Source: Trichocoleus sp. FACHB-46 (lineage in GTDB: Bacteria > Cyanobacteriota > Cyanobacteriia > FACHB-46). Taken from it: a DNA stretch of 64,000 bases. Both the position numbers and the translations under genes were made by a program. Each line of letters begins with the position of its first letter. The stretch's first letter is position 1. The notes under the pieces were generated by a model, which was given only the letters and a program-made list of their open reading frames with translations, did no database searches and was not told the DNA's origin. Location of the stretch: the NCBI RefSeq assembly GCF_014695385.1, contig NZ_JACJOD010000007.1:124001-188000 (forward strand), read 5' to 3'. This document shows positions 1 to 64,000 of the stretch, one piece after another.

Positions 1-118
1 TGAGCAGTTGCAACCCTGGCTCCAGCCTTATGCAGCCGAGGCTATGACTGCTTACCCGGTTAGCACCAAAGTCAACAGTCCTGCCTATGACCATGCTGAA
101 TGTATCAACAGTCTTTAA
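1..118 (+). CDS. SRAP family protein (YedK/HMCES-like), 3' end only
   Basis: The window opens inside a plus-strand reading frame (first full codon at base 2) that ends at TAA 116-118. The 38 visible residues contain PWL, then [11 protein letters not shown], then an Asp/Glu-rich stretch ending CINSL. This matches the C-terminal tail of SOS response-associated peptidase (SRAP) proteins, which covalently shield abasic sites in single-stranded DNA. The catalytic N-terminal Cys lies outside the window. The last 14 bases overlap the end of the convergent histidine kinase gene. The family call rests on a short tail only. Confidence 0.7.
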
Positions 119-3100
119 CTTGCTGGAGCACCGTTCTCACCTTTCTGTATTCCAGGTCTAAGCGGGGCAGCAAAACCACGGCTTCTTCCAGCGTTGCCTG
201 ACACGCGATCGCTTCCAGTTCTTGGCAAAGCTCAGCTAGTGGCAAAGCCCCGACCATCACACTCAAAGATTTCCAGGTTTGGGCGGCTTGATGTAAAGCG
301 GCTGGATCGTGATTCGTCACCGCTAGGGCGATCGCCTGCATCAAATCAGCGGCTTCCTCTAGATAACTGTCAATTGCCTGGTAGAAGCTACTGGCAGCTA
401 GGTCTTCGCCCTGTTGCAAAGACTGCAATATTTCCAAATCAATTACAGTCTCTAGCGCCCCAAAGGCAAAAGTACTAGCTTTTTGGGCTGTTATAGCCTG
501 ACCCTCTCGCAGCACCCGCATTAATTCTTCGACTCGAATCGGCTTGCTGATATAGTCATCCATCCCTGCTTGCAGACAAACTTCTCGGTCTCCTTGCATG
601 GCGTTGGCAGTCATGGCAACAATGCGAGGCCGCTCAGTCACCGACCAAGCCTGACAAATCTGTTTTGTTGCCGTCAAGCCATCCATTTCGGGCATCTGCA
701 TGTCCATCAGAATCAGGTCATAACGCTGGCGGCGCAGAGCAACTAATACTTCCAAGCCATTACCTGCCACATCAGCGCGGTAGCCCATCCGTTGCAGCAA
801 ATGCAAGGCTACTTTTTGGTTGACTACATTGTCTTCAGCTAGCAGGATTCGTAAAGGATGTTGCGCCGCCAGCCAAGGAATCTCAGCTTTGACTTCCGAA
901 GCCCGCAGGCTAGCAGATGAAGCAGAGCCTGCATCTGGTCCCCAAACTTGCATCAGGAGTTCGTAGAAGTGCGATTGCTTAATCGGTTTACTCAGGATTG
1001 CAGCAATCTTAATCGAGCTTAGCTCGGTCTGGGCTTTGGAATTGCCTACAGAGCTCAGCAGGGCGAGGGGGACGGTTTGACCTTGCGGCTGTTGGCGAAT
1101 CGCTGTCGCCAAGCTCAAGCCATCAAAGCCTGGAACCTGCGGGTCCAGCATCACCAAATCGAAGGCGGGAGTTTGCGTAATTTGCTCCAAGGCTGCCTGG
1201 CTAGAACCGACGGCTTCAGCCGTGACGCCCCACATCTGAGCTTGTTGAACCAAGATTTGGCGAATTGTCACATTGCCTTCCACGATCAGCAGTCGTTTTC
1301 CAGCAAACTGGGGCGATCGCATTGATAGCTCGCTCTCTACAGCATCAGGTGTCGCCTCAACCACAATGGAGAAATAGAAAGTAGAGCCTACCCCGACTTC
1401 ACTCTCCACCCAAATGCGGCCTCCCATCAATTCGCTTAAGCGCTGACTAATGGCCAACCCTAACCCAGTACCGCCATACTGACGGCTAGTGGAAGCGTCA
1501 ATTTGACTAAAGGGATGAAACAGACGGTAAAGGCGATCGCTAGGAATGCCAATTCCGGTATCTTTCACCGCCACACGAATCGAATATTTCGCTGCCCCAG
1601 AACTGGCAGAAGCGTGGGTTGCCCCTAACTTGCGAGCTGCGACGGTAACCACCACCTCTCCGGCTGCCGTAAACTTAATCGCATTGCCGAGCAGATTAAC
1701 TAAGATTTGTCGGAGCCTAGTGACGTCACTCACGATTGAAGTAGGAACTTGTGTCTCCAGGATATAAGCCACTTGCAACCCTTTTTCTGCCGCCTTGGGT
1801 GCTAGTAAGTCCAGCACTCCCTCAATACAAGTACAGAGATTAAAGGGCTGTTGCTCTAGCTCCAACTTGCCAGATTCAATCTTAGAGAAATCTAAGATGT
1901 CATTGATGATGGTTAAGAGCGTTTCTCCACTACTACGAATGGTTTCAGTAAAATCTCGCTGTTGAATAGTCAGCCCTGTATCGAGCAAGAGGCCTGCCAG
2001 ACCGATCACCGCATTCATAGGTGTACGAATTTCATGACTGACTGTGGCCAAAAATTCGCTCTTAATTTGGTTAGCTGTTTCAGCCGCCTGCTTTGCCTGT
2101 GCTAGGGCTTCATTCTGTTCAGTTAACTTTTGGCGCTGGTGCTTTTCTTGCTCTAACAAATGCGCCTGACTCAGAGCAATTCCCACTTGGGCGGCCACTG
2201 ACTCTAGAAGCTCCACTTCATTAGGAGTCCAGGCGCGAAAGTCATCACACTGGTAGAGGCTGATTACGCCATTCGCTTCTCCTTGATAGGAGGTACGAAT
2301 CGTCAATAAAGATTTAAGTTCTAAAAGATTAAAAATAAAGTGATAAGGCTCTAATAGCGGGTCAGCATAGACATTGGTGTAGGCGATCGCTCGATCTTGC
2401 GACAAAACTGCTGCGACCAAATCATTATTAACCGCAGAAATATCGGCCACTTCTGCCTGATTGATCAAGCTAAAACCGGATTCAGCATATTGAGCCACCA
2501 AGCAAATCCGAGGGGTAGGGGTCGTAAGATAGGTCCGAATCACACAACGATTCACGCCAAAAGCTTGACCAATCTGTTGCACCGCAGTCTGAAAAATTTG
2601 GGAGGCATCCAGGCTTTGACGAATTTCTTCGGTAATTTTCTTGAGTAAGAGCGTGCGCTGAAACTGTTGTTGCAACACTGCCTCGGCTTGATGGCGTTCT
2701 TGCGCTAAGGCGATCGCGGCAGCCGCAGCCCGCAACAAATCAATTTCCGAGGTTTCCCAAGCGCGGGCTTCTACACAGTTATCAAAACCAATAAAGCCAC
2801 AAAATCGGCTATTGACAATAAAGGGCAACACTAAAATCGATAGAATGCCTTGCGGCTCCAAAATCACTCGTTCTGATTCGGGGAAATCAACCACGATGCC
2901 CGCCACAATCTCGCCTTGCGACAACCTCTCGGCCCAGCGGGGAAAAAAGTCGGCATAGGAAAGATTTTGTAGCTCGGGATTGTCAATTTCGGGTTGAACG
3001 CCTGCGGTACACCACTCGGCCCGTTGGCTCATCAGCAACTGAGAACTGTGCAGATGGGAGTTTTCAAAGTGGTTTTCAAAAATATAAACTCGGCTAGCTC

Positions 3101-3551
3101 CAGAAACCTGGCCTAGGAGCTGGAGGACTGAAGTGTAACCCTGCCAATCTTCCTTGCAGACCAAGAGTTGTTGCTGCACTTCGACTAAAGCCGCTAAATA
3201 TTGCTCTCGTTTAGCGATCGCTGCTGCCGCTTGTTTTTGCTCCGTTTGTTTTTGTGTCAAATTAGAGCCGGAACCAGTCATCTTGAGTGGTTTTCCAGCC
3301 TGATCGCGCTCAGCCGTTTGCCCCATGGTTGGCTGAATCATTTGCTCAATCATTTGCCCCATAGCTGGCGCTTCTAGTACCAAAGTGGGGTAGCTCAACG
3401 GAGTCAGAGACAGTGCTTTCGAGAGCGGAGCCAACCAAGCTACTTCTGGTATCAACGGCTGTTGGGCCGCTCTGCGAGCCGCGTGAAAGACAGTACTGAG
3501 GTAGTAGCCTGCCAACAAAAGGTTAGCGCCGAAAAGCAGTTCACTCAGCAT
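105..3551 (-). CDS. hybrid sensor histidine kinase: GAF-GAF-HisKA-HATPase-REC-REC-Hpt
   Basis: This is a 1148-residue multidomain signalling protein. A short hydrophobic N-terminal segment (about 1-20) is followed by two GAF-type sensor domains (about 115-290 and 300-470) and a coiled linker. The HisKA H-box has the phospho-accepting His506 in SHEIRTP, and the ATPase domain has N, G1 and G2 boxes (NAIKF, DTGIGI, GTGLGL; about 615-735). Two receiver domains follow (about 752-875 and 900-1015), then an Hpt-like domain (about 1035-1140). Only the second receiver is intact, with E906/D907 and Asp950. In the first, the acidic pair is E758-G759. In the Hpt motif the histidine position is Gln1091. 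Phosphotransfer should therefore run H506 to D950 and leave by another route. No regulator gene is adjacent. The start is ATG at 3551. Confidence 0.93.
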
Positions 3552-3877
3552 CTGCTAAAACCTCTGAGAGTAGAAGTAGAACTGATAGAGTTTGCCATTG
3601 ATTCTGAGACTGGCACTCATGGATTCAGCTTTGCAGCTTAGATGCCAGGATGACACATGCAGTATTCCCGATCTGGAGCGGGGAACTGAGTTGGCAGTGA
3701 AATTTCTCAGCAGTTGTTAGCCTATGGTTATCCCTACCAACAAAATTAGCCTCCTGCCAATAGGAGAGCGATCGCCCTCTCTGAGCGCTTGCCTGCTCCA
3801 GCACGGCTGAAAAATCGGAATCATTCATGATACAAATTTTGCTGGCTGAGGTTGTCTTTCTGAGGAGATGATTGTAA
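3552..3877. other. intergenic, 326 bp
   Basis: This gap separates the start of the hybrid kinase (leftward) from the DUF427 gene (rightward) and should carry both promoters. A 67-codon minus-strand frame (3625-3828) crosses it but has no recognisable domain. I see no clear RNA gene or repeat apart from a HIP1 core near 3770. Confidence 0.5.
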
Positions 3878-4372
3878 GTGAACCGTGAGCGTACTATTCC
3901 AGGGCCAGGACAAGAATCAGTCTGGGACTACCCCCGTCCGCCCCGCTTAGAAGATTCTCCTAAGCATATTCAAATAGTCTTTAATGGCGTCGTGATCGCA
4001 GACACCCATCAAGCAAAACGAGTTTTAGAAACCAGTCATCCTCCCGTTTATTACCTTCCTCCTGCGGATATTAATCCAGACTCTTTAATTGCTTCTGCTC
4101 AAGCATCTTGGTGTGAGTGGAAAGGACGGGCAGGTTACTACACCGTTGCCGTCGGCGATCGCCAGGCTCCAAATGCGGCTTGGTTTTACCCCGAGCCGAC
4201 TCCTGCTTTTGAGCCGATCAAGGACTATGTGGCGTTTTATCCCCACTTGATGGAAGCCTGCTACGTCGATGGAGAACAGGTCCAGCCCCAACCAGGAAAC
4301 TTTTACGGCGGTTGGATCACCTCAGATATTGTTGGCCCGTTTAAAGGCGCATCGGGGACTTGGGGTTGGTAA
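3878..4372 (+). CDS. DUF427 domain protein
   Basis: The 164-residue protein matches the DUF427 family. Typical features are the tryptophan-rich N terminus (VWDYPRPP), a VFNGVVIADT strand, a SHPPVYYLP segment, and the core with WCEWKG and the aromatic AWFYPEP block. DUF427 proteins are small beta folds of unknown biochemical function. The start is GTG 3878, with GAGGAG about 10 bases upstream; the ATG at 3868 is out of frame and stops at once. The next gene begins 3 bases after the stop, so the two are probably co-transcribed. Confidence 0.85.
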   Translation: MNRERTIPGPGQESVWDYPRPPRLEDSPKHIQIVFNGVVIADTHQAKRVLETSHPPVYYLPPADINPDSLIASAQASWCEWKGRAGYYTVAVGDRQAPNAAWFYPEPTPAFEPIKDYVAFYPHLMEACYVDGEQVQPQPGNFYGGWITSDIVGPFKGASGTWGW

Positions 4373-4374
4373 GC

Positions 4375-4734
4375 ATGAAAGATGTTGACCCTTTAGAAAG
4401 CCAGGACTTAAAACGGCTACAGATATTCTTCTACTTGATCCCAGTCGTCGGCTTTTTTCCCGCCATCTGGACGCTCTATCGCAATGAAGGAGGCCGTCAG
4501 AGAAAAGCCCTAAGTCGCTTGGTTGTAACCCTCGCCCTAGGATGGCTGTTTGGGTATATCTTATTAGGCACTGGAGCCCAAACTTCGGAATCTCTCACCC
4601 TACCCTTGCTATTGATGAGCAGTTTGCTCACCTCTGGCTATTTTTTGGTCAACATCTGGTTAATGGTGCGGCTGTGGCAGCGTAAACCATTGCGTTTACC
4701 TGGAGTCAGTCATCTCAGCGATCGCCTACCGTAA
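4375..4734 (+). CDS. small integral membrane protein, unknown function
   Basis: The 119-residue protein has three hydrophobic stretches, about residues 17-33 (YLIPVVGFFPAIWTLY), 46-64 and 74-98, separated by Arg/Lys-rich loops, as in a polytopic inner-membrane protein. I chose ATG 4375, which directly follows the DUF427 stop; a frame five codons longer would overlap that gene. It precedes the LCP gene by about 280 bp in the same direction. No family is recognised; a role near the envelope is only a guess from the neighbour. Confidence 0.7.
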   Translation: MKDVDPLESQDLKRLQIFFYLIPVVGFFPAIWTLYRNEGGRQRKALSRLVVTLALGWLFGYILLGTGAQTSESLTLPLLLMSSLLTSGYFLVNIWLMVRLWQRKPLRLPGVSHLSDRLP

Positions 4735-5016
4735 GTAGGAAGCTGCTTTTAGATGAGCGATAATTCTCTCTTGCGTTTGAAGCCAAAGGGCTCGTTCCTT
4801 AGCTAAACCTAAGAGAGGGGCATCAAATGTCCAGTTTTGGCACAGAATCGAGGGAATACTGTTAACATGCTGCTGTGAACTGGATAGAGGCTGGAAAACT
4901 ATTGGCTTGCCAGCCTGAGATTGGCTGCCCTATGTTTGAGCAATTTGGGTGCAGAGGTTTCCAAGTCACTCCAGTAGCATCAGCTATTTTTGCTTTAGTG
5001 TGTGTTGAGGAAGCCA

Positions 5017-6411
5017 GTGTCGACCCAAAAGATCCCTTACCAGCGATCGCTGCCGAAACGTCATCAGCCCGTGCCCAAGAAACCGACGAAATCAAGTAAC
5101 TCACGTTTGGTTTGGCTATTGTTTAGCCTCACTGGGGTCGCTATGTTATCAGCGACGGCTGGAGCTTTGTTGGCAGTATCTTTGGCAACCACCCCGCTGA
5201 TGCAGAGTAAACTCAGCGCTGAAGAAGCAGCAGTCTTTGGGCAAGGCGAGAGCATTTCCAGCAATCCTAACTTCCGCTTACCTCAACTCACCCGTCCCGT
5301 CAGCATTCTGATATTGGGCGCTAAGGTTCTCTCCACCGACGTCCAAAATCCGCCTGCTTATGCGCGTAACTTAGGTTATCAAGCCACAATCAACTCACTT
5401 GATGGTTTGACTGACACCATGTTGCTGGTCCGGTTCGATCCAGACAGCAAAAAGTTAGCGGTACTATCCATTCCTCGCGACACCCGTGCCTACGTGGAAG
5501 GATACGGAGTCACCAAGATTAATGAAGCGAACTACTATGGTGGTCCTGCCCTCAGCGCCAAAGCTACCAGCGAGTTACTCGATGGCGTGGGTATCGATCG
5601 CTATGTTCGGATCAATGTGCAGGGAATTGAAAAACTAATCGATGCTTTGGGTGGTGTCACGGTCTACATCCCCAAAGACATGAAGTATCAGGATGACAGC
5701 CAACACCTCTACATTAATCTCAAGGCTGGTAAACGTCGCTTAAACGGCAACCAAGCTCTACAGTTTTTGCGGTTTCGCTACGACGAGAATGGAGATATTG
5801 GCCGCATTCAACGCCAGCAAATGCTGATGCGAGCCTTAATGGAGCAAGCGCTCAATCCCGTTACCTTGGCTCGGGTTCCCAAGATTCTGTCTGTGATTCA
5901 GTCGCACCTCGACACAAATCTGAGCGTAGAAGAGTTAATGGCTTTGGTCGGATTTGCCACTCAGACCAATCGCTCTAACGTGAAGATGCTGATGGTGCCT
6001 GGCGACTTTAGCGCTCCAGGAGAATTCCAAGCAAGTTATTGGGTTCCTGATCAGGATCGCATTCAATCCCTCATGGCCCAGCACTTCAATCTTGGTGTGG
6101 GTAGTGCTTTGCCCACCAACCCCGCCTATTTGCGAGTCGCGATCCAAGACAGCACCCGTGAGTCTGCGGCTACAGAAGGCGTGATGAGTGCGCTAAATCA
6201 GGCAGGATATGAGAATGTTTCCGTCAATGATCCTTGGACCGAACCGCTGAATGTGACGCGGATTGTGGCCCAACAAGGAGATGCCGAAAGCGCCGAAGCC
6301 TTACGTCAAGTTTTAGGAGTCGGCGAAGTCCGCATCGAAAGCACAGGAGCTTTGCAATCGGATGTCACGATCCAAGTCGGTAAGGATTGGCTCCGCCAAC
6401 AAAGCCGCTAA
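5017..6411 (+). CDS. LCP (LytR-CpsA-Psr) family cell-envelope glycopolymer ligase
   Basis: LCP proteins transfer lipid-linked glycopolymers to peptidoglycan or other envelope acceptors on the outer face of the cytoplasmic membrane. This 464-residue protein has a basic cytoplasmic N terminus, one transmembrane helix (about 30-52), the LCP catalytic domain (with DTMLLVRFDP, SIPRDTRAYV, and the later QALQFLRFRYDENGDIGR block that supplies Arg/Asp pyrophosphate ligands), and a LytR_C-type domain at about 365-455. GTG 5017 is preferred because GAGG at 5007-5010 is spaced correctly; GTG 5002 would add five residues. The stop overlaps the stop of the convergent hydrolase by three to four bases. Confidence 0.93.
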   Translation: MSTQKIPYQRSLPKRHQPVPKKPTKSSNSRLVWLLFSLTGVAMLSATAGALLAVSLATTPLMQSKLSAEEAAVFGQGESISSNPNFRLPQLTRPVSILILGAKVLSTDVQNPPAYARNLGYQATINSLDGLTDTMLLVRFDPDSKKLAVLSIPRDTRAYVEGYGVTKINEANYYGGPALSAKATSELLDGVGIDRYVRINVQGIEKLIDALGGVTVYIPKDMKYQDDSQHLYINLKAGKRRLNGNQALQFLRFRYDENGDIGRIQRQQMLMRALMEQALNPVTLARVPKILSVIQSHLDTNLSVEELMALVGFATQTNRSNVKMLMVPGDFSAPGEFQASYWVPDQDRIQSLMAQHFNLGVGSALPTNPAYLRVAIQDSTRESAATEGVMSALNQAGYENVSVNDPWTEPLNVTRIVAQQGDAESAEALRQVLGVGEVRIESTGALQSDVTIQVGKDWLRQQSR

Positions 6412-7358
6412 GAAACAGCTTCCTCAGAGTGAGCCGCCTGAGTCATAATCCACTCCTGCAAAATTGGATTTACCCGCTCTGGAGCTTCATCTTGCGGACA
6501 GTGCCCTAAGCCCTCCAGTGCAATAAATTGCTGGACTTGGGGAAACTTGGCAAACTCCTGACCCAAAGCGATCGGCTCCCAAGGATCTTCGGTACCCCAG
6601 AGAATAATGGCAGGACAAGGTAGGACGGGAAGCAAATCTTCTGGCAATGGTCCTTGAGAGTAGCGAGTAAAGGCCAAGAAGACTGCTGCTGCTCCCGCAT
6701 CCACGGTAGGAGCCATCAATAAATCCACTAGTTCATCCGAAACTGCGGCTGGATCTCGATACGCTTGCAACAAAATTTTCCGCACCACCTTGCGTTGTGC
6801 TAGACGGCTAAAAAAGAACTGCCCAATCCAACTCACGCCCAGTAAACGCTGTAGCACAGGGGCACCAACTCGCCGATGCCAGGGCAATCCCAAGCGCTTG
6901 CGATCGTGCAGTAGGCGTAAGGAACAGTTGAGTAAAGCGACTCCTAAAGCAATCTCTGGTCGATCCACCGCTGCTTGCATCGCCACAATGCAACCAATCG
7001 AATTCCCCACCAAAAAAGCTGGTCCACCCACGACTTCCTGGCAAAAATCCGCAACCTGTTGGCCCCAAGTTTCCATCGTGTACTCGACTTGTTCCCCAGG
7101 TTGCAACGGGCCAGGTTTGGCTTTAGCGGAACCCCCAAAGCCAATCAGATCTAGGGCGTAAACGCGACAGGTAGTGGCTAGAGCGGGAATATTCTTACGC
7201 CAGTGTCCCCAGGATGCCCCAAAGCCATGCACCAGAACGACGGCAGGCCCGCGATCGCCTTGGGTATGGTAAGAAATTGGAAATCCCTGCCAGTTCCAGG
7301 TCAAGGCAGTGAGATGGGAGTAAGTCACGGCTGAGGCATTAGAAACGGGGGGCATCAT
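6408..7358 (-). CDS. alpha/beta-fold hydrolase
   Basis: This is a 316-residue alpha/beta hydrolase. It has the oxyanion-hole motif HGFGAS (about 44-49), the nucleophile elbow GNSIG with Ser120, an acidic residue in the WGTEDPW segment, and the catalytic His in GLGHCPQDE near the C terminus. The segment after strand 4 (PLQPGEQVEYT) resembles the pheophytinase/chlorophyll-dephytylase group found in cyanobacteria and plants, but this is a loose resemblance and the substrate is unknown. It has no signal peptide. It converges on the LCP gene with overlapping stop codons. Confidence 0.88.
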   Translation of the reverse strand: MMPPVSNASAVTYSHLTALTWNWQGFPISYHTQGDRGPAVVLVHGFGASWGHWRKNIPALATTCRVYALDLIGFGGSAKAKPGPLQPGEQVEYTMETWGQQVADFCQEVVGGPAFLVGNSIGCIVAMQAAVDRPEIALGVALLNCSLRLLHDRKRLGLPWHRRVGAPVLQRLLGVSWIGQFFFSRLAQRKVVRKILLQAYRDPAAVSDELVDLLMAPTVDAGAAAVFLAFTRYSQGPLPEDLLPVLPCPAIILWGTEDPWEPIALGQEFAKFPQVQQFIALEGLGHCPQDEAPERVNPILQEWIMTQAAHSEEAVS

Positions 7359-7517
7359 GGAATTTCTAGAAAACTACTGGCAAAACTGCATAAGCTTCAA
7401 TCCTTATTGTGGCAACAAGCTCGCAGGAATGCGCGGTAATGGCTAGAACATAGGCTGGAGTTACAAGCAAAACGCCAAGTTTGGGAACACTAGCAGTAAA
7501 AAGCAGGGAATTTGAAG

Positions 7518-7835
7518 ATGCCGCCAAGACCCATCCGTTCCAATATCACCCCCAAAATCAGCACAATGCCCCGTCCGCAAACTGAAGCGACGGTCTATCT
7601 GGATGTCTATAAGCTAGTAGTAGAGCGCAGACGGCTGGAACAGGAACGACAAAAAATTGAGCAGCGCAGCCAGCAAATCAATCAGCGGCTGACACAACTC
7701 GATCAACAAATTGTGGTGTTGGAAACAACCTTGCAGCAAATGCGGTCAGATATAGTTCCTGAGGCACGACCGATCCCTCCTCAAGCCAAAGCTGATCAAA
7801 CAGAAATCTTCGACATGCTGTTCTTGGAATATTAA
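7518..7835 (+). CDS. small coiled-coil protein, possibly GvpV-like
   Basis: The 105-residue protein has a basic N terminus containing TPKISTMPR, then a dense Gln/Glu/Arg helix (about 30-80) with heptad character, then a Pro-rich tail. The N-terminal signature followed by a YLDVYKL helix recalls the cyanobacterial gas-vesicle accessory protein GvpV. No other gvp gene is in the window, so I hold this loosely. ATG 7518 is chosen because AGGGAA at 7505-7510 is correctly spaced; TTG 7512 is too close. It is 7 bp upstream of the lipoprotein gene and probably co-transcribed with it. Confidence 0.6.
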   Translation: MPPRPIRSNITPKISTMPRPQTEATVYLDVYKLVVERRRLEQERQKIEQRSQQINQRLTQLDQQIVVLETTLQQMRSDIVPEARPIPPQAKADQTEIFDMLFLEY

Positions 7836-7842
7836 TTGCCCT

Positions 7843-8556
7843 GTGAAACATTTTCCGGCAAAGCTTTACGTTCTCTGGCTTGGTATTTTGTTGCCCCTGC
7901 TAGGTTGCAATTCAGTACCTCAACAAACATCATCTAGTCCCCCGGCAAGTGTTGCTGGTAGTCCCAGTGCTACAGCTATAGTCAGCCCCAGCGATCGCCC
8001 TGCACTAACTCAGCCGCCTATCTCAGCCCAAACGATTTCCGCGAAAGGTATTGGAGCGGCTCAATTTGGCATGACGTTAGGAGAGGTGAAGCAGGCGTTA
8101 GGGCCAGAAACATCCTTCAAGGTTGAGTCACCCTACATTGTTGACTTTGATGCGATCGCGGTGCAGCAAGGAAAAGAAACCCTGTTTTACATCCTGTATC
8201 CTGCTGTCACCCAACTAGGGGATACAGATAAGTTTGAAATTTTGCTAACAGATAATCCTCAGTTCCAAACGGCTGAGGGTGTTGGCCCTGGCATGGCACT
8301 CCAGCAGGCCGAAACTATTTATGGTCAGGCAACGCTGTCTTACCATACGGCCAACGAATCGCGAGAGTACGTGAAGTTCGCTCAGCAACCCGCTGACAGG
8401 ATTCATTTCCGCCCTCAGACCCAAGATAAAGCTCAATTTGCAGGCATCTACCCTTCACCCGCGCAGGAATACAACGAGACTCAAGCGTTTGCACCAGATG
8501 CCGCGATCAAGACGGTAGAAATCCTTTGCCCAGCTCAGAATTGTTTGAAACCTTAA
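7843..8556 (+). CDS. putative lipoprotein, unknown function
   Basis: The 237-residue protein starts with GTG. Its N terminus is a lipoprotein signal: a basic start, a hydrophobic core, and a lipobox LLGC with Cys22 as the lipidation site. A Ser/Pro/Thr-rich linker (about 28-60) leads to a globular domain of about 170 residues with FGMTLGEVKQALG, a motif seen in small periplasmic proteins with a repeated alpha-beta unit. A second GMALQQAETIYG copy suggests an internal duplication. The C terminus carries a Cys pair (CPAQNC) that could form a disulfide. Function unknown. Confidence 0.78.
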   Translation: MKHFPAKLYVLWLGILLPLLGCNSVPQQTSSSPPASVAGSPSATAIVSPSDRPALTQPPISAQTISAKGIGAAQFGMTLGEVKQALGPETSFKVESPYIVDFDAIAVQQGKETLFYILYPAVTQLGDTDKFEILLTDNPQFQTAEGVGPGMALQQAETIYGQATLSYHTANESREYVKFAQQPADRIHFRPQTQDKAQFAGIYPSPAQEYNETQAFAPDAAIKTVEILCPAQNCLKP

Positions 8557-9632
8557 TTCTGAAAGACTTCAGCGGAAAACATCTCAGTCAAGGTGCGGAG
8601 GTAGGGTAAAAATAGCGCTAGATGATCTGGGGTGAGGCGATCGTGCATTTCCCAGCCTAGCGTTTGTAGCATGTCTTGCACCAACTTCCAACTGACGTTG
8701 AGGCGGGGATAAAGCATGACACAAAGCGGGAAGAGTTCTTGTTGCACCGAGCGAATGCTGTCTTCCAAAATGCAAAGGCAGAGGTACACCTGGAACATTT
8801 CTACATCACGGATGCTAGAAACTCGAACGGATGATGAGTTGAGTAAGCCACTATAGCTCTCATAACCCGGATTCGATCGCCCAACTTGGCTGCAAACCGC
8901 ATGAGCAATTTTGGTGCTCACAGGCAATAGAGCTTGTACTGCTTCTAAGACGGGAGAGCCAAGGTCATGCTCTGCCGCGGCTCTGTAAGCATCCCGCAAA
9001 GGCATATACATGTGGTCATCCATAACCTTGAAGTAAGGCTCTAGCAGCGATCGCTCGGTCGGCGGTAGCTTTTCTAGCAACATTTTGCCAGTGTAGTGAA
9101 ACTGCATGCTGACAAAGCCGATCGCGCGTGGGTCTTGAGCTGTGTATTTGCGCCGCACTCGGCCAAAGTCATTCCCCACCACCACTGACAACCGCCGAGG
9201 AGTGATGCGCTCAGCGTAAGCATCTAATGACTTCTTGAATAAGTTGTGAGCATCGGCTGCAATTTGCCAGGGGTCGATCAAGCTGGGGTCAATATCGTGG
9301 CGCTCCATTTCTTCGGAGAGCAACGTTTCTGTGGTGGACCAAGCCTGAGCGCTGGCTAAGGTTAACTGCTTGAGTAGCTTGCTGGCAGTGAGGGTTCGTC
9401 CCTCTTTAGAATTGACCGCCGCCAGGTTATCACTCGTTTTTAGTTGCTCTGTCGTTTCCTTAGAAGTGACGGCAACGACGTATTTTCTGGCCCAAATGGC
9501 TGCTAAGGAATGAATAGATTCTGGTACTGCCCCCCTGGAACTTGGGCTTGGTGCTGCAATCCTTTGCAGCTGAGACGGCAATGCCATAGACGGTTGCTCT
9601 TTAGCCGCAGTAGATGCCAGGGAATGAGTCAT
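8553..9632 (-). CDS. conserved hypothetical protein (359 aa)
   Basis: This is a soluble, largely helical protein with no signal peptide or membrane segment. The first 50 residues are low complexity. The body (about 100-350) contains MDDHMYMPLRDAYRAAA, a PGYESYSGLLNSSSVRVSS segment and a Cys-containing LCLCILEDSIR helix. I do not recognise a named family. ATG 9632 is preferred over an upstream TTG at 9653. The gene converges with the lipoprotein gene (4-base overlap) and diverges from the phosphohexomutase. Confidence 0.7.
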   Translation of the reverse strand: MTHSLASTAAKEQPSMALPSQLQRIAAPSPSSRGAVPESIHSLAAIWARKYVVAVTSKETTEQLKTSDNLAAVNSKEGRTLTASKLLKQLTLASAQAWSTTETLLSEEMERHDIDPSLIDPWQIAADAHNLFKKSLDAYAERITPRRLSVVVGNDFGRVRRKYTAQDPRAIGFVSMQFHYTGKMLLEKLPPTERSLLEPYFKVMDDHMYMPLRDAYRAAAEHDLGSPVLEAVQALLPVSTKIAHAVCSQVGRSNPGYESYSGLLNSSSVRVSSIRDVEMFQVYLCLCILEDSIRSVQQELFPLCVMLYPRLNVSWKLVQDMLQTLGWEMHDRLTPDHLALFLPYLRTLTEMFSAEVFQN

Positions 9633-10084
9633 TACCAAATCCACAATTATCAACAGGGTTTTTGAATTTAGAAATCAAAACTTGATCATCTCAAGCGGCG
9701 GCTGAGTCATTCAGCACCAATAAGCAAGGAAGAAAATACGCAGATATTTACAGTTTTCTGAGAAATGCTCTATTAGACATCAAGTATCCTGTATTTTTGC
9801 TGAAAAGTAAAACAGACTGTTGAGAATCTTCAATCTCGTGAAGATCCAGTGGACACTCAATTCAGTCTGAAGTCAGAAATTAGCCGCTGGCTACATGATT
9901 TATGAGAAAAGTCTACCTTCCTTAAGGTATAAATTATGTCAATAATGTCTCACTCTAGTTACATAAAATCTCGTAAGCCAGAGCCAGTTAGGCTAACGGC
10001 AAGGCGTAATGCTAGCGCAGATTGCTACACCTGGGACCGAAAGGTTCTTGTACTATTGAGGGTGAATTAAGCAAAGTGGCAACT
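9633..10084. other. AT-rich divergent intergenic region, 452 bp
   Basis: This lies between the divergent starts of the 359-residue hypothetical gene and the phosphohexomutase. It is clearly AT-richer than its surroundings and lacks HIP1 sites. I see no convincing small ORF or RNA fold. It presumably holds both promoters. Confidence 0.5.
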
Positions 10085-11524
10085 ATGAGTGCAGGCAGCA
10101 ATTCGAAAGCGATTAAGTTTGGTACGGATGGATGGCGAGGGATCATTGCTGACGACTTTACCTTTGCTAATGTACGGCGGGTAACACGCGCGATCGCCAG
10201 CTATCTCAAAACCGCTTACTCCCAGGATCGACCGGTTTTAATTGGCTATGACACTCGCTTCTTAGCAGATGAGTTTGCTCAAACGGCTGCTGAAGTGTTG
10301 GCAGAGTTAGGTTGGACTGTCAAAATCGTGGATCGGGACTGCCCAACGCCTGTCATTGCCTATAATGCTCGTCACCTCAACTCAGCCGGAGCGCTGATGT
10401 TCACGGCGAGCCACAATCCTGCTCCTTACTGCGGGATTAAATATATTCCTGACTATGCGGGTCCTGCAACGACTGAAATTACAGATACGATTGTCGCCAA
10501 TATTGAAGGAGCGAGTGACGCGCCTGCATCGACTGGCAATGGCGATCGCATTTCCACCTTTGACCCCAAGCCAGAATATTTAAAGTTCATCTATACGCTT
10601 TTAGATGTCGAGCGGATTCGCAGCGCTAAGCTCAAGGTGAAGTATGACGCGCTCTACTCTACTTCACGGGGTTATTTGGATGAAGTACTGATGCACTGTG
10701 GCTGTGAAATAGAAGCGTTCCACACCTACAGAGATGTGCTGTTTGGTGGAGGTATGCCTGAGCCAAAAGGGGAGCAGCTAGAAGAATTGGTTGCAGCCGT
10801 GAAGCGCGATCACGCGGATCTGGGTTTAGCCACGGATGGAGATAGCGATCGCTTTGGCATTGTGGATGAGCAAGGCAATGTCTTAACTCCTAACACGGTG
10901 CTGTTGTTGCTGGCCCGCCATTTGGTCAAGAATAAAGGCAAAAATGGCGCGATCGTGCGGACTGTGGCCACAACCCATCTGCTAGATAATTTTGCCGCTA
11001 AGTATGGCTTAGAAATTCACGAAACGGCAGTGGGCTTCAAGTATGTCGGCCAGAAGATGCGGGAAACCACGGTTCTGATCGGTGGTGAGGAGTCGGGCGG
11101 TCTCAGCATCATCGACCATATCCCTGAGAAAGATGGGGTTTTGGCAGATATGTTGGTGGCTGAGGCGATCGCTTATGCAGGTAAGCCTTTGAGCCAGTTG
11201 GTAACAGAAGTGATCGCCGAGGCAGGTGGGCCGCTCTACAACAAGCGTCTCGACTTGCACTTGGAAAACCCTCACAAGGAAGCGGTTTTGGAATCTTTCA
11301 CTAAGAATCCACCGTCGGAAGTGGCAGGGATTAAGGTGAAGGAAGTGGGTCGCAAGGATGGCATTAAGCTTTACCTAGAAGACGGTAGCTGGGTGTTGCT
11401 ACGTCCCTCTGGAACTGAGCCGTTGATGCGGGTTTATATGGAGACAAATTCTCCTGAGAAGGAAACCCAAATTGCTCAGCATATGGATCGGGTGATTCAT
11501 CAGATTCAACCTGTGGGTGTTTAA
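10085..11524 (+). CDS. phosphoglucomutase/phosphomannomutase family protein
   Basis: This enzyme of the alpha-D-phosphohexomutase superfamily interconverts hexose 1- and 6-phosphates, feeding glycogen and nucleotide-sugar synthesis. All four signature loops are present in 479 residues: FGTDGWRG at the N terminus, the phosphoserine loop TASHNP (Ser109), the metal loop DGDSDRFG, the sugar loop GEESGG, and the C-terminal phosphate loop RPSGTEP. Glucose versus mannose preference cannot be read from the sequence. ATG 10085 is chosen; the open frame extends upstream to 10022, and GTG 10076 is an alternative. Confidence 0.93.
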   Translation: MSAGSNSKAIKFGTDGWRGIIADDFTFANVRRVTRAIASYLKTAYSQDRPVLIGYDTRFLADEFAQTAAEVLAELGWTVKIVDRDCPTPVIAYNARHLNSAGALMFTASHNPAPYCGIKYIPDYAGPATTEITDTIVANIEGASDAPASTGNGDRISTFDPKPEYLKFIYTLLDVERIRSAKLKVKYDALYSTSRGYLDEVLMHCGCEIEAFHTYRDVLFGGGMPEPKGEQLEELVAAVKRDHADLGLATDGDSDRFGIVDEQGNVLTPNTVLLLLARHLVKNKGKNGAIVRTVATTHLLDNFAAKYGLEIHETAVGFKYVGQKMRETTVLIGGEESGGLSIIDHIPEKDGVLADMLVAEAIAYAGKPLSQLVTEVIAEAGGPLYNKRLDLHLENPHKEAVLESFTKNPPSEVAGIKVKEVGRKDGIKLYLEDGSWVLLRPSGTEPLMRVYMETNSPEKETQIAQHMDRVIHQIQPVGV

Positions 11525-11532
11525 GAAAAGCC

Positions 11533-11579
11533 TTGGGGGCGCTTGCCCCCAAACCCCCGCTGAGGGACGGTTGCGTCCC
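11533..11579. repeat. two adjacent GC hairpins (terminator/repeat region)
   Basis: Eight bases after the phosphohexomutase stop, arms 11533-11540 and 11545-11552 form a perfect 8-bp stem with a GCTT loop. A second hairpin, 11564-11569 with 11574-11579, has a 6-bp stem and a GTTG loop. The surrounding text (GGGGGCGCTTGCCCCC and so on) resembles dispersed cyanobacterial intergenic repeats. The first hairpin may also end transcription, although no U-tract follows. Confidence 0.6.
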
Positions 11580-11705
11580 CCAGACCCCCTCCAAAGGTAA
11601 CTTCGGTATCTTTAGTTGGGGAACTTCTGTCTCCTAATTTCTGACTCCTGACTCCCTCTTCTCGTTTCATCCTTCATCCCTCCTCTTTCTCCTCACCCCC
11701 TACCA

Positions 11706-11990
11706 ATGGTTAATCTACTCGCCTCGCTACTTTTGGCTGCCTGGGTTGTGGCGATCGCCATTGTTTCAGTGCAGAATTTTACGCCTGTCTCTTTTGAGTT
11801 TCTGCTGTTTAAGTCGGTGGAAATTCCGTTTGGGATTGTGCTGGCGTTTAGTGTGGGGCTGGGTATGGTTGGGATGGCGCTGCTCCAGTTTCTATGGGGT
11901 TTCAGCAGCTCTAGTCGGGGTTACTCTGGTTCCTCAGTCAATCCGGGTGGAAGGGCTCAGAGGAATGATAACTGGTCTGAAGATTGGTAA
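11706..11990 (+). CDS. LapA/DUF1049 family membrane protein
   Basis: The 94-residue protein has two transmembrane helices (about 3-22 and 40-63) joined by a short hydrophilic turn containing QNFTPVSFEFL, the hallmark of the LapA (DUF1049) family, also seen in E. coli LapA, which helps coordinate lipopolysaccharide synthesis. A Ser/Gly-rich cytoplasmic tail follows. It stands alone; the next gene is the convergent sppA, 15 bp away. Confidence 0.83.
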   Translation: MVNLLASLLLAAWVVAIAIVSVQNFTPVSFEFLLFKSVEIPFGIVLAFSVGLGMVGMALLQFLWGFSSSSRGYSGSSVNPGGRAQRNDNWSEDW

Positions 11991-12005
11991 AACTCAGGCT
12001 CCGAT

Positions 12006-13820
12006 CTAATCAATCCGTAGGTTGAGGGGTAGGCGGGCATAGACACCAAGAGGATCGTTGAAGGCTTTCAGGGTGGACCAATCTTGTTGCACTTTGAGCA
12101 ACTCAGCTGTGAATGGATCGACTTTTTCGGTAGCTGTTTCAGCAGCTTGAGCCGCTGGATCACCGATGAGTCGCTTGAGAATTTGGTCTTCCAGGCTGCG
12201 GGTCTTAGGATATTCTTCTAGTTTCCAGTCATCGCCCAACTTGGCGCGCTTGGCGGCATCTTCGACGGCAGCATTGAGTCCCCCGATCGCGTCGACTAAG
12301 CCGAGTTGTTTGGCGGATGTGCCTGACCACACTCGTCCTTGGGCTAAGGTTGCTACTTTCTGTTTGGGCAGTTTGCGAGATTCAGCAACTTTGGTCAGGA
12401 AGCGGTCATAGATGCGATCTACGACGCGCTGATGTACAGCTAATTCTTGGGGCGTTCTGGGGCGTGTAATGCCTTCGCTATCAGCAAAGCGGGCGGTCTT
12501 CACCACATCCCAAGTAATGCCTTGGGCGTTGGCTAGTTTTTGCACGTTGGGCAAGAGGCCAAATACGCCAATGGAGCCAGTGATCGTATTCGGTTCCGCA
12601 AAGATCCGATCGGCATAGGTGGAGATCCAGTAACCACCGGACGCGGCCACATCTCCCATTGACACCACAATCGGTTTGACTTTCTTGATCAGCACTACTT
12701 CTCGCTGAATCACTTCGGAAGCGGTGACGCTACCACCTGGGCTATTCACTCGTAATACAACTGCTTTGACATCATCGTCGAGCCGCAGTTCTCGCAGTTG
12801 TCTAGCTAGGCGATCGCCTCCGACTGAGCTAGGGCCGCCAATCCCTTCTACAATGTCGCCTTCGGCATATACCACTGCGACTTGATTGCTGGAAGATTTT
12901 TCCGTGTCGGATTCAACCGCTCTGGCATAGGTCGGCAAGCTAATTTGCCGGAAGGAGCGCTCGTCTTCGTCGCTGTCCGTCATTTGCTTCAACTCGGCCA
13001 CAACTTCATCGAAGTAAGCCACTTTATCAACTAAGCGCCGTTGCAAAGCTTCTTCGGCTAACAAAACGCCTTGGTTATCGGCGATCGCTTGAATTTGCTG
13101 AGGCTTGAGTTTCCGGTCTTTGCTGACAGTAGTGGAGAATTCGCTCCAAAGGTCTCCTAGGAGTTTGGCCGTTTGTTCACGGCTGGCAGAGCTTTGCTTA
13201 GTGAGGAGGAATGGTTCTACGGCTGATTTGTACTTGCCAACTCTAGTGACCTGAACACCGACCCCATACTTTTGCAAAGCTCCGGTGTAGAAAGTTGGCT
13301 GGGAGCTAAACCCGTTCAGTTCCATTGAACCAATTGGATTGAGTACAACAGTGTTGGCAACTGAGCCGAGGTAATACTCTCTCTCTCCCCACTCCATGTC
13401 GTAGGCAATAATCTTTTTGCCCTTGGCCCGAAACCGCTCTAGCGCTTCCCGCACTTCCTTCAAGGTCGCTAAGCCAGAACTGCTACTACCCGCGCTCATG
13501 TTGCCATACAGGTAAAGCGCGATAATCCGGTCGTCCTGAGTCGCTTCCTCAATCGCTTGCAGCACTGTCTGGAGAGAGACGGAGTCATTATTGTCGTTCG
13601 ATAACGCTTCACTAATCGCCTGACTCGTACTAGTGGCAGGCTTGGAATCGGTAATGTTCAGGGATAAATCAAACGTTAGAACGGACTTGTTTCTCACCTG
13701 GGGGCCTGAGTCAACTGACGCAGCAGCAATGAGCAAAAATATTAGCCCCCCCACTCCTAGACTGCAAAAGAGGATCAGCCCTGCCAAACTAGCAAAGGTG
13801 TATTTGAGAAAGTCACGCAT
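12006..13820 (-). CDS. sppA: signal peptide peptidase SppA, 67K type
   Basis: SppA is a membrane-anchored serine protease that degrades cleaved signal peptides. The 604-residue length fits the duplicated 67K form. It has an N-terminal membrane anchor (about 8-34), a first S49 domain carrying the general-base lysine (Lys198 in GKYKSAVEP), and a second S49 domain with the nucleophile Ser394 in AASGGYW. NSPGGS precedes the catalytic serine, as in the family. ATG 13820 is preferred over TTG 13859: it has an AGGGA site upstream and gives the usual basic residue plus anchor. Some cyanobacterial homologues have been linked to turnover of light-harvesting proteins; that role is not shown here. Confidence 0.93.
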   Translation of the reverse strand: MRDFLKYTFASLAGLILFCSLGVGGLIFLLIAAASVDSGPQVRNKSVLTFDLSLNITDSKPATSTSQAISEALSNDNNDSVSLQTVLQAIEEATQDDRIIALYLYGNMSAGSSSSGLATLKEVREALERFRAKGKKIIAYDMEWGEREYYLGSVANTVVLNPIGSMELNGFSSQPTFYTGALQKYGVGVQVTRVGKYKSAVEPFLLTKQSSASREQTAKLLGDLWSEFSTTVSKDRKLKPQQIQAIADNQGVLLAEEALQRRLVDKVAYFDEVVAELKQMTDSDEDERSFRQISLPTYARAVESDTEKSSSNQVAVVYAEGDIVEGIGGPSSVGGDRLARQLRELRLDDDVKAVVLRVNSPGGSVTASEVIQREVVLIKKVKPIVVSMGDVAASGGYWISTYADRIFAEPNTITGSIGVFGLLPNVQKLANAQGITWDVVKTARFADSEGITRPRTPQELAVHQRVVDRIYDRFLTKVAESRKLPKQKVATLAQGRVWSGTSAKQLGLVDAIGGLNAAVEDAAKRAKLGDDWKLEEYPKTRSLEDQILKRLIGDPAAQAAETATEKVDPFTAELLKVQQDWSTLKAFNDPLGVYARLPLNLRID

Positions 13821-13988
13821 TGAGAGAATCCCTGGCAAAAGTGAATAGCGCCTCGGCAAGCATCAGGCTTCAAGGAGAAACTAACTGGTCAAGCTTTAGC
13901 TAGGTGCCTAAAACATTCCTCTATGCTAATTGCTCTATCACGAAGCCGCTTTCCTTTCAGCATGCCCAAACTCAGGTTGAAAGGTGAG

Positions 13989-15038
13989 TTAGACCTTCAA
14001 TTCCAGAGCTTGCGATCGCCTGAGCGCTTCAATAGTCGAGTTGCCTGTACAGAAGAGTACCGTTTCGATCTCGGCAATCAGCACCTCTGCTAGTTCCGCC
14101 AAAGCGGTTTCCGACTCACAAGCTGCCTGCAAGAAGGGCTGGGCCAAACCTGCCAAGTCTGCACCTAAGGCGATCGCTTTAGCCACTTCTAAGCCATCGC
14201 GCAAACCGCCGGAGGCGATCAGAGGAATGGTGGGAGCGATCGCCCGGATGGTGGTGATGCATTCTGCAGTGGGCAAACCCCACTCGGCAAACGTCGCCCC
14301 TAAGCGTCGTTGTTTGGCATCTGTAGCCCGTTCACTCTCCACCTTGGCCCAGGAAGTTCCTCCTGCACCCGCTACATCAATCGCTTGCACTCCAGCCTCG
14401 ATCAGCTTTTGCGCCATTGTTGCCGAGATGCCATTGCCGACTTCTTTGGCAATCACCGGGACGGACAATTTCTGGCAAAGCGTGGCAATTTTAGCGAGTA
14501 AGCCTCGGAAGTTAGTGTCGCCTTTGGTCTGCACACACTCTTGCAACGGATTCAAGTGCAGAATCAGAGCATCGGCTTCTAGCCAATCAATCACCCGCAA
14601 ACATTGATCTAGGCCATAGCTGTAGTTCAGTTGCACCGCGCCCAGGTTCGCGAATAGCAAAATATCGGGGGCAAGCGATCGCACATTGAAGGTCGGCGCG
14701 ACTTCTGGGTTCTCGACGGCAACCCGTTGGGAACCAACTCCCATCGCGATTTTGTAGTGCTGCGCGACAGTGGCGAGGCGGTAATTAATGGTTTTGGCTA
14801 GCTCTGTGCCGCCTGTCATGGAGGAAATCAGCAAGGGAGCTGCCAGCGGTTTACCCAGAAATTGAGTGGTTAGATTAATCTCGCTGCGGTCAATCTCTGG
14901 CAAGCAGCAATGGGTAAAGCGATAGCGCTCTAGTCCATTTGTCGCCTGATGACATTGCACGCTTTCATCTAAACAGATGCGGATGTGATCAGCTTTGCGG
15001 GATTGGGTTTCGGTGGGGGAAGTGAGGGGCGCGTTCAC
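13989..15038 (-). CDS. fni: type 2 isopentenyl-diphosphate delta-isomerase
   Basis: The FMN-dependent isomerase interconverts IPP and DMAPP at the start of isoprenoid synthesis. The sequence has the type-2 N terminus RKADHIRIC, the SSMTGGT segment, the FANLGA strand, the HLNPLQE motif that binds substrate and Mg, KEVGNG, and the C-terminal phosphate-binding GGTSWA and SGGLRDG loops. The start is uncertain: GTG 15038 gives 349 residues, the usual cyanobacterial length, while TTG 15056 adds six; neither has a strong ribosome site. It is the last gene of a leftward run after cbiB and pyrR. Confidence 0.93.
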
Positions 15039-15167
15039 AAAAGACCAATGAGTCAAGCAAAAGGGAAGTCTTGATCAGAATACCTTGGATGGCAGCACTC
15101 CAGACACTTCCCTCTATTCAGCGATCAGGTTCAGCAATCGAGTTCAGTAATCAAGTCATCCAGGCAA

Positions 15168-15725
15168 TTAACCACCCCAGCCATCGGGCTTACGAGGAAT
15201 CAGCTCTACTCCATCTCGGCCATCCAAGTCTTGCAAGTAGACCTTCACTTTCTCTTCTTTCGAGGTGGGCAGTTTTTTCCCTGTGAAATCTGGGTGAATC
15301 GGCAGTTCTCGATGGCCGCGATCGACTAAAACGGCGAGCCAAATTTCTGGCGGTCTACCATAATCATTCACTGCATTTAAGGCCGCTCGAATCGTCCGTC
15401 CCTTATAGATCACATCATCTACTAAGACTACTGTTTTCCCAGACAGATCAAAGGGAATATCGGTTTTATCGGGGGTACGCACCCCAATTTCATCTAAATC
15501 ATCTCGATAAAACGTGATATCCAAAGCGCCCACTGGCACCTGCACCTGCTCTAAAACCTCGATTTGTCGCGCTAATGCATAAGCCAAGGGCACGCCTCTA
15601 GTGCGAACCCCTAGTAAAACCAACTGAGACAAATCATTCGCTTTTTCGACAATTTGAGAGGCTAGTCGGGTCAAAGTCCGACGTAATTCCTCGGCTGAAA
15701 GAATTTCTATGATTTCGGAGGCCAT
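15168..15725 (-). CDS. pyrR: PyrR: pyrimidine operon regulator / uracil phosphoribosyltransferase
   Basis: The 185-residue type I phosphoribosyltransferase has the PRPP-binding loop [13 protein letters not shown], the LLGVRTRG segment and a DITFYRDD motif, all characteristic of PyrR. In Bacillus PyrR binds pyr mRNA and also makes UMP from uracil. In this window no pyr biosynthetic gene or PyrR-binding loop is evident, so the enzymatic role may dominate. ATG 15725 is chosen over the frame extension to 15779. It starts 57 bp after cbiB. Confidence 0.9.
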
Positions 15726-15782
15726 AAAGTTTCTACTAGGAGCTGTATTCGCCAGAAACACCCTAAGCGGCTTAGGCAAAGT

Positions 15783-16841
15783 TTAGGGCAACTGGCCTGT
15801 AGAGAAAACCATTTCAGACCACAGAGTTAAACCAAAAAGTCCCAATCCTAACCAAAGCAAAAAGCTAATGCGGGTCAGTTGCAACGCTTGGTAAATCCGT
15901 TCTGGCGTAATGGCGTGAATTGGTTCTCCTAGCAAGGGTTTATGTTTGGCAACGCTCCGATACCAATTGGTACCTCCCACTTGCACACCCAAAATTGCCG
16001 CATAGGCACACTCACTCCAGCCAGAGTTAGGGCTAGCATCGGCGATCGCGTCCCTGCGACAAATTCGCCACACATATCCTGGCTTTCCGGAGAGCAAAGC
16101 CAACGTCAGCACGACCAGACGGCAGGGCAACCAAGTTAAGAGATCTTCCATCCGGGCACTAAACCAACCCAAGTGCGTGTAGGGCGCTTCTTTGTAGCCC
16201 ACCATTGAGTCTAAGGTGCTGGCAGCTTTATAAGCGATCGCTAAGGGCACTACTCCCACTCCAGGCAAAGCAGCACCCAGCAAGGCGTAAAACAAGGGAG
16301 CCATCACCCCATCCGTGGCATTCTCCGTGACGGTTTCCAGTACCGCTCGTAACACTTCCTGCTCTGATAAATTCTCCGTATCTCGTCCTACATAAAAGCT
16401 CAAACGAGTGCGGGCCTGTGCCAAATCTCCGCTGGATAGAGGCTGCATCACGTCCTCAGCAGCAGACCTCAAGCTCCGCCCCGCAAAACAGGATGCCAAT
16501 AGAATGCTTTGCACGGCAATTCCTAGCCCTGCATGAATCCAAGTGGCAGCTACAGCGATCGCCCAACCAACCCAGCCACTACCAACAACCAGACCAAGGC
16601 CCAAAAACACCCCTGCTAACCGCTGCCCCGTAGCTGACTTGAGGTAGCGAAACACGAATTGTTGGTAGCGAGCGATCGCCCAGCCCATGACCCGCACCGG
16701 ATGAGGCCAGCCCCAAGGATCTCCGATGACGTAATCAATCAAAGCCGCGATCGCTAATACCCAAAGGGCGATCGTGGATGGTGGGGTGAATGATTCTAAA
16801 GCTGCGAAGAAATAACTAAAAAAAGATACTCCTAAAGTCAT
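15783..16841 (-). CDS. cbiB: adenosylcobinamide-phosphate synthase CbiB/CobD
   Basis: This integral membrane enzyme attaches the aminopropanol arm to adenosylcobyric acid in cobalamin synthesis. The family signatures are present: DYVIGDPWGWPHPV near the N terminus, a TENATDGVMAPLFYA motif, the YKAASTLDSMVGYK block, and SPNSGWSE. Several transmembrane helices are visible. I use ATG 16841 (352 residues); the frame continues to a TTG at 16901. No cobalamin riboswitch is seen upstream, and the gap to the divergent next gene is short (about 100 bp). Confidence 0.92.
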   Translation of the reverse strand: MTLGVSFFSYFFAALESFTPPSTIALWVLAIAALIDYVIGDPWGWPHPVRVMGWAIARYQQFVFRYLKSATGQRLAGVFLGLGLVVGSGWVGWAIAVAATWIHAGLGIAVQSILLASCFAGRSLRSAAEDVMQPLSSGDLAQARTRLSFYVGRDTENLSEQEVLRAVLETVTENATDGVMAPLFYALLGAALPGVGVVPLAIAYKAASTLDSMVGYKEAPYTHLGWFSARMEDLLTWLPCRLVVLTLALLSGKPGYVWRICRRDAIADASPNSGWSECAYAAILGVQVGGTNWYRSVAKHKPLLGEPIHAITPERIYQALQLTRISFLLWLGLGLFGLTLWSEMVFSTGQLP

Positions 16842-16940
16842 GCCAATAAGGTTAAAAAGGGGTATGGCCCATCGGAGTGTACCTAGCTTTTTTAGGCACA
16901 ATCAACAGATGCATCTACTCTCGCAGGAAGTTTAATTGCT

Positions 16941-17507
16941 ATGTCCTCCCATCAACTTGTTCCTATCCAGTCTGACGACGGCACAATCATCTACATCGAA
17001 GCGCAGCAAAACGTTGAGAATACTCCAATTTCTGACACTTCATCCTACGAAGGCAACGAAGAAGTTGAACAAAAACGGGGAGGAGGAAAGGGATGGCCTG
17101 GTGCTGCGGCTAAGTCTATGAGTTCCCATAGCTCAATGCAGATGGTGCAGAATACCCTCCGCAGCTACACCGCCTATACGCTGAACGCCTTCAAAAATTT
17201 TGGCGCTGGCAACATTGATGAAGTTACCCTAGAGTTTGGTATCAATTTTAGTGCAGACGCAGGCGTGCCCTACATCGCCAATGGCAAAGCCCAAAGCAGC
17301 ATGAAAATTACAGTTAAGTGCTCTTACAACAATCAAGTAGAGGGGTCCGAGGAAAACCCAACTGATGAACTTGCGCAGGGACAGGTCAACTGTTCAGCCA
17401 ATAGGCAAGTCAATGAGCCAATCCATGAGTCAGCAAACGGAACAGCTTATGGAGAAGTTAGCCGCCAAATTCATAACCATCACAACCAATTTAGGCAGCC
17501 AGTTTAG
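16941..17507 (+). CDS. Trypco1 (CU044_2847)-like protein with atypical C-terminal tail
   Basis: Residues 1-130 fit the trypsin-co-occurring domain 1 type: an N-terminal LVPIQSDDGTIIYIEA strand pair, a charged linker, a central helix (NTLRSYTAYTLNAFKNF), and the C-terminal VTLEFGINFSADAGVPYIA and MKITVKCSY strands. Such proteins often sit by trypsin-like or NB-ARC genes in putative conflict systems; none is adjacent here. The 58-residue tail after Tyr129 is Asn/Gln/His-rich and unlike the family end. A second frame (17365-17568) is open over the same bases, so a frameshift or recent sequence change is possible. A terminator follows. Confidence 0.65.
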   Translation: MSSHQLVPIQSDDGTIIYIEAQQNVENTPISDTSSYEGNEEVEQKRGGGKGWPGAAAKSMSSHSSMQMVQNTLRSYTAYTLNAFKNFGAGNIDEVTLEFGINFSADAGVPYIANGKAQSSMKITVKCSYNNQVEGSEENPTDELAQGQVNCSANRQVNEPIHESANGTAYGEVSRQIHNHHNQFRQPV

Positions 17508-17600
17508 TCCATATTTTACTGATGCAGCGCTGTCGGATCAGTGCATCTCTAAGCACAGTCAGTATTAAATTTTACCCAGCCTACCAATGGAGCTGATGTC

Positions 17601-17644
17601 GGAGTCAACACCTAATCGAAAAGGTTGTTGGCTCCTCCTTTTTT
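17601..17644 (+). terminator. intrinsic terminator
   Basis: Left arm 17601-17612 pairs with 17623-17635 (about 12 pairs with one bulge and a wobble) and is followed by a T-rich run to 17644. It lies between the Trypco1-like gene and the convergent Rrf2 regulator gene and would end the former. Confidence 0.7.
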
Positions 17645-17654
17645 AGAACCAAAA

Positions 17655-18098
17655 TTAAACTACAAAACTTGTCGATTCTCCTTGAGCCGCTTGCCAGCTT
17701 CGGGCATCATAGTAAAGGTCTTCTAGGGATATACTGTATAGCGCCTCTTTCAACTTTTGGTGTAAGCGATTCCAGAGGGTAAAGGTCACCCAATCCTCGG
17801 CTTGCTCTGCGTCTGGAGCGTAGCGTGACAAAGGCTCAATTGTTTCACCGACGGCTTCTAAGATTTGACCCAGAGAGATTTGAGCCGGCGATCGCGCTAG
17901 TTGATATCCGCCTTGAGACCCTCGGAGCGAGTTCACTAACCCCGCTCGACGCATCTCAATCAATAGCTTTTCTAGATAAGGGGCAGGCAAATCTTGGCGA
18001 CGGGCGATCGTATTGACGGAGGTAGGACCATAACCCGGTTGCAAGCTTAAATCTAATAAGGCTTTCACACTGTAATGACCCCGAGTTGTTAGCTTCAT
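17655..18098 (-). CDS. Rrf2 family transcriptional regulator
   Basis: The 147-residue protein has an N-terminal winged helix typical of Rrf2/IscR (MKLTTRGHYSVKALLDL, then a recognition helix LPAPYLEKLLIEMRRAGLVNS and the wing RGSQGGYQLAR). The three clustered cysteines that bind the IscR Fe-S cluster are absent: the region after VGETIEPLS has none. It is therefore either an apo-type regulator or senses something else. ATG 18098 has GGGGAG just upstream; the frame extension to 18131 has no such site. Confidence 0.88.
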   Translation of the reverse strand: MKLTTRGHYSVKALLDLSLQPGYGPTSVNTIARRQDLPAPYLEKLLIEMRRAGLVNSLRGSQGGYQLARSPAQISLGQILEAVGETIEPLSRYAPDAEQAEDWVTFTLWNRLHQKLKEALYSISLEDLYYDARSWQAAQGESTSFVV

Positions 18099-18616
18099 TG
18101 CTCCCCAAAAAAGTTGCCGTAACAGACGCAACCATTCTCATCTAAAGTGGATGTCGCACCATAAATTACAAAGTCACCCTTAGCAGTAAAATGCAGTAAT
18201 TTGTCCTCATTTTCTCCTCAGCAAGCTCTGCTTTATTAGCTTTCCTCTTCTGTCTCAAACATCCTAGACTACCTCCGAATAAGACCAAGGATTTTAGTTG
18301 TAAATTGCTCCATCAGCCTCTTCACAAGGGTTGAATAATTCTGCTTCCACCAGCTTGAGGTGACTGTAATAATGATATTTTCTTTGGATCTTAATCAGCA
18401 GTTCTAATGCTTATCTGACTTATCTAGACATTACCTATACTTCATAAGTACTAAATCAAAAAATTACTTCTTAAAATCAATAGATATTGTGAACAAGCCT
18501 GCTTTATCAGTGTAGTATAGTTTTACAAGCTGATACTCAGCTCAGATTTCCATATCTCAGCGTCGATCAGCAAGAAGTAATCTAGACCCCTTGTTAATTT
18601 TTTTAGACTCAAGTTG
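18099..18616. other. AT-rich divergent intergenic region, 518 bp
   Basis: This is the unusually long gap between the divergent Rrf2 and cyAbrB regulator genes. It is AT-rich, HIP1-free and has no plausible ORF on either strand. A long 5' leader for the cyAbrB mRNA or an unannotated RNA could fit here. I see no clear hairpin-plus-U-tract terminator. Confidence 0.5.
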
Positions 18617-19012
18617 ATGACTAAAAAGAAAAAAATTGAACCTCTGACAGGTGAAGCTCTCCTCAAAAAAGTCAAAGAGTTAGACACTCTTAGTAAGGAA
18701 GAAAAAGCGAAGGCATGTGGCTACTACACTCAGACTAAAAGTGGTGTAGAACGAGTCAACATGATGAAGTTTCTCAATGCTCTGATTGATGCTGAAGGCA
18801 TTGAGTTAGATGGCAAGCAAAATGGTAATGGTCGGGGTGGACGCAGTGCAAGCTACCGCATCAGTGTTCAATCCAATGGCAATTTACTCATCGGCTCTGC
18901 TTACACCAAGCAAATGGATCTCCAACCTGGAGACGAATTTGAAATTTCTTTAGGCCGTAAGCATATTCATCTGCGGCAAATTGATCTGCAAGACCAGGAA
19001 GCTGCTTCTTAA
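18617..19012 (+). CDS. cyAbrB family transcriptional regulator
   Basis: The 131-residue protein has a Lys-rich N terminus, a helical segment (LTGEALLKKVKELD...SKEEKAKACGYYT), and a C-terminal AbrB-like swapped-hairpin domain (SASYRISVQSNGNLLIG...YTKQMDLQPGDEFEISL). The C-terminal position of the DNA-binding domain is characteristic of cyAbrB, the cyanobacterial regulators of carbon and nitrogen metabolism and hydrogenase. I cannot tell cyAbrB1 from cyAbrB2 with certainty. ATG 18617 is used; a TTG lies one codon earlier. Confidence 0.9.
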   Translation: MTKKKKIEPLTGEALLKKVKELDTLSKEEKAKACGYYTQTKSGVERVNMMKFLNALIDAEGIELDGKQNGNGRGGRSASYRISVQSNGNLLIGSAYTKQMDLQPGDEFEISLGRKHIHLRQIDLQDQEAAS

Positions 19013-19096
19013 GTTTCTTATTGCCAAACTCTCAGATTTGAGCGGCAATTTTTGCTAATGAAGCCAGAATCCATCGAATCGTCAACTAGAGTTCCT

Positions 19097-19132
19097 GCAA
19101 GAGTAATCAATCCAAGGCACTCTTGCTGGACT
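19097..19132 (+). terminator. probable terminator after cyAbrB
   Basis: Arms 19097-19104 and 19119-19126 form a perfect 8-bp stem (GCAAGAGT with ACTCTTGC) around a 14-base loop, followed by a short pyrimidine-rich stretch. It lies 85 bp after the cyAbrB stop and before the small membrane peptide gene. Confidence 0.55.
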
Positions 19133-19176
19133 TTTACATTAAATTTGTAATTGTAATTTCTGTGTAGATTCTTTTT

Positions 19177-19290
19177 ATGGAAAGTATCGATTGGATGAAT
19201 TTATCGGCTGCCACATTAGCGATCGCTATCCTCATTGGCGGTATGTTGATGATGTTCACCAGTGTTTGGACGACTAAAAGCAAGAAGTAA
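19177..19290 (+). CDS. 37-residue single-span membrane peptide
   Basis: ATG 19177 opens a 37-codon frame. Its product has an acidic N terminus (MESIDWMN), one hydrophobic helix (about residues 9-31, with an LAIAILIGG core and Met-rich end) and a basic C terminus (TTKSKK). This N-out/C-in small-protein layout is common among cyanobacterial photosystem, cytochrome b6f and NDH-1 small subunits. I could not match it to PsbT, PetN, PetL or PsaM from memory. It is flanked by a terminator on each side, which suggests a separate transcription unit. Confidence 0.6.
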   Translation: MESIDWMNLSAATLAIAILIGGMLMMFTSVWTTKSKK

Positions 19291-19329
19291 AAACTGAATT
19301 TGCAGTCGTGAACAAAACTAATTTCTGAC

Positions 19330-19361
19330 GCAGCTCGCTTTGTCACTAAGCGGGCTGCTTT
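19330..19361. terminator. hairpin terminator between small peptide and ClC genes
   Basis: Arms 19330-19340 and 19348-19358 pair over 11 positions (one G-T) with a 7-base loop and are followed by TTTAG. It overlaps the ClC stop codon, so it can serve the plus-strand peptide gene and, less well, the minus-strand ClC gene. Confidence 0.65.
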
Positions 19362-21274
19362 AGTGTGGGTAGAGAAATTTCCTCAGAGTTTAAGGGAGCT
19401 GTAAGGTGTCGCTGTAGGGCTTTGCGAGTAGCAGCTAAGTTGCATGCTAAAGGAATTCGCTCTTGCTCCAACAGGCCTACCACTAGATGAGGAGGCTCTC
19501 GATCGACTACGGGAAGCTGGCGCAATCCTCTCGCTCCCATGCGATCGATCGCTTCCGTCACCAACTCATCCTTGTAAGCATACAGCAGCTCACTGGTACA
19601 AATTTCCCCCACAGGCTGACTTGCTAATGTGGCTGATGGTTGCGGTGATAGCGCTTCTGCTACCGAATTTGCTGTCCTCTCTGGGGCTGCTAGCACGCGA
19701 TTAATATCTTGCAGCGTCACAATTCCCCTGAGTTGCCCTGTCTCATCCACTAGCAAAGCGCTATGTAGATGCCCACGCAGCAAAATCTCGCTAGCTTCTA
19801 ACACAGGTAAAGCGTACGGCAGAATGAGCGGAGAAGGTTGCATGGCCTCTTCTACGGTCAGGTGCTTTAAGGCTTCTTGCCCCTGATCCGGCTCAACGTT
19901 GACTCCCATCTGCTTCAAATTCAAACCTGGCTTTGAAATAGGCTTCAGCGACTCGATCACCCAGACACTCAAGCCAACGGCAGCCATCAAGGGCAACACA
20001 ATGCGATAGTCGCGTGTGAGTTCAAACAACAGTAGAATCGCTGTCAATGGTGCTCGCACACTTCCCGCCAAGACAGCAGCCATGCCCACCATTGCATAGG
20101 CAGGGGGTGCGGCAATTGCGATCGCAGCAGCAGGCAGAATCGCCGCCAGAATCTTGCCATAACTTGCGCCTAGCACCGCTCCTAAAAACATAGCTGGGGC
20201 AAAAATTCCACCCACTAAACCACTGCCCAAACTCAGAGCAGTCAAGGCGAGTTTGAAAACCAGGAGCAGGAGCAATAAAGGCAACGAAAATTCTACATTC
20301 CGGAGCAAAGCCTCAATGGTTTCGTAGCCAATCCCCAGAGTCTGGGGCAGAGCGAGGGCGACTAAACCCACACAAGCTCCACCAATGACGGGATGAACTG
20401 GGCGGGGAATGCGGCTCACCCAAGCAAATCCTGAAATTTCACCCCGGAAAAAAGTTTGCGCGAGCTTGATGGTTTGGGTGTAAGCCACCGATACTAAGCT
20501 GGCACATAACCCAAGACCGATATAAAGCGGTAGTTCTAATGGGCTGCGAACTTCGTAAGCGGGCAAGGCAAAGGCAGGTTGTGCGCCTAAACCGATCTGA
20601 GCAATTAATGCTGCCACCACCGCGGCTAAGAGCACGACACTCACCGCTGAGGTGGCAAACGTAGTGCCTAAAACCACTTCAAGCGCAAAAAATACTCCCG
20701 CGATCGGCGCATTGAATCCTGCTGCTAGACCTGCCGCTGCCCCTGCTCCTAATAAGAGACGCTGCCGTTCTTGAGATACTTGCAGGATTTGGCCAAGCAA
20801 GAGGCCAAAATTAGCGCCAATTTCTACACTCGGTCCTTCTGGGCCTAAGGAAGCTCCGGTGCCCAAGGAAACTGACGCAGCTACCATCTTGGTCACAGGA
20901 CGAATGGGAGAGATTTCGCGCTTACCCTGCGTTGCGGCAATGAGAGAGGAAATACCAGGGCCAAAGTCTTGCCAGCGCCAGCGCATAAAGCCAACGATGA
21001 CACCCCCAAGCATGGGCACACAGGCTAGGGTCCAAGCTCCCCAAGGGGCGATCGCTCCCATCAAATCCTCTAGCATCAAGCTATGGATTAATTCGATTAA
21101 ATAGTGAAAGGTCACGACTCCCATGCCAGTACCGCCACCAATCAGGATCGCCAAGATAAGCACGACCGTTTCAGGTGTGGGTTGTAAGCGATTGAGAATA
21201 TGGGCAAAATGAGAAGTAGAGGGGGCTGGCGTCGGTTGCTCAGCCAACCCATCCGGGGCTGGAATCAGAGACAT
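19346..21274 (-). CDS. ClC-family chloride channel/antiporter with two CBS domains
   Basis: The 642-residue protein has a ClC membrane core (about 35-440). It contains a variant first selectivity motif (GPGIS at about 105), the GPEGP motif whose Glu146 is the gating glutamate, the GGIFAPAM loop, and a late SVRAPLTAILLLFELT helix. Two CBS domains occupy the C terminus (about 465-530 and 550-620) and may bind adenine nucleotides. Such proteins move chloride or exchange it with protons. The start is ATG 21274. It is a single-gene unit. Confidence 0.92.
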   Translation of the reverse strand: MSLIPAPDGLAEQPTPAPSTSHFAHILNRLQPTPETVVLILAILIGGGTGMGVVTFHYLIELIHSLMLEDLMGAIAPWGAWTLACVPMLGGVIVGFMRWRWQDFGPGISSLIAATQGKREISPIRPVTKMVAASVSLGTGASLGPEGPSVEIGANFGLLLGQILQVSQERQRLLLGAGAAAGLAAGFNAPIAGVFFALEVVLGTTFATSAVSVVLLAAVVAALIAQIGLGAQPAFALPAYEVRSPLELPLYIGLGLCASLVSVAYTQTIKLAQTFFRGEISGFAWVSRIPRPVHPVIGGACVGLVALALPQTLGIGYETIEALLRNVEFSLPLLLLLLVFKLALTALSLGSGLVGGIFAPAMFLGAVLGASYGKILAAILPAAAIAIAAPPAYAMVGMAAVLAGSVRAPLTAILLLFELTRDYRIVLPLMAAVGLSVWVIESLKPISKPGLNLKQMGVNVEPDQGQEALKHLTVEEAMQPSPLILPYALPVLEASEILLRGHLHSALLVDETGQLRGIVTLQDINRVLAAPERTANSVAEALSPQPSATLASQPVGEICTSELLYAYKDELVTEAIDRMGARGLRQLPVVDREPPHLVVGLLEQERIPLACNLAATRKALQRHLTAPLNSEEISLPTLKQPA

Positions 21275-21610
21275 TGAGAGTCAATAGAAAAATTAGATAA
21301 AGCTTAACTTTTATGTATTTCTAGTCTTTCATTGTGATTGATCTTGAAGCCTGACGACAAGCATTAAACTCATGCCAAAGCCAAGAATTCATCAAATCCT
21401 GGAACGAATGGATAGATACTATAGGCTGTTACAGCTTAGTTAGGTTAGAGTGATATCGCATTGCCACACTAGCCTTGGAAATTCAGCTAACTGGACGATG
21501 TTAGCAATGCCATTTTGCGGAAAACTAGCTGTAAGAGAACCGTCAGAATAAGATTCTCTGCCTTAGCAGGCAAGCGTACTGAGTAGTTCCTGGGCAAGTG
21601 GAAAGTTCTA
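21275..21610. other. divergent intergenic region, 336 bp
   Basis: The gap lies between the ClC gene (leftward) and a small zinc-ribbon membrane protein gene (rightward). It is AT-rich with no ORF I would defend, and it presumably holds two promoters. I see no clear RNA structure. Confidence 0.45.
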
Positions 21611-22009
21611 ATGAATGCTCACACTTTTGATCATGACGCTGTCATTTGTCCCCTATGCCATCGCGATGGCAGAATTGGGCCGCATCGACTCTTGAATGGG
21701 CTGTTAACTTGTTCTCACTGTCGAGAGCGGTTTGTAGTCAGCCGCAGTGGTCATTTTGTCCGTGATCCTTTTACGCTAAAGCAGCTAGCAGATAGCCGCA
21801 CTTTACGGCGTCAAAGTCATCCGTTCGCTAGAATCCTACGTGATTTTGGTTTTTCCAAATATCCATCTCTTTTTGCGATCGCTAGCAGCGTGGTGCTTTT
21901 AGGTTTGACATTGACAGCTGTGGGAGATTGGGCGGTTCCTCAAGCATCAGTTCCAGGGGTAGTGAACCATATTACTGAAACTTTAGGCATTGACGAGACA
22001 GATCCTTAG
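21611..22009 (+). CDS. zinc-ribbon membrane protein, unknown function
   Basis: The 132-residue protein begins with a zinc-ribbon (CPLCHRDG at 13-16 and CSHC at 34-37), continues through a basic stretch, and has one transmembrane helix (about 87-106) followed by an acidic C-terminal tail. The ribbon should face the cytoplasm. Function is unknown and no operon partner is present. Confidence 0.72.
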   Translation: MNAHTFDHDAVICPLCHRDGRIGPHRLLNGLLTCSHCRERFVVSRSGHFVRDPFTLKQLADSRTLRRQSHPFARILRDFGFSKYPSLFAIASSVVLLGLTLTAVGDWAVPQASVPGVVNHITETLGIDETDP

Positions 22010-22420
22010 ATCTGGTGTTATTTCACCGAACTCAGCCATAAAACCTGTTTGGCACCGATGACGGGTCAACTCAACAAAGTTATATAAGCTTTACGAGCTC
22101 TGCAATTTTTTCGATCGCTTCAGCGTCGGGATGAGTTGAATTTTTGTAGCAGTTTCCAAAGCCGTACGATACCCCATGAGACTCGCTTTAACTCCATCTT
22201 GCGACGGATGTACCGAAGCATTTAGTCATGGAACTTTAATATTTAACCACTATTTTTTCACATCAAACTTAACAAGCTTTAGGGGGGGATCTCCCTAGTC
22301 ATTGGGTAACTAAACCATTGTTTTCCTCCTAGGCGTAACTTAAGTTTAATAAGAGAGCTGCAAAGCCTACTTACCCGTTTTCTTTACAGAATTAAAAAAT
22401 TCAAATTGGTTGCTAACTAT
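22010..22420. other. intergenic region, 411 bp, with a possible broken small ORF
   Basis: The right half is AT-rich, with a G-run near 22282 and a purine/pyrimidine-rich stretch. On the minus strand, 22080-22229 reads as a 50-codon frame from ATG to TAA that is interrupted by one TAA at codon 14. Its second half (a Cys-containing segment, then an acidic amphipathic helix ending AELVKLI) looks protein-like. I have no family for it. Confidence 0.4.
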
Positions 22421-22609
22421 ATGCATAAGTGCCCTTGCTGCTCCGATCGTCTCCTACGTCATGCTCGTCACAATGAGGTTTATTGGTTCTGCACTCATTG
22501 TTGGCAAGAAATGCCTGACTTGACTTCTTTGATGGAGACAAAACAGCAGAATCGGCAGCAGCTTGAGCGTCTACTAGGTGGTTATAGCTCCCCTTTAGCA
22601 AGAGTTTAA
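22421..22609 (+). CDS. small double-CxxC zinc-ribbon protein
   Basis: The 62-residue protein has CPCC (4-7) and CTHC (24-27) flanking a His/Arg-rich, aromatic segment (HARHNEVYWF), then QEMP and a Gln-rich helix. Very similar short proteins recur across cyanobacteria without an assigned role. ATG 22421 fits the conserved start (MHKCPCC); a TTG at 22406 would add five residues. Confidence 0.75.
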   Translation: MHKCPCCSDRLLRHARHNEVYWFCTHCWQEMPDLTSLMETKQQNRQQLERLLGGYSSPLARV

Positions 22610-22691
22610 GGGATAACAGATTTTTCAAGAAATTGCTGTTTAACTAAACCGATTCAATTCTTTTTTTAAGTTAGATAAAAGAGACAAATTC

Positions 22692-22742
22692 AAAAAAAGA
22701 GCGATCGCCTCTGAAATTAAAAAAGGCGATCGCTCTTTTTTT
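22692..22742. terminator. perfect 18-bp palindromic terminator built on HIP1
   Basis: Arms 22692-22709 and 22725-22742 are exact reverse complements over 18 bp. Each arm joins an A/T heptamer to the GCGATCGCC core, with a 15-base AT-rich loop between. Because A-runs and T-runs flank both sides, it can terminate transcription from either strand. It separates the zinc-ribbon gene from the 748-residue membrane protein gene. Confidence 0.8.
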
Positions 22743-22848
22743 GCTTTAAAGATCTTTAAGCTGTTTAGGCACTAAAAGCAGGACATCGTATAGTGGTATG
22801 CGCTTATGGTGCTAAAAGCAGGTGTGCCGCAATGGAGTTAAACAGCAG

Positions 22849-25095
22849 ATGAATCTACCTTTAGTTTTAGATATCGCCATTGGGTTAATATTTATTTATT
22901 TAATTCTGAGCCTCTTAGCTTCAGAAATTCAAGAATTAATTGCCACACTTTTGCAATGGCGAGCAGTTCATCTCAAGAAATCCATTGAAGTTTTGCTCAC
23001 AGGTGGTGAGGGAACAGAAGAAAAAGATGTGAGAGACTTTGCCGATCGCTTATATTCCAATCCACTCATTAAAAACATTAACCAGGAAGCTAAAGGTTGG
23101 GCAGAAAACTTTTTCAGGAGTATCACTTGGGTAATTAGCTCCGCTATAGGTCGTGGCAGAAGTATCTTTGGAGGCTCCAAACGGAGTGGTCCTTCCTACA
23201 TTAATGCTGAAACTTTCACGACTACGCTTTTGGAGACTTCTGGAATTCCGGTATTAGTGCAAAAGTTAAGTGAATTAAAATTAGAAGAATTTATTCAAAC
23301 CAATCTGCAAACAGCGATCGCCGAAGCTCAAGGTGCTATCTATGCGCCGTCAGTCACTGTTCCTACTGACACGACCACAGCTTTAGAAGAAGATGCTTCT
23401 TCAGCGGAGGCGCTACAAGCTCAGCTACAAACCGAATTTGATTTATTGACGCAGCAATTTAATACAATCCTGGAAGACTTTAGAACGAATAAATCAACTC
23501 TAGAAGGTAGCATCAAGTGGATTGCTTATCGGCTCGATCGCTACATTGAGCGATGCAAAGAGGTAGGTTCTGATGATCCTCAAGCTCAAGCATTTATTGG
23601 GCGGCTACAAGCCCTAAGACGAGAGATCTTTGAGGATGATCCGACCAGTGGGGCGATCGCGATTAGGCCTATTTTGCAAAGTTTAATTCGGCCCAGCTTA
23701 GTAGAAATCGTCGAGGCGGTGAACGACAAAGACAGCCCAACTTATCGCAGGCTCTTAAGGATCATTGAACAAAAAATTAATGGCCTACTTCCAGAAAAGC
23801 TAGCGCATGAACTGGTGCAAGACATTAGAACTGTACTGGAAAAGTTTGCTGTCATTACTCAAGACACTTCACTCCTCACGGAACTCGAAACTGTTCAGCA
23901 AAGCTTAACTGAGATTGCCAGCCATGACAAAAGCACAACTGAGAGCCGTATTGCCTTAATTCATCAAATGCTGTCAGTGCGGGATGGTTATATCAGCAAT
24001 GCTGAAAGTTACTTATCAGATGTTGATTTTCTAACTGAGCTTAATGCCTTAAAGAATCTTCCTTTGAGCAGTTTTAAACATGAGCTTTTAGGCGAGATCG
24101 ATGCGCTTCTGGAAGGCTTTCGGGATATTACTAGAGGAACGCAACTTCACATCAAGCTAGATAACTTACGTCACCTTTTGGATGACATTATCAGTAGTTT
24201 TGAGCGTGGAGAAATTCAGCTTTTGTATACTCTTGACCAAATGTTAGGAGCACGAGACGCCTATATTGACAATGCGAGCCAATACATCGCCACAGCCTCG
24301 ATCCCGGTAAAACGGCAAGATAGCTTCCTTAGGCAAATCAATGGATTAAAACGCCAAAAAGATTCTTTTAGCAGTGTGGATAACCGGATGGCCATCATTG
24401 CTTGGCTCACCGCCACCTCAGAGGAGCTTGACTGGGAAATTAAGCACAATACAGAGATTTATCGACAAGTTTCAGGCATCGTTAAAGACAAAAATATTGA
24501 TGCTTATACCAGTGTGGTGAATGCGATCGCCCGCTTGCCTCAACCCATCAAAGCTAGCCTTTCTGTACTAGCGAGACGAGCACAGGAAAAATCAACCACT
24601 GTAGAGAATGAAGTCAAGCAGTTTCAATTTGAAATTGAAACCTGGTTCGATCGCTCAATGGAACGGGCGACAGGGGTTTATAAGCGAAATGCCAAAGGGG
24701 TAGCAATTATCCTTGGCTCATTGATTGCATTTGCTGTGAATGCAGACACATTTCACATCGTTAACCGCTTATCTAGAGACACATTATTACGTAATGCGAT
24801 CGCGACTAGTGCAACTCAAGTTGCGACCCGAGCTAACGATATCAATGCTGTTGAAAACCAAGTCAATGCCGCTTTACAGGATCTACCATTACCGATTGGG
24901 TGGGACCAAGTTAATTTAACTGCCCAGGGCCGTCAGAATCGAGGCTGGCCTTTACCATTTCTCAAAACGATGTTGGGCTGGCTCGTTAGTGGCATTGCCA
25001 TTTCAATGGGGGCATCCTTTTGGTTTGACCTATTAGGCAAGGTCGTGAATGTACGGAATTCTGGCAAGCCCCCAGAGAAAACTCAGGCGAAGTAA
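22849..25095 (+). CDS. large membrane protein with long helical soluble region, unknown function
   Basis: The 748-residue protein has an N-terminal transmembrane helix (about 4-27), then about 600 residues of mostly charged alpha-helix, and two C-terminal hydrophobic segments (about 620-640 and 705-730). The helical middle shows recurrent units: VRDGYISNAESYLSD and ARDAYIDNASQYIAT are clearly related repeats about 100 residues apart. ATG 22849 (MNLPLVLDIAIG) is preferred over GTG 22822. Related proteins occur widely in bacteria without known function. A scaffold or mechanosensory role is possible but is inference only. Confidence 0.8.
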   Translation: MNLPLVLDIAIGLIFIYLILSLLASEIQELIATLLQWRAVHLKKSIEVLLTGGEGTEEKDVRDFADRLYSNPLIKNINQEAKGWAENFFRSITWVISSAIGRGRSIFGGSKRSGPSYINAETFTTTLLETSGIPVLVQKLSELKLEEFIQTNLQTAIAEAQGAIYAPSVTVPTDTTTALEEDASSAEALQAQLQTEFDLLTQQFNTILEDFRTNKSTLEGSIKWIAYRLDRYIERCKEVGSDDPQAQAFIGRLQALRREIFEDDPTSGAIAIRPILQSLIRPSLVEIVEAVNDKDSPTYRRLLRIIEQKINGLLPEKLAHELVQDIRTVLEKFAVITQDTSLLTELETVQQSLTEIASHDKSTTESRIALIHQMLSVRDGYISNAESYLSDVDFLTELNALKNLPLSSFKHELLGEIDALLEGFRDITRGTQLHIKLDNLRHLLDDIISSFERGEIQLLYTLDQMLGARDAYIDNASQYIATASIPVKRQDSFLRQINGLKRQKDSFSSVDNRMAIIAWLTATSEELDWEIKHNTEIYRQVSGIVKDKNIDAYTSVVNAIARLPQPIKASLSVLARRAQEKSTTVENEVKQFQFEIETWFDRSMERATGVYKRNAKGVAIILGSLIAFAVNADTFHIVNRLSRDTLLRNAIATSATQVATRANDINAVENQVNAALQDLPLPIGWDQVNLTAQGRQNRGWPLPFLKTMLGWLVSGIAISMGASFWFDLLGKVVNVRNSGKPPEKTQAK

Positions 25096-25105
25096 GAGTC
25101 GCGTT

Positions 25106-26572
25106 TTATTGAATCATGCTCTCTAAAGCGATTTGCAGATCTTGAGTGAGGTCTGCGATCGCTTGTTTCGCCCCTCGGCGGTCGGCGCTATAGGCACCCC
25201 AGCGGTCTGTGACTGAAATCGGTTGCCCTATCGTCATCTGCACCGTTTGCTTACCTAGCTGAGGCCGCTGAAAAGGGCTGTTGCCTTTAATCCGAGAAAT
25301 CATGTCCCACATCAGCAACGTTGTCTCGGCAAAGCGCTCTGCCGTTGGTTTTTCTAGGACGTAGCGCCCTGTCACCGCGACAAAACTCTCCACCAGTCGC
25401 ATGTGCCACATCCGCAGGTTGGCTTCTTCCGCCACGCGATCGGCCAAACCGCGTTCCAAGAGAGAGACTCCCTCAGGATTTCTGAAGTCTTCGCGGTAAA
25501 TGCGGTCCCAGCCTGCTTGCTCTAGTCGGCGACAGCGATCGATCAAACTCCCTTTAGCCTGCAAATCAAAATACTGTTCTGCTACTTGTAGGGCCACATC
25601 CAGCAAGGCTCTGAGGCGATGGGTAAAAGCTTGATCGGCTTGCGAAACAGGAGGCTGATCTGATTGAAAAATGTTCTGCTCCGGCAAGTCTTCTGCTCCA
25701 GAAGGCGGAGCGGACTGTGTAGGCAAGGTGTGATGGTAGAAGCGAGTATAAAACTCTTCCATCAACGTCAAAACATGCTCGCCTAAGCTATAGAGCCTGT
25801 GGTAGAGTGCTGCTTCTCGGCCCTGAAGACCTTTAATACTGGGAGTTTCAGTTCCTTTAGAACTCTCAGCCACCGATAAACCGCTATCGGCTTCTAACTG
25901 GCTCATCAACTGCTCAATCTGCTGCCAAGGAGGTGTCACATAGCGATATTGGATGCCCATTGGCACAATGAGTACCTGTTCGGAGCGATCGGCCTTGAGC
26001 AAATCTTCCACGCACCAGAAGCCGAGCTGAGCCACACCGGGTTCCAAAGGACTAATCACTTCGTTATGGCCGTTAGTCGCACCTTCTGGGGCCGCTGCGA
26101 GTGGCAGTTTGCCATCCACAAACAAGCTCCGGGCCGATCGTAAACCCGTCCGATCGACTTTGCCACGATGAATCGGCGTACCCCCTAAGCGGGAATACAG
26201 CCAGCCGATTTGTGATCCCGCCCACAGCGGAATGCCGCGATCGTAAATAAAGTGGGCGTGAATCGGGTGCTGTAGCGCCACTCCTTGCTGTTTCGCCACG
26301 CGCGGCAGAATTGAGGAGTGCAAATGTGCCATGCAGAATGGATCATCAGTGCTGGGATGCCGAAACGCCATGAGAAAGCGAATTTTACCCGCTTGAAATT
26401 GGCGATAGCAGTCTACCAATTCCTCAACATTGCTGGCCTGAATTCGAGTAATCGCAGTTCGCGATCGCAACCAAAGTGGCAGCAGTCCTTGAGCAACCCG
26501 AAGCACTAGGGGATTAAAAGCGGGTGGAATAAATTCCAGTGGCGGTTGAACTCGATCGATCGTACTTGGCAA
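25106..26572 (-). CDS. PlsC-like acyltransferase (lysophosphatidate acyltransferase family)
   Basis: The 488-residue protein has the glycerolipid acyltransferase catalytic motif HX4D (His72...Asp77) in FRHPSTDD, and the acceptor-phosphate motif as APEGATN instead of the usual FPEG-R. A long C-terminal extension (about 230-488) goes beyond the classical 250-residue PlsC. Such enzymes acylate lysophosphatidic acid in membrane lipid synthesis; the extended form is a distinct cyanobacterial subgroup and its acyl preference is unknown. The start is TTG 26572, supported by AGAGGGA six bases upstream. Confidence 0.85.
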   Translation of the reverse strand: MPSTIDRVQPPLEFIPPAFNPLVLRVAQGLLPLWLRSRTAITRIQASNVEELVDCYRQFQAGKIRFLMAFRHPSTDDPFCMAHLHSSILPRVAKQQGVALQHPIHAHFIYDRGIPLWAGSQIGWLYSRLGGTPIHRGKVDRTGLRSARSLFVDGKLPLAAAPEGATNGHNEVISPLEPGVAQLGFWCVEDLLKADRSEQVLIVPMGIQYRYVTPPWQQIEQLMSQLEADSGLSVAESSKGTETPSIKGLQGREAALYHRLYSLGEHVLTLMEEFYTRFYHHTLPTQSAPPSGAEDLPEQNIFQSDQPPVSQADQAFTHRLRALLDVALQVAEQYFDLQAKGSLIDRCRRLEQAGWDRIYREDFRNPEGVSLLERGLADRVAEEANLRMWHMRLVESFVAVTGRYVLEKPTAERFAETTLLMWDMISRIKGNSPFQRPQLGKQTVQMTIGQPISVTDRWGAYSADRRGAKQAIADLTQDLQIALESMIQ

Positions 26573-26838
26573 TTTTGATCCCTCTTGGCTTTAATTCTTC
26601 ATATCTTGACCTGAGCGCTGAGCAACTTTACAAGGTTTCTATCATGCCTTGGCTATCGTATAAGCTGCTACGTCTGGCCAGAGATTCGACAGTTAGGTGA
26701 AAAAATCGTGAATATTTACCTGGGAGAACGTAGGTGACATACAAGCCTAGGTAGATGAAGCGGCAAAAATTTTGTAGCTATTTACGAGGCTGCAATAACA
26801 AACGTGATGGTAAACACTCGGTTTGATGCAATGCGGAA

Positions 26839-28236
26839 ATGATACCTGCCTGTTTTTTATATATGGCGTTTTTCTCAGCAAATCTACATCTTGAGTGGCT
26901 GAACCTGACAGGACTAAATTTGGTGTGGCTGGATGGGGCCGCTAATTTGGTGATTGCAGCTTGCTACTTAATGATTGCTGGCTTAATTAGTCTGGGCTTG
27001 TGGCGTAATCGTTGCACTGGCATTGATGCCTTTGCTGCCATTACCGCTGGGATTTTTTGGAGTGGCAGTTGGAGTCATGCGGCTCATGCAACGAGTATCA
27101 CGGGGCTGGATGCAGCGCTTAGTGGACAAACTTTTTTTGATGCCATTGCCGTGATTCCGGCGATCGCGTTTCTGAGCTTGCGGCGGCGATCTAGTCTCCT
27201 GATTGGCTCGACCCAAGTTCTGGCATCGCAAAAGCAATTGGTGAAGCGCAACGCCGAACTAGAGAAAAAAATTGATCGACGTACTCAGGAGCTAGAAACC
27301 CAAAACCAACGCCTGAATGAAGCTTTAACGGCATTGCAAAAAATGAATTTGCATTTGGCGCAAACCGAGAAAATGTCAATGTTAGGCCAGATGGTGTCTG
27401 GGATTTCTCACGAAATTAACAACCCGATCAATTTTATCCACGGCAACTTACCTTACATGGAGGAGCATGTGGGAGATTTGTTGGCATTGCTCGAAACCTA
27501 CCGCGATCGCTATCCGCAAGAAACCGTCCAGGTAGAAGCCGCTTCACCTAACATTGAACTTGATTTCATTGTGGAAGATCTGCCTCGGATTATGAACTCA
27601 ATGCGGTTGGGCACCGAGCGAATTCGAGAAATAGTCCTGAACCTACGCAACTTCTACCGCCTCGACGAGGCAGAAATGAAGCCAGCCGACTTGGAAGCTG
27701 GGATTGAAAGCACTTTGGTGCTGCTGCAAAACCGCTATAAACAGAAAATTGAGATTGTGCGGCAGTTTGGCAAAATTCCTCTCGTAGAATGCCACATCAA
27801 TCAGCTCAACCAAGTGTTTATGAACTTACTGAGCAACTCAATTGATGCATTGCTAGAAGGAGAGCTTAGCCCTGATTCTACTCAATCTTCATTGTCTAGT
27901 TCGCTAGAACTAAGGCAGATTGTGATCAAGACTGACACCGTGGGTGCGAATCGAGTCGGCATCTGGATTTCGGACAACGGTCCTGGGATTACTGTTGATG
28001 TTCAAGAGCATTTGTTTGAGCCATTTTTTACCACTAAGCCGAGAGGAGTGGGAACGGGGCTAGGGCTATCTATTTCGCATCAAATTATTACCGAAGCGCA
28101 CCAAGGCCGCATTTATTGCTGCTCCACTCCGGGAGAAAGCACGACATTCGCGATCGAATTACCGCTTCAGCAAACTGAACCGCTCAGTCAGTTGCAGAAC
28201 TGTGGCTCAGGTGAACCTATTGCTTTGGGTGTTTAG
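26839..28236 (+). CDS. sensor histidine kinase with ethylene-receptor-like membrane domain
   Basis: The 465-residue protein has three N-terminal membrane helices (about 28-53, 62-85, 98-114), a coiled coil (about 130-175), the dimerisation/phospho-acceptor domain with His191 in ISHEINNP, and an ATPase domain with NLLSNSIDAL, DNGPGI and GTGLGLSIS. In the membrane part, Tyr43 and His80 are 37 residues apart, the same spacing as Tyr32 and His69 of plant ETR1. At the positions of ETR1 Asp25 and Cys65 there are Asn36 and Gly76. It could be a sensor that has lost the copper ligand. No response regulator is adjacent. Confidence 0.88.
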   Translation: MIPACFLYMAFFSANLHLEWLNLTGLNLVWLDGAANLVIAACYLMIAGLISLGLWRNRCTGIDAFAAITAGIFWSGSWSHAAHATSITGLDAALSGQTFFDAIAVIPAIAFLSLRRRSSLLIGSTQVLASQKQLVKRNAELEKKIDRRTQELETQNQRLNEALTALQKMNLHLAQTEKMSMLGQMVSGISHEINNPINFIHGNLPYMEEHVGDLLALLETYRDRYPQETVQVEAASPNIELDFIVEDLPRIMNSMRLGTERIREIVLNLRNFYRLDEAEMKPADLEAGIESTLVLLQNRYKQKIEIVRQFGKIPLVECHINQLNQVFMNLLSNSIDALLEGELSPDSTQSSLSSSLELRQIVIKTDTVGANRVGIWISDNGPGITVDVQEHLFEPFFTTKPRGVGTGLGLSISHQIITEAHQGRIYCCSTPGESTTFAIELPLQQTEPLSQLQNCGSGEPIALGV

Positions 28237-28256
28237 ACCTCTCGTACACACCATTA

Positions 28257-28385
28257 AAATCCCGCAGGCTAAAGCCTGCGGCTATTGGAGCAAACCTATC
28301 TGCGTAGGCTAAGATCACTTCTTCAGGAATGAGGCCGCGAAGGCGGTCTTTGCGCTTGTAGCCGTGACTTCAGTCGTTAGTCGTT
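28257..28385. repeat. hairpin-rich intergenic repeat (MITE-like)
   Basis: Just after the kinase gene, 28262-28270 and 28273-28281 form a perfect 9-bp stem with a two-base loop (CCGCAGGCT/AGCCTGCGG). The text that follows, through 'gtagccgtgacttcagtcg' near 28360, resembles the dispersed AGCCTGCGG...GACTTCAGTC repeats known in filamentous cyanobacteria. It also separates the kinase gene from the convergent recombinase. No transposase is attached. Confidence 0.6.
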
Positions 28386-29744
28386 CTAAAAAATAAATAC
28401 CAACTGAAGTTGCCAGGTTTGATCTTGGCGGATCAGTTGAATTTGCCGAATGAATTCGCGGAAATAGAACCGTCGCTCTGACTCGGAGAGATCGAGCCAA
28501 AATTCTGGAATCGAAACGGCTTGGGCGATCGCGGGCAAATTGGATGGGGGAAGCTGAGCCAGTTGGTTTTGCAATTGCGACATTTCGGTGCGGAGTTTAT
28601 AGGCTCGCAGTTCAGCGGTTTCAGGATCTAGAATCTCCTGTGCAATCAGCTCAGACAGTTGATTGAGTATGGCTTGTTTATTAGCGATCGCCTGCTCTAT
28701 GGAGCCTTGAATCCCGCCGAGATTTGGCATATTCACCTGGGCCACCGCTCGCGGCAACTCCTGGCAAATGGTCTGAATGGTTTGCTCTAGAATTTGCTCG
28801 TAAGGAATGGCTCGACATTTAGGTTTTCGGGGACAAGCGATCGGGCGGAGGTAGAGATATTCCTGGTCGCTACGGCGAGCCGTCACCCGCGTTACAGTCA
28901 GGCCAGATTGACACTCAGCACAAACCACCAAACCCGCCAGAGAACGAGGAGCGCTAGCGGTACGGGGTGGCAAACGACGATTGCGCCGCAGCAGGCGATC
29001 GACTTGGGCGGCTTCTTCCCGCGACATGATCGGCACATGGGTATTTGAGATCACTTCCCCATTTTTGTAAGCCAAGTCTCCTCGATACACCGGATTATTG
29101 AGCCAGCGCTGCCCCGTCGAAACCGAAATTTTCTTGCCATGTTTTTTCTCTAGATACCGCACTGCCCCATGCAAGGAGCCGTAGAGCAAAAACCGCTCAA
29201 AGAAATCTTTTACAATCGGGGCTTGGCTGCGATCGAGGGCATAACGATCCTTGCCCCGACGATAACCAAAAGGGGCTTTTCCCGGCGGCGGCAAAGCTTT
29301 GATGCGATTGCGAGCATGTCCTTGCCGAATTAAACGGCTCCGTTGGCTTTGCTGCACCTCCTCCAGTACTTTGAGCAAATCAGAGCGCTTCAGGGGTGTT
29401 TGGTTGCCAGTGCCGACTGCGGTTTCTAGAACCACCAACTGCACGCTTAAATCTTCTAGTTGAGCGAGGCGATCGCTGACTTCCTGAACCGAATCTCCCA
29501 ATTCTTCTAGACGGCGCACCAGTACATAGTCAACCGGGTCTTGTTGGCAATCAACGAGCAGTTGTTGCAATTGAGGCCGCTTTTGTTGCTGAGCCGCTTT
29601 GCCCTTGGGGAAGGCAATTTCCTTGAGGGTGGCATCTCGCATGCCTAAGTCTTGATAGATGCGATCAACTTCCCAACCCCAAATTTCTGGATCGGGTACA
29701 AGTTCTAGCAACGGGTCGCTATAAACATAGGCAATGATTTTCAT
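28386..29744 (-). CDS. XisF-like large serine recombinase family protein, catalytic residues altered
   Basis: The 452-residue protein has the layout of large serine recombinases: an N-terminal resolvase-type domain (1-130), a Recombinase domain (about 155-265 with PPPGKAPFGYRR and a RWLNNPVYRG segment), a zinc ribbon (CAEC at about 285, and a second Cys pair CPRKPKC), and a coiled C terminus. A serine occurs at position 9, where the nucleophile is expected. However, the arginines that activate it appear lost: position 7 is Val, and the DR-L-G-R motif reads E80-E81-L-G-D84. Cyanobacterial homologues are often named after the fdxN excision factor XisF. This copy is probably not an active recombinase. 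Confidence 0.82.
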   Translation of the reverse strand: MKIIAYVYSDPLLELVPDPEIWGWEVDRIYQDLGMRDATLKEIAFPKGKAAQQQKRPQLQQLLVDCQQDPVDYVLVRRLEELGDSVQEVSDRLAQLEDLSVQLVVLETAVGTGNQTPLKRSDLLKVLEEVQQSQRSRLIRQGHARNRIKALPPPGKAPFGYRRGKDRYALDRSQAPIVKDFFERFLLYGSLHGAVRYLEKKHGKKISVSTGQRWLNNPVYRGDLAYKNGEVISNTHVPIMSREEAAQVDRLLRRNRRLPPRTASAPRSLAGLVVCAECQSGLTVTRVTARRSDQEYLYLRPIACPRKPKCRAIPYEQILEQTIQTICQELPRAVAQVNMPNLGGIQGSIEQAIANKQAILNQLSELIAQEILDPETAELRAYKLRTEMSQLQNQLAQLPPSNLPAIAQAVSIPEFWLDLSESERRFYFREFIRQIQLIRQDQTWQLQLVFIF

Positions 29745-29790
29745 GGGTTAGGAAAGCAGTTTAGATTATGAATCCAAACCTCTCCCCAAA

Positions 29791-29848
29791 CCCCTCGCCT
29801 TTTAGGCGAGGGGCTTGAATTTGGCTTCCCTTCCCTATTAGGGAAGGG
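29791..29848. repeat. two tandem hairpins of a dispersed repeat type
   Basis: Stem 1 pairs 29791-29800 with 29804-29813 (10 bp, TTT loop). Stem 2 pairs 29828-29836 with 29840-29848 (9 bp, ATT loop). The string CCCCTCGCC...GGCGAGGGG, followed by CCCTTCCC...GGGAAGGG, is a common cyanobacterial intergenic element. It lies between the VOC protein and the recombinase gene and may act as a terminator for the former. Confidence 0.65.
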
Positions 29849-29903
29849 GTTGGGGGTTAGGTCTCGATAGGATTTACACTCAGCAACTATTTGCTTCATG
29901 TTG

Positions 29904-30275
29904 CTAAGCGAGTTGGGTCTCGCCTAGCTCAATGACGTTGCCATCGGGGTCTTGGGTGAAGAGGGCGGGGCGACCGGAAGCGCTCATCTGAATGGAGCAG
30001 CCATGCACCAAAAGTTGGTCTTTGGCAGCGGCTAAATCTGTAACTGAAAAAGCCAGATGGCGATTGCGCCCTAACTTCTCCGAGTTCACCAAATCAGCAG
30101 GCACGCTCTCAGCCACAATCAAGTGAATTTGATAGTCTTCTACCTGATACCAAGCCCCCAGAAAATTTAGAGGTCGCTCGGCTTTCGGCAAATCCAAGAC
30201 TGTGCCATAAAAATGTTCAGCTCGCGCCAAATCAGCAACTAGCAAAGCGGTGTGAAGACATTTAGTGATTTGCAT
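29904..30275 (-). CDS. VOC (glyoxalase/bleomycin-resistance fold) family protein
   Basis: The 123-residue protein forms one complete VOC domain: the first beta-alpha-beta3 unit begins with LHTALLVADLARAEHFYGTVLDL and the second ends with QDPDGNVIEL. Candidate metal ligands are His8, the His in RHLAFSV, and Glu118 near the C terminus. The family includes glyoxalase I, dioxygenases and resistance proteins; the substrate cannot be told. It is a single-gene unit. Confidence 0.88.
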   Translation of the reverse strand: MQITKCLHTALLVADLARAEHFYGTVLDLPKAERPLNFLGAWYQVEDYQIHLIVAESVPADLVNSEKLGRNRHLAFSVTDLAAAKDQLLVHGCSIQMSASGRPALFTQDPDGNVIELGETQLA

Positions 30276-30451
30276 AGCCAGTTTGGAAAAAACCTAGGGG
30301 AAGCGGAGCGATCGCTCTCATTATCGCCTTTATAATTGCGCTGACATTTATGGTTGTGCCGAATGCCTACTTGCAGATATTAACCATGTTTAACGCAAAG
30401 TTCATGCTCACTCCTCCGCTTTCGGCCTCGCCCATTGAGTGCATCCGCTTA

Positions 30452-30829
30452 TCAAGAATCTAGAGCTTCTTGAATTGAATTCTTTATATCTTTGTCAGGA
30501 GGGCGCTTGACAAATTGCTCGTGGCTGTAAATCCATAGGGGTTTGATAACAGAAACTTCCTCGTTCACTAAATACATGAGCCTGATCTGACCAGATGCAC
30601 CTTTGGAGCAACGAAATTCAAGCTTGTGGAACGTCCACCCTTCAGGAAGTTTTATTTTGCTAGGCAAAGGTTCGTCGCGAGAACTAGGCGGGTATGGATC
30701 ATCTATCAGACCTTCCAGTATGTTCACAACAATTTCTATAAATTCTTTGTTGTAAGCTTTGCTGAGTTTTTTTAGAGAACGTGCAAAATTCTCGGACTTC
30801 TCAATCGAAAAGGGAGTTGAGCCAGTCAC
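30452..30829 (-). CDS. RelE/ParE-superfamily-like toxin, candidate
   Basis: The 125-residue protein has a helical N terminus (FARSLKKLSKAYNKEFIEIV), a Pro-rich loop, and a beta sheet with FHKLEFRC, QIRLMYLV and LWIYSHEQFVKRP, the pattern of RelE-superfamily mRNA interferases. Lys/Arg and His residues that could act on RNA are present, but no canonical triad is certain. The GTG start at 30829 lies inside the end of the Panacea gene (29-base overlap), so the two are likely translationally coupled. Together they read as a toxin-antitoxin pair. Confidence 0.65.
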   Translation of the reverse strand: MTGSTPFSIEKSENFARSLKKLSKAYNKEFIEIVVNILEGLIDDPYPPSSRDEPLPSKIKLPEGWTFHKLEFRCSKGASGQIRLMYLVNEEVSVIKPLWIYSHEQFVKRPPDKDIKNSIQEALDS

Positions 30830-31391
30830 GCACTTCTCCTTTGTTTACACGTTCTGATGAGACCTGTTGTTCAAATGCTTGTCCTAGTAGTTCTGTAACT
30901 AGCGGTTTGTATATGGGATGATTGCGCTCAATCTCATCAAGTTTTTGATAGCCCAATACCTTCATGTCTTCTAGCGATATCGGCTCAATAGAGCTGGCTT
31001 CAGGCGGTAAACCCTTACGAGCCTTTTTCCAGGGGAACTCTAAGTGAGTCATACCACTCAAATAGTAGGCGTGGTACTCACCAAAATACTCCCAAATTTC
31101 TTCTAGCAGTTTCCTTGTTTCTGGTGAAATATATTCCAGGGAATCCTTATCGGGAACAGGTAATTGCTTTGCTTCGAAATTGCTGTAAAACCCATAAGCA
31201 ATCGGACAAACTGGGCCATACCGCCATGCTTGAATTTCCTCATCAAACAGCGGGTCATCATGTAGTGCCAAATATAGGCTCTGAGTGTAGTACAGAAGCT
31301 TTTGAACCTTCATATTGGTCATTTCAGCTTCTCTACCGTCCTCGTAAGCCCTAATTATGAAATAGCGGGCAACATCAAGACAGCTGACCAT
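30801..31391 (-). CDS. Panacea (DUF4065) domain protein, candidate antitoxin
   Basis: The 196-residue protein matches the Panacea/GepA type: DVARYFI, then MTNMKVQKLLYYTQSLYLA, EIQAWRYGPVCPIAYGFYS, the LLEEIWEYFGEYHAYYLSGMTHLEFPWKKAR block, then a variable C terminus. Panacea is a general antitoxin domain that neutralises many unrelated toxins encoded next to it. It precedes and overlaps the RelE-like gene. ATG 31391 is chosen over TTG 31403. Confidence 0.85.
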   Translation of the reverse strand: MVSCLDVARYFIIRAYEDGREAEMTNMKVQKLLYYTQSLYLALHDDPLFDEEIQAWRYGPVCPIAYGFYSNFEAKQLPVPDKDSLEYISPETRKLLEEIWEYFGEYHAYYLSGMTHLEFPWKKARKGLPPEASSIEPISLEDMKVLGYQKLDEIERNHPIYKPLVTELLGQAFEQQVSSERVNKGEVRDWLNSLFD

Positions 31392-31695
31392 AATTAATTT
31401 CAACAGCGATTCAAAAAGCCCTTCATCCTAGCAAAGAAAAAACTGTTTGGATGTCTTTCGTTAATTTACGTTAACACAGGCGGACATCAGCCTACTTGTA
31501 TTCGCAGCAATTCTTCTCAGTACCAATCAAGCTATTAACAGCTAGAGCTTATAGTTCAATTGTACTATATAAGCACTTTTCTGGACACCAAACTTTTTAG
31601 CTTTGAAAGGGTAATCTGGATCAAGCCTGACCGAGCGCGTAGTTAGTAAATCGATGAGCGATCGCGAAATTTAATGGGAGTGCTGTAGGTTTACC
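31392..31695. other. divergent intergenic region, 304 bp
   Basis: This gap lies between the toxin-antitoxin pair (leftward) and the Ser/Thr kinase tandem (rightward). It is AT-rich in the left two thirds, with no ORF that I would defend. It should hold the promoters of both units. I see no clear operator palindrome. Confidence 0.45.
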
Positions 31696-33834
31696 ATGCC
31701 CCTCTATTGCAGTCAAAGACACGAAAACCCGGATTCCAGCCGATTTTGCCATCTCTGTGGCGAAAAGTTGCAAGCACCTGTCAGCGTTGGTGTTTATGCT
31801 GGGCTACTGCTTGGCGATCGCTATCGAGTAGTGCGGGAATTGGGGCATGGAGGCTTTGGGCGAACTTACTTGGCAGAAGACCAAAACCGCTTTAACGAAC
31901 CTTGCGTCCTGAAAGAGTTTGCGCCTCAGGTTCAAGGCACCTACGCCCTGCAAAAAGCCGAAGAATTGTTTGAGCGAGAAGCAGGCATTCTCTACAAGCT
32001 GCAACACCCGCAAATTCCCCGGTTTCGCGAACTCTTTCGCGCCGCCCTCCCCGATCGCAGCCGCTTATTTTTGGTGCAAGACTATGTCGAGGGCCAAACC
32101 TATCGAGCTTTGCTGGATACCCGTAAGTTGCAAGGGCAGCGGTTTAATGAAGCAGAAGTGACTCAGCTACTACTGCAAATCTTGCCGATTCTAGACTACA
32201 TCCACTCTTTAGGAGTCATTCACCGCGATATTTCTCCAGACAACCTGATTTTGCGGAGTGCTGACTGGCTGCCAGTTTTAATCGATTTCGGCGGTGTCAA
32301 ACAAATTGCGGCTACCGTGGCCTCACAGTTTTTGGCTCAGTCCGTGGGTAATGGCGTTAGCTCTCCGACCCGCTTAGGCAAAATTGGTTACGCCCCGGAT
32401 GAACAGTTGCAGATGGGCGTTGCCTCTCCCCACAGCGACCTTTATGCCTTGGCCGTCACAATCCTGGTATTGCTGACGGGCAAAGAACCACCCGATCTAT
32501 TAGATAGCTACAACATGAGTTGGATTTGGCGGCAGGAAGTCAGCCTCAGCCCCAAGCTCAGCGCCATTCTAGACCGCATGTTGGCTCAGCGTCCCAGCGA
32601 TCGCTATCAATCTGTGCGCGAGGTACTGCACGACCTCAACCGTTACGATGTTCCGGTTTATGCTCCGCCCGCTCCTGCCCCGGTTTACCCGCCACCCGTC
32701 CAAACCACGGCTGCGACCGTGGCCGTAGGTCGCCCACCTGCTCCGCCTGAAGCTGCCGTCAGCAACTACACCGTGGCTCCGCCGCCTGCCTACGCTCCCC
32801 CTAGCCGTGGCAACTCGTTCGGGTTTGGTAAAGTGCTCTTGCTGTTGTTGGTGATGGCTGGAGCCGCTACTGGAGGTTGGTGGTTGAGTAGCAATTGGCT
32901 GGGTGATTTGGCCGATCGCACCCCATCTGCCCCGCCAAACGAGCAACCTGTTGTGGTTCCTAATGTCGAACCCCCGGCAGCTCCAGAACTGTCCCAGGAG
33001 GAACAAAACCGCAAGGAAGCGTTGGGCGATCGCCGCCGTAACTTAGGCGTAGATTACCAGTTCTTCGTGCGCCTGGTAAATCAAGTGTTTTACGCTCAAC
33101 ATTCCGAATTGCAAAACCGCCAACTTAGTGCTGGGGCAGAAGATGCTGACTTACGCGCCCAGTGGGACCAAACCGCCAACCAACTGCTCGACCAGCTAGA
33201 AACCATCAGCTCAGAAGCTCGTAGCGAGATGGGTAAATATGACCGTAACGATCGCGATCGCTGGCGGGGTAGCGTCAACAAGCTCAACCTCAGCACCCGT
33301 GCGCTTTACACCCTCGCGGATGCCAAATTCTTCCAGTTATTTCCCGACCAACAGGGCCAAGATTTTGTCAACCAACCCATTGGTCAGGTATGGCACGCGA
33401 TCGCGGCTGACGAACTCAAAGCTGTGCAAGCAGGAACCAGCCTAGAAAAAGTCCAGTTTGCTCAAGGCTCCTTTAGTCAAGAAGTGAGTGGCGCACTAGC
33501 TCCAGGAGAAGGCAAGGCTTTCATTGCCCAACTTTCCCAAAACCAACTAATTCGGCTGAGTTTGCAAGCTGACCAGAAAACGCTGCTGTCAATCTATCCG
33601 CCTACTAGCTCTCAGCCACCTCTACTAGAAAACTCACCGGAAACTACTTGGTCTGGAAAATTGGCTCAAGATGGTTACTACGAATTTGTGGTGGTTTCAG
33701 CAGCCACTGCGCCTGTGACGTTTCAACTGAACCTCGCAGCGGATAACGTCATCTCTACACCTCCTAGCCCTGTCTCACCGCCACCGTCACCATCACCATC
33801 ACCCGACTCAGAGCCAACTCCACCAGCACCTTAA
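31696..33834 (+). CDS. membrane-anchored Ser/Thr protein kinase with N-terminal zinc-finger-like motif
   Basis: In this 712-residue protein an N-terminal Cys cluster (C5, H9, C18, C21) precedes a complete Hanks-type kinase domain (about 41-310): glycine loop GHGGFGRTYLAED, Lys73, HRD at 176-178, Asn183, and DFG at 197-199. A Pro-rich linker, one transmembrane helix (about 379-396), an extracytoplasmic helical domain (about 440-580) and a beta-sandwich PPC-like domain (about 600-690) follow, ending in a Pro/Ser tail. All catalytic residues are intact. It is 123 bp upstream of a paralogous pseudokinase gene. The Cys cluster recalls SpkB-type kinases. Confidence 0.92.
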   Translation: MPLYCSQRHENPDSSRFCHLCGEKLQAPVSVGVYAGLLLGDRYRVVRELGHGGFGRTYLAEDQNRFNEPCVLKEFAPQVQGTYALQKAEELFEREAGILYKLQHPQIPRFRELFRAALPDRSRLFLVQDYVEGQTYRALLDTRKLQGQRFNEAEVTQLLLQILPILDYIHSLGVIHRDISPDNLILRSADWLPVLIDFGGVKQIAATVASQFLAQSVGNGVSSPTRLGKIGYAPDEQLQMGVASPHSDLYALAVTILVLLTGKEPPDLLDSYNMSWIWRQEVSLSPKLSAILDRMLAQRPSDRYQSVREVLHDLNRYDVPVYAPPAPAPVYPPPVQTTAATVAVGRPPAPPEAAVSNYTVAPPPAYAPPSRGNSFGFGKVLLLLLVMAGAATGGWWLSSNWLGDLADRTPSAPPNEQPVVVPNVEPPAAPELSQEEQNRKEALGDRRRNLGVDYQFFVRLVNQVFYAQHSELQNRQLSAGAEDADLRAQWDQTANQLLDQLETISSEARSEMGKYDRNDRDRWRGSVNKLNLSTRALYTLADAKFFQLFPDQQGQDFVNQPIGQVWHAIAADELKAVQAGTSLEKVQFAQGSFSQEVSGALAPGEGKAFIAQLSQNQLIRLSLQADQKTLLSIYPPTSSQPPLLENSPETTWSGKLAQDGYYEFVVVSAATAPVTFQLNLAADNVISTPPSPVSPPPSPSPSPDSEPTPPAP

Positions 33835-33957
33835 GTTTTCACCAGATAATTCTACAAAAGCAGAAATAAAGCCTCGATCAGCTTAAGATCCTCCCAGCAG
33901 TTAGTTGGGTAGAGACAAGAGACTCTCTATGATTTGATTGGAGTCTACCTCTGAGCT

Positions 33958-36006
33958 ATGCAGCCATCCCTTTCTCTAGGCACAATTTTGCCAGGTCGAT
34001 ATCACCTAATCGACTTGCTGGAGCAAGGTACCTATTTGGCCGAAGACCAAACTCGGTTTAATGAGCTATATCTCTTACAGGAGTTCCGCCTCCGCCATCC
34101 TGGTGCTTACTCACTAGAAGTTATTCGAGGAGTCTTTCAACAAGAAGCGGCGATTCTGTATGAGCTACAGCATCCTCAGATTCCTCGGTTTCGGGGCATT
34201 ATTTCTTACGCTGATCGCTTGTTTGTGGTGCAGGAGTATGTTGAGGGTGTTACCTGCGGGGATTGGTTGAAGGAGCGCTTAACTCAGCACCAAGTTTTCT
34301 CTGAGGCAGAAGTGTTGCAGTTATTTTGGCATGTGCTGCCTGTGCTGCTGCATATTCACAGTCGGGGCATTATTCATGGCAATCTTTCGCCAGCCAGTAT
34401 CTTGATTCGGCAGCGAGATGGAGTGCCGATGCTGACTCACTTTGGCTTAATTCAGGAGATTGCTACTGATCTAGAACTCTATTATCCGGGTCCGAAGAAA
34501 CATCTGAGCAAGCTAGGTTATGCCCCCAAAGAGCAGTTGCAATCTGACAAAGTCTACCGCAACAGTGACCTCTATGCCTTAGCTGCCACCGCAGTTGTTT
34601 TACTGACTGGGCAGGAGCCTCAGACCCTCTATAATCCGCGACGACAACTGTGGTATTGGGAACCTTGGGCGACGGTTTCACCAGGATTGGCCCAAATTCT
34701 CAATCGGATGCTGAGTGCCAAGCCGCAAAATCGTTATGGTTCAGCGGGCAAAGTGATTCGCGCTTTGCAAGCTCTATTGGCCCAACCCGCTTACATTCCT
34801 CCCACTGCTGCCTTGGCACTGGCTCCCCAACATAACAACCCGCCTCCTGTCGTCGCAGATTCGCCTGTGGTAGAGCCAGAACTGGAGTTGGCAGCAGAGC
34901 TAGAACCGCAATTAAACCTGGAAGCAGAATTAGAGCCAGCGCCAAAACCTCAACCCGCAGCTGCCTTAGAGCCAGAGCGGGTAGAACCGGAAAGCGATAT
35001 TACCTGGATGGGTTCGGCTTTAGCGGTTGCCGCGCTTGGACTCACTTTGCTCGTGCTGGGTTTGTTGGCTGGAACTGCTTGGCGATCGCTACGACAAATG
35101 CAGCAGGCTCGGCAAGATTCATCCAGCTCCGCAGCGGTGATACAAGCAGCAGCTCAACCTCGTACTGCCAAAGCTGCCGCCGCTGCCAGCACAACTCCCA
35201 AGTCGGAAAATGGCATCCATGCAGCTTTACGCGATCGCCGTCGGCGCTTAAACATCAGCTACGACCTCTTTGTAGATTTAGTCGATACGGTTTTTTACTC
35301 AGAACACTCCGAACTCGACAACCGTCGTCTCAGCGGCGATTCAGACGATCGGGCTTTGCGCCGTGAGTGGAATGCCACGGCAGAAAAGCTACTGAATAAG
35401 CTAGAACCTCTGAGTGAAGAGTCTCGTAACCGCTTGGGACGTTACAGCCAGCAAGACTACGACCAGTGGGTGATGGAACTAGAGCGGCAGCACCTTAGCC
35501 GCCCGACCTTTGCTCAGTTGGTGGATGCCAAGTTCTATCGCTTGTTTCCAGAGCAACAAGAGCGCTATCTAGACCCCAACACCTTTGGTCAGGTTTGGTA
35601 TGCGATCGCGGCGGAAACCTTTCAAGCCATTCAAGCTGGAACTGCTTTCTCCCCACTTCAGCTTGGCCCTAAAAACCCTAGCCAAACCTTGACCGCAACG
35701 CTCAAGCCTGGAGAAGGAAAAGTTTACGTGGCCAATTTAAGCCAAGGGCAGACGATCCGAGTCGCCTTGCAGTCTCCTAACCAAGGCACTCGCTTGTCCA
35801 TTTATTCTCCTGAGCGCCGTTCTGCTGCGGCTCAAGCGCTGATCAACGACACACCCAAAACGAGTTGGTCGGGCACGCTACCTCGTCCTGGCTATTACGA
35901 AATTGTGATTCTTTCCAATTCACCCGACATTGTTCGTTATCAGCTCAATCTGACCTTACAATCTCAGACTCCTACTACCCCTAACGAGCCATCGTTTGAC
36001 GGGTGA
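33958..36006 (+). CDS. Ser/Thr pseudokinase, tandem paralogue of the upstream kinase
   Basis: The 682-residue protein aligns with the preceding kinase over its whole length but has lost every catalytic element. The glycine loop is shortened (LLEQGTYLAED), the ATP lysine is Gln41, HRD is HGN (140-142), the metal-binding Asn is Ser147, and DFG is HFG with His161. The kinase fold is otherwise retained (LYALAATAVVLLTG, NRMLSAKPQNRY). There is no Cys cluster. An acidic Pro/Glu linker, a transmembrane helix (about 351-373) and the same two extracytoplasmic domains follow. It may regulate or partner the active kinase. Its 3' end overlaps the next, opposite gene by 26 bases. Confidence 0.9.
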   Translation: MQPSLSLGTILPGRYHLIDLLEQGTYLAEDQTRFNELYLLQEFRLRHPGAYSLEVIRGVFQQEAAILYELQHPQIPRFRGIISYADRLFVVQEYVEGVTCGDWLKERLTQHQVFSEAEVLQLFWHVLPVLLHIHSRGIIHGNLSPASILIRQRDGVPMLTHFGLIQEIATDLELYYPGPKKHLSKLGYAPKEQLQSDKVYRNSDLYALAATAVVLLTGQEPQTLYNPRRQLWYWEPWATVSPGLAQILNRMLSAKPQNRYGSAGKVIRALQALLAQPAYIPPTAALALAPQHNNPPPVVADSPVVEPELELAAELEPQLNLEAELEPAPKPQPAAALEPERVEPESDITWMGSALAVAALGLTLLVLGLLAGTAWRSLRQMQQARQDSSSSAAVIQAAAQPRTAKAAAAASTTPKSENGIHAALRDRRRRLNISYDLFVDLVDTVFYSEHSELDNRRLSGDSDDRALRREWNATAEKLLNKLEPLSEESRNRLGRYSQQDYDQWVMELERQHLSRPTFAQLVDAKFYRLFPEQQERYLDPNTFGQVWYAIAAETFQAIQAGTAFSPLQLGPKNPSQTLTATLKPGEGKVYVANLSQGQTIRVALQSPNQGTRLSIYSPERRSAAAQALINDTPKTSWSGTLPRPGYYEIVILSNSPDIVRYQLNLTLQSQTPTTPNEPSFDG

Positions 36007-36586
36007 TAACGCGGTTAATCGGTGGATTGTTGGCCATAGAGTGAGCCATATTTAGAATATTTTGTCGCTCTCCTGAAAAGAAACTCACGGTGTACACTAA
36101 GCCGTTTTGCTCCCAAATCACAGAAGAAAATCGAGAGGCGGGTTTAAGGCTGGGACCTGGCAGAAAATAACCGCGTACCCCCTCTGCTAGCTTGATCGGA
36201 GCCGCCGCAGCTTGATGTTTTTTTAGTTCGATCTGGGCGCTTTCTGAGTCTTTACTGTCTACCGAGAAGCTACCGATTAAGCAAGGCTGAGGGCTGATAT
36301 CGCACGTAAACAAACCTACAGTCATGCCAGGAGGCGACTGGGAAGGAAAAACTTTGACGATCAGTTCATCAATAAAATCTCGATCCCCTGGACCGCTCAA
36401 CCTGATTTGCGATGGCAGGCGCATCACCAAATTGGGCGGCAACCCTTGGCTGATTTTAGCAAGGTGTGGGGTAAAAATATCGTCGGGGATAGCCGCAGCT
36501 TTGATAGCGCTGCCACCAACCATTAAAGCCGTAGATAACGCTACAGAGGCAGCTAAGCAGTAGCGACGCAAGCGGGGGTAGATCAC
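35981..36586 (-). CDS. secreted/periplasmic protein, unknown function
   Basis: The 201-residue protein has an N-terminal signal sequence (basic YPRLRRY, hydrophobic LAASVALSTALMVGG, then an Ala-rich cleavage region). The mature part has short beta strands and a likely disulfide pair (FTCDISPQPCLIG). GTG 36586 has AGGAG six bases upstream; a second in-frame GTG at 36601 is less likely. Its stop lies inside the end of the convergent pseudokinase gene. The family is unknown. Confidence 0.72.
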   Translation of the reverse strand: MIYPRLRRYCLAASVALSTALMVGGSAIKAAAIPDDIFTPHLAKISQGLPPNLVMRLPSQIRLSGPGDRDFIDELIVKVFPSQSPPGMTVGLFTCDISPQPCLIGSFSVDSKDSESAQIELKKHQAAAAPIKLAEGVRGYFLPGPSLKPASRFSSVIWEQNGLVYTVSFFSGERQNILNMAHSMANNPPINRVITRQTMAR

Positions 36587-36781
36587 CGGAACTCCTGGCA
36601 CTCCAAGGGAAAAATTTGGGCTAACAGTAACAAACTCACATCACCTTCAGAATGCCCATGCGATCGCTGAAGATGGCCTCAGCTATTTTGGGTCAATTCT
36701 CGCGATTTCTTAGCACTCTGCCAGGAAAAATATAGATTTCACTACAGACTGCAATTAAGTGGCGCATCACGGGCTAAAAAC

Positions 36782-37081
36782 TTAAAACCTTTTGGGATGA
36801 AAGCGAGGATGCAATAGAGGTTCAACGGCGTGTCCTGCCTGCAAATGCTCTTCCACCACAGCCGGGACATCACTGGGTTGGACTCGGCAATACCAAACTT
36901 CATCGGGTACCACTCGCACATTGGGTCCCATATTGCACTGGCCCAAGCAGCCACTGGCACTGATGCTGGTATCCGGAACAGGGTGAGACTGAAACGCTGC
37001 CAAAACTTGAGCTGAGCCTCTAGCTAGACAGTTCTGATATTGACAAACTAAAACTTGACGCTGACCTGCCGGATCTTCCAA
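36782..37081 (-). CDS. thioredoxin-like [2Fe-2S] ferredoxin domain protein
   Basis: The 99-residue protein has the cysteine pattern of thioredoxin-like ferredoxins: C13 and C18 (VCQYQNC) and C45 and C49 (SGCLGQC), then MGPNVRVVPD. This matches the single-domain 2Fe-2S proteins related to the NuoE/HoxE cluster-binding fold. It likely passes electrons to an unknown partner. The frame starts with TTG 37081, with no ATG nearby. Just upstream is a strong hairpin with a U-tract, so start and control are unusual. It follows the COG0523 gene on the same strand. Confidence 0.8.
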   Translation of the reverse strand: MEDPAGQRQVLVCQYQNCLARGSAQVLAAFQSHPVPDTSISASGCLGQCNMGPNVRVVPDEVWYCRVQPSDVPAVVEEHLQAGHAVEPLLHPRFHPKRF

Positions 37082-37083
37082 CT

Positions 37084-37153
37084 AAAAAATCCCCGTGCTG
37101 TTTTCCCATTCTAGAAAGAGCCAGAATTCTCTGGCCTAGGGAAAAGCACGAGG
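37084..37153 (-). promoter_or_regulatory. structured leader/attenuator-like hairpin before the ferredoxin-like gene
   Basis: On the minus strand a 14-pair stem (37139-37153 with 37091-37107, one mismatch and a two-base bulge) encloses a second perfect 6-bp hairpin (37120-37125 with 37130-37135). A run of six U follows (37084-37089), three bases before the TTG start. It has the form of an intrinsic terminator and also covers GGGG, the only purine tract in front of that start. It may end COG0523 transcription, attenuate the ferredoxin-like gene, or both. Confidence 0.6.
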
Positions 37154-37197
37154 ATTCTACATAGTTAGCGATCGCCACCTTCGCCACCTGGGGTTAA

Positions 37198-38367
37198 TTA
37201 CTTACCAAAGCCACGACCGCGACTGGTGGAAGGGATACAGAGGCACTTTTCTAGTTGCGATCGCAGGGCATCGTGATCTAAGTCTTGACCGATCAGCACC
37301 AACTGGTTTTTGGGTTGGCCGTTCCAGGTGTCATCCTCCAGCGAAAAGCGCTTGCCGCTGAGGTGGAAGACGTGACGCTTGGGGCTTTCGTCAAACCAGA
37401 GAATGCCCTTAGCTCGGAAGATGCCAGCGGGTAATTGGTTGTCTAAAAAGTGTTGGAACTTCTTAATTGCGAAGGGTTTATCGCTTTGGAAAGACAGAGA
37501 GGTAAAGCCATCATTCTCTAAGTGGTGGGAGTGATGGTCGTGATCGTGGTGGTCGTGAGTGCACTGCCCATGATCATGATCGCAAGCTGAGTGATCGTCA
37601 TGACCTTGATGGTCGTGATGATCATGCTCAGCATGGTCATGATGGTCGTCATGATCGTGATGGTGGTCGTGGTGATGATCTGGATTCGGCTCAGAATCAG
37701 TAGGGTTGAAATATTTATCTGATTCGAACAGACCCACACTCAGAATCAATGGCAAGGCGACATTTCCCTTCGTGGTTCGGAGAATTCGAGCGTCTTTCTT
37801 CACATCCCGAATCTTCAGCTCTAGAGAGTCTGCATCGGCTTCATCCACCAAGTCCACTTTGTTGAGCAAAATGATGTCGCCATAAGCAATTTGGTTATAA
37901 GCCGCTTCGCTATTGAACAAATCCAAGCTGTAGTTTTCCGCATCAACCACCGTCACAATCGAGTCGAGTCGAGTCAGGTCACGCAGTTCTGTGCCCAAGA
38001 ACGTCAACGCTACAGGCAGGGGATCGGCCAACCCAGTGGTTTCAACCACGAGGTAGTCTACGCGCTCTTGCCGTTCTAGAATTTTGTAAACCGCTTCTAG
38101 CAAGTCATTGTTGATGGTGCAGCAAATACAACCGTTGCTGAGTTCCACCATGTCATCGCCTGTTTTCACAATCAGCTCGTTGTCAATGCCGATTTCACCA
38201 AACTCATTCACCAGAACCGCAGTTTTCACGCCCTGCTGGTTGGTCAGGATGTGGTTCAGAAGGGTCGTCTTCCCACTACCGAGAAATCCAGTAATGATCG
38301 TGACTGGCAGACCATGCTTGGGGGCATCCATTGCCTGAGTTTGAGTGAGATCAGTGGCTGATTGCAT
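37198..38367 (-). CDS. COG0523/CobW-family GTP-dependent metallochaperone with His-rich loop
   Basis: The 389-residue G3E GTPase has Walker A (TGFLGSGKTTLL, 26-37), the metal-binding motif GCICC (79-83), ETTGLADP and the NKVD guanine-specificity motif. A loop of about 55 residues (about 230-285) is almost entirely His and Asp, with two Cys, and must bind many divalent ions. The CobW_C domain follows. This layout is typical of the zinc-linked subgroup. Cobalt, zinc and nitrile hydratase roles exist in the family; zinc is most likely here. I found no convincing Zur box upstream. Confidence 0.92.
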   Translation of the reverse strand: MQSATDLTQTQAMDAPKHGLPVTIITGFLGSGKTTLLNHILTNQQGVKTAVLVNEFGEIGIDNELIVKTGDDMVELSNGCICCTINNDLLEAVYKILERQERVDYLVVETTGLADPLPVALTFLGTELRDLTRLDSIVTVVDAENYSLDLFNSEAAYNQIAYGDIILLNKVDLVDEADADSLELKIRDVKKDARILRTTKGNVALPLILSVGLFESDKYFNPTDSEPNPDHHHDHHHDHDDHHDHAEHDHHDHQGHDDHSACDHDHGQCTHDHHDHDHHSHHLENDGFTSLSFQSDKPFAIKKFQHFLDNQLPAGIFRAKGILWFDESPKRHVFHLSGKRFSLEDDTWNGQPKNQLVLIGQDLDHDALRSQLEKCLCIPSTSRGRGFGK

Positions 38368-38744
38368 AGTGTGACTAGTCAGTAATTGCTAGAAAAGAGT
38401 TTTTTGGAGTCGAAGCAACCTCAACAATCCGCAGGAGTGTAACGAAGTCTCAAGCCGATGTTGGGCCATCTCCTATAGTAGGCGATCGCTCTGGTTAATG
38501 ACTGGTTGTGCGATCGCCTTTCTCAAAACAGCACTTCGTAAGGTGTGTGATGTTCACATCACGCACTGGCAATATGAATCGCAACGAGAAATTGAGCAAT
38601 GGCGTGTTAGCGCAGCGTAACGCGCCCTACCGAAACTCTAGATCTGTCACCTGTATCTACTACGGTAAGAAAAGGGAGGCTGTGCCTTACCCTAGTAGAA
38701 TCGAAATGTTTAGCCCTACGTCCCTCAAATATTCCTAGTTCACA
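38368..38744. repeat. intergenic region with two dispersed-repeat-like inverted repeats
   Basis: This 377-bp gap separates the divergent COG0523 and cysS genes. Arms 38543-38552 and 38557-38566 pair over 10 bp (one G-T) around TTCA. Nearby, GTGTTAGCGCAGCGTAACGC (about 38603-38622) is the imperfect palindrome of the common cyanobacterial 'gcgttacgctgcgctaacgc' repeat. It looks like a MITE-type insertion in the cysS upstream region. No gene is convincing here. Confidence 0.55.
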
Positions 38745-40220
38745 ATGACCCTAACGCTCTACAACAGCCTCACCCGTCGCAAAGAACCTTTTGAGCCGAT
38801 TGAACCTGGCAAGGTGCGGATGTATTGCTGTGGCGTAACGGTGTACGACTACTGCCACTTGGGTCATGCTCGCTCTTACATTGTTTGGGATACGGTGCGG
38901 CGCTATTTGCAGTGGCGCGGCCTTGACGTGCGCTACGTGCAAAACTTCACTGATATTGACGACAAGATCCTCAACCGGGCGCGGGAGCAAGGTGTTTCGC
39001 CCCGAGAAATCGCCGATCGTTATACCCAAACCTATTTTGAGGACATGGCGCGGCTGAATATCCTCGAAGCCGATGAGTATCCCCGTGCTACACATACCCT
39101 CGATGGCATCAAACGTCTGATTCATGAGCTAGAGCAAAAAGGCTTTGCCTATGCTGCGGATGGCGATGTTTACTACAAGGTGCGGCAGTTTTCTGAGTAC
39201 GGGAAGCTGTCGGGGCGCAAGCTAGACGACATGCAAGCGGGAGCGAGTGGCCGTGTTGAGGTATCCGTAGAGGAACAAAAAAAGCAAGACTCTTTCGACT
39301 TTGCCCTGTGGAAGGCAGCGAAACCAGGCGAGGAATTTTGGGAGTCTCCTTGGGGTCAAGGTCGTCCGGGTTGGCACATCGAGTGCTCGGCAATGGTTCG
39401 GGAGCACTTAGGCGACACAATCGACATCCATGTGGGCGGGTCAGATCTGGTGTTTCCGCACCACGAAAACGAGATCGCCCAGTCGGAAGCGGCCACAGGT
39501 CATTCCTTGGCGCATTACTGGCTGCACAATGGCATGGTGAACGTGGGCGGCGAGAAGATGTCCAAATCCTTGGGCAACTTCACCACGATTCGACAAATGT
39601 TGGATCATGGTCTCGACCCAATGGTGTTACGGCTGTTTGTGTTGATGGCCCACTACCGCAAACCCATCGACTTTACCGATGAAGCGATCGCCTCGGCTAA
39701 TAACAGTTGGGACACGATGAAAGAAGGACTGCTATTTGGCTATCAATATGCGGAGCAACTGAACTGGCCCGATCGCCAAGATTCCGACTTTGGGAATTCC
39801 GCCAACATGCGGATTGATATTCAGAGCGATCCTGTGCAACGCTTTCAGGCAGCAATGGATGACGACTTTAACACCCCTAGCGGTGTCGCCGTTTTGTTTG
39901 AACTTGCAAAAGCTCTGATCCGCGAAGGTAACCTCTTGGTTCACCAAGGCAAAACTGAGGTGGATGCTCAAACACTACGCGCTCAATGGCAAACGCTGGT
40001 TTGCTTGGCGCAAGTTCTAGGATTAGAAGCGGCACCAGAGTCAGACACTGTCACAGGTGGATTAAGTGATGCAGAGATTGAGGCACTGATTCAACAACGG
40101 CAGGAGGCTCGCAAGGCCAAAAACTTTGCAGAGAGCGATCGCATTCGGGATGAGTTAAAAGCTCAAGGGATCACCCTAGTTGATCAACCCGGTGGCGTCA
40201 CAACCTGGCACCGCAGCTAG
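38745..40220 (+). CDS. cysS: cysteinyl-tRNA synthetase
   Basis: CysS charges tRNA-Cys. The 491-residue class I synthetase has the zinc/cysteine site Cys29, the HLGH signature (38-41), the DDKI segment, the GWHIECSAM zinc site, [11 protein letters not shown], and [10 protein letters not shown]-terminal DALR-like helical domain follows. The length is normal and the start is ATG 38745. It is a single-gene unit. Confidence 0.97.
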
Positions 40221-40369
40221 TTAATTTTGCTGGTTAGGGATTTATGAGACTCGTGAAACCCTAACAACCAGTGCTAAAGCCGATAATGGAGGGGAAGCCA
40301 TGAGGGTTCCTCTCTTCATCTATTGCTTTTGTGATTTTGCTCAAAGCTCGCGCTATTTGACAACGAACG

Positions 40370-41809
40370 ATGATATCTGAACTCTCAAAGGCGATCGCGG
40401 CTCTAGATCTTCCTGCTGATTGGTTGGGTCTGCGAGCCGTAAAAGACACGTCCTCAACCTACGCTGTCCGAGATGGCAAACCTGAAACTAATGGTAAATC
40501 TCTGACGCAGGGCGTCATGGTGGAAGTGCTGGTGAATGGGCAACTGGGCTATGGAGCCACCAATTCGCTCAAGTTGGAAAGTCTGCAAGCCGCAGCTAAA
40601 ACCGCTTACCAGCAAGCCCTTACCGCCAGCCAATGGTCAATTCACCCGACTACTGTGGCAGAGCGGCCTAAAGTGGTGGGGCAGTACAGCTCACCGTTTT
40701 TGAAACCCTTGCAGTCTTTGACGGCTGGGGAAATTAACGAGGTCTTGGTCAAGCTCTGCCAAACCTTGAAGGTATCTGATCAGATTGTGCAGACTAGTGC
40801 CGCTGCTCATATCAGAGAAATCGAAACTTGGTTTGTCAGCAGTAACGGCTCCGAGGTTTATCAGAAATTCCTGACTTTAGCGACCGACTACGCGGCGACT
40901 GCTCAAGCAGGCCCAGTCGTGCAGCGCCGTAGTCACAATGGTTGGTTGGCGCATTGCCATCAAGGGGGCATGGAGCTGTTTTTGACTCCCGAGCTATGGG
41001 CTGAAGTCAAGCAGGTGGGGGAGCAAGCGGTGGAGCTGCTGAGCGCCGAGGAATGCCCCACCACGGCCACGACGCTGGTTCTGGACCCAGACCAAATGCT
41101 GCTACAAATTCACGAAAGCGTGGGCCATCCGCTAGAGCTCGATCGCATCCTAGGCGATGAGCGGAATTATGCGGGAGGCAGCTTCGTCAAACCAAAAGAT
41201 TTTGGGGAGTTGGTTTACGGGTCGCCGCTGATGAATATAACCTTTGACCCCACCGTTCCGGGTGAGTTTTCCAGCTATAGTTTCGACGATACTGGCGTAC
41301 CTGCAACTCGTGAGTATGTAATTCGCGACGGTGTGCTGGAGCGGGGTTTAGGTAGTTTAGAAAGCCAAGCTCGCCTCGGCCTCCCAGGAGTGGCATGTGC
41401 GAGGGCTACTTCCTGGAATCGTCCGGCGATCGATCGCATGGCTAACCTGAATTTAGAACCAGGCAACGCCAGCTTTGAGGAGATGATCGGCAACATTGAG
41501 CATGGCGTTTATATGCAATCCAACCGCTCTTGGTCAATTGATGACCAGCGGCATAAATTCCAATTTGGTTGCGAATACGCCAAGCTGATTGAGAACGGCC
41601 AACTCACCAAGACGCTTCGCAATCCCAACTACCGGGGAACGACACCGCAATTTTGGCGCAGCTTGTCTCAACTCGGCGATCGCTCAACCTGGAAGCTATA
41701 TGGTTCTCCAGTCTGCGGTAAAGGGGAGCCAAATCAGACTATTTGGGTGGGGCATGCCGCTCCTGTTTGTGCCTTTACCAATATTGAGGTCTTTGGAGGT
41801 GGTGCGTGA
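40370..41809 (+). CDS. TldD/PmbA family protein, metalloprotease (TldD-like) partner
   Basis: The 479-residue protein has the TldD zinc-binding motif HESVGH (248-253), preceded by LDPDQMLLQ and followed by LELDRILGDE. TldD and TldE form a heterodimer that degrades unfolded peptides and, in several species, trims leader peptides of modified peptides. The next gene overlaps it (GTGA) and supplies the second subunit. The start is taken as ATG 40370. No peptide substrate gene is recognised nearby. Confidence 0.9.
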   Translation: MISELSKAIAALDLPADWLGLRAVKDTSSTYAVRDGKPETNGKSLTQGVMVEVLVNGQLGYGATNSLKLESLQAAAKTAYQQALTASQWSIHPTTVAERPKVVGQYSSPFLKPLQSLTAGEINEVLVKLCQTLKVSDQIVQTSAAAHIREIETWFVSSNGSEVYQKFLTLATDYAATAQAGPVVQRRSHNGWLAHCHQGGMELFLTPELWAEVKQVGEQAVELLSAEECPTTATTLVLDPDQMLLQIHESVGHPLELDRILGDERNYAGGSFVKPKDFGELVYGSPLMNITFDPTVPGEFSSYSFDDTGVPATREYVIRDGVLERGLGSLESQARLGLPGVACARATSWNRPAIDRMANLNLEPGNASFEEMIGNIEHGVYMQSNRSWSIDDQRHKFQFGCEYAKLIENGQLTKTLRNPNYRGTTPQFWRSLSQLGDRSTWKLYGSPVCGKGEPNQTIWVGHAAPVCAFTNIEVFGGGA

Positions 41810-43188
41810 CTTCATCCATCAGTTCATCTGTAATTTCTCCCCGGAGTTCCGCAGAGTTAACTGCTTTAGAATCCAGCTTTGCACAGGTGGTCGAGGCACT
41901 GTTGCGCCAAGCCGAATCGGGTGAATTTTTAACGGTAAAACTTAGCAGCGAACGCAGCCAATTTATTCGCTTCAATCAAGCAAAAGTACGGCAAATCGGG
42001 AATGTGGCTGATGGCTCACTTAAGCTCACCTTGATTCGTGACCAGCGCACGAGTTATCGCAGTTTTCCGCTTACGGGCGATTTGGAAGTGGACTTGCAGC
42101 AAGCTCAACTTGCCTTAGCAGATCTGCGGCAAGAAGTCTCTCAGCTCCCAATTGACCCCTACTTAGTGATTCCAGCGGGCACCAGCACCAGCCACGATGT
42201 GCACTTAGGGCAACTGCTCGCGCCTGAAGCAGTCACCTCCACTGTGCTACCCATTGTGGCCGAGTTGGATTTTGCGGGACTTTATGCAGCAGGCTTGCTG
42301 GTGCGGGGTTATGCCGACTCTAGCGGCCAGAAGCATTGGTTTGCTACAGATTCTTTTGCTCTGGACTATTCTTTGTTTGGCACTGGCGGGGAAGCGGTCA
42401 AAGGCACGTTGGCAGGGAGCACTTGGGATACAGAGGCTTACAAAACTCAAATTGAAGAGTCTAAAGCACAACTGCAATTGCTTTCTACTCCCCCCAAACA
42501 ACTCTCACGCGGACAATACCGCACCTATTTCGCCCCAGCAGCGATCGCGGAATTGGTTGGGATGCTGTCTTGGGGTGGCATTAGTGAAGCCGCTTTGCAG
42601 CAAGGAAATAGTGCTTTGAAGGAACTGCGGCGGGGTCAAAAGCGCTTGTCTCCCCGCTTCACGCTCAAAGAGAATTTTCAACACGGTTTGGTGCCTCGAT
42701 TCAATGAGTGGGGAGAAACCGCTCCGATAGAGTTGCCGCTGATTGTGGCGGGTGAACTGGTGAATACGCTGGTGAGCGATCGCACCGCCAAAGAGTATGG
42801 CTTGGCAGCAAATGGAGCTAGTGGTTCAGAGGGCTTGCGATCGCCAGAAATTAGCGCGGGTGGTTTGGCGCGAGAGCAAATTTTGGCGGCACTGGACACA
42901 GGATTATATGTGTCGAATCTGCATTATTTAAATTGGAGCGATCGCCCGACGGGTCGAATTACAGGGATGACTCGCTATGCCTGTTTCTGGGTAGAAAACG
43001 GCGAAATTGTCGCCCCCATCGAGAATCTACGTTTTGACGAGAGTTTGTATCGCTTTTGGGGTGAGAATCTGATTGACTGCACTAATTTTCAGGAGTTTGT
43101 CCCTGAGGTAGGCACTTATGGAGGCCGTCAGTTAGGAGGTTGTTGGGTGCCAGGGATGTTGGTGGAAGGATTTACTTACACACTTTAA
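41806..43188 (+). CDS. TldD/PmbA family protein, TldE-like partner
   Basis: The 460-residue paralogue of the preceding gene lacks the HExxxH zinc motif, as is usual for the TldE/PmbA subunit. The GTG start overlaps the upstream TGA (GTGA), a strong sign of translational coupling and 1:1 complex formation. It keeps the C-terminal block with GLYVSNLHYLNWSDRPTGRITG and CFWVENGEIVAPIENLRF that closes the family fold. Substrates are unknown. Confidence 0.9.
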   Translation: MTSSISSSVISPRSSAELTALESSFAQVVEALLRQAESGEFLTVKLSSERSQFIRFNQAKVRQIGNVADGSLKLTLIRDQRTSYRSFPLTGDLEVDLQQAQLALADLRQEVSQLPIDPYLVIPAGTSTSHDVHLGQLLAPEAVTSTVLPIVAELDFAGLYAAGLLVRGYADSSGQKHWFATDSFALDYSLFGTGGEAVKGTLAGSTWDTEAYKTQIEESKAQLQLLSTPPKQLSRGQYRTYFAPAAIAELVGMLSWGGISEAALQQGNSALKELRRGQKRLSPRFTLKENFQHGLVPRFNEWGETAPIELPLIVAGELVNTLVSDRTAKEYGLAANGASGSEGLRSPEISAGGLAREQILAALDTGLYVSNLHYLNWSDRPTGRITGMTRYACFWVENGEIVAPIENLRFDESLYRFWGENLIDCTNFQEFVPEVGTYGGRQLGGCWVPGMLVEGFTYTL

Positions 43189-43260
43189 TTTCGTTGCACC
43201 GCTCCTTTTCTGGCATACCTGTAAGAGCTTTGATTCCCCAGACTTGAGGGCTTTTAAGCA

Positions 43261-43294
43261 GATTCCCCCCAACTTTGTCAGGTTAGGGGGAATC
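43261..43294. terminator. inverted repeat between tldE-like and purF
   Basis: Arms 43261-43269 and 43286-43294 are exact complements (GATTCCCCC/GGGGGAATC). A further three inner pairs (AAC/GTT) lie beyond one mismatch. It lies between two convergent genes. No U-tract follows, so termination may be weak, or it may be a dispersed repeat. Confidence 0.5.
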
Positions 43295-43310
43295 AGTGAC
43301 GATACGACTT

Positions 43311-44846
43311 TTAAGGGGTCGTGCCGACTTTTTCCTTTTCTAGGCGCAGTTTGGAGCGCTTCACGGGTTCGGGGATGGCGATGGGGTAGTCACCTGTAAA
43401 GCAAGCAGAGCAGAAACTGTTGGGGTCTTCGCGGGTGGCGATGAGCATGCCTTCCCAGCTGAGATAAGCCAGGGAGTCTACCTCAATTTGTTCAGCAATT
43501 TCTGCAACGGATTTGGTCGCTGCAATCAATTGGTCTTGATTGTCGGTGTCGATGCCATAGAAGCAAGGATGGGTAACGGGTGGCGAGGAGATCCGCATGT
43601 GTACTTCGGTCGCCCCAGCATCTCGCAAAGCTTTGACAATCTTGCGGCTGGTAGTACCCCGGACAATGGAGTCGTCTACGATAATCACTCGCTTGCCTTC
43701 TAGCACGTCTCTGAGTGGGTTCAGTTTCATGCGAATCCCAGCTTCCCGCATGCTCTGGGTCGGCTGAATGAAGGTACGACCGACGTAGCGGTTTTTGATC
43801 AGGCCCTCAGCGTACGGAATCCCAGAGGCTTGGGAGAATCCGATCGCGGCAGGAATGCCAGAGTCGGGGACAGCAATCACAATATCTGCATCAATCGGGG
43901 ATTCTTGGGCCAGTTGGCGACCAATCCGCATCCGATAGCTGTATAAGCTTTCTTTACTCATGACGCTATCAGGACGAGCGAAGTAAATCATCTCAAAGAT
44001 GCACAGCTTCCGTTGAGGCTGTGGTGCCCAAGGGAATGAAGCTAAACCTGCTTCAGAAATCCAAACCAGTTCTCCAGGTTCTACATCTCGGAGGAACTCA
44101 GCGCCAATGATGTCGAGGCCGCAAGTTTCGGAAGAGAGGACGTAGCGCTCTGGCGTGGTTTCGTCAGGACTGGGAATTACTCCAATGACTAAAGGGCGAA
44201 TGCCGTTGGGGTCACGCACACCAATGATGCCGCTGGGAGTACCAATAACGAAGCTGAAGGCTCCTTGGCAACGGTGCAAAGCGCTAATGGTGCCTTCTAA
44301 CCAATCTTTGCCGCTATTGATAGCTTCGGCGATCGCGAAAGCGGCTAGTTCTGAGTCGGTGGTGGTAACTAAGTTAAAGTTGTTTTGCAACAGCTCTTGG
44401 CGCAGAGTTTCGGTGTTGACCAAGTTGCCGTTGTGAGTCAGGGCTAAGGAACCCAAGCGAGTTTCCACTACAGCAGGTTGAGCATTAACGACGCGGCTAG
44501 AACCTGTAGTGGAGTAGCGGGTATGGCCGACTGCTAAATGCCCAGGCATTGTACTCAGCATCGACTCGTTAAACACTTGGGAAACCAGCCCCATGTCTTT
44601 ATGCAAATGGACTTTGTCACCTTCAAAGGTGGCAATCCCAGCCGATTCTTGGCCCCGATGCTGTAAAGCATATAGACCAAAGTAGGTTAGCTTCGCAACA
44701 GCTTGTTCGGGGGCATAAACACCAAAAACACCACAGGCTTCCTCTGGCTTGTCGGGTCGAGCGTCGCCGCTCCCTTCGCCCTGGCTATCACTAGTCAAAG
44801 GCAAGGAATCTTCAGGGAACGCAAGATCAGAATGGGTGGGAATCAT
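43311..44846 (-). CDS. purF: amidophosphoribosyltransferase
   Basis: PurF makes phosphoribosylamine from PRPP and glutamine, the first committed step of purine synthesis. The 511-residue precursor has a 37-residue propeptide ending before Cys38 (EEACGVFGVYAP), the N-terminal nucleophile of the glutaminase domain. The phosphoribosyltransferase domain carries VIVDDSIVRGTTSRK. C-terminal cysteines (CSACF and earlier CIFEM) suggest the Fe-S-cluster type. The gene lies 185 bp downstream of purL, same strand. Confidence 0.96.
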   Translation of the reverse strand: MIPTHSDLAFPEDSLPLTSDSQGEGSGDARPDKPEEACGVFGVYAPEQAVAKLTYFGLYALQHRGQESAGIATFEGDKVHLHKDMGLVSQVFNESMLSTMPGHLAVGHTRYSTTGSSRVVNAQPAVVETRLGSLALTHNGNLVNTETLRQELLQNNFNLVTTTDSELAAFAIAEAINSGKDWLEGTISALHRCQGAFSFVIGTPSGIIGVRDPNGIRPLVIGVIPSPDETTPERYVLSSETCGLDIIGAEFLRDVEPGELVWISEAGLASFPWAPQPQRKLCIFEMIYFARPDSVMSKESLYSYRMRIGRQLAQESPIDADIVIAVPDSGIPAAIGFSQASGIPYAEGLIKNRYVGRTFIQPTQSMREAGIRMKLNPLRDVLEGKRVIIVDDSIVRGTTSRKIVKALRDAGATEVHMRISSPPVTHPCFYGIDTDNQDQLIAATKSVAEIAEQIEVDSLAYLSWEGMLIATREDPNSFCSACFTGDYPIAIPEPVKRSKLRLEKEKVGTTP

Positions 44847-45031
44847 GCTGCGGTCAGCTCCTAGTAGGTTGAATCGGATGGGGCGGGATTGAGATCGAAA
44901 CTTTGAACAGCCAGCAGTAGACTTAACGTTTCTTTAATAATCCCACCAAAAACCTTAAACGGAACAACTCCTTGGCCTTAACCCAAGGAATTTGTATCTT
45001 GTGCTACAACTACAGTTGCCGCGCTACTGTT

Positions 45032-47386
45032 TTAGACTGCTAAGCGACGCTCAATGGCATTGAGCCAGCGATCGCTCATATCTGCAATGCTAACGTCGAT
45101 AACCGGAACCGAGGGGCCAGTGGAAATCCGTAAACCAGCGTTCGGATTACCCACCTGACCGAGATTTTGCCAGTGTTCTCCCAAGTGTGCTTGCAGATAG
45201 GTTTCCCAATTTGCAGCTTGGTCTGGAGCTACAGAAACCAGGATTCTGGCTCCGCCTTCCCCGAATAGGAGGTGATCCCAGCGCAGAGAGGTAGGTTGGG
45301 AGTCGGAGATATCCAGAGCAATTTCGGCTCCTTTCTGGCCACTAATGCAAGCTTCAGCAAGGGCGATCGCGAGGCCACCTTCAGCACAGTCATGAGCGGA
45401 GCGCACCCAACCCTGACGAATACCTTCCCGGCAAGCAGCTTGCACTTGACGTTCTAAATTGAAATTAACGACGGGCGGTTTGCCTGCCACGGTGTCATGA
45501 ACGGCAGCGAGGTATTCGGATGCACCTAACGTGACGGCTGCGGTTTCCTGAGTATCCCAGCGGAGTCCTAATAAATAGATGTGATCGCCTGTGGCTTGCC
45601 AACCTTGACCACAAATTCGGTTTAAGTCTGGGACTAAGCCGACCATCCCGACGACCGGAGTGGGATAAATCGGTTGGGGTTTGCCTTCGGAGTCAAGGGT
45701 TTCGTTGTAGAGCGAGACGTTGCCGCCAGTCACGGGGGTTTTGAACTCGGTACAAGCTTCGGCAAGACCTCGGCAAGCTTCGGCGAGTTGCCAGTAGCCA
45801 ATCGGTTTTTCGGGACTACCGAAGTTGAGGTTATCGGTGACAGCCAAGGGTTCGGCTCCCACACAACTGAGGTTGCGGGCGGCTTCGGCGACGGCGGCTT
45901 TGGCTCCTTCGTAAGGATGCAGGTAGACGTAGCGGGGGTTGCAGTCTACAGTGGCGGCAACTCCGGTGTTAGCTTGAGCAGGGGAACTGTTAACGGGACG
46001 TACGCGCACCACTGCTGCATCTGCACCACCGGGCATGAGAACGGTGTTGTTCTGCACTTGATGGTCGTACTGCCGATAGACCCAACGCTTCGAGGCGATG
46101 GTTGGGGTTTCCAGCAGTTGGAATAGCACTTCATTCCAGGTTTTGGCGCTGCCTGCTAGTTCAATGCCAGCAGCGGAGCAAGGCGGCAGGCGATCGCTCC
46201 TCCATTCCCAAGCTTTGCGGGCGTACTCTGGCGGCTCAGCCATCAGTTCCCGGTGATAGATCGGGGTGTTGTCGGCTAGGGCAGTGGCAGGAATCTCCGC
46301 GGCGACTTCTCCTTGGAAGAGAATCCGCACGATCGGCTCTTGGATCACACTACCCGCCACAACTGCGTGCAGTCCCCAACGCTCAAAAATATCAATCAAT
46401 TCCTGCTCACGGCCTTTGTGCGCCACGAACAACATCCGCTCTTGGGACTCGGAGAGTAGATATTCGTAGGGCACCATGCCAGTCTCGCGCACCGGAATGA
46501 GATCCAAATCTAGCTCAATGCCCACGCCACCTTTTGCTGCCATTTCGGAGGTGGAGCAGGTGATGCCCGCTGCACCCATATCCTGAGCTGCAACCACTGC
46601 CCCTGTTTTGAAGGCTTCTAGGCAAGCTTCAATCAAGGATTTTTCTAAGAACGGATCACCCACTTGTACGGCTGGGCGATCGTCCATTGACTCATCACTG
46701 AGTTCGGCACTAGCAAAGCTGGCTCCCCCCATCCCGTCGCGTCCCGTAGTGGAACCGACATACAACACGGGGTTGCCAAGGCCATTAGCCCCCGATTTAA
46801 CGATTTCTGGAGTTTCCATTAGCCCCAAAGCCATCGCATTCACCAAGGGGTTGCCAGAGTAGGCAGGGTCAAAGTAAACTTCACCGCCGACGGTGGGCAC
46901 ACCCACACAGTTGCCGTAGTGAGAGATTCCTGATACCACGCCGTTGAACAAACGCCGAGTTTTGGCATCATCCAGGGAACCGAAGCGCAAGGAGTTGAGA
47001 ATCGCGATCGGACGAGCACCCATTGTAAAGATGTCGCGCAGAATCCCACCCACTCCGGTTGCCGCACCTTGAAACGGCTCCACGGCTGAAGGGTGGTTGT
47101 GGGATTCGATCTTAAACGCCAACTGAAGCCCGTCGCCCAAATCCACAACTCCCGCGTTTTCTCCAGGGCCAACCAAGATGCGATCGCCCTCGGTAGGAAA
47201 TTGCTTGAGCAGAGGCCGAGAGTTTTTGTAGCAGCAGTGCTCGGACCACATTACCCCGAACATGCCCAGCTCGGCTCTGTTGGGATGCCGACCCAAGCGA
47301 TTGAAAATTTCTTCGTATTCTTCTGGTTTGATACCTTCTGAAGCAATTTCTTCCGGAGAAAACGGAGCCGAGGAAATGGCGGACAT
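45032..47386 (-). CDS. purL: phosphoribosylformylglycinamidine synthase subunit PurL
   Basis: PurL is the ATP-dependent synthetase subunit that converts FGAR to FGAM, together with PurQ and PurS (not in this window). The 784-residue length fits the small PurL. Signatures are the N-terminal [42 protein letters not shown], and the later [24 protein letters not shown]. It is transcribed just ahead of purF. Confidence 0.96.
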
Positions 47387-47461
47387 AGAAGCCTTGCGCG
47401 AATCTGGACAGGTTTCAATTTTATCGATATTTTCCGCGTTTCCTTTCCCAAATTGTTTGTC

Positions 47462-48115
47462 TTAAATTCTTTCTTGCACCCAAGCTCGTAGCAATTGCAA
47501 GGACTGGACTAAACCCAGAGAATCACTCTGCTCGATAAATTCCAGCACTCTCGCCGCAGGCAAGAAATTAAAGACAGCGCTGGTTTCACTAGTGAAATAC
47601 TGTTGATTTTGTAACTGATAAATTGAGAGTTGATGTTCTGGCGCAGGGGTGCTGTTGTTGCTGGTATAGCACCAAACTTCTGGAATGCCTAAAGCCGCAT
47701 AAATTGGGAGCTTATCGATCGCGCTACTGGTAAAGGCAATATCCAAAACTAAATCGGGAACTGGATCACGGGACAAATCAAGATTAGATTTACCCATCAT
47801 CTCAGGCGCATGAGAAATGTAGAAACAAGCATTCGGCTCGATCGCGCATTGCAGTTCGGGTTGCTGTAACAAAGCTGAATTGAACTCAACAACTTTTAGA
47901 TAAGTCTCATCGGCCAGAACCAACAGCAACGATTCAATCAGTTTGCGGTAGCGCTCATGTTCCTCATGCGGGTTCATCATTTCCATCCGCCCCCGATAGT
48001 AGGCGAAGCGAGTGGCACGTTCTATACCTAGCTCTGCTAATATATTCTCAAATTTTTGCCAGCTAATTTTGTCTAGTACAACCCGTTGCTCAGACGTTAC
48101 CGAACTGCTACTCAT
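47462..48115 (-). CDS. Uma2 family (DUF820) putative PD-(D/E)XK endonuclease
   Basis: The 217-residue protein has the Uma2 pattern: a helical start (ISWQKFENILAELG), RFAYYRGRMEMMNP, then VPDLVLDIAFTSSAIDKLP followed by an IYAALGIPEVWCY strand. Uma2 proteins are very numerous in cyanobacteria and are often labelled endonucleases on fold grounds; activity is unproven. ATG 48115 has GAGG at a good distance and is preferred over ATG 48142. A second Uma2 gene lies at 59.5-60.1 kb. Confidence 0.83.
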   Translation of the reverse strand: MSSSSVTSEQRVVLDKISWQKFENILAELGIERATRFAYYRGRMEMMNPHEEHERYRKLIESLLLVLADETYLKVVEFNSALLQQPELQCAIEPNACFYISHAPEMMGKSNLDLSRDPVPDLVLDIAFTSSAIDKLPIYAALGIPEVWCYTSNNSTPAPEHQLSIYQLQNQQYFTSETSAVFNFLPAARVLEFIEQSDSLGLVQSLQLLRAWVQERI

Positions 48116-48214
48116 GCCAAGACCTCGATCTGTCTTCTCCATTGAATAGTAGTGGACTCCCTCTCAAAGTCTTTCTAGAAGTTCACCAGATTTAACGGCG
48201 ATCGCTCCTACTCA

Positions 48215-49099
48215 CTAAATCTGCCTAAATCTCAAAATCTGCTCAGCAGTGATCGTGGGTTGTTCGAGATGCGGCACATGACCACAATCACGAATCCAAA
48301 CCAGCTCGCTATTGGTAATTGCCCTTCTAAATTTCTCAGCATCTGCCGTTCCTAGCATGTCATCGCGATCGCCCCAGAGAATCAGCGTCGGTTGTTGAAT
48401 TTGGGAAATTCGCTGAACTGAAAGATTGTAGCCACCACTTTTAGTAAAACTGGCGATCGCTTCGGCCCATCCCGGCATGTCTAAATGCACTCCCGCACAA
48501 CGAATTGCTTCTAGATCTGTGGCACTAAAACCAAAGGTAGTGCCGAAACTCAGCGGTAGAAGTTTACGCTGTCGCCAGAACTCGACCGCAAACATATCGA
48601 GAGGCGCAAACAAGAACTGCCCTAGGGGAAAGGTACCACTGAAACCCACACTATCGATTAGCACCAGCTTTTGGACACATTGCGGATAGGCCAAGGCAAA
48701 GTCGATTGCCGTAGCCCCACCTAAGGAAGCCCCAACTAAAATCACAGGTTGTTGAATTAAAGTCTGCCAAAAACTGTAGAGATGAGTTCTGATCGTGCTG
48801 GGATTTAGAGGGATATTTGCTACTCGCTCTGTGAATCCTGACCCTAACAAATCAACTGCCCAAGTTTCCTGCTGCTGCGCTAGAAGGGGTGCGATCGCCC
48901 GAAACTCCAACACTGAGCTATCAAACCCATGCAATAACAGAATTGGTATATCTCCAGCTCCCTGTTGTACATAAACTGTCGAGATTGGTTGGGCTGTTAG
49001 CGGTGTGGAAATTGCTTGTTGTCGAATTTGCTGGGCTAGTGCGATCGCAGATGGATCTTGCAGCGATCGCACATTTGGAGGTAGAAAGCTGGGGAACAT
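48215..49099 (-). CDS. alpha/beta-fold hydrolase
   Basis: The 294-residue hydrolase has the HGFDSS oxyanion loop, the nucleophile elbow VGASLGG, an Asp in the LWGDRDDM motif, and the catalytic His in DCGHVPHLEQP. ATG 49099 is used; the longer frame to 49237 would run into the next gene's 3' end, past its terminator. The substrate is unknown. It is not closely similar to the hydrolase at 6.4-7.4 kb. Confidence 0.88.
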   Translation of the reverse strand: MFPSFLPPNVRSLQDPSAIALAQQIRQQAISTPLTAQPISTVYVQQGAGDIPILLLHGFDSSVLEFRAIAPLLAQQQETWAVDLLGSGFTERVANIPLNPSTIRTHLYSFWQTLIQQPVILVGASLGGATAIDFALAYPQCVQKLVLIDSVGFSGTFPLGQFLFAPLDMFAVEFWRQRKLLPLSFGTTFGFSATDLEAIRCAGVHLDMPGWAEAIASFTKSGGYNLSVQRISQIQQPTLILWGDRDDMLGTADAEKFRRAITNSELVWIRDCGHVPHLEQPTITAEQILRFRQI

Positions 49100-49112
49100 G
49101 AGGACAGCACTA

Positions 49113-49145
49113 CAAACAAAAAAAGGATACCTGGGTGAGGTATCC
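49113..49145 (-). terminator. intrinsic terminator of the VIT/VWA gene
   Basis: On the minus strand the arms 49138-49145 and 49125-49132 give a perfect 8-bp stem (GGATACCT/AGGTATCC) with a 5-base loop. They are followed by a T-rich run (49113-49124 on the plus strand is mostly A). It lies 32 bp after the stop of the VIT/VWA gene. Confidence 0.82.
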
Positions 49146-49176
49146 CTGTAATCTCTCTGTGTTATGAGCTGAAATT

Positions 49177-51657
49177 CTACGACTGCACTCGCAGCGTTAG
49201 GTGAACCGTAGCCGTTAGTTCTTGAGAAGGTCGCCAAGTTTGCAGCGATCGCCGAACTGCCTCAATCACCGTCTGTTCTTTGAGAGAAGAAACTGACTCA
49301 TTCAAAACTATTTGTCTGACTCGTCCCTTGCTGATCTGGAACTCAAACACAATATCACCGCTGAAGCCAGGGGAAAGCTGGATGGATTGTAGATGTTGAG
49401 TTAATAGAGCGATCCCATTTGCATCAAGCCCAGTAGCCTGAACAATTTGTAGGGGCTCAGATATCGAACCAAAACTTTTCTGGGATGCTACTCCTAAGTC
49501 AAATTCTTCATCATCTGCCAGCTTAGGAGAAGGCATAGCAGGAGGGGACATAGCCGGAGGAGCAAGTGAGAAGTCAGCATCAGCTACACTTCCCGCCATG
49601 CTAGGAGAAATTAATGTAACATCAAACTCTTCTGATGAGATGTCAGAAGCAAGCATCTGTCGCCTCATTCGGTTATAAGCTCTAACAGATAGGGACACTT
49701 CTCCAATGGGGATTTGGGTAACTGGGTCTGGCACAGAGTAGGCAACATTGCCAAAGACTCCTTCATAACTGACTCCTTCAGGCATCTCCACCGGGACTTG
49801 GACGGAGACAGAAGCTTCTGTAGCATCTACTCTCACCTCATCACTTACCGCTACAAAAGCAGTGTATTGAGAGAGGAGTTGATAGGCCAAGGCTGTATCC
49901 GTCACGGCTTCTACTCCTGCCTTGGTGTCACCGCTGAGCATTTGATTCATCAAGTTTTTGATGCGGGCACGGCCCCAAAGTTGAGCGATCGCGGGATTTC
50001 CTGCTTCTGCAAACTCAAGTTGAAAAGTCTGTTGATAGCGCTTTCCACCCGCCGCTATGCCAGAGATATGCAACTTACCAGAGTGTTTATCCTCCTTGCG
50101 ACCAAATAAGACCAAGGGCTGTTCAGCAAAGAGATCCGGTGGTGCAGAGGGATAAAAGATAGGTTCGCTGCCTGCTCCTTCCCATTGCAACTGGATATTG
50201 GTGAGAACAGGATTGTTGATCTGACGAAAGAACTGTTCTGTCACTTGGTCAGTTGGCTCATCATGTCGAATAACCCGAGAGATGCCTCTACCAATTTCAG
50301 CCACACGGTTGAGCAAGAAACGATTCACAGAGCTACCTGCCCCAAAGCTGTAGAGACGAGTACTCGGTTGGAGATGACGTTGCACTTCCGCCAAAATCTG
50401 GTTTTCGTTGCCGATATAGCCATCGGTGAGCAGCACAATACTCCGCAATCTCCCCGGATCGGTGACCGGGAAGTTCAGCACGGCTCGAATGCCACGCAAC
50501 ATCTCGGTACCACCCCCAGCCGTGAGTCGATTGACATATCGAATCGCTTGCTGCTGGTTTTGAGGAGTGTTGGGCAACGGCACAGGAGAAAGTTGCTGCG
50601 TGGTATCCGAGAAATCGATGATGGAGAAGGTGTCGTCAGGGTTCAGACCTTGAATGAAGCGGCGCATCAACTCCTGGCACTGAGCCAAAGGAGCACCCGC
50701 TTGAGAGCCAGAAGTATCAATTAGAAACACCACATCCTTCGGCACCATTTGGTCGAGTCGATACTGAATGGCTGGAATCAAATACACTGCAAAGTGCCCC
50801 CCGCGATCGCCCGCTTCTGTGAGAACAGTGGTTTGCGTTTCGGCTCCAGAAACTTGATAACGCAGAATTAGATCTTTGTTGGGAATCGTATCTCCGCCTG
50901 CTAGCTTGATCTGGGCGATCGCTCCCTGAGGGATAATCTGAATTTGATGGGAAGGAGAATGGATCTCCTGAATGGCAACACCAGCATTGATCTCGACAGT
51001 GACACTGATATCATGCCCAGAACGCGTCCCTGGTGGCAAAATAGGAGCGTTGAGGCGAGAGGCATCGGGTACTAAATCAGTATCTTGGTTTAACATCATC
51101 GGCGCTGCTGCCGAACCGCTGCCGATCGCATTCTCCTCAATTAGGTTGCCAGGGACATAGCGCGGACCCACCACCATTGGGAAGGCAAACTCGTAGCTCC
51201 CTCCCAGTGATTCAGGAGCTGTAGCGCCAGTAAACTTTAAGCTCTCGGTGTAGCAAATCACCACATTTATTTGTTCGCCGGGTTTGATGTTGGCGAGAGA
51301 TTGCGTAAAGATGTTGTCCCGTTCTTGTTCTAGCAACCCTGCCGTGCGTCCTTGTCGCTTGGCTTGCTCATAGATTTGCTGGGCTTCTTGGCGTTTTTTG
51401 ATGCTGCCTTGAATGGTGCGATCGCCAATCCGAATCAGCATGTCATCCACTGCCGCTTCATCAGGTAGCGGGAAAATGTAAACCGCTTCGAGGGTGGTGG
51501 TGAAGGGGTTCTCGAAACTCTGCGTCACTTCTACGCGCGCAAGATTCCCCGCAATCTTGGCCTGCACTGTGGTGTGCTTGAGTGGGAAAGCGAGTTGCTG
51601 ACGCTCGGCAGTCTGGACATATAAGCCACCCGATTGGCGTTCTGTTGTCTGAGTCAT
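49177..51657 (-). CDS. VIT and VWA domain protein
   Basis: The 826-residue protein has an N-terminal VIT domain (about 10-140, with FENPFTTTLEAVYIFPLPDEAAV and IKKRQEAQQIYEQAK), a VWA domain (about 310-480) with the MIDAS DTSGS and TDGYIGN, and a long C-terminal region. The last 100 residues look like a separate TonB_C-like beta domain. It resembles the inter-alpha-trypsin inhibitor heavy chain family found in many bacteria. No signal peptide or membrane segment is clear. Such proteins often bind metals and partners through MIDAS; its role here is unknown. Confidence 0.87.
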   Translation of the reverse strand: MTQTTERQSGGLYVQTAERQQLAFPLKHTTVQAKIAGNLARVEVTQSFENPFTTTLEAVYIFPLPDEAAVDDMLIRIGDRTIQGSIKKRQEAQQIYEQAKRQGRTAGLLEQERDNIFTQSLANIKPGEQINVVICYTESLKFTGATAPESLGGSYEFAFPMVVGPRYVPGNLIEENAIGSGSAAAPMMLNQDTDLVPDASRLNAPILPPGTRSGHDISVTVEINAGVAIQEIHSPSHQIQIIPQGAIAQIKLAGGDTIPNKDLILRYQVSGAETQTTVLTEAGDRGGHFAVYLIPAIQYRLDQMVPKDVVFLIDTSGSQAGAPLAQCQELMRRFIQGLNPDDTFSIIDFSDTTQQLSPVPLPNTPQNQQQAIRYVNRLTAGGGTEMLRGIRAVLNFPVTDPGRLRSIVLLTDGYIGNENQILAEVQRHLQPSTRLYSFGAGSSVNRFLLNRVAEIGRGISRVIRHDEPTDQVTEQFFRQINNPVLTNIQLQWEGAGSEPIFYPSAPPDLFAEQPLVLFGRKEDKHSGKLHISGIAAGGKRYQQTFQLEFAEAGNPAIAQLWGRARIKNLMNQMLSGDTKAGVEAVTDTALAYQLLSQYTAFVAVSDEVRVDATEASVSVQVPVEMPEGVSYEGVFGNVAYSVPDPVTQIPIGEVSLSVRAYNRMRRQMLASDISSEEFDVTLISPSMAGSVADADFSLAPPAMSPPAMPSPKLADDEEFDLGVASQKSFGSISEPLQIVQATGLDANGIALLTQHLQSIQLSPGFSGDIVFEFQISKGRVRQIVLNESVSSLKEQTVIEAVRRSLQTWRPSQELTATVHLTLRVQS

Positions 51658-51889
51658 GGCGGCAACCTCCGACGCTATTGTTTGTTATTCTCAGCGTAGT
51701 TACGTCTATTCGCTAACCATGCTCAGCTTTGTGCTCACTTAGGTGCTCACCAGTGCTCAGGGTTGTGAAGCTGGCTTGTGTCAGCAATCGCTAAAAGTTC
51801 AGAGGTTGCCGTTAAGAGTGAAGCATCACGTGTAGTTATAGAAAGCGGCGGGCACTCTACCAGTAGAACTAGTCACTTCACCAATTGCA

Positions 51890-53692
51890 ATGGCTACTCA
51901 ACCTAACTCCACCAATCTTGCTAAAGCGGACGACAATTCAGCTCCAGCTTTGTCTGCTCCGCCTCTTAATAGATTGAACCGCTTCTTTAGTGTGAGCGCC
52001 AAAATCAACTGTGGTTATGCCTTAGCACTCAGTATCGCCGTGATTGGCACAACAGTGGGGCTAGTTCAGGGCCATCGCGCTTACGAGCAAGCAAGGCATC
52101 AAATGGATGTGGCGGATGATGAAGGTGGCATGTTGAGTAGTTTGCAGGGTGGCTTGCTAGAAATCCAGACCCATCAACGAGAGCTAGCCCTCCAAATTGC
52201 ACAGCCGCAAGCTTTTCAACAAACGAATCAAGACTTGTTGGGTCATGTCAGCGGGGTTCAGGAGCTATTAGCTGAGCTGAGAGAATTTGCTCAGATTAAC
52301 AACGATGTGAAATTGAGTGCTTTTCTACAGCAGTATGGCAATACGGTTGAGGCTTACACCCGCTACCTAGAAGCTCAAATTAGCCGCATTGATTTAGCGA
52401 ATCTGCCACCAGAAGAAATCCCCCGAGTCCAGCAGGTGCTCTCCGGCACAGTCGCGGCTCCAGAAACGATAGAGTTCCATCAGTTTATTCATGAGCTGGC
52501 AGAATATGCCAGAACAGTGCGCCAAAAACAGGCAGCGGCTGACGAGGAGCAAAGCCGTGCCACTGTCTTACAAGCCCAGATCATCCTGGCTAGTGTGGGA
52601 TTATCCATTGCGATCGCCGCTATCCTGGCATTCCTGACCAGCCGCACCATCTCCCGTCCCATCGAATCCCTCACGCGCGTCACCCAGAAGATTACAAAAG
52701 AATCGAATTTCGACTTGCAAGCACCTATCACCACACGGGATGAAATTGGACTTTTAGCAGTTTCCTTTAACCAACTGGTGCAGCGGGTGAAGCAGTTGCT
52801 CGAAGAACAAGCTGCTGCCCTAGAACGGGAACGGGAAATGCAGGAAGCCAAGCTCATTCAGAGCGAGAAGATGTCTAGTTTGGGGCGCATGCTGGCAGGG
52901 GTAGCCCATGAAATTAATAACCCCGTCAACTTTATCTATGGCAACTTGAGCCATGCTCACAACTACATGGAAGACTTGCTTAAGTTACTCCGAACTTACG
53001 AAACGGAAATTTCTGACCCACCGCCAGCCATTCAAGACCAAATTGAAGATATTGATTTAGAGTTTTTGGCCGAAGATTTGCCAAAAGTTTTGGACTCAAT
53101 GAAGCTAGGAGCCGATCGCGCCCGCCAGATTGTTCTCAGCTTGAAGAACTTCTCTCGACTAGACGATACCGAGCCACACCCAGTCAATCTGCATGACTGT
53201 CTCGATAGCACGCTCTTAATTCTCAACAACCGCATCAAAAAAGATCTTGTGGTGACGCGCAATTATGGCGATCTGCCTGTGATAGAAGGATTTGCGGGTT
53301 TGCTCTACCAAGTGTTTATGAACTTGTTGAGCAATGCGATCGATGCGTTAGAAGAGAAGCCCGTGGAGCAGGGCGGTCGGCAAATCACTATTGTTACCCA
53401 GCGCTTAGACACCGACCGAGTGATGGTGAAAATTATCGACAACGGCATGGGCATGCCACCGGAAGTGCAAGCTCAGGTGTTTGATATGTTCTTCACTACC
53501 AAACCGCGAGGCGTGGGCACTGGCATGGGACTGGCTATTAGCCACCAAATTATTGTTGAAAAGCATGGGGGGACGTTGGAATGCCACTCTACTGCTGGAG
53601 TCGGGACTGAGTTTGCGATCGCGCTACCCATCAAGTCCTATCCCGTGGAATCAACCGCACCTGTATCTGCGCCCTCGGTCGCTCAGGTCTAA
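51890..53692 (+). CDS. HAMP-domain sensor histidine kinase
   Basis: The 600-residue protein has two transmembrane helices (about 40-60 and 229-250) enclosing a helical periplasmic domain of about 165 residues, a HAMP domain (about 251-303), a coiled coil, His340 in AHEINNPVN, and an ATPase domain (NLLSNAIDALEE, DNGMGM, GTGMGLAIS). The H-box belongs to the same subfamily as the kinase at 26.8-28.2 kb, and the two share the FFTTKPRGVGTG region. No regulator gene is adjacent. Confidence 0.92.
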   Translation: MATQPNSTNLAKADDNSAPALSAPPLNRLNRFFSVSAKINCGYALALSIAVIGTTVGLVQGHRAYEQARHQMDVADDEGGMLSSLQGGLLEIQTHQRELALQIAQPQAFQQTNQDLLGHVSGVQELLAELREFAQINNDVKLSAFLQQYGNTVEAYTRYLEAQISRIDLANLPPEEIPRVQQVLSGTVAAPETIEFHQFIHELAEYARTVRQKQAAADEEQSRATVLQAQIILASVGLSIAIAAILAFLTSRTISRPIESLTRVTQKITKESNFDLQAPITTRDEIGLLAVSFNQLVQRVKQLLEEQAAALEREREMQEAKLIQSEKMSSLGRMLAGVAHEINNPVNFIYGNLSHAHNYMEDLLKLLRTYETEISDPPPAIQDQIEDIDLEFLAEDLPKVLDSMKLGADRARQIVLSLKNFSRLDDTEPHPVNLHDCLDSTLLILNNRIKKDLVVTRNYGDLPVIEGFAGLLYQVFMNLLSNAIDALEEKPVEQGGRQITIVTQRLDTDRVMVKIIDNGMGMPPEVQAQVFDMFFTTKPRGVGTGMGLAISHQIIVEKHGGTLECHSTAGVGTEFAIALPIKSYPVESTAPVSAPSVAQV

Positions 53693-53904
53693 ACTGAGTA
53701 AGAGCAAGACTGCGCTGCAACTGTGTTCCTTCAGTGACGAGAGCCAAACCCGCTTCCATTGTTTTCATGGGTAAACGATCATAGGATTGCAATTGCCTTA
53801 GTCAAAGAAACTCAGTTTTTTGTACAACTTTAGGTATATATCTTCAGGAACGAATGCCACACTCTCGCTATGCTTAAAGTATTAACCCTACAGAGTCTTT
53901 GAGC

Positions 53905-54054
53905 ATGTCAGTTATCCCCGATTGCATCAGCACCCTGGAGTTGTCTAAGCTTTGGATTTATAAGGCTTTGAAAGAAATGGAAGCCGAAAGAGAGCAAGAG
54001 CAAGCAGAACTATCAGAGCCAGAGCAATCAGAGCAATCTGACAAAGAGAGTTAA
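53905..54054 (+). CDS. small acidic protein (49 aa)
   Basis: ATG 53905 to TAA 54054 encodes 49 residues: a short hydrophobic start (MSVIPDCISTLELSKLW), then a helix of repeating Glu-Gln/Glu-Pro units at the C terminus. The Shine-Dalgarno is weak. The coding potential of such repeats is hard to judge by eye. It converges with the 53-residue ORF. Confidence 0.4.
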   Translation: MSVIPDCISTLELSKLWIYKALKEMEAEREQEQAELSEPEQSEQSDKES

Positions 54055-54100
54055 GCTTTGTTAAGCAGATTCAAAGATTTCAGAGCAAGAAGTTGATCAA

Positions 54101-54262
54101 CTAGCCCTCAGTAGGCTGTTGCAACTCTTGAGCTGTTTTCTTTCCTACCTTGAGCATTTCTTCCATATCAATCTGAGCGGCACATTCGTCAGTTTTCTCC
54201 ACGAGGGCTTGTACCTCCTGATTAATTTCCGCAGCTTGTTGTTCAACATTTTTCTCGGTCAT
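54101..54262 (-). CDS. small coiled-coil protein (53 aa)
   Basis: The 53-residue frame encodes an amphipathic, charged helix (TEKNVEQQAAEINQEVQALVEKT), one Cys, and an MEEMLKVGKKTAQEL segment. The ATG overlaps the stop of an upstream 70-codon frame (ATGA at 54259-54262), consistent with translational coupling. No family is known. Confidence 0.5.
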   Translation of the reverse strand: MTEKNVEQQAAEINQEVQALVEKTDECAAQIDMEEMLKVGKKTAQELQQPTEG

Positions 54263-54471
54263 TTGGTGCCTCTAGACTTGGCTTCTGTAAACAATGGGAC
54301 ACGCCATATTTGCGTGTAACTCATAAATAAAGGAACTTGTTGTGCTAAAACCTCAGCTTTAGGGGACAAATTGAGCTGTTTTTTGGCGGTCGCGAGATTA
54401 AGCAATCGGTCCCAGGCGTGGACACGCGCAGAGGCGAAGCAGAAGGTGATGTAGATGTCATCTCCGCCCAA
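54259..54471 (-). CDS. hypothetical 70-residue ORF
   Basis: This short frame starts with TTG and ends with the ATGA overlap to the 53-residue gene. Its product is mildly hydrophobic and has a Lys/Gln-rich middle helix (TAKKQLNLSPKAEVLAQQ). There is no family match and no clear ribosome site. Only the coupling supports it. Confidence 0.3.
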   Translation of the reverse strand: MGGDDIYITFCFASARVHAWDRLLNLATAKKQLNLSPKAEVLAQQVPLFMSYTQIWRVPLFTEAKSRGTK

Positions 54472-54599
54472 GTTGATTGGAGCTTTTAACTATGTAAATT
54501 TATTTCTCTGGTGGTAGTAAACAGAGGAATTGGCGATTATCTTGGCTAAAGATCTGAGGCGATCGAGATTCGCAGACAATTCCACTGGGTAGAAACTGT

Positions 54600-55247
54600 A
54601 TGCAAACAGATAAGGTAATCGAAACTTACAATCAAGGAGCGGCTGATTATGATGCCATTATGCAGCGCTACTGGCACGTCGATCGCGCACCGCTGATTGC
54701 TTCCTTACAGTTGCGTTCGGAGCAGAGCGTCCTCGATGCCGCCGTGGGCACTGGGCTGAATCTCTCTGCATATCCTGCTGGAGTGCAGGTAGTGGGCGTA
54801 GATTTGTCGGAACAGATGCTGGAACTGGCTCAGCAAAAGTCGGTCAAGGCAGATGTTGCCCTCAAAATTATGGATTTACAAAATCTCGAGTTTCCTGACG
54901 ACAGCTTTGATGCAGCAGCATCTGGATTTACCCTCTGTGTCGTGGCAGATCCTGTGCGATCGCTGCAAGAGATTTTACGAGTGACGAAGCCTGGTGCCCT
55001 GATTGCGATTGTGGATTACTGCAAGTCGCGCGATCCTGAAGTACAGAAATGGCAGGAGTTGATCTCTGATGCCAGTTCCCAGTTGGGCTTTCCCACAGGC
55101 AAGGTCAAGTGGAATGCTTTGATGGATTACGACCAATTGATTTATCACAGCAATTTAGCGATCGAGGTTTTGACAGACGATCGCATTGAAAGTGCTAATC
55201 CTTTTTCCTGTGGCTGTCAGCTGCTACTGAAAAATGCCAAAGGCTAA
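54600..55247 (+). CDS. class I SAM-dependent methyltransferase
   Basis: The 215-residue protein has a Rossmann methyltransferase fold with motif I as VLDAAVGTGLN (about 44-54), the acidic motif II GVDLSEQML, and the LEFPDDSFDAAASG strand. It belongs to the UbiE-like group. The second half is short and the substrate is unknown. Confidence 0.88.
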   Translation: MQTDKVIETYNQGAADYDAIMQRYWHVDRAPLIASLQLRSEQSVLDAAVGTGLNLSAYPAGVQVVGVDLSEQMLELAQQKSVKADVALKIMDLQNLEFPDDSFDAAASGFTLCVVADPVRSLQEILRVTKPGALIAIVDYCKSRDPEVQKWQELISDASSQLGFPTGKVKWNALMDYDQLIYHSNLAIEVLTDDRIESANPFSCGCQLLLKNAKG

Positions 55248-55384
55248 AAGTATGGTCAATTGCGTCAGTCTTTAAGCCACCTGCCAATGAATTCAAAACG
55301 ATTGTAGGGATAGCTCTGGTGAGTGTCCTAAATAAGCAGTGGCAGGCACAAGACCTGCCCCTACAAAAATGGTATGGTTCTCGA

Positions 55385-56134
55385 TCAACCTTGGGTGCGG
55401 TTGATGGCATGTAAGCCACACTCTTTGCTGTTTGGGTCTTCCCACCACCAACGGCCTTCCCGCTCATGCTGGTTGGGGAGGACTGCGCGAGTGCAAGGCT
55501 CACAGCCAATGCTGATAAAGCCGCGCTCATGCAGAGGATTGTAGGGAAGCTCAAAGGCCCGGATGTACATCCAAACCTCTGCCGATGACCAGTTCGCCAA
55601 GGGGTTGAATTTAATCAATTGGCGTTCATCATTAGAGAAAGCGGTATCGACTTGAATCACTGGTACAGTCGCGCGAGTAGATGGGTTTTGATCTTTGCGT
55701 TGTCCGGTAATCCAAGCATCCAAGGTACCTAGCTTCCGACGCAGAGGCGCAACCTTACGGATACCACAGCATTCTTTGTGACCATCTTCATAGAAGCTGA
55801 AGAGACCTTTTTCTGTGACTAAAGCTTCTACTTGAGCGGTATCGGGATACATCATCTCAATGGTGATGCCGTAATGCTTTCTGACGCGATCGATAAACTG
55901 GTAGGTTTCGGAATGCAGACGACCTGTATCCAGGCTGAAAACTTTGATGTCTTTTTTGATTCTGTACGCCATGTCGATCAGGACAACATCTTCTGCGCCA
56001 CTGAAAGAAATGGCAATGTTGTCGTATAGGCTCAAGGCGCGTTCCAGAATTTTTTGTGGGCTTTGGGTCGAAAGCTCTGTGTCGAGGCTAGGAATATTCA
56101 GTTCAGTCGGGGTCTGCTCGGTCAACTGCGCCAT
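55385..56134 (-). CDS. cysH: phosphoadenylyl-sulfate/adenylyl-sulfate reductase
   Basis: CysH reduces activated sulfate to sulfite. The 249-residue protein has the nucleotide loop SFSGAEDV and the catalytic Cys239 in KECGLH. Two more cysteine pairs, C122-C123 and C211-C214, form the [4Fe-4S] cluster site that distinguishes cluster-containing, usually APS-reducing, enzymes from the enterobacterial PAPS type. The annotated substrate may therefore be APS or both. It starts at ATG 56134. Confidence 0.94.
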
Positions 56135-56288
56135 GATGTGTTCTTCCTAAAAGGGTGTTTGCTCCCCAGCAAAGGATCGTCTGATTGCATCAAACTATTC
56201 TATCAAGCCGTAGTCATTACCATGAGGCATGCTTTATCACTAGTACCTTTGGCCTAGTTCTTTAGGTTGTTAGGCGATCGCCTTCAGG

Positions 56289-57092
56289 CTACTGTTTTCC
56301 TGCCTCTGGTTTTCTAGCGCTGGTCAATTGGCTAATCCAGCCTATAGATTTGGTGGCGATCGCCTCGAAATAAGCTGCATGCAGCCAATCATCGACACTT
56401 TCGGCGGCATAAACTTTGGAGTAAGGTTCTTGGAAGAGGGTGATTAACCAGTTGGTCCGACGTAATTTGGGTTGATGCCCATCGAGAATCAGCAGTTGTC
56501 CACCTGGTTTCAGCAGACGAAAGCATTCTTGCAGAACTAGTTGCGATACGTTGGGTGGCATTTCATGAAACATGAAAGCAACTGTGACTAAATCAAAAGT
56601 GCCTGCATCAAAGCCAGTATCTTCTGCTGAGGTATGCTGCCAGATAATGTTTAGCGCTGCTTGTTGCGCTTTGTAGTCTGCCATCACCAGCATGTAGGGG
56701 GACAAATCTAACCCAGTTACTTCGGCTTGAGGAAAGGCTTGCTTGAGCATTAAAGTGGTTGAGCCTGTGCCGCAGCCTAAATCCAAAATTCTGCTTGGTT
56801 GACCTGCGATCGCCTGGATCAATTGCTGCCGAATCCAAGTTTCACTGGGCGGAGAGGCAAAAGCAGTGACAGCATCGTAAGTAATAGCCGCGATCGCGTT
56901 GAGATAACCACCTGTAATGCCGTGAAAGTTTTGGCTGCTGTAGTAGTGGGGATAGGTGAGGTTGGCTTGGCAAAAGCGATCGCTCTCCTGCTGCCAATCA
57001 ATCGTTTTCAACCATTGCAGCTTGTCGGCTCCTATAAAGATGCTAAGAATCGGTTTTAATAAGAACTGCCCCAAGCTCTGAGCGAATTGCAT
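56289..57092 (-). CDS. class I SAM-dependent methyltransferase
   Basis: The 267-residue protein has a helical lead (about 1-95) and then a methyltransferase domain with motif I ILDLGCGTGSTT and motif II VTGLDLSPYML. FMFHEMP is the post-motif segment. ATG 57092 is used; the plus-strand ATG of the next gene starts at 57091, so the two start codons overlap head to head. The frame extends to a TTG at 57134. Confidence 0.87.
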   Translation of the reverse strand: MQFAQSLGQFLLKPILSIFIGADKLQWLKTIDWQQESDRFCQANLTYPHYYSSQNFHGITGGYLNAIAAITYDAVTAFASPPSETWIRQQLIQAIAGQPSRILDLGCGTGSTTLMLKQAFPQAEVTGLDLSPYMLVMADYKAQQAALNIIWQHTSAEDTGFDAGTFDLVTVAFMFHEMPPNVSQLVLQECFRLLKPGGQLLILDGHQPKLRRTNWLITLFQEPYSKVYAAESVDDWLHAAYFEAIATKSIGWISQLTSARKPEAGKQ

Positions 57093-57402
57093 GAATTTCA
57101 ATGATGCCAAGAAAACTTTGTCTGCCTGGATCAAGGTTATCTCTATCGTTCTGATTACAGGGGCGATCGCTTTGGAATCCTGGAATTTCTATGCGGGATT
57201 AGCGAATATCCCTGTGCCCAGCAGCCTGAACATAGTGTTTGCGATTGAGCGCTTTGCGGTTGCGGTACATCTTGTAGAGGGAATTGTTGCGGCTGTTTTT
57301 GCATCTTCTCGGCAACAAAGACCGCTGCAATACGGGGTTTACACTTTTTTTGTGGGCACTGTAGGTTTGTTAGAACTGTTTACCAAAGTAGACCCAGAGT
57401 GA
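57091..57402 (+). CDS. small membrane protein, unknown function
   Basis: The 103-residue protein has three hydrophobic segments (about 14-34, 45-70, 78-96). Its ATG shares bases with the start of the divergent methyltransferase. No family is recognised. It could belong with that gene in one regulatory unit. Confidence 0.6.
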   Translation: MNFNDAKKTLSAWIKVISIVLITGAIALESWNFYAGLANIPVPSSLNIVFAIERFAVAVHLVEGIVAAVFASSRQQRPLQYGVYTFFVGTVGLLELFTKVDPE

Positions 57403-57481
57403 CACGTTTGTTTATAGTCAGATGTCTCTTTAGACCTGCGTGTTAAGCTGCCAGCAGTAGTGCTTTAGGGGTTCGACAGGT

Positions 57482-58300
57482 ATGAATACTCCCGAAAACC
57501 ATCTCCCTTTCCAGGTAACAGAGAGCGTAACTCGTGGCGGTACTATCTTTGAACTTCTGGAGTACAAACCCTTGGCGGGGAGCGACTCTCTGGCGATCGC
57601 GGAACAGGTTTATTCGCTAAATCGGGCTGGAGTGCATCTGCGGCAACTCCGAGTTCGTTTACAGAATGATGCGGTGCGAACTGAGCCAGGGGTGTTGCAG
57701 TTCCTCAAGGGCAACATTGAGATGGAAAGCTCAACGGGAGCAGGAGGGGGAGTTGGCGGGTTCATGAAAGGAGCGATCGCCGCAGCCCGCACCGGAGAAA
57801 CGATCTTTAAGCCGCTGTATCGAGGGACTGGCGAACTTTACTTGGAGCCGAGTTTTGGGCACTACTGGCTGATGCAGTTGAAGGGGCAAACTTTGTTTGC
57901 TGACCAAGGTTTATTCTGCTGCTGCGAAGATGCGATTAAAGTAGACGCCCACAAGGTTGAGAGTTTTTCGGCGCGAGTGGCAGGTGGTGAAGGACGCTAC
58001 CAAACCAAGGTCAGCGGTACTGGAGTCGTTGTTTTTCGTATCCCCGTACCTCGCAGCGAAATCTTAGAGTTGACGTTGAATAATGAAACGCTACAGGTAG
58101 ATGGTTCCTTCGCGCTTCTCCGCACTGCTGAGGTGCATTTCAGTGTAGAAAAAGCTTCTACTTCTTTTTTGGGTGCCCTTACTAGCGGTGAAGGTCTCCT
58201 CCAAACTTTCCGAGGCACTGGCAAGGTGTGGATTGCGCCAACCCAACCTCTCTATGCCAGAATGGGTGGCTTGTTATCTACCTCCACTCCAATTGCTTAA
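57482..58300 (+). CDS. AIM24 family protein
   Basis: The 272-residue protein matches the AIM24 family: a beta-rich double-psi-like fold with repeated strands, an N-terminal LQFLKGNIEMESSTG, the Gly-rich GGGVGGFMKGAIAA, GTGELYLEPSFGHYW and the late LLQTFRGTGKVWIAPTQPL. Bacterial AIM24 proteins have no established role. No signal peptide is present. Confidence 0.88.
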   Translation: MNTPENHLPFQVTESVTRGGTIFELLEYKPLAGSDSLAIAEQVYSLNRAGVHLRQLRVRLQNDAVRTEPGVLQFLKGNIEMESSTGAGGGVGGFMKGAIAAARTGETIFKPLYRGTGELYLEPSFGHYWLMQLKGQTLFADQGLFCCCEDAIKVDAHKVESFSARVAGGEGRYQTKVSGTGVVVFRIPVPRSEILELTLNNETLQVDGSFALLRTAEVHFSVEKASTSFLGALTSGEGLLQTFRGTGKVWIAPTQPLYARMGGLLSTSTPIA

Positions 58301-58621
58301 TAGCTAAAGTAGGGCGATCGCCTGTGTTGATTGATGTTGGCGATCGTTCCCTGTCTTAAATCGAGTAACATCTTGCACTTAATCTAATATTTTTTAGACC
58401 GCTGCTTCATACATGTCTTCTTAAAGATTGTTTGAAAAGTGATGCTTATTACTGGCACAACTCCCCTAGTCCTCCCATATTGGAAAGATCTGTTTAAGGC
58501 TACCTAGTATTGGAGGATTCGGGGAGAGAATGGAGAATATCTAAATACTTTTCAAATAGCTTCTTAAGTTGCCTGATCAGCTGTCTTGAGAAGTTGGCTA
58601 GACAAAGATTTTGGAGGCAAA
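58301..58621. other. AT-rich intergenic region, 321 bp
   Basis: This lies between AIM24 and the orphan gene. HIP1 cores near 58315 and 58341 mark the AIM24 side; then the sequence turns AT-rich without an ORF. A promoter for the orphan gene is likely here. Confidence 0.45.
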
Positions 58622-59431
58622 GTGGCTATAATCAGCAGCCGAACAAGAAATACTAAAGTAGAAATATCTCAAGATATAGTTTGGGCAATTAATAATTTGA
58701 AATGGCATCTACTTAAATATGAGACTAAAAATTTGATCAATGTAATTAAAAGCGTAAGAGATATCTATCAATACAGGCATACACTCAAGAAAGTCAAAAG
58801 TAGTGATAAAGCTGTTGAATGCATAACAGACATAATTCTGGCAGCAATTCGGAAAACACAGAGATTTAGGACGCTTGATTGTCTTAAGGTTTTGCGAAGC
58901 CTAGTTAAGAATATTCCCGAAGACAATGAACTGTCAGAAAGAACAGTTGCTAAACTATTTGAAGTATACAAACACTTTGTCTTCTCTCATAGAGAAGATG
59001 TTCAATGGTGTGTAAGTTCTATTATTAAAGATAAAAAACTTAGTGGTGAAGCAATTGATTGGTTGATTGGCAACCAATCAGAGTCAACACATATTGTCAA
59101 TCGGCTATTGCTGTACCCATGCCCACATCCTCAAATCAAAAATTGGGCAGAGCAAGTTTTATCCAAAAGTGAGCTATCAGATAGACGATCTGATTTGATT
59201 GCAATACTAATTGAAAAAGATTTACCAAAAGCCGCAGCTAAAGACAGTTCTTCTACGATTCAATGGGCTATATTCAAATCTCGTCTACCGTGTGAGACTA
59301 AGATAAATCTGTTGAACCAGTACAGTGATTTCGATTCGTTGCAAGCGACAATAGAGATTGCAGAGCGATTAAATTCTCCTGATATTCTTCGTAGCTTGTT
59401 AAAGAAAATCGAAGGTATGAATGATAGCTAA
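58622..59431 (+). CDS. orphan helical-repeat-like protein, AT-rich (possibly acquired)
   Basis: The 269-residue protein is almost entirely alpha-helical and Lys/Ser/Ile-rich, with alternating helices of about 15-20 residues such as VKSSDKAVECITDIILAAI, reminiscent of HEAT/ARM-type repeats. No motif is known. GTG 58622 has GGAGG four bases upstream; the longer frame from TTG 58586 has none. Base composition is clearly AT-richer and HIP1 is absent, unlike flanking genes, suggesting horizontal acquisition. The family is unknown. Confidence 0.65.
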   Translation: MAIISSRTRNTKVEISQDIVWAINNLKWHLLKYETKNLINVIKSVRDIYQYRHTLKKVKSSDKAVECITDIILAAIRKTQRFRTLDCLKVLRSLVKNIPEDNELSERTVAKLFEVYKHFVFSHREDVQWCVSSIIKDKKLSGEAIDWLIGNQSESTHIVNRLLLYPCPHPQIKNWAEQVLSKSELSDRRSDLIAILIEKDLPKAAAKDSSSTIQWAIFKSRLPCETKINLLNQYSDFDSLQATIEIAERLNSPDILRSLLKKIEGMNDS

Positions 59432-59527
59432 CAACTCAGTTGTATTTGAACAGAGTTTACCTGTTGATGAGTAGCGATAGTTACTCCATCGAGCCAGTGA
59501 AACCGCAGGTAATGAGGCGATCGCCTG

Positions 59528-60103
59528 TTACCAAACTGTTTCTAAATCCAGTACAAATCCAGGTAAAACATCTTCTCCAGAGAGTTGATTGGGTGCTACC
59601 AAAACTTCCCCTGGCTGACCTAGCCGGTAGATTTCAACCCTACGATTGTCCCTGTCAATCAGCCAACCCAATCTCACACCACTTTGCATGTACTCCTGCA
59701 TCTTGGCTTGAGTTTTCTCTAGGCTATCCGTAGGAGAGAGCAATTCCAGGACAAAATCTGGCGCAATGGGTGGAAACTTGCGCTGTTGTTCCGGGCATAG
59801 AGCATTCCACCGCTCTAGCACTACCCAAGCAACATCTGGCGATCGATCTCCACCTTGAGGCAATTTGAAACAAGTGGAAGAATCGAAAACCTTACCTAGC
59901 CGAGTTTGCCGATTCCAGATCACAAAATCAGCATTGATTTCCGAGTTATAACTGCCCGTTTCTCCTCCCGTGGGTGCCATAACAATCAGTTCTCCAGCCA
60001 TACTCCGCTCAAGCTTCACATCCGGATTTGCCTGACACAGCTCATAAAACTGCTCATCCGTAATGTGAATTACTGGCTCCAGACTGATTGTAAACACAGC
60101 CAT
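59528..60103 (-). CDS. Uma2 family (DUF820) putative PD-(D/E)XK endonuclease
   Basis: The 191-residue protein has the standard Uma2 order: ITDEQFYELCQANPDVKLER, a GELIVMAPTGGETG loop, the SPDVAWV motif with its Asp, DFVLELLSPTDSLEKTQAKM with the Glu, and a WLIDRDNRRVEIY strand. This is a canonical, complete copy, more typical than the one at 47.5 kb. Nuclease activity is inferred from fold only. Confidence 0.9.
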   Translation of the reverse strand: MAVFTISLEPVIHITDEQFYELCQANPDVKLERSMAGELIVMAPTGGETGSYNSEINADFVIWNRQTRLGKVFDSSTCFKLPQGGDRSPDVAWVVLERWNALCPEQQRKFPPIAPDFVLELLSPTDSLEKTQAKMQEYMQSGVRLGWLIDRDNRRVEIYRLGQPGEVLVAPNQLSGEDVLPGFVLDLETVW

Positions 60104-60293
60104 CCGTAGAGAATCAAGGGAATGCTCTCAGTATAACTTTGGCTAAAGGGGCGGCGGGCGATCGCAAAGGCTATTGGCTCAATCGGGCTAGAATCCATCG
60201 TCAACGCTCTGGCTAAGGACAAAAACCCGATATTCTAGTGAAGGATTTTTTAGCTCAGATGCTGCGATCGCACGGTATTGCCAATTAGAGAAG

Positions 60294-61076
60294 ATGGACG
60301 GCATTAATCAGAAAACCTACGCAGCCTTTAGCGTGGTGCAACACTATGCCCAGTTAAAGCTGCTACAACCTGCTGAAGAAAAAATTCTGGAGCTTTTTCG
60401 CGATCGCTGGTCGAGTATGAAAATGCTTGATCTTGGTGTCGGCGGTGGGCGCACAACTCAGCACTTTGCTCCGGTAGTCGCAGAATATGTTGGCATCGAT
60501 TACTCCGCTGAAATGGTGGCGGCTTGCCAAAAACGATTTGCAGCTTCTCCCGACCTCAGATTGGAAGTAGGGGATGCTAGAGATTTAAGCCGATTTGAAG
60601 ATAACTCTTTCGACTTTATTCTGTTTAGTTTTAACGGAATTGATTTTGTTTCTCACAGCGATCGCTTAAAGGTTTTCCAAGAAATTCGTCGAGTTGGCAA
60701 ACCTGGAGGATATTTCTTCTTCTCCAGCCACAATCTTCAGGGACTAGAACGAGAATTCGACTTAAGAAAACACCTGAGTCTCAACCCAATTACCACCTAT
60801 GTCAATCTGGTGATGTTCACCATTCTGCGTCTGATCAATCGTTCATTCACGCTGGAACAGTTAAAAGCGTCCAGCCATGTCATTGTCAGCGATGAGTCCC
60901 ATAACTTTCGATTAAAGACTTATTACATCAGACCCGAAGCACAAATTCAGCAGTTGGCACCAAACTTTAGCGAGGTTAAAGTCTATTCATGGAAGACTGG
61001 GTTGCAAATAACCCGTGAAGATGAACTGCGTTCCAATTCTGATATGTGGCTTTATTACCTATGCGTCATCCAGTAA
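60294..61076 (+). CDS. class I SAM-dependent methyltransferase
   Basis: The 260-residue protein has motif I as MLDLGVGGGRTT (about 43-54), then YVGIDYSAEMVAACQKRF and the FDFILFSFNGIDF strand. The C-terminal region (about 150-260) is long and may bind substrate. It is followed, 9 bp later, by a hypothetical gene. It is the third methyltransferase in about 6 kb. Confidence 0.87.
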   Translation: MDGINQKTYAAFSVVQHYAQLKLLQPAEEKILELFRDRWSSMKMLDLGVGGGRTTQHFAPVVAEYVGIDYSAEMVAACQKRFAASPDLRLEVGDARDLSRFEDNSFDFILFSFNGIDFVSHSDRLKVFQEIRRVGKPGGYFFFSSHNLQGLEREFDLRKHLSLNPITTYVNLVMFTILRLINRSFTLEQLKASSHVIVSDESHNFRLKTYYIRPEAQIQQLAPNFSEVKVYSWKTGLQITREDELRSNSDMWLYYLCVIQ

Positions 61077-61085
61077 TTGCGATAG

Positions 61086-61595
61086 ATGGGAATCTCGCTT
61101 GAGATATTTAGCCTGTATCGGTTAGCCCAAGAGGATGCGAACTGTAGCCATTACCTCCTGCTGAAAGTAGATCAGGCAGCGTTTAGTAATGCTGATGCAG
61201 GTGAGTATAACTATGTAGTTGAGGTTGCAGACCGAATTAGAGAGGCTTTAATCGAAGTATATAGAGCAGAGCAGCTAGCTAATGAATGCACTGAATTCCA
61301 TGTAGCCACTCTGATAGGAGAATTGCAAAATACTCCGATTGGGGAGGAGCTGCGCCAAGAACATAGCAAATTCTATCTAGATTTATGGGTGGCAGAAACA
61401 CGATTTGGTCACCCTTGGGTTGTCCTGGGAACAGCAGAGGATGAAGAGGCATTTTGGCAGCAGGTTGAGGAGGATGGAGACTTTGCAAGACTAGAGGCAC
61501 TCAGACCAGCAGCAAAGCTGCGAGCATTTTTTCTCACGGAGATGGATATATGGCGAAGTCGCTACGGGCATCAAGTGAAGGATTGGCGATCGTAG
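61086..61595 (+). CDS. hypothetical protein (169 aa)
   Basis: The 169-residue acidic protein has no membrane segment; a helical N terminus precedes DLWVAETRFGHPWVVLGTAEDEEAFW. The family is unknown. Its last 46 bases overlap the start of the NB-ARC gene, so the pair is probably coupled. Confidence 0.65.
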   Translation: MGISLEIFSLYRLAQEDANCSHYLLLKVDQAAFSNADAGEYNYVVEVADRIREALIEVYRAEQLANECTEFHVATLIGELQNTPIGEELRQEHSKFYLDLWVAETRFGHPWVVLGTAEDEEAFWQQVEEDGDFARLEALRPAAKLRAFFLTEMDIWRSRYGHQVKDWRS

Positions 61596-63076
61596 ATCGG
61601 GCACGGCAGCGTCGTGGTTGGACTAAAACGAGCACAGCTCGTTGGTGGCAAGACGCCAATACTTCTAGAGCCACCCTCCGCCGTTTTTGGCAAGGCGATC
61701 GCATTCAACCAGATATCTTTATTGCGCTCTGTCAAGCTGTAGGAATTAGCGACTGGGAAGCGATCGCCGAACCTCTAGAACTATCTTCTCGACCTCCTCA
61801 TTCTTCACTCCTCACTCCTCACCTAGACCTTGATGAAGCCCCCGATGTCGAAGCCTTTTACGGACGAGAGCCAGAACTCCAACAGTTAGAGCAATGGATT
61901 CTGAGCGATCGCTGTGAAATAGTGGCGATCGCAGGTCTGGGAGGTATTGGTAAAACGGCTCTAGCTCTAGCTTTGACAGAACGAGTTCAAACAGAGTTTA
62001 GTTTTGTGCTCTGGCGATCGCTGCGATCTGCGCCTTCTTTTCACCACCTGCTAGACAGTATCCTTCAGCCGTTCGATCCAGCTATCCCCCAAACCTTTCA
62101 GCAGCGGGTCCACCAACTCATCCAGCATCTCCAGCAACATCGCTGTCTACTTATTCTCGATGGGCTAGAAACTGTCTTGAAGCAGGAGAACACATATACC
62201 CTGTTTCTCCTCACCTATCTCCTACCTGCAACTCATCAAAGCTGTATTCTGCTGACTAGCCGAGAACGTTTGTCAGAGCTGGAAGAAGTGGCCCGAAATA
62301 GAGCATCAGTGCGCTCTATGACTTTGCAAGGTCTGCTGCAAGCGGAAGCCATAGAGCTATTAAAAGCAGGTGGCATCACGGGCAATCAAATGGAGCTGTT
62401 AGCCCTAAGCCGCCTTTATAATGGCAATCCTCTCGCCCTCAAACTAGTGACCCCCCTGATTCAATTTATTTTGGGAGGCAGCATCGCAGCCTTCCTCAAC
62501 CAAAAGACCTTAGTTCTAGGCGATCGCCTGAGAGATGTCCTCAATCAGCAACTCGATCAGCTTTCGGACCTAGAGCGAGAACTTGTCTACTGGCTGGCAA
62601 TTTGGCAGGAACCGATCTCCTTCTGTCGCCTGCAAACTCATCTCCTGCATTCCCCTGACCTGTCTCTGGTGTTAGAAGCCTTGGCAAATCTAGAACGGCG
62701 ATCGCTTCTAGAAAAATGGTTTAGTACCAACGAACCTGCCTTTACCCTACAGCCGCTAATCATGAAATTGGTTACAGAAGCGTTGATTGCCCAAGCAACC
62801 CAGGAAGTTGAACAGGTCTTGCAGAGCCATGATGTTCGTGGGTTCAAACTGCTGAGAACCCATTGGCTGATGCGCCCTGGTACAGACGATATTAAAGGCG
62901 ATCGCATTTTGAGCCAGCTACGAGAAGAATTGTGGCGTATTTATGGTGCAGCTCTCCCATCCGTCTTGCAGCAAATTTTGCCACTTCTAAAAGAGCAATC
63001 TCCCCTCGTGATTGGTTACGTCGGTTGCAATATCATGGCCCTGCTGACACAGCTTAATTTAGACCCAACTCATTGA
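61550..63076 (+). CDS. NB-ARC ATPase with cyanobacterial N-terminal module, C-terminal repeats missing
   Basis: The 508-residue protein begins with the cyanobacterial module (LRASSEGLAIVDRARQRRGW...RFWQGDRIQPDIFIALCQAVG, about 5-66), thought to be a DNA- or ligand-binding helical domain. A NB-ARC core follows: P-loop GLGGIGKTA (129-137), Walker B LLILDGLE (200-207), and a winged helix around 330-420. Related proteins usually continue into pentapeptide or WD40 repeats after GYVGCNIMALL; this one stops six residues later. Truncated or regulatory form is plausible. Its start overlaps the preceding gene. Confidence 0.85.
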   Translation: MAKSLRASSEGLAIVDRARQRRGWTKTSTARWWQDANTSRATLRRFWQGDRIQPDIFIALCQAVGISDWEAIAEPLELSSRPPHSSLLTPHLDLDEAPDVEAFYGREPELQQLEQWILSDRCEIVAIAGLGGIGKTALALALTERVQTEFSFVLWRSLRSAPSFHHLLDSILQPFDPAIPQTFQQRVHQLIQHLQQHRCLLILDGLETVLKQENTYTLFLLTYLLPATHQSCILLTSRERLSELEEVARNRASVRSMTLQGLLQAEAIELLKAGGITGNQMELLALSRLYNGNPLALKLVTPLIQFILGGSIAAFLNQKTLVLGDRLRDVLNQQLDQLSDLERELVYWLAIWQEPISFCRLQTHLLHSPDLSLVLEALANLERRSLLEKWFSTNEPAFTLQPLIMKLVTEALIAQATQEVEQVLQSHDVRGFKLLRTHWLMRPGTDDIKGDRILSQLREELWRIYGAALPSVLQQILPLLKEQSPLVIGYVGCNIMALLTQLNLDPTH

Positions 63077-63557
63077 TTAGTCGCTATTTCCGCGATGAGT
63101 GAGCGCTCGCATTCAATCCAATTTCTCGATAGATTATTTTTAAAGTTAAATGTAGCAATCAATACATTAACGCAAGTGCTAACTACCGATCTGAGAAATA
63201 CCAAATTCAGTCAAACCAAGGCAACATACCCTACCTATGCAAGTACAAATAGTGCACCTAATGCTTCTAGAGCAAGCTTTATAGAAGCTGCAAGACTGCA
63301 TTTCATCATAGCCGAAGCCTAAAAACAAACAGTTTTGAAGTTAGCTCAGCGTAAAAATTGCTGGATCAATTTTGGGCCAACTAATCTGTGATGAAGATCA
63401 CAAGTTTAGATGATCTTGATCGCGCTTGTTTCAACCCACAACATACATACTTATGAATGACTCAACTCTAGCCGAGTCATCAACAGGGAACACACGACTG
63501 GCCGACAGAATCCATTGGAAGCTGTCGGTTTTTTATTGCTTTGGAATTGATGAATGG
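63077..63557. other. intergenic region, 481 bp, with a small RNA candidate
   Basis: This lies between the NB-ARC gene and the convergent partial gene at the window end. The left part holds a 75-codon frame (63095-63322) with no family and no ribosome site. It does not continue the NB-ARC repeats. The right part holds the RNA candidate listed separately. Confidence 0.5.
63457..63537 (+). ncRNA. candidate Yfr2/Cyano-1-type small RNA
   Basis: A 7-bp hairpin (63457-63463 with 63474-63480, ATGACTC/GAGTCAT) is followed by a 21-base unpaired linker (63481-63501) containing CAGGGAACACAC. A terminator follows: stem CCGACAG (63502-63508) with CTGTCGG (63522-63528), then six or more T. The order hairpin, single-stranded conserved linker, terminator hairpin and a length near 80 bases match the cyanobacterial Yfr2 (Cyano-1) RNA family, whose linker carries a GGAAACA-type motif; here it reads GGGAACA. 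A CATACT box at 63445-63450 is a possible -10 element. Confidence 0.55.
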
Positions 63558-64000
63558 TTAGCGAATCGCACCCATCGTATTTTTCCAGGACAACTCCTTA
63601 CAAAGAATTTGCAGTGCCCGTTGGTCTGGTCCCGTAAAGAAATCACTTTTGATCAAAGCTTCTAAGACCTGATGGGTTAGTTGGGAAGCAAACGCACCAC
63701 CCGCCCGCAAAAGATGGCTGTAGTACCGAAATTGTGGTCGGCCCTCTTGGCTAAGGTGAAAGCAATGAATTTCACTCTCAGTCATTTTGTAGACGGGAGT
63801 ATTGACTGGAACCACAATGCTGGGGATGCCATGCTGTCCATAAAGCCCGTCGTCTTGCCGCTCCATCGTGCCGATCAAGACAGTGCCTAGGAGAACGCGC
63901 GTTTCATTAATTAGATCGGGAGTGAAGATCGGATCGGGTTCGCTCGAAAGCCGTGGCCCTGAATTGAGGAAGTTGGGGTTGAAGAGTTGCGAGTTATAGA
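63558..64000 (-). CDS. partial gene, unknown function (C-terminal 147 residues)
   Basis: A minus-strand frame is open from the window edge to its stop at 63558 (about 147 codons seen, 5' end outside). It contains PNFLNSGPRLSSEPDPIFT, RVLLGTVLIGTMERQDDGLYGQHG, and FRYYSHLLRAGGAFASQL. I do not recognise a family. Internal TTG/ATG codons (near 63878) are not the true start because the frame stays open to base 64000. Confidence 0.65.
   Translation of the reverse strand, partial: YNSQLFNPNFLNSGPRLSSEPDPIFTPDLINETRVLLGTVLIGTMERQDDGLYGQHGIPSIVVPVNTPVYKMTESEIHCFHLSQEGRPQFRYYSHLLRAGGAFASQLTHQVLEALIKSDFFTGPDQRALQILCKELSWKNTMGAIR

Follow-up and report, generated by a model that had tools for sequence, protein, structure and literature searches.

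The window analysed here is a stretch of 64,000 nucleotides from Trichocoleus sp. FACHB-46, and the feature of interest lies in an intergenic gap close to its end. Upstream, on the same (+) strand as the feature, is a gene for an NB-ARC/NACHT-type (STAND) ATPase (61550-63076) that could be a defence or signalling protein. Downstream is a convergent gene on the opposite strand, which has its 3' end at 63558, fills 63558-64000 and continues beyond the window (L340:1558-2160); it encodes a conserved 200-aa cyanobacterial protein for which neither Pfam nor NCBIfam gives a match, and an allophycocyanin-like gene lies behind it. The gap itself holds, on the + strand, a predicted small RNA gene of about 77 nt (63458-63534), which the covariance model R1 (see below) scores at 95.1 bits. 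The predicted start of transcription at 63458 (about 63456-63459) is derived from the spacing to the -10 element and from the point at which conservation sets in among most relatives.

Direct reading and folding place a 5' hairpin, ATGACTC-aactctagcc-GAGTCAT, at 63457-63480, with arms of 7 bp (63457-63463 and 63474-63480) and a loop of 10 nt. It is followed by an unpaired linker of 21 nt, CAACAGGGAACACACGACTGG (63481-63501), within which direct reading finds CAGGGAACACAC at 63484-63495 and, at 63486-63494, the conserved core GGGAACACA, a candidate pairing site. The gene closes with an intrinsic terminator (63502-63534), recognised by direct reading, folding and covariation, in which a 7-bp stem, CCGACAG (63502-63508) with CTGTCGG (63522-63528), is extended by G-U pairing and followed by TTTTTT at 63529-63534. 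An initial annotation had described a 7-bp hairpin, a 21-base linker and a 7-bp stem with a T-run at 63457-63537, and this arrangement is confirmed. Its further points, that neither neighbour accounts for the terminator and that a small non-coding RNA of about 80 nt is encoded in the gap, also hold: the gene upstream stops at 63076, the one downstream is read from the opposite strand, and the predicted 5' end and the intrinsic terminator fall near 63457 and 63534, respectively. The window has a single occurrence of the 12-mer CAGGGAACACAC and the genome has two, against about one expected by chance; the second site (L035 around 1501; G000:C11:64088-64099) precedes a terminator-like stem and TTTT, and has neither a CRP (cAMP receptor protein) box nor the 5' hairpin.

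The 77-nt RNA folds with -24.8 kcal/mol (z = -3.0), a value equalled by 2 of 200 shuffled sequences, and a 96-nt version gives z = -2.9. Such scores are only suggestive, and the case for a structure beyond chance is based instead on conservation and covariation. A plain DNA search recovered the RNA in 28 of 59 relatives (one match, in G007, being weak), with conservation running from the hairpin through the T-run and a second conserved block upstream. From 65 diverse copies taken from named genomes (Leptolyngbya, Nodosilinea, Phormidium, Stenomitos, Leptothoe, Thermosynechococcus and others) an alignment was made for model R1, which then found the RNA in 187 of the 390 genomes sampled from the class, spread over 85 of 160 genera. 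Many of the 65 copies had been fetched by the pattern GAGTCATCNACAGGGAACA, which makes its bases invariant from the outset. Divergent lineages came in through the model search, which is not tied to that pattern; their linkers read TAATAGGGAACACAC or CAATGGGGAACACAC and their hairpins are altered, and it is for this reason that GGGAACACA is taken as the true core. Nearly all of these divergent members keep it despite their changed hairpins, and one, L209, reads GGGAAAACA.

The terminator co-varies, and 53 cells of the first alignment had changed on both sides of the stem as compared with 22 in shuffles; for the upper stem, none of 500 shuffles reached the two-sided count. The 5' hairpin is nearly invariant in sequence among the close relatives of this first set. 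In the divergent set three of its five pairs have changes on both sides that preserve the pairing, in an alignment that was fitted to the model and is biased towards it, and such changes are also visible by eye (e.g., GCTCAG-TTAACC-CTGAGC). There was no match to the RNA in the plasmid collection. An 18-base pattern gave two matches outside the cyanobacteria, in Acidimicrobiaceae and Muribaculaceae records, which are taken as chance because they are few against the expectation for such a pattern in a collection of that size. No conserved open reading frame runs through the RNA, 39 of the 65 copies lack any closed frame, and the idea of a small protein gene was rejected because no frame is conserved across copies. 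As far as sequence can establish it, the region is a separate gene for a small non-coding RNA, roughly 77 nt long and presumably transcribed.

Promoter anatomy

The most informative feature of the locus was absent from the initial annotation and ends 55 bp before the interval marked there. This is a perfect CRP box, TGTGATGAAGATCACA, on the + strand at 63387-63402, with its centre at 63394.5 or about -63.5 from the predicted start. With 0.02 perfect TGTGA-N6-TCACA sites expected in the window, this is the only one there, and the 6.56-Mb genome has six in total. A further one of the six (L471; G000:C24:190625-190640) precedes, by slightly more than 100 nt, a gene that encodes a CRP-family regulator (L154), which may point to a cascade. 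The position of the box at 63387-63402 (about -62 to -64) is presumably that of a class I site, judging from E. coli CRP promoters. A second and weaker CRP-like dyad, GATGATCTTGATCGCG (63409-63424, +), sits closer to the start by 22 bp, where a -35 element would normally be found, and the -10 element is CATACT (63446-63451, +). There is no sigma-70 hexamer pair on the + strand at the window promoter, and no -35 element is conserved across copies.

This arrangement recurs throughout the family. The half-sites GTGA-N6-TCAC stand upstream of 135 of 142 copies, against 0.13 expected from shuffled upstream regions, and in 117 copies the distance from the box to the -10 is constant within 1 bp; the -10 reads NATANT in 135 copies, which were selected by that pattern. 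Independent evidence comes from 28 divergent copies found with a model from which upstream DNA is absent: 25 of them are preceded by a box with a score of 8 out of 10 or more, and the ATA of the -10 is kept as well. A degenerate second dyad 22 bp nearer the start is found in most copies and recurs in divergent families, the mean score at +22 bp from the first box being 5.0 out of 10 across copies versus 2.5 at neighbouring offsets. In 15 copies the best box occupies the position of the second dyad, and in 14 copies the spacing to the -10 is about 22 bp shorter. Two copies depart from the pattern, one without a CRP box (L032; G008:C11:151209) and one with a disrupted 5' hairpin (L029; G016:C1:511990), and both are possibly decaying or rewired.

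For cyanobacterial CRP, TGTGAN6TCACA has been published as the consensus, and activated promoters have a TAN3T -10 element at about 22 bp on the downstream side (PMC2633013); relative to the -10 the second dyad has the position of that activating site. The scan reported there covered the upstream regions of protein genes only, so the present promoter would have gone unseen. What is found here is a CRP box at activating distance from a -10 element, as called for in a CRP-activated small RNA gene. The anatomy of the promoter can be read from the DNA itself, and by all sequence signs it would be activated by cAMP-CRP.

The linker and its proposed mode of action

The reading that we favour, with reasonable confidence, is that of an independent small RNA gene that would be activated by cAMP-CRP and would act in trans by pairing through its linker. 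At high cAMP, a SyCRP1-type CRP dimer would bind the box at 63387-63402, and probably also the weaker dyad at 63409-63424, and would recruit RNA polymerase to a promoter that has no -35 element. Transcription from near 63458 would yield an RNA of about 77 nt ending at the intrinsic terminator (63528-63534), in which the core GGGAACACA, exposed between a stable 5' hairpin and the terminator hairpin, would pair with mRNAs. By such pairing cAMP-CRP, usually an activator, would gain a post-transcriptional arm, probably a mostly repressive one.

That the core is the likely site of mRNA pairing is suggested by three things: the linker is unpaired, it is the most conserved part of the RNA, and there is an analogy with Yfr1 (RF01116). 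Yfr1 is likewise a short RNA, in which an unpaired linker joins a 5' hairpin to a terminator hairpin; the linker bears a widely conserved motif that pairs with mRNAs. That said, the Yfr1 motif is CACUCCUCACACC (PMC4734099), whereas the core here is GGGAACACA, and Yfr1 was reported in every genome surveyed (PMC4734099), whereas the present RNA occurs in about half. Membership of the Yfr1 family was rejected, since there is no RF01116 match in 63000-64000 (the sole match in the genome is on contig 14, G000:C14:88559-88624) and the linker is CAACAGGGAACACACGACTGG rather than CACUCCUCACACC. In short, the hairpin-linker-hairpin layout is closer to Yfr1 than to Yfr2, but the motif is another.

Searches for targets looked for exact complements near start codons, a design that interrupted or G-U pairing escapes. 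Neither exact complements of the form TGTGTTCCCY in eight genomes nor, in six genomes, GTGTTCCC at up to 28 nt from an ATG gave a gene that recurred among the candidates, and exact core complements near ATG (149 in six genomes) were barely above a reversed-pattern control (127). Repeated hits within one genus were located in coding or unannotated DNA. The same lack of a conserved mRNA target, together with a linker that is conserved as sequence and copies that are sometimes in tandem, would suit an RNA that is under CRP control and acts by binding a protein, as a sponge or cofactor, instead of an mRNA. Moreover, ACAGGGA in the linker matches the core of the CsrA-binding consensus, ACARGGA. We nevertheless regard protein binding as rather unlikely: there is one motif per RNA, unlike in CsrB-type sponges, and CsrA itself (PF02599) is absent from all 59 relatives in a search to which the controls E. 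coli, B. subtilis and T. maritima were positive. On that count (0 of 59 genomes) a CsrA sponge of the CsrB/RsmZ type was rejected.

The predicted regulator

A suitable candidate is encoded in the same genome. It is the one close relative of SyCRP1 there (the L156 protein), with the cAMP cassette GELFGEMAPLDEVPRSTD and the recognition helix RETVTR, as in E. coli CRP. Residues one, two and six of this helix make the DNA contacts (PMC2633013), and by its residues this SyCRP1-type CRP should be fit to bind both cAMP and TGTGA. Both motifs, GELFGEMAPLDEVPRSTD and RETVTR, were matched in 28 of 30 proteins from relatives, the other two falling outside the search expression.

Among the 59 relatives, a close SyCRP1 relative is present in all 27 model-positive genomes, and the RNA is found in none of the 10 genomes without one; about 21 relatives have SyCRP1 and no RNA. 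This co-occurrence is consistent with control by SyCRP1, in statistics that ignore shared ancestry. SyCRP1 as the regulator is a prediction, because other CRP-family regulators bind similar sites. The genome encodes ten proteins with a CRP-type HTH above the family cut-off, related regulators are known to recognise similar sites (PMC2633013), and one might imagine that the RNA is correctly identified and owes its main control to another of these proteins reading the same box, e.g., L163, a second SyCRP1-like protein. Such a regulator seems improbable to us, since an RS-type cAMP cassette and RETVTR were seen together only in the L156 protein; L163 also carries a cassette of RS type, yet its recognition residues read EETAKI. 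The NtcA site, GTAN8TAC (PMC3898017), also differs from the conserved box.

Neighbouring genes and known small RNAs

The proximity of the same 200-aa protein gene in many genomes might point to an element that acts in cis, as a leader, attenuator or terminator of a neighbouring gene. This protein family adjoins the RNA in 39 of 98 loci, with the allophycocyanin-like gene behind it in 17, and the other loci have several unrelated families in its place. The downstream genes vary in strand as well as in family (same strand in 37 of 94 loci, opposite strand in 57), the RNA has a promoter of its own, and of its two neighbours in the window the downstream one is convergent and the upstream one stops 380 nt short of it, all of which makes a function in cis very hard to sustain. 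A cis leader or plain terminator was rejected on the variety of neighbours and strands. Several genomes (L127, L109, L087, L056 and others) carry two to five tandem copies, often about 165 bp apart, and in these arrays, the largest of which has five (L127), most copies are complete with their own CRP box. Since neighbours vary and tandem copies mostly bring their own box, the unit under selection comprises box, promoter and RNA, and the RNA is an independent transcription unit with changing neighbours.

A search of the window with all 4227 models of Rfam 15 gave nothing at gathering level; the scores for ZEB2_AS1_1, Vimentin3, Hrs13 and sR35 were far under the cut-off and without meaning, and Yfr1, Yfr2 and Cyano-1 had no match in 63000-64000 up to E<=10. 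The initial annotation had assigned the RNA to Yfr2/Cyano-1 and called its layout the one described for Yfr2, and here it was mistaken. Yfr2 combines a single-stranded 5' end of the GUGUGAGGAG type with one long hairpin whose 12-nt loop is conserved (PMC2662882), none of which appears in the hairpin-linker-hairpin fold found here. The Cyano-1 model (RF01701) instead finds three loci elsewhere in the genome, on contigs 41, 10 and 31 (that on contig 41 alone above the cut-off), where a GTGTGAGGAG-type end is left unpaired and CGAAACACGG forms the loop of a long hairpin, the published Yfr2 anatomy (PMC2662882). The two RNAs are alike in being cyanobacterial, about 80 nt long, closed by a terminator and often present in several copies, and in a GAACAC-like single-stranded stretch, GGGAACAC, that resembles GAAACAC of the Yfr2 loop, but with another architecture, another motif and no match to the family covariance model we give membership practically no credence, and it was rejected.

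In logic the RNA is like CyaR of enterobacteria, which also has a CRP box upstream of a small RNA gene. CyaR is activated by cAMP-CRP and carries the cAMP signal into post-transcriptional control; there is no sequence relation, and CyaR relies on Hfq and has another pairing motif. Within the cyanobacteria, NsiR1, NsiR3 and NsiR4 are small RNAs tied to a transcription factor, and NsiR1 occurs in tandem copies, but these serve nitrogen control (NtcA or HetR) whereas the box here is of CRP type; comparison was by regulator rather than directly by sequence for RNAs outside Rfam. No paper with the motif, or with any CRP-linked cyanobacterial small RNA, was found in the open-access literature. Published tables may already include a homologue, e.g., among the predicted small RNAs of Nostoc 7120 in Table S3 of PMC4734099, and transcripts of homologues may stand unnamed in published start-site tables. 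The family is apparently undescribed in cyanobacteria and is not in Rfam 15, to which it would add a missing family.

The cAMP-CRP complex is a global regulator in many bacteria, and in cyanobacteria cAMP is a signal of light, desiccation and nitrogen. To our knowledge, few direct targets of cyanobacterial cAMP-CRP are known (pili and motility, some nitrogen genes). Evenly poised, in our judgement, is the wider proposal of a class-wide small RNA family dedicated to cAMP-CRP in cyanobacteria, with GGGAACACA as a near-universal pairing core, through which cAMP would control a set of mRNAs post-transcriptionally and whose dose would be tuned by tandem amplification of complete CRP-driven genes. 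If true, a CRP-driven small RNA in about half of the sampled genomes, Thermosynechococcus relatives included, would explain how an activator can bring about repression.
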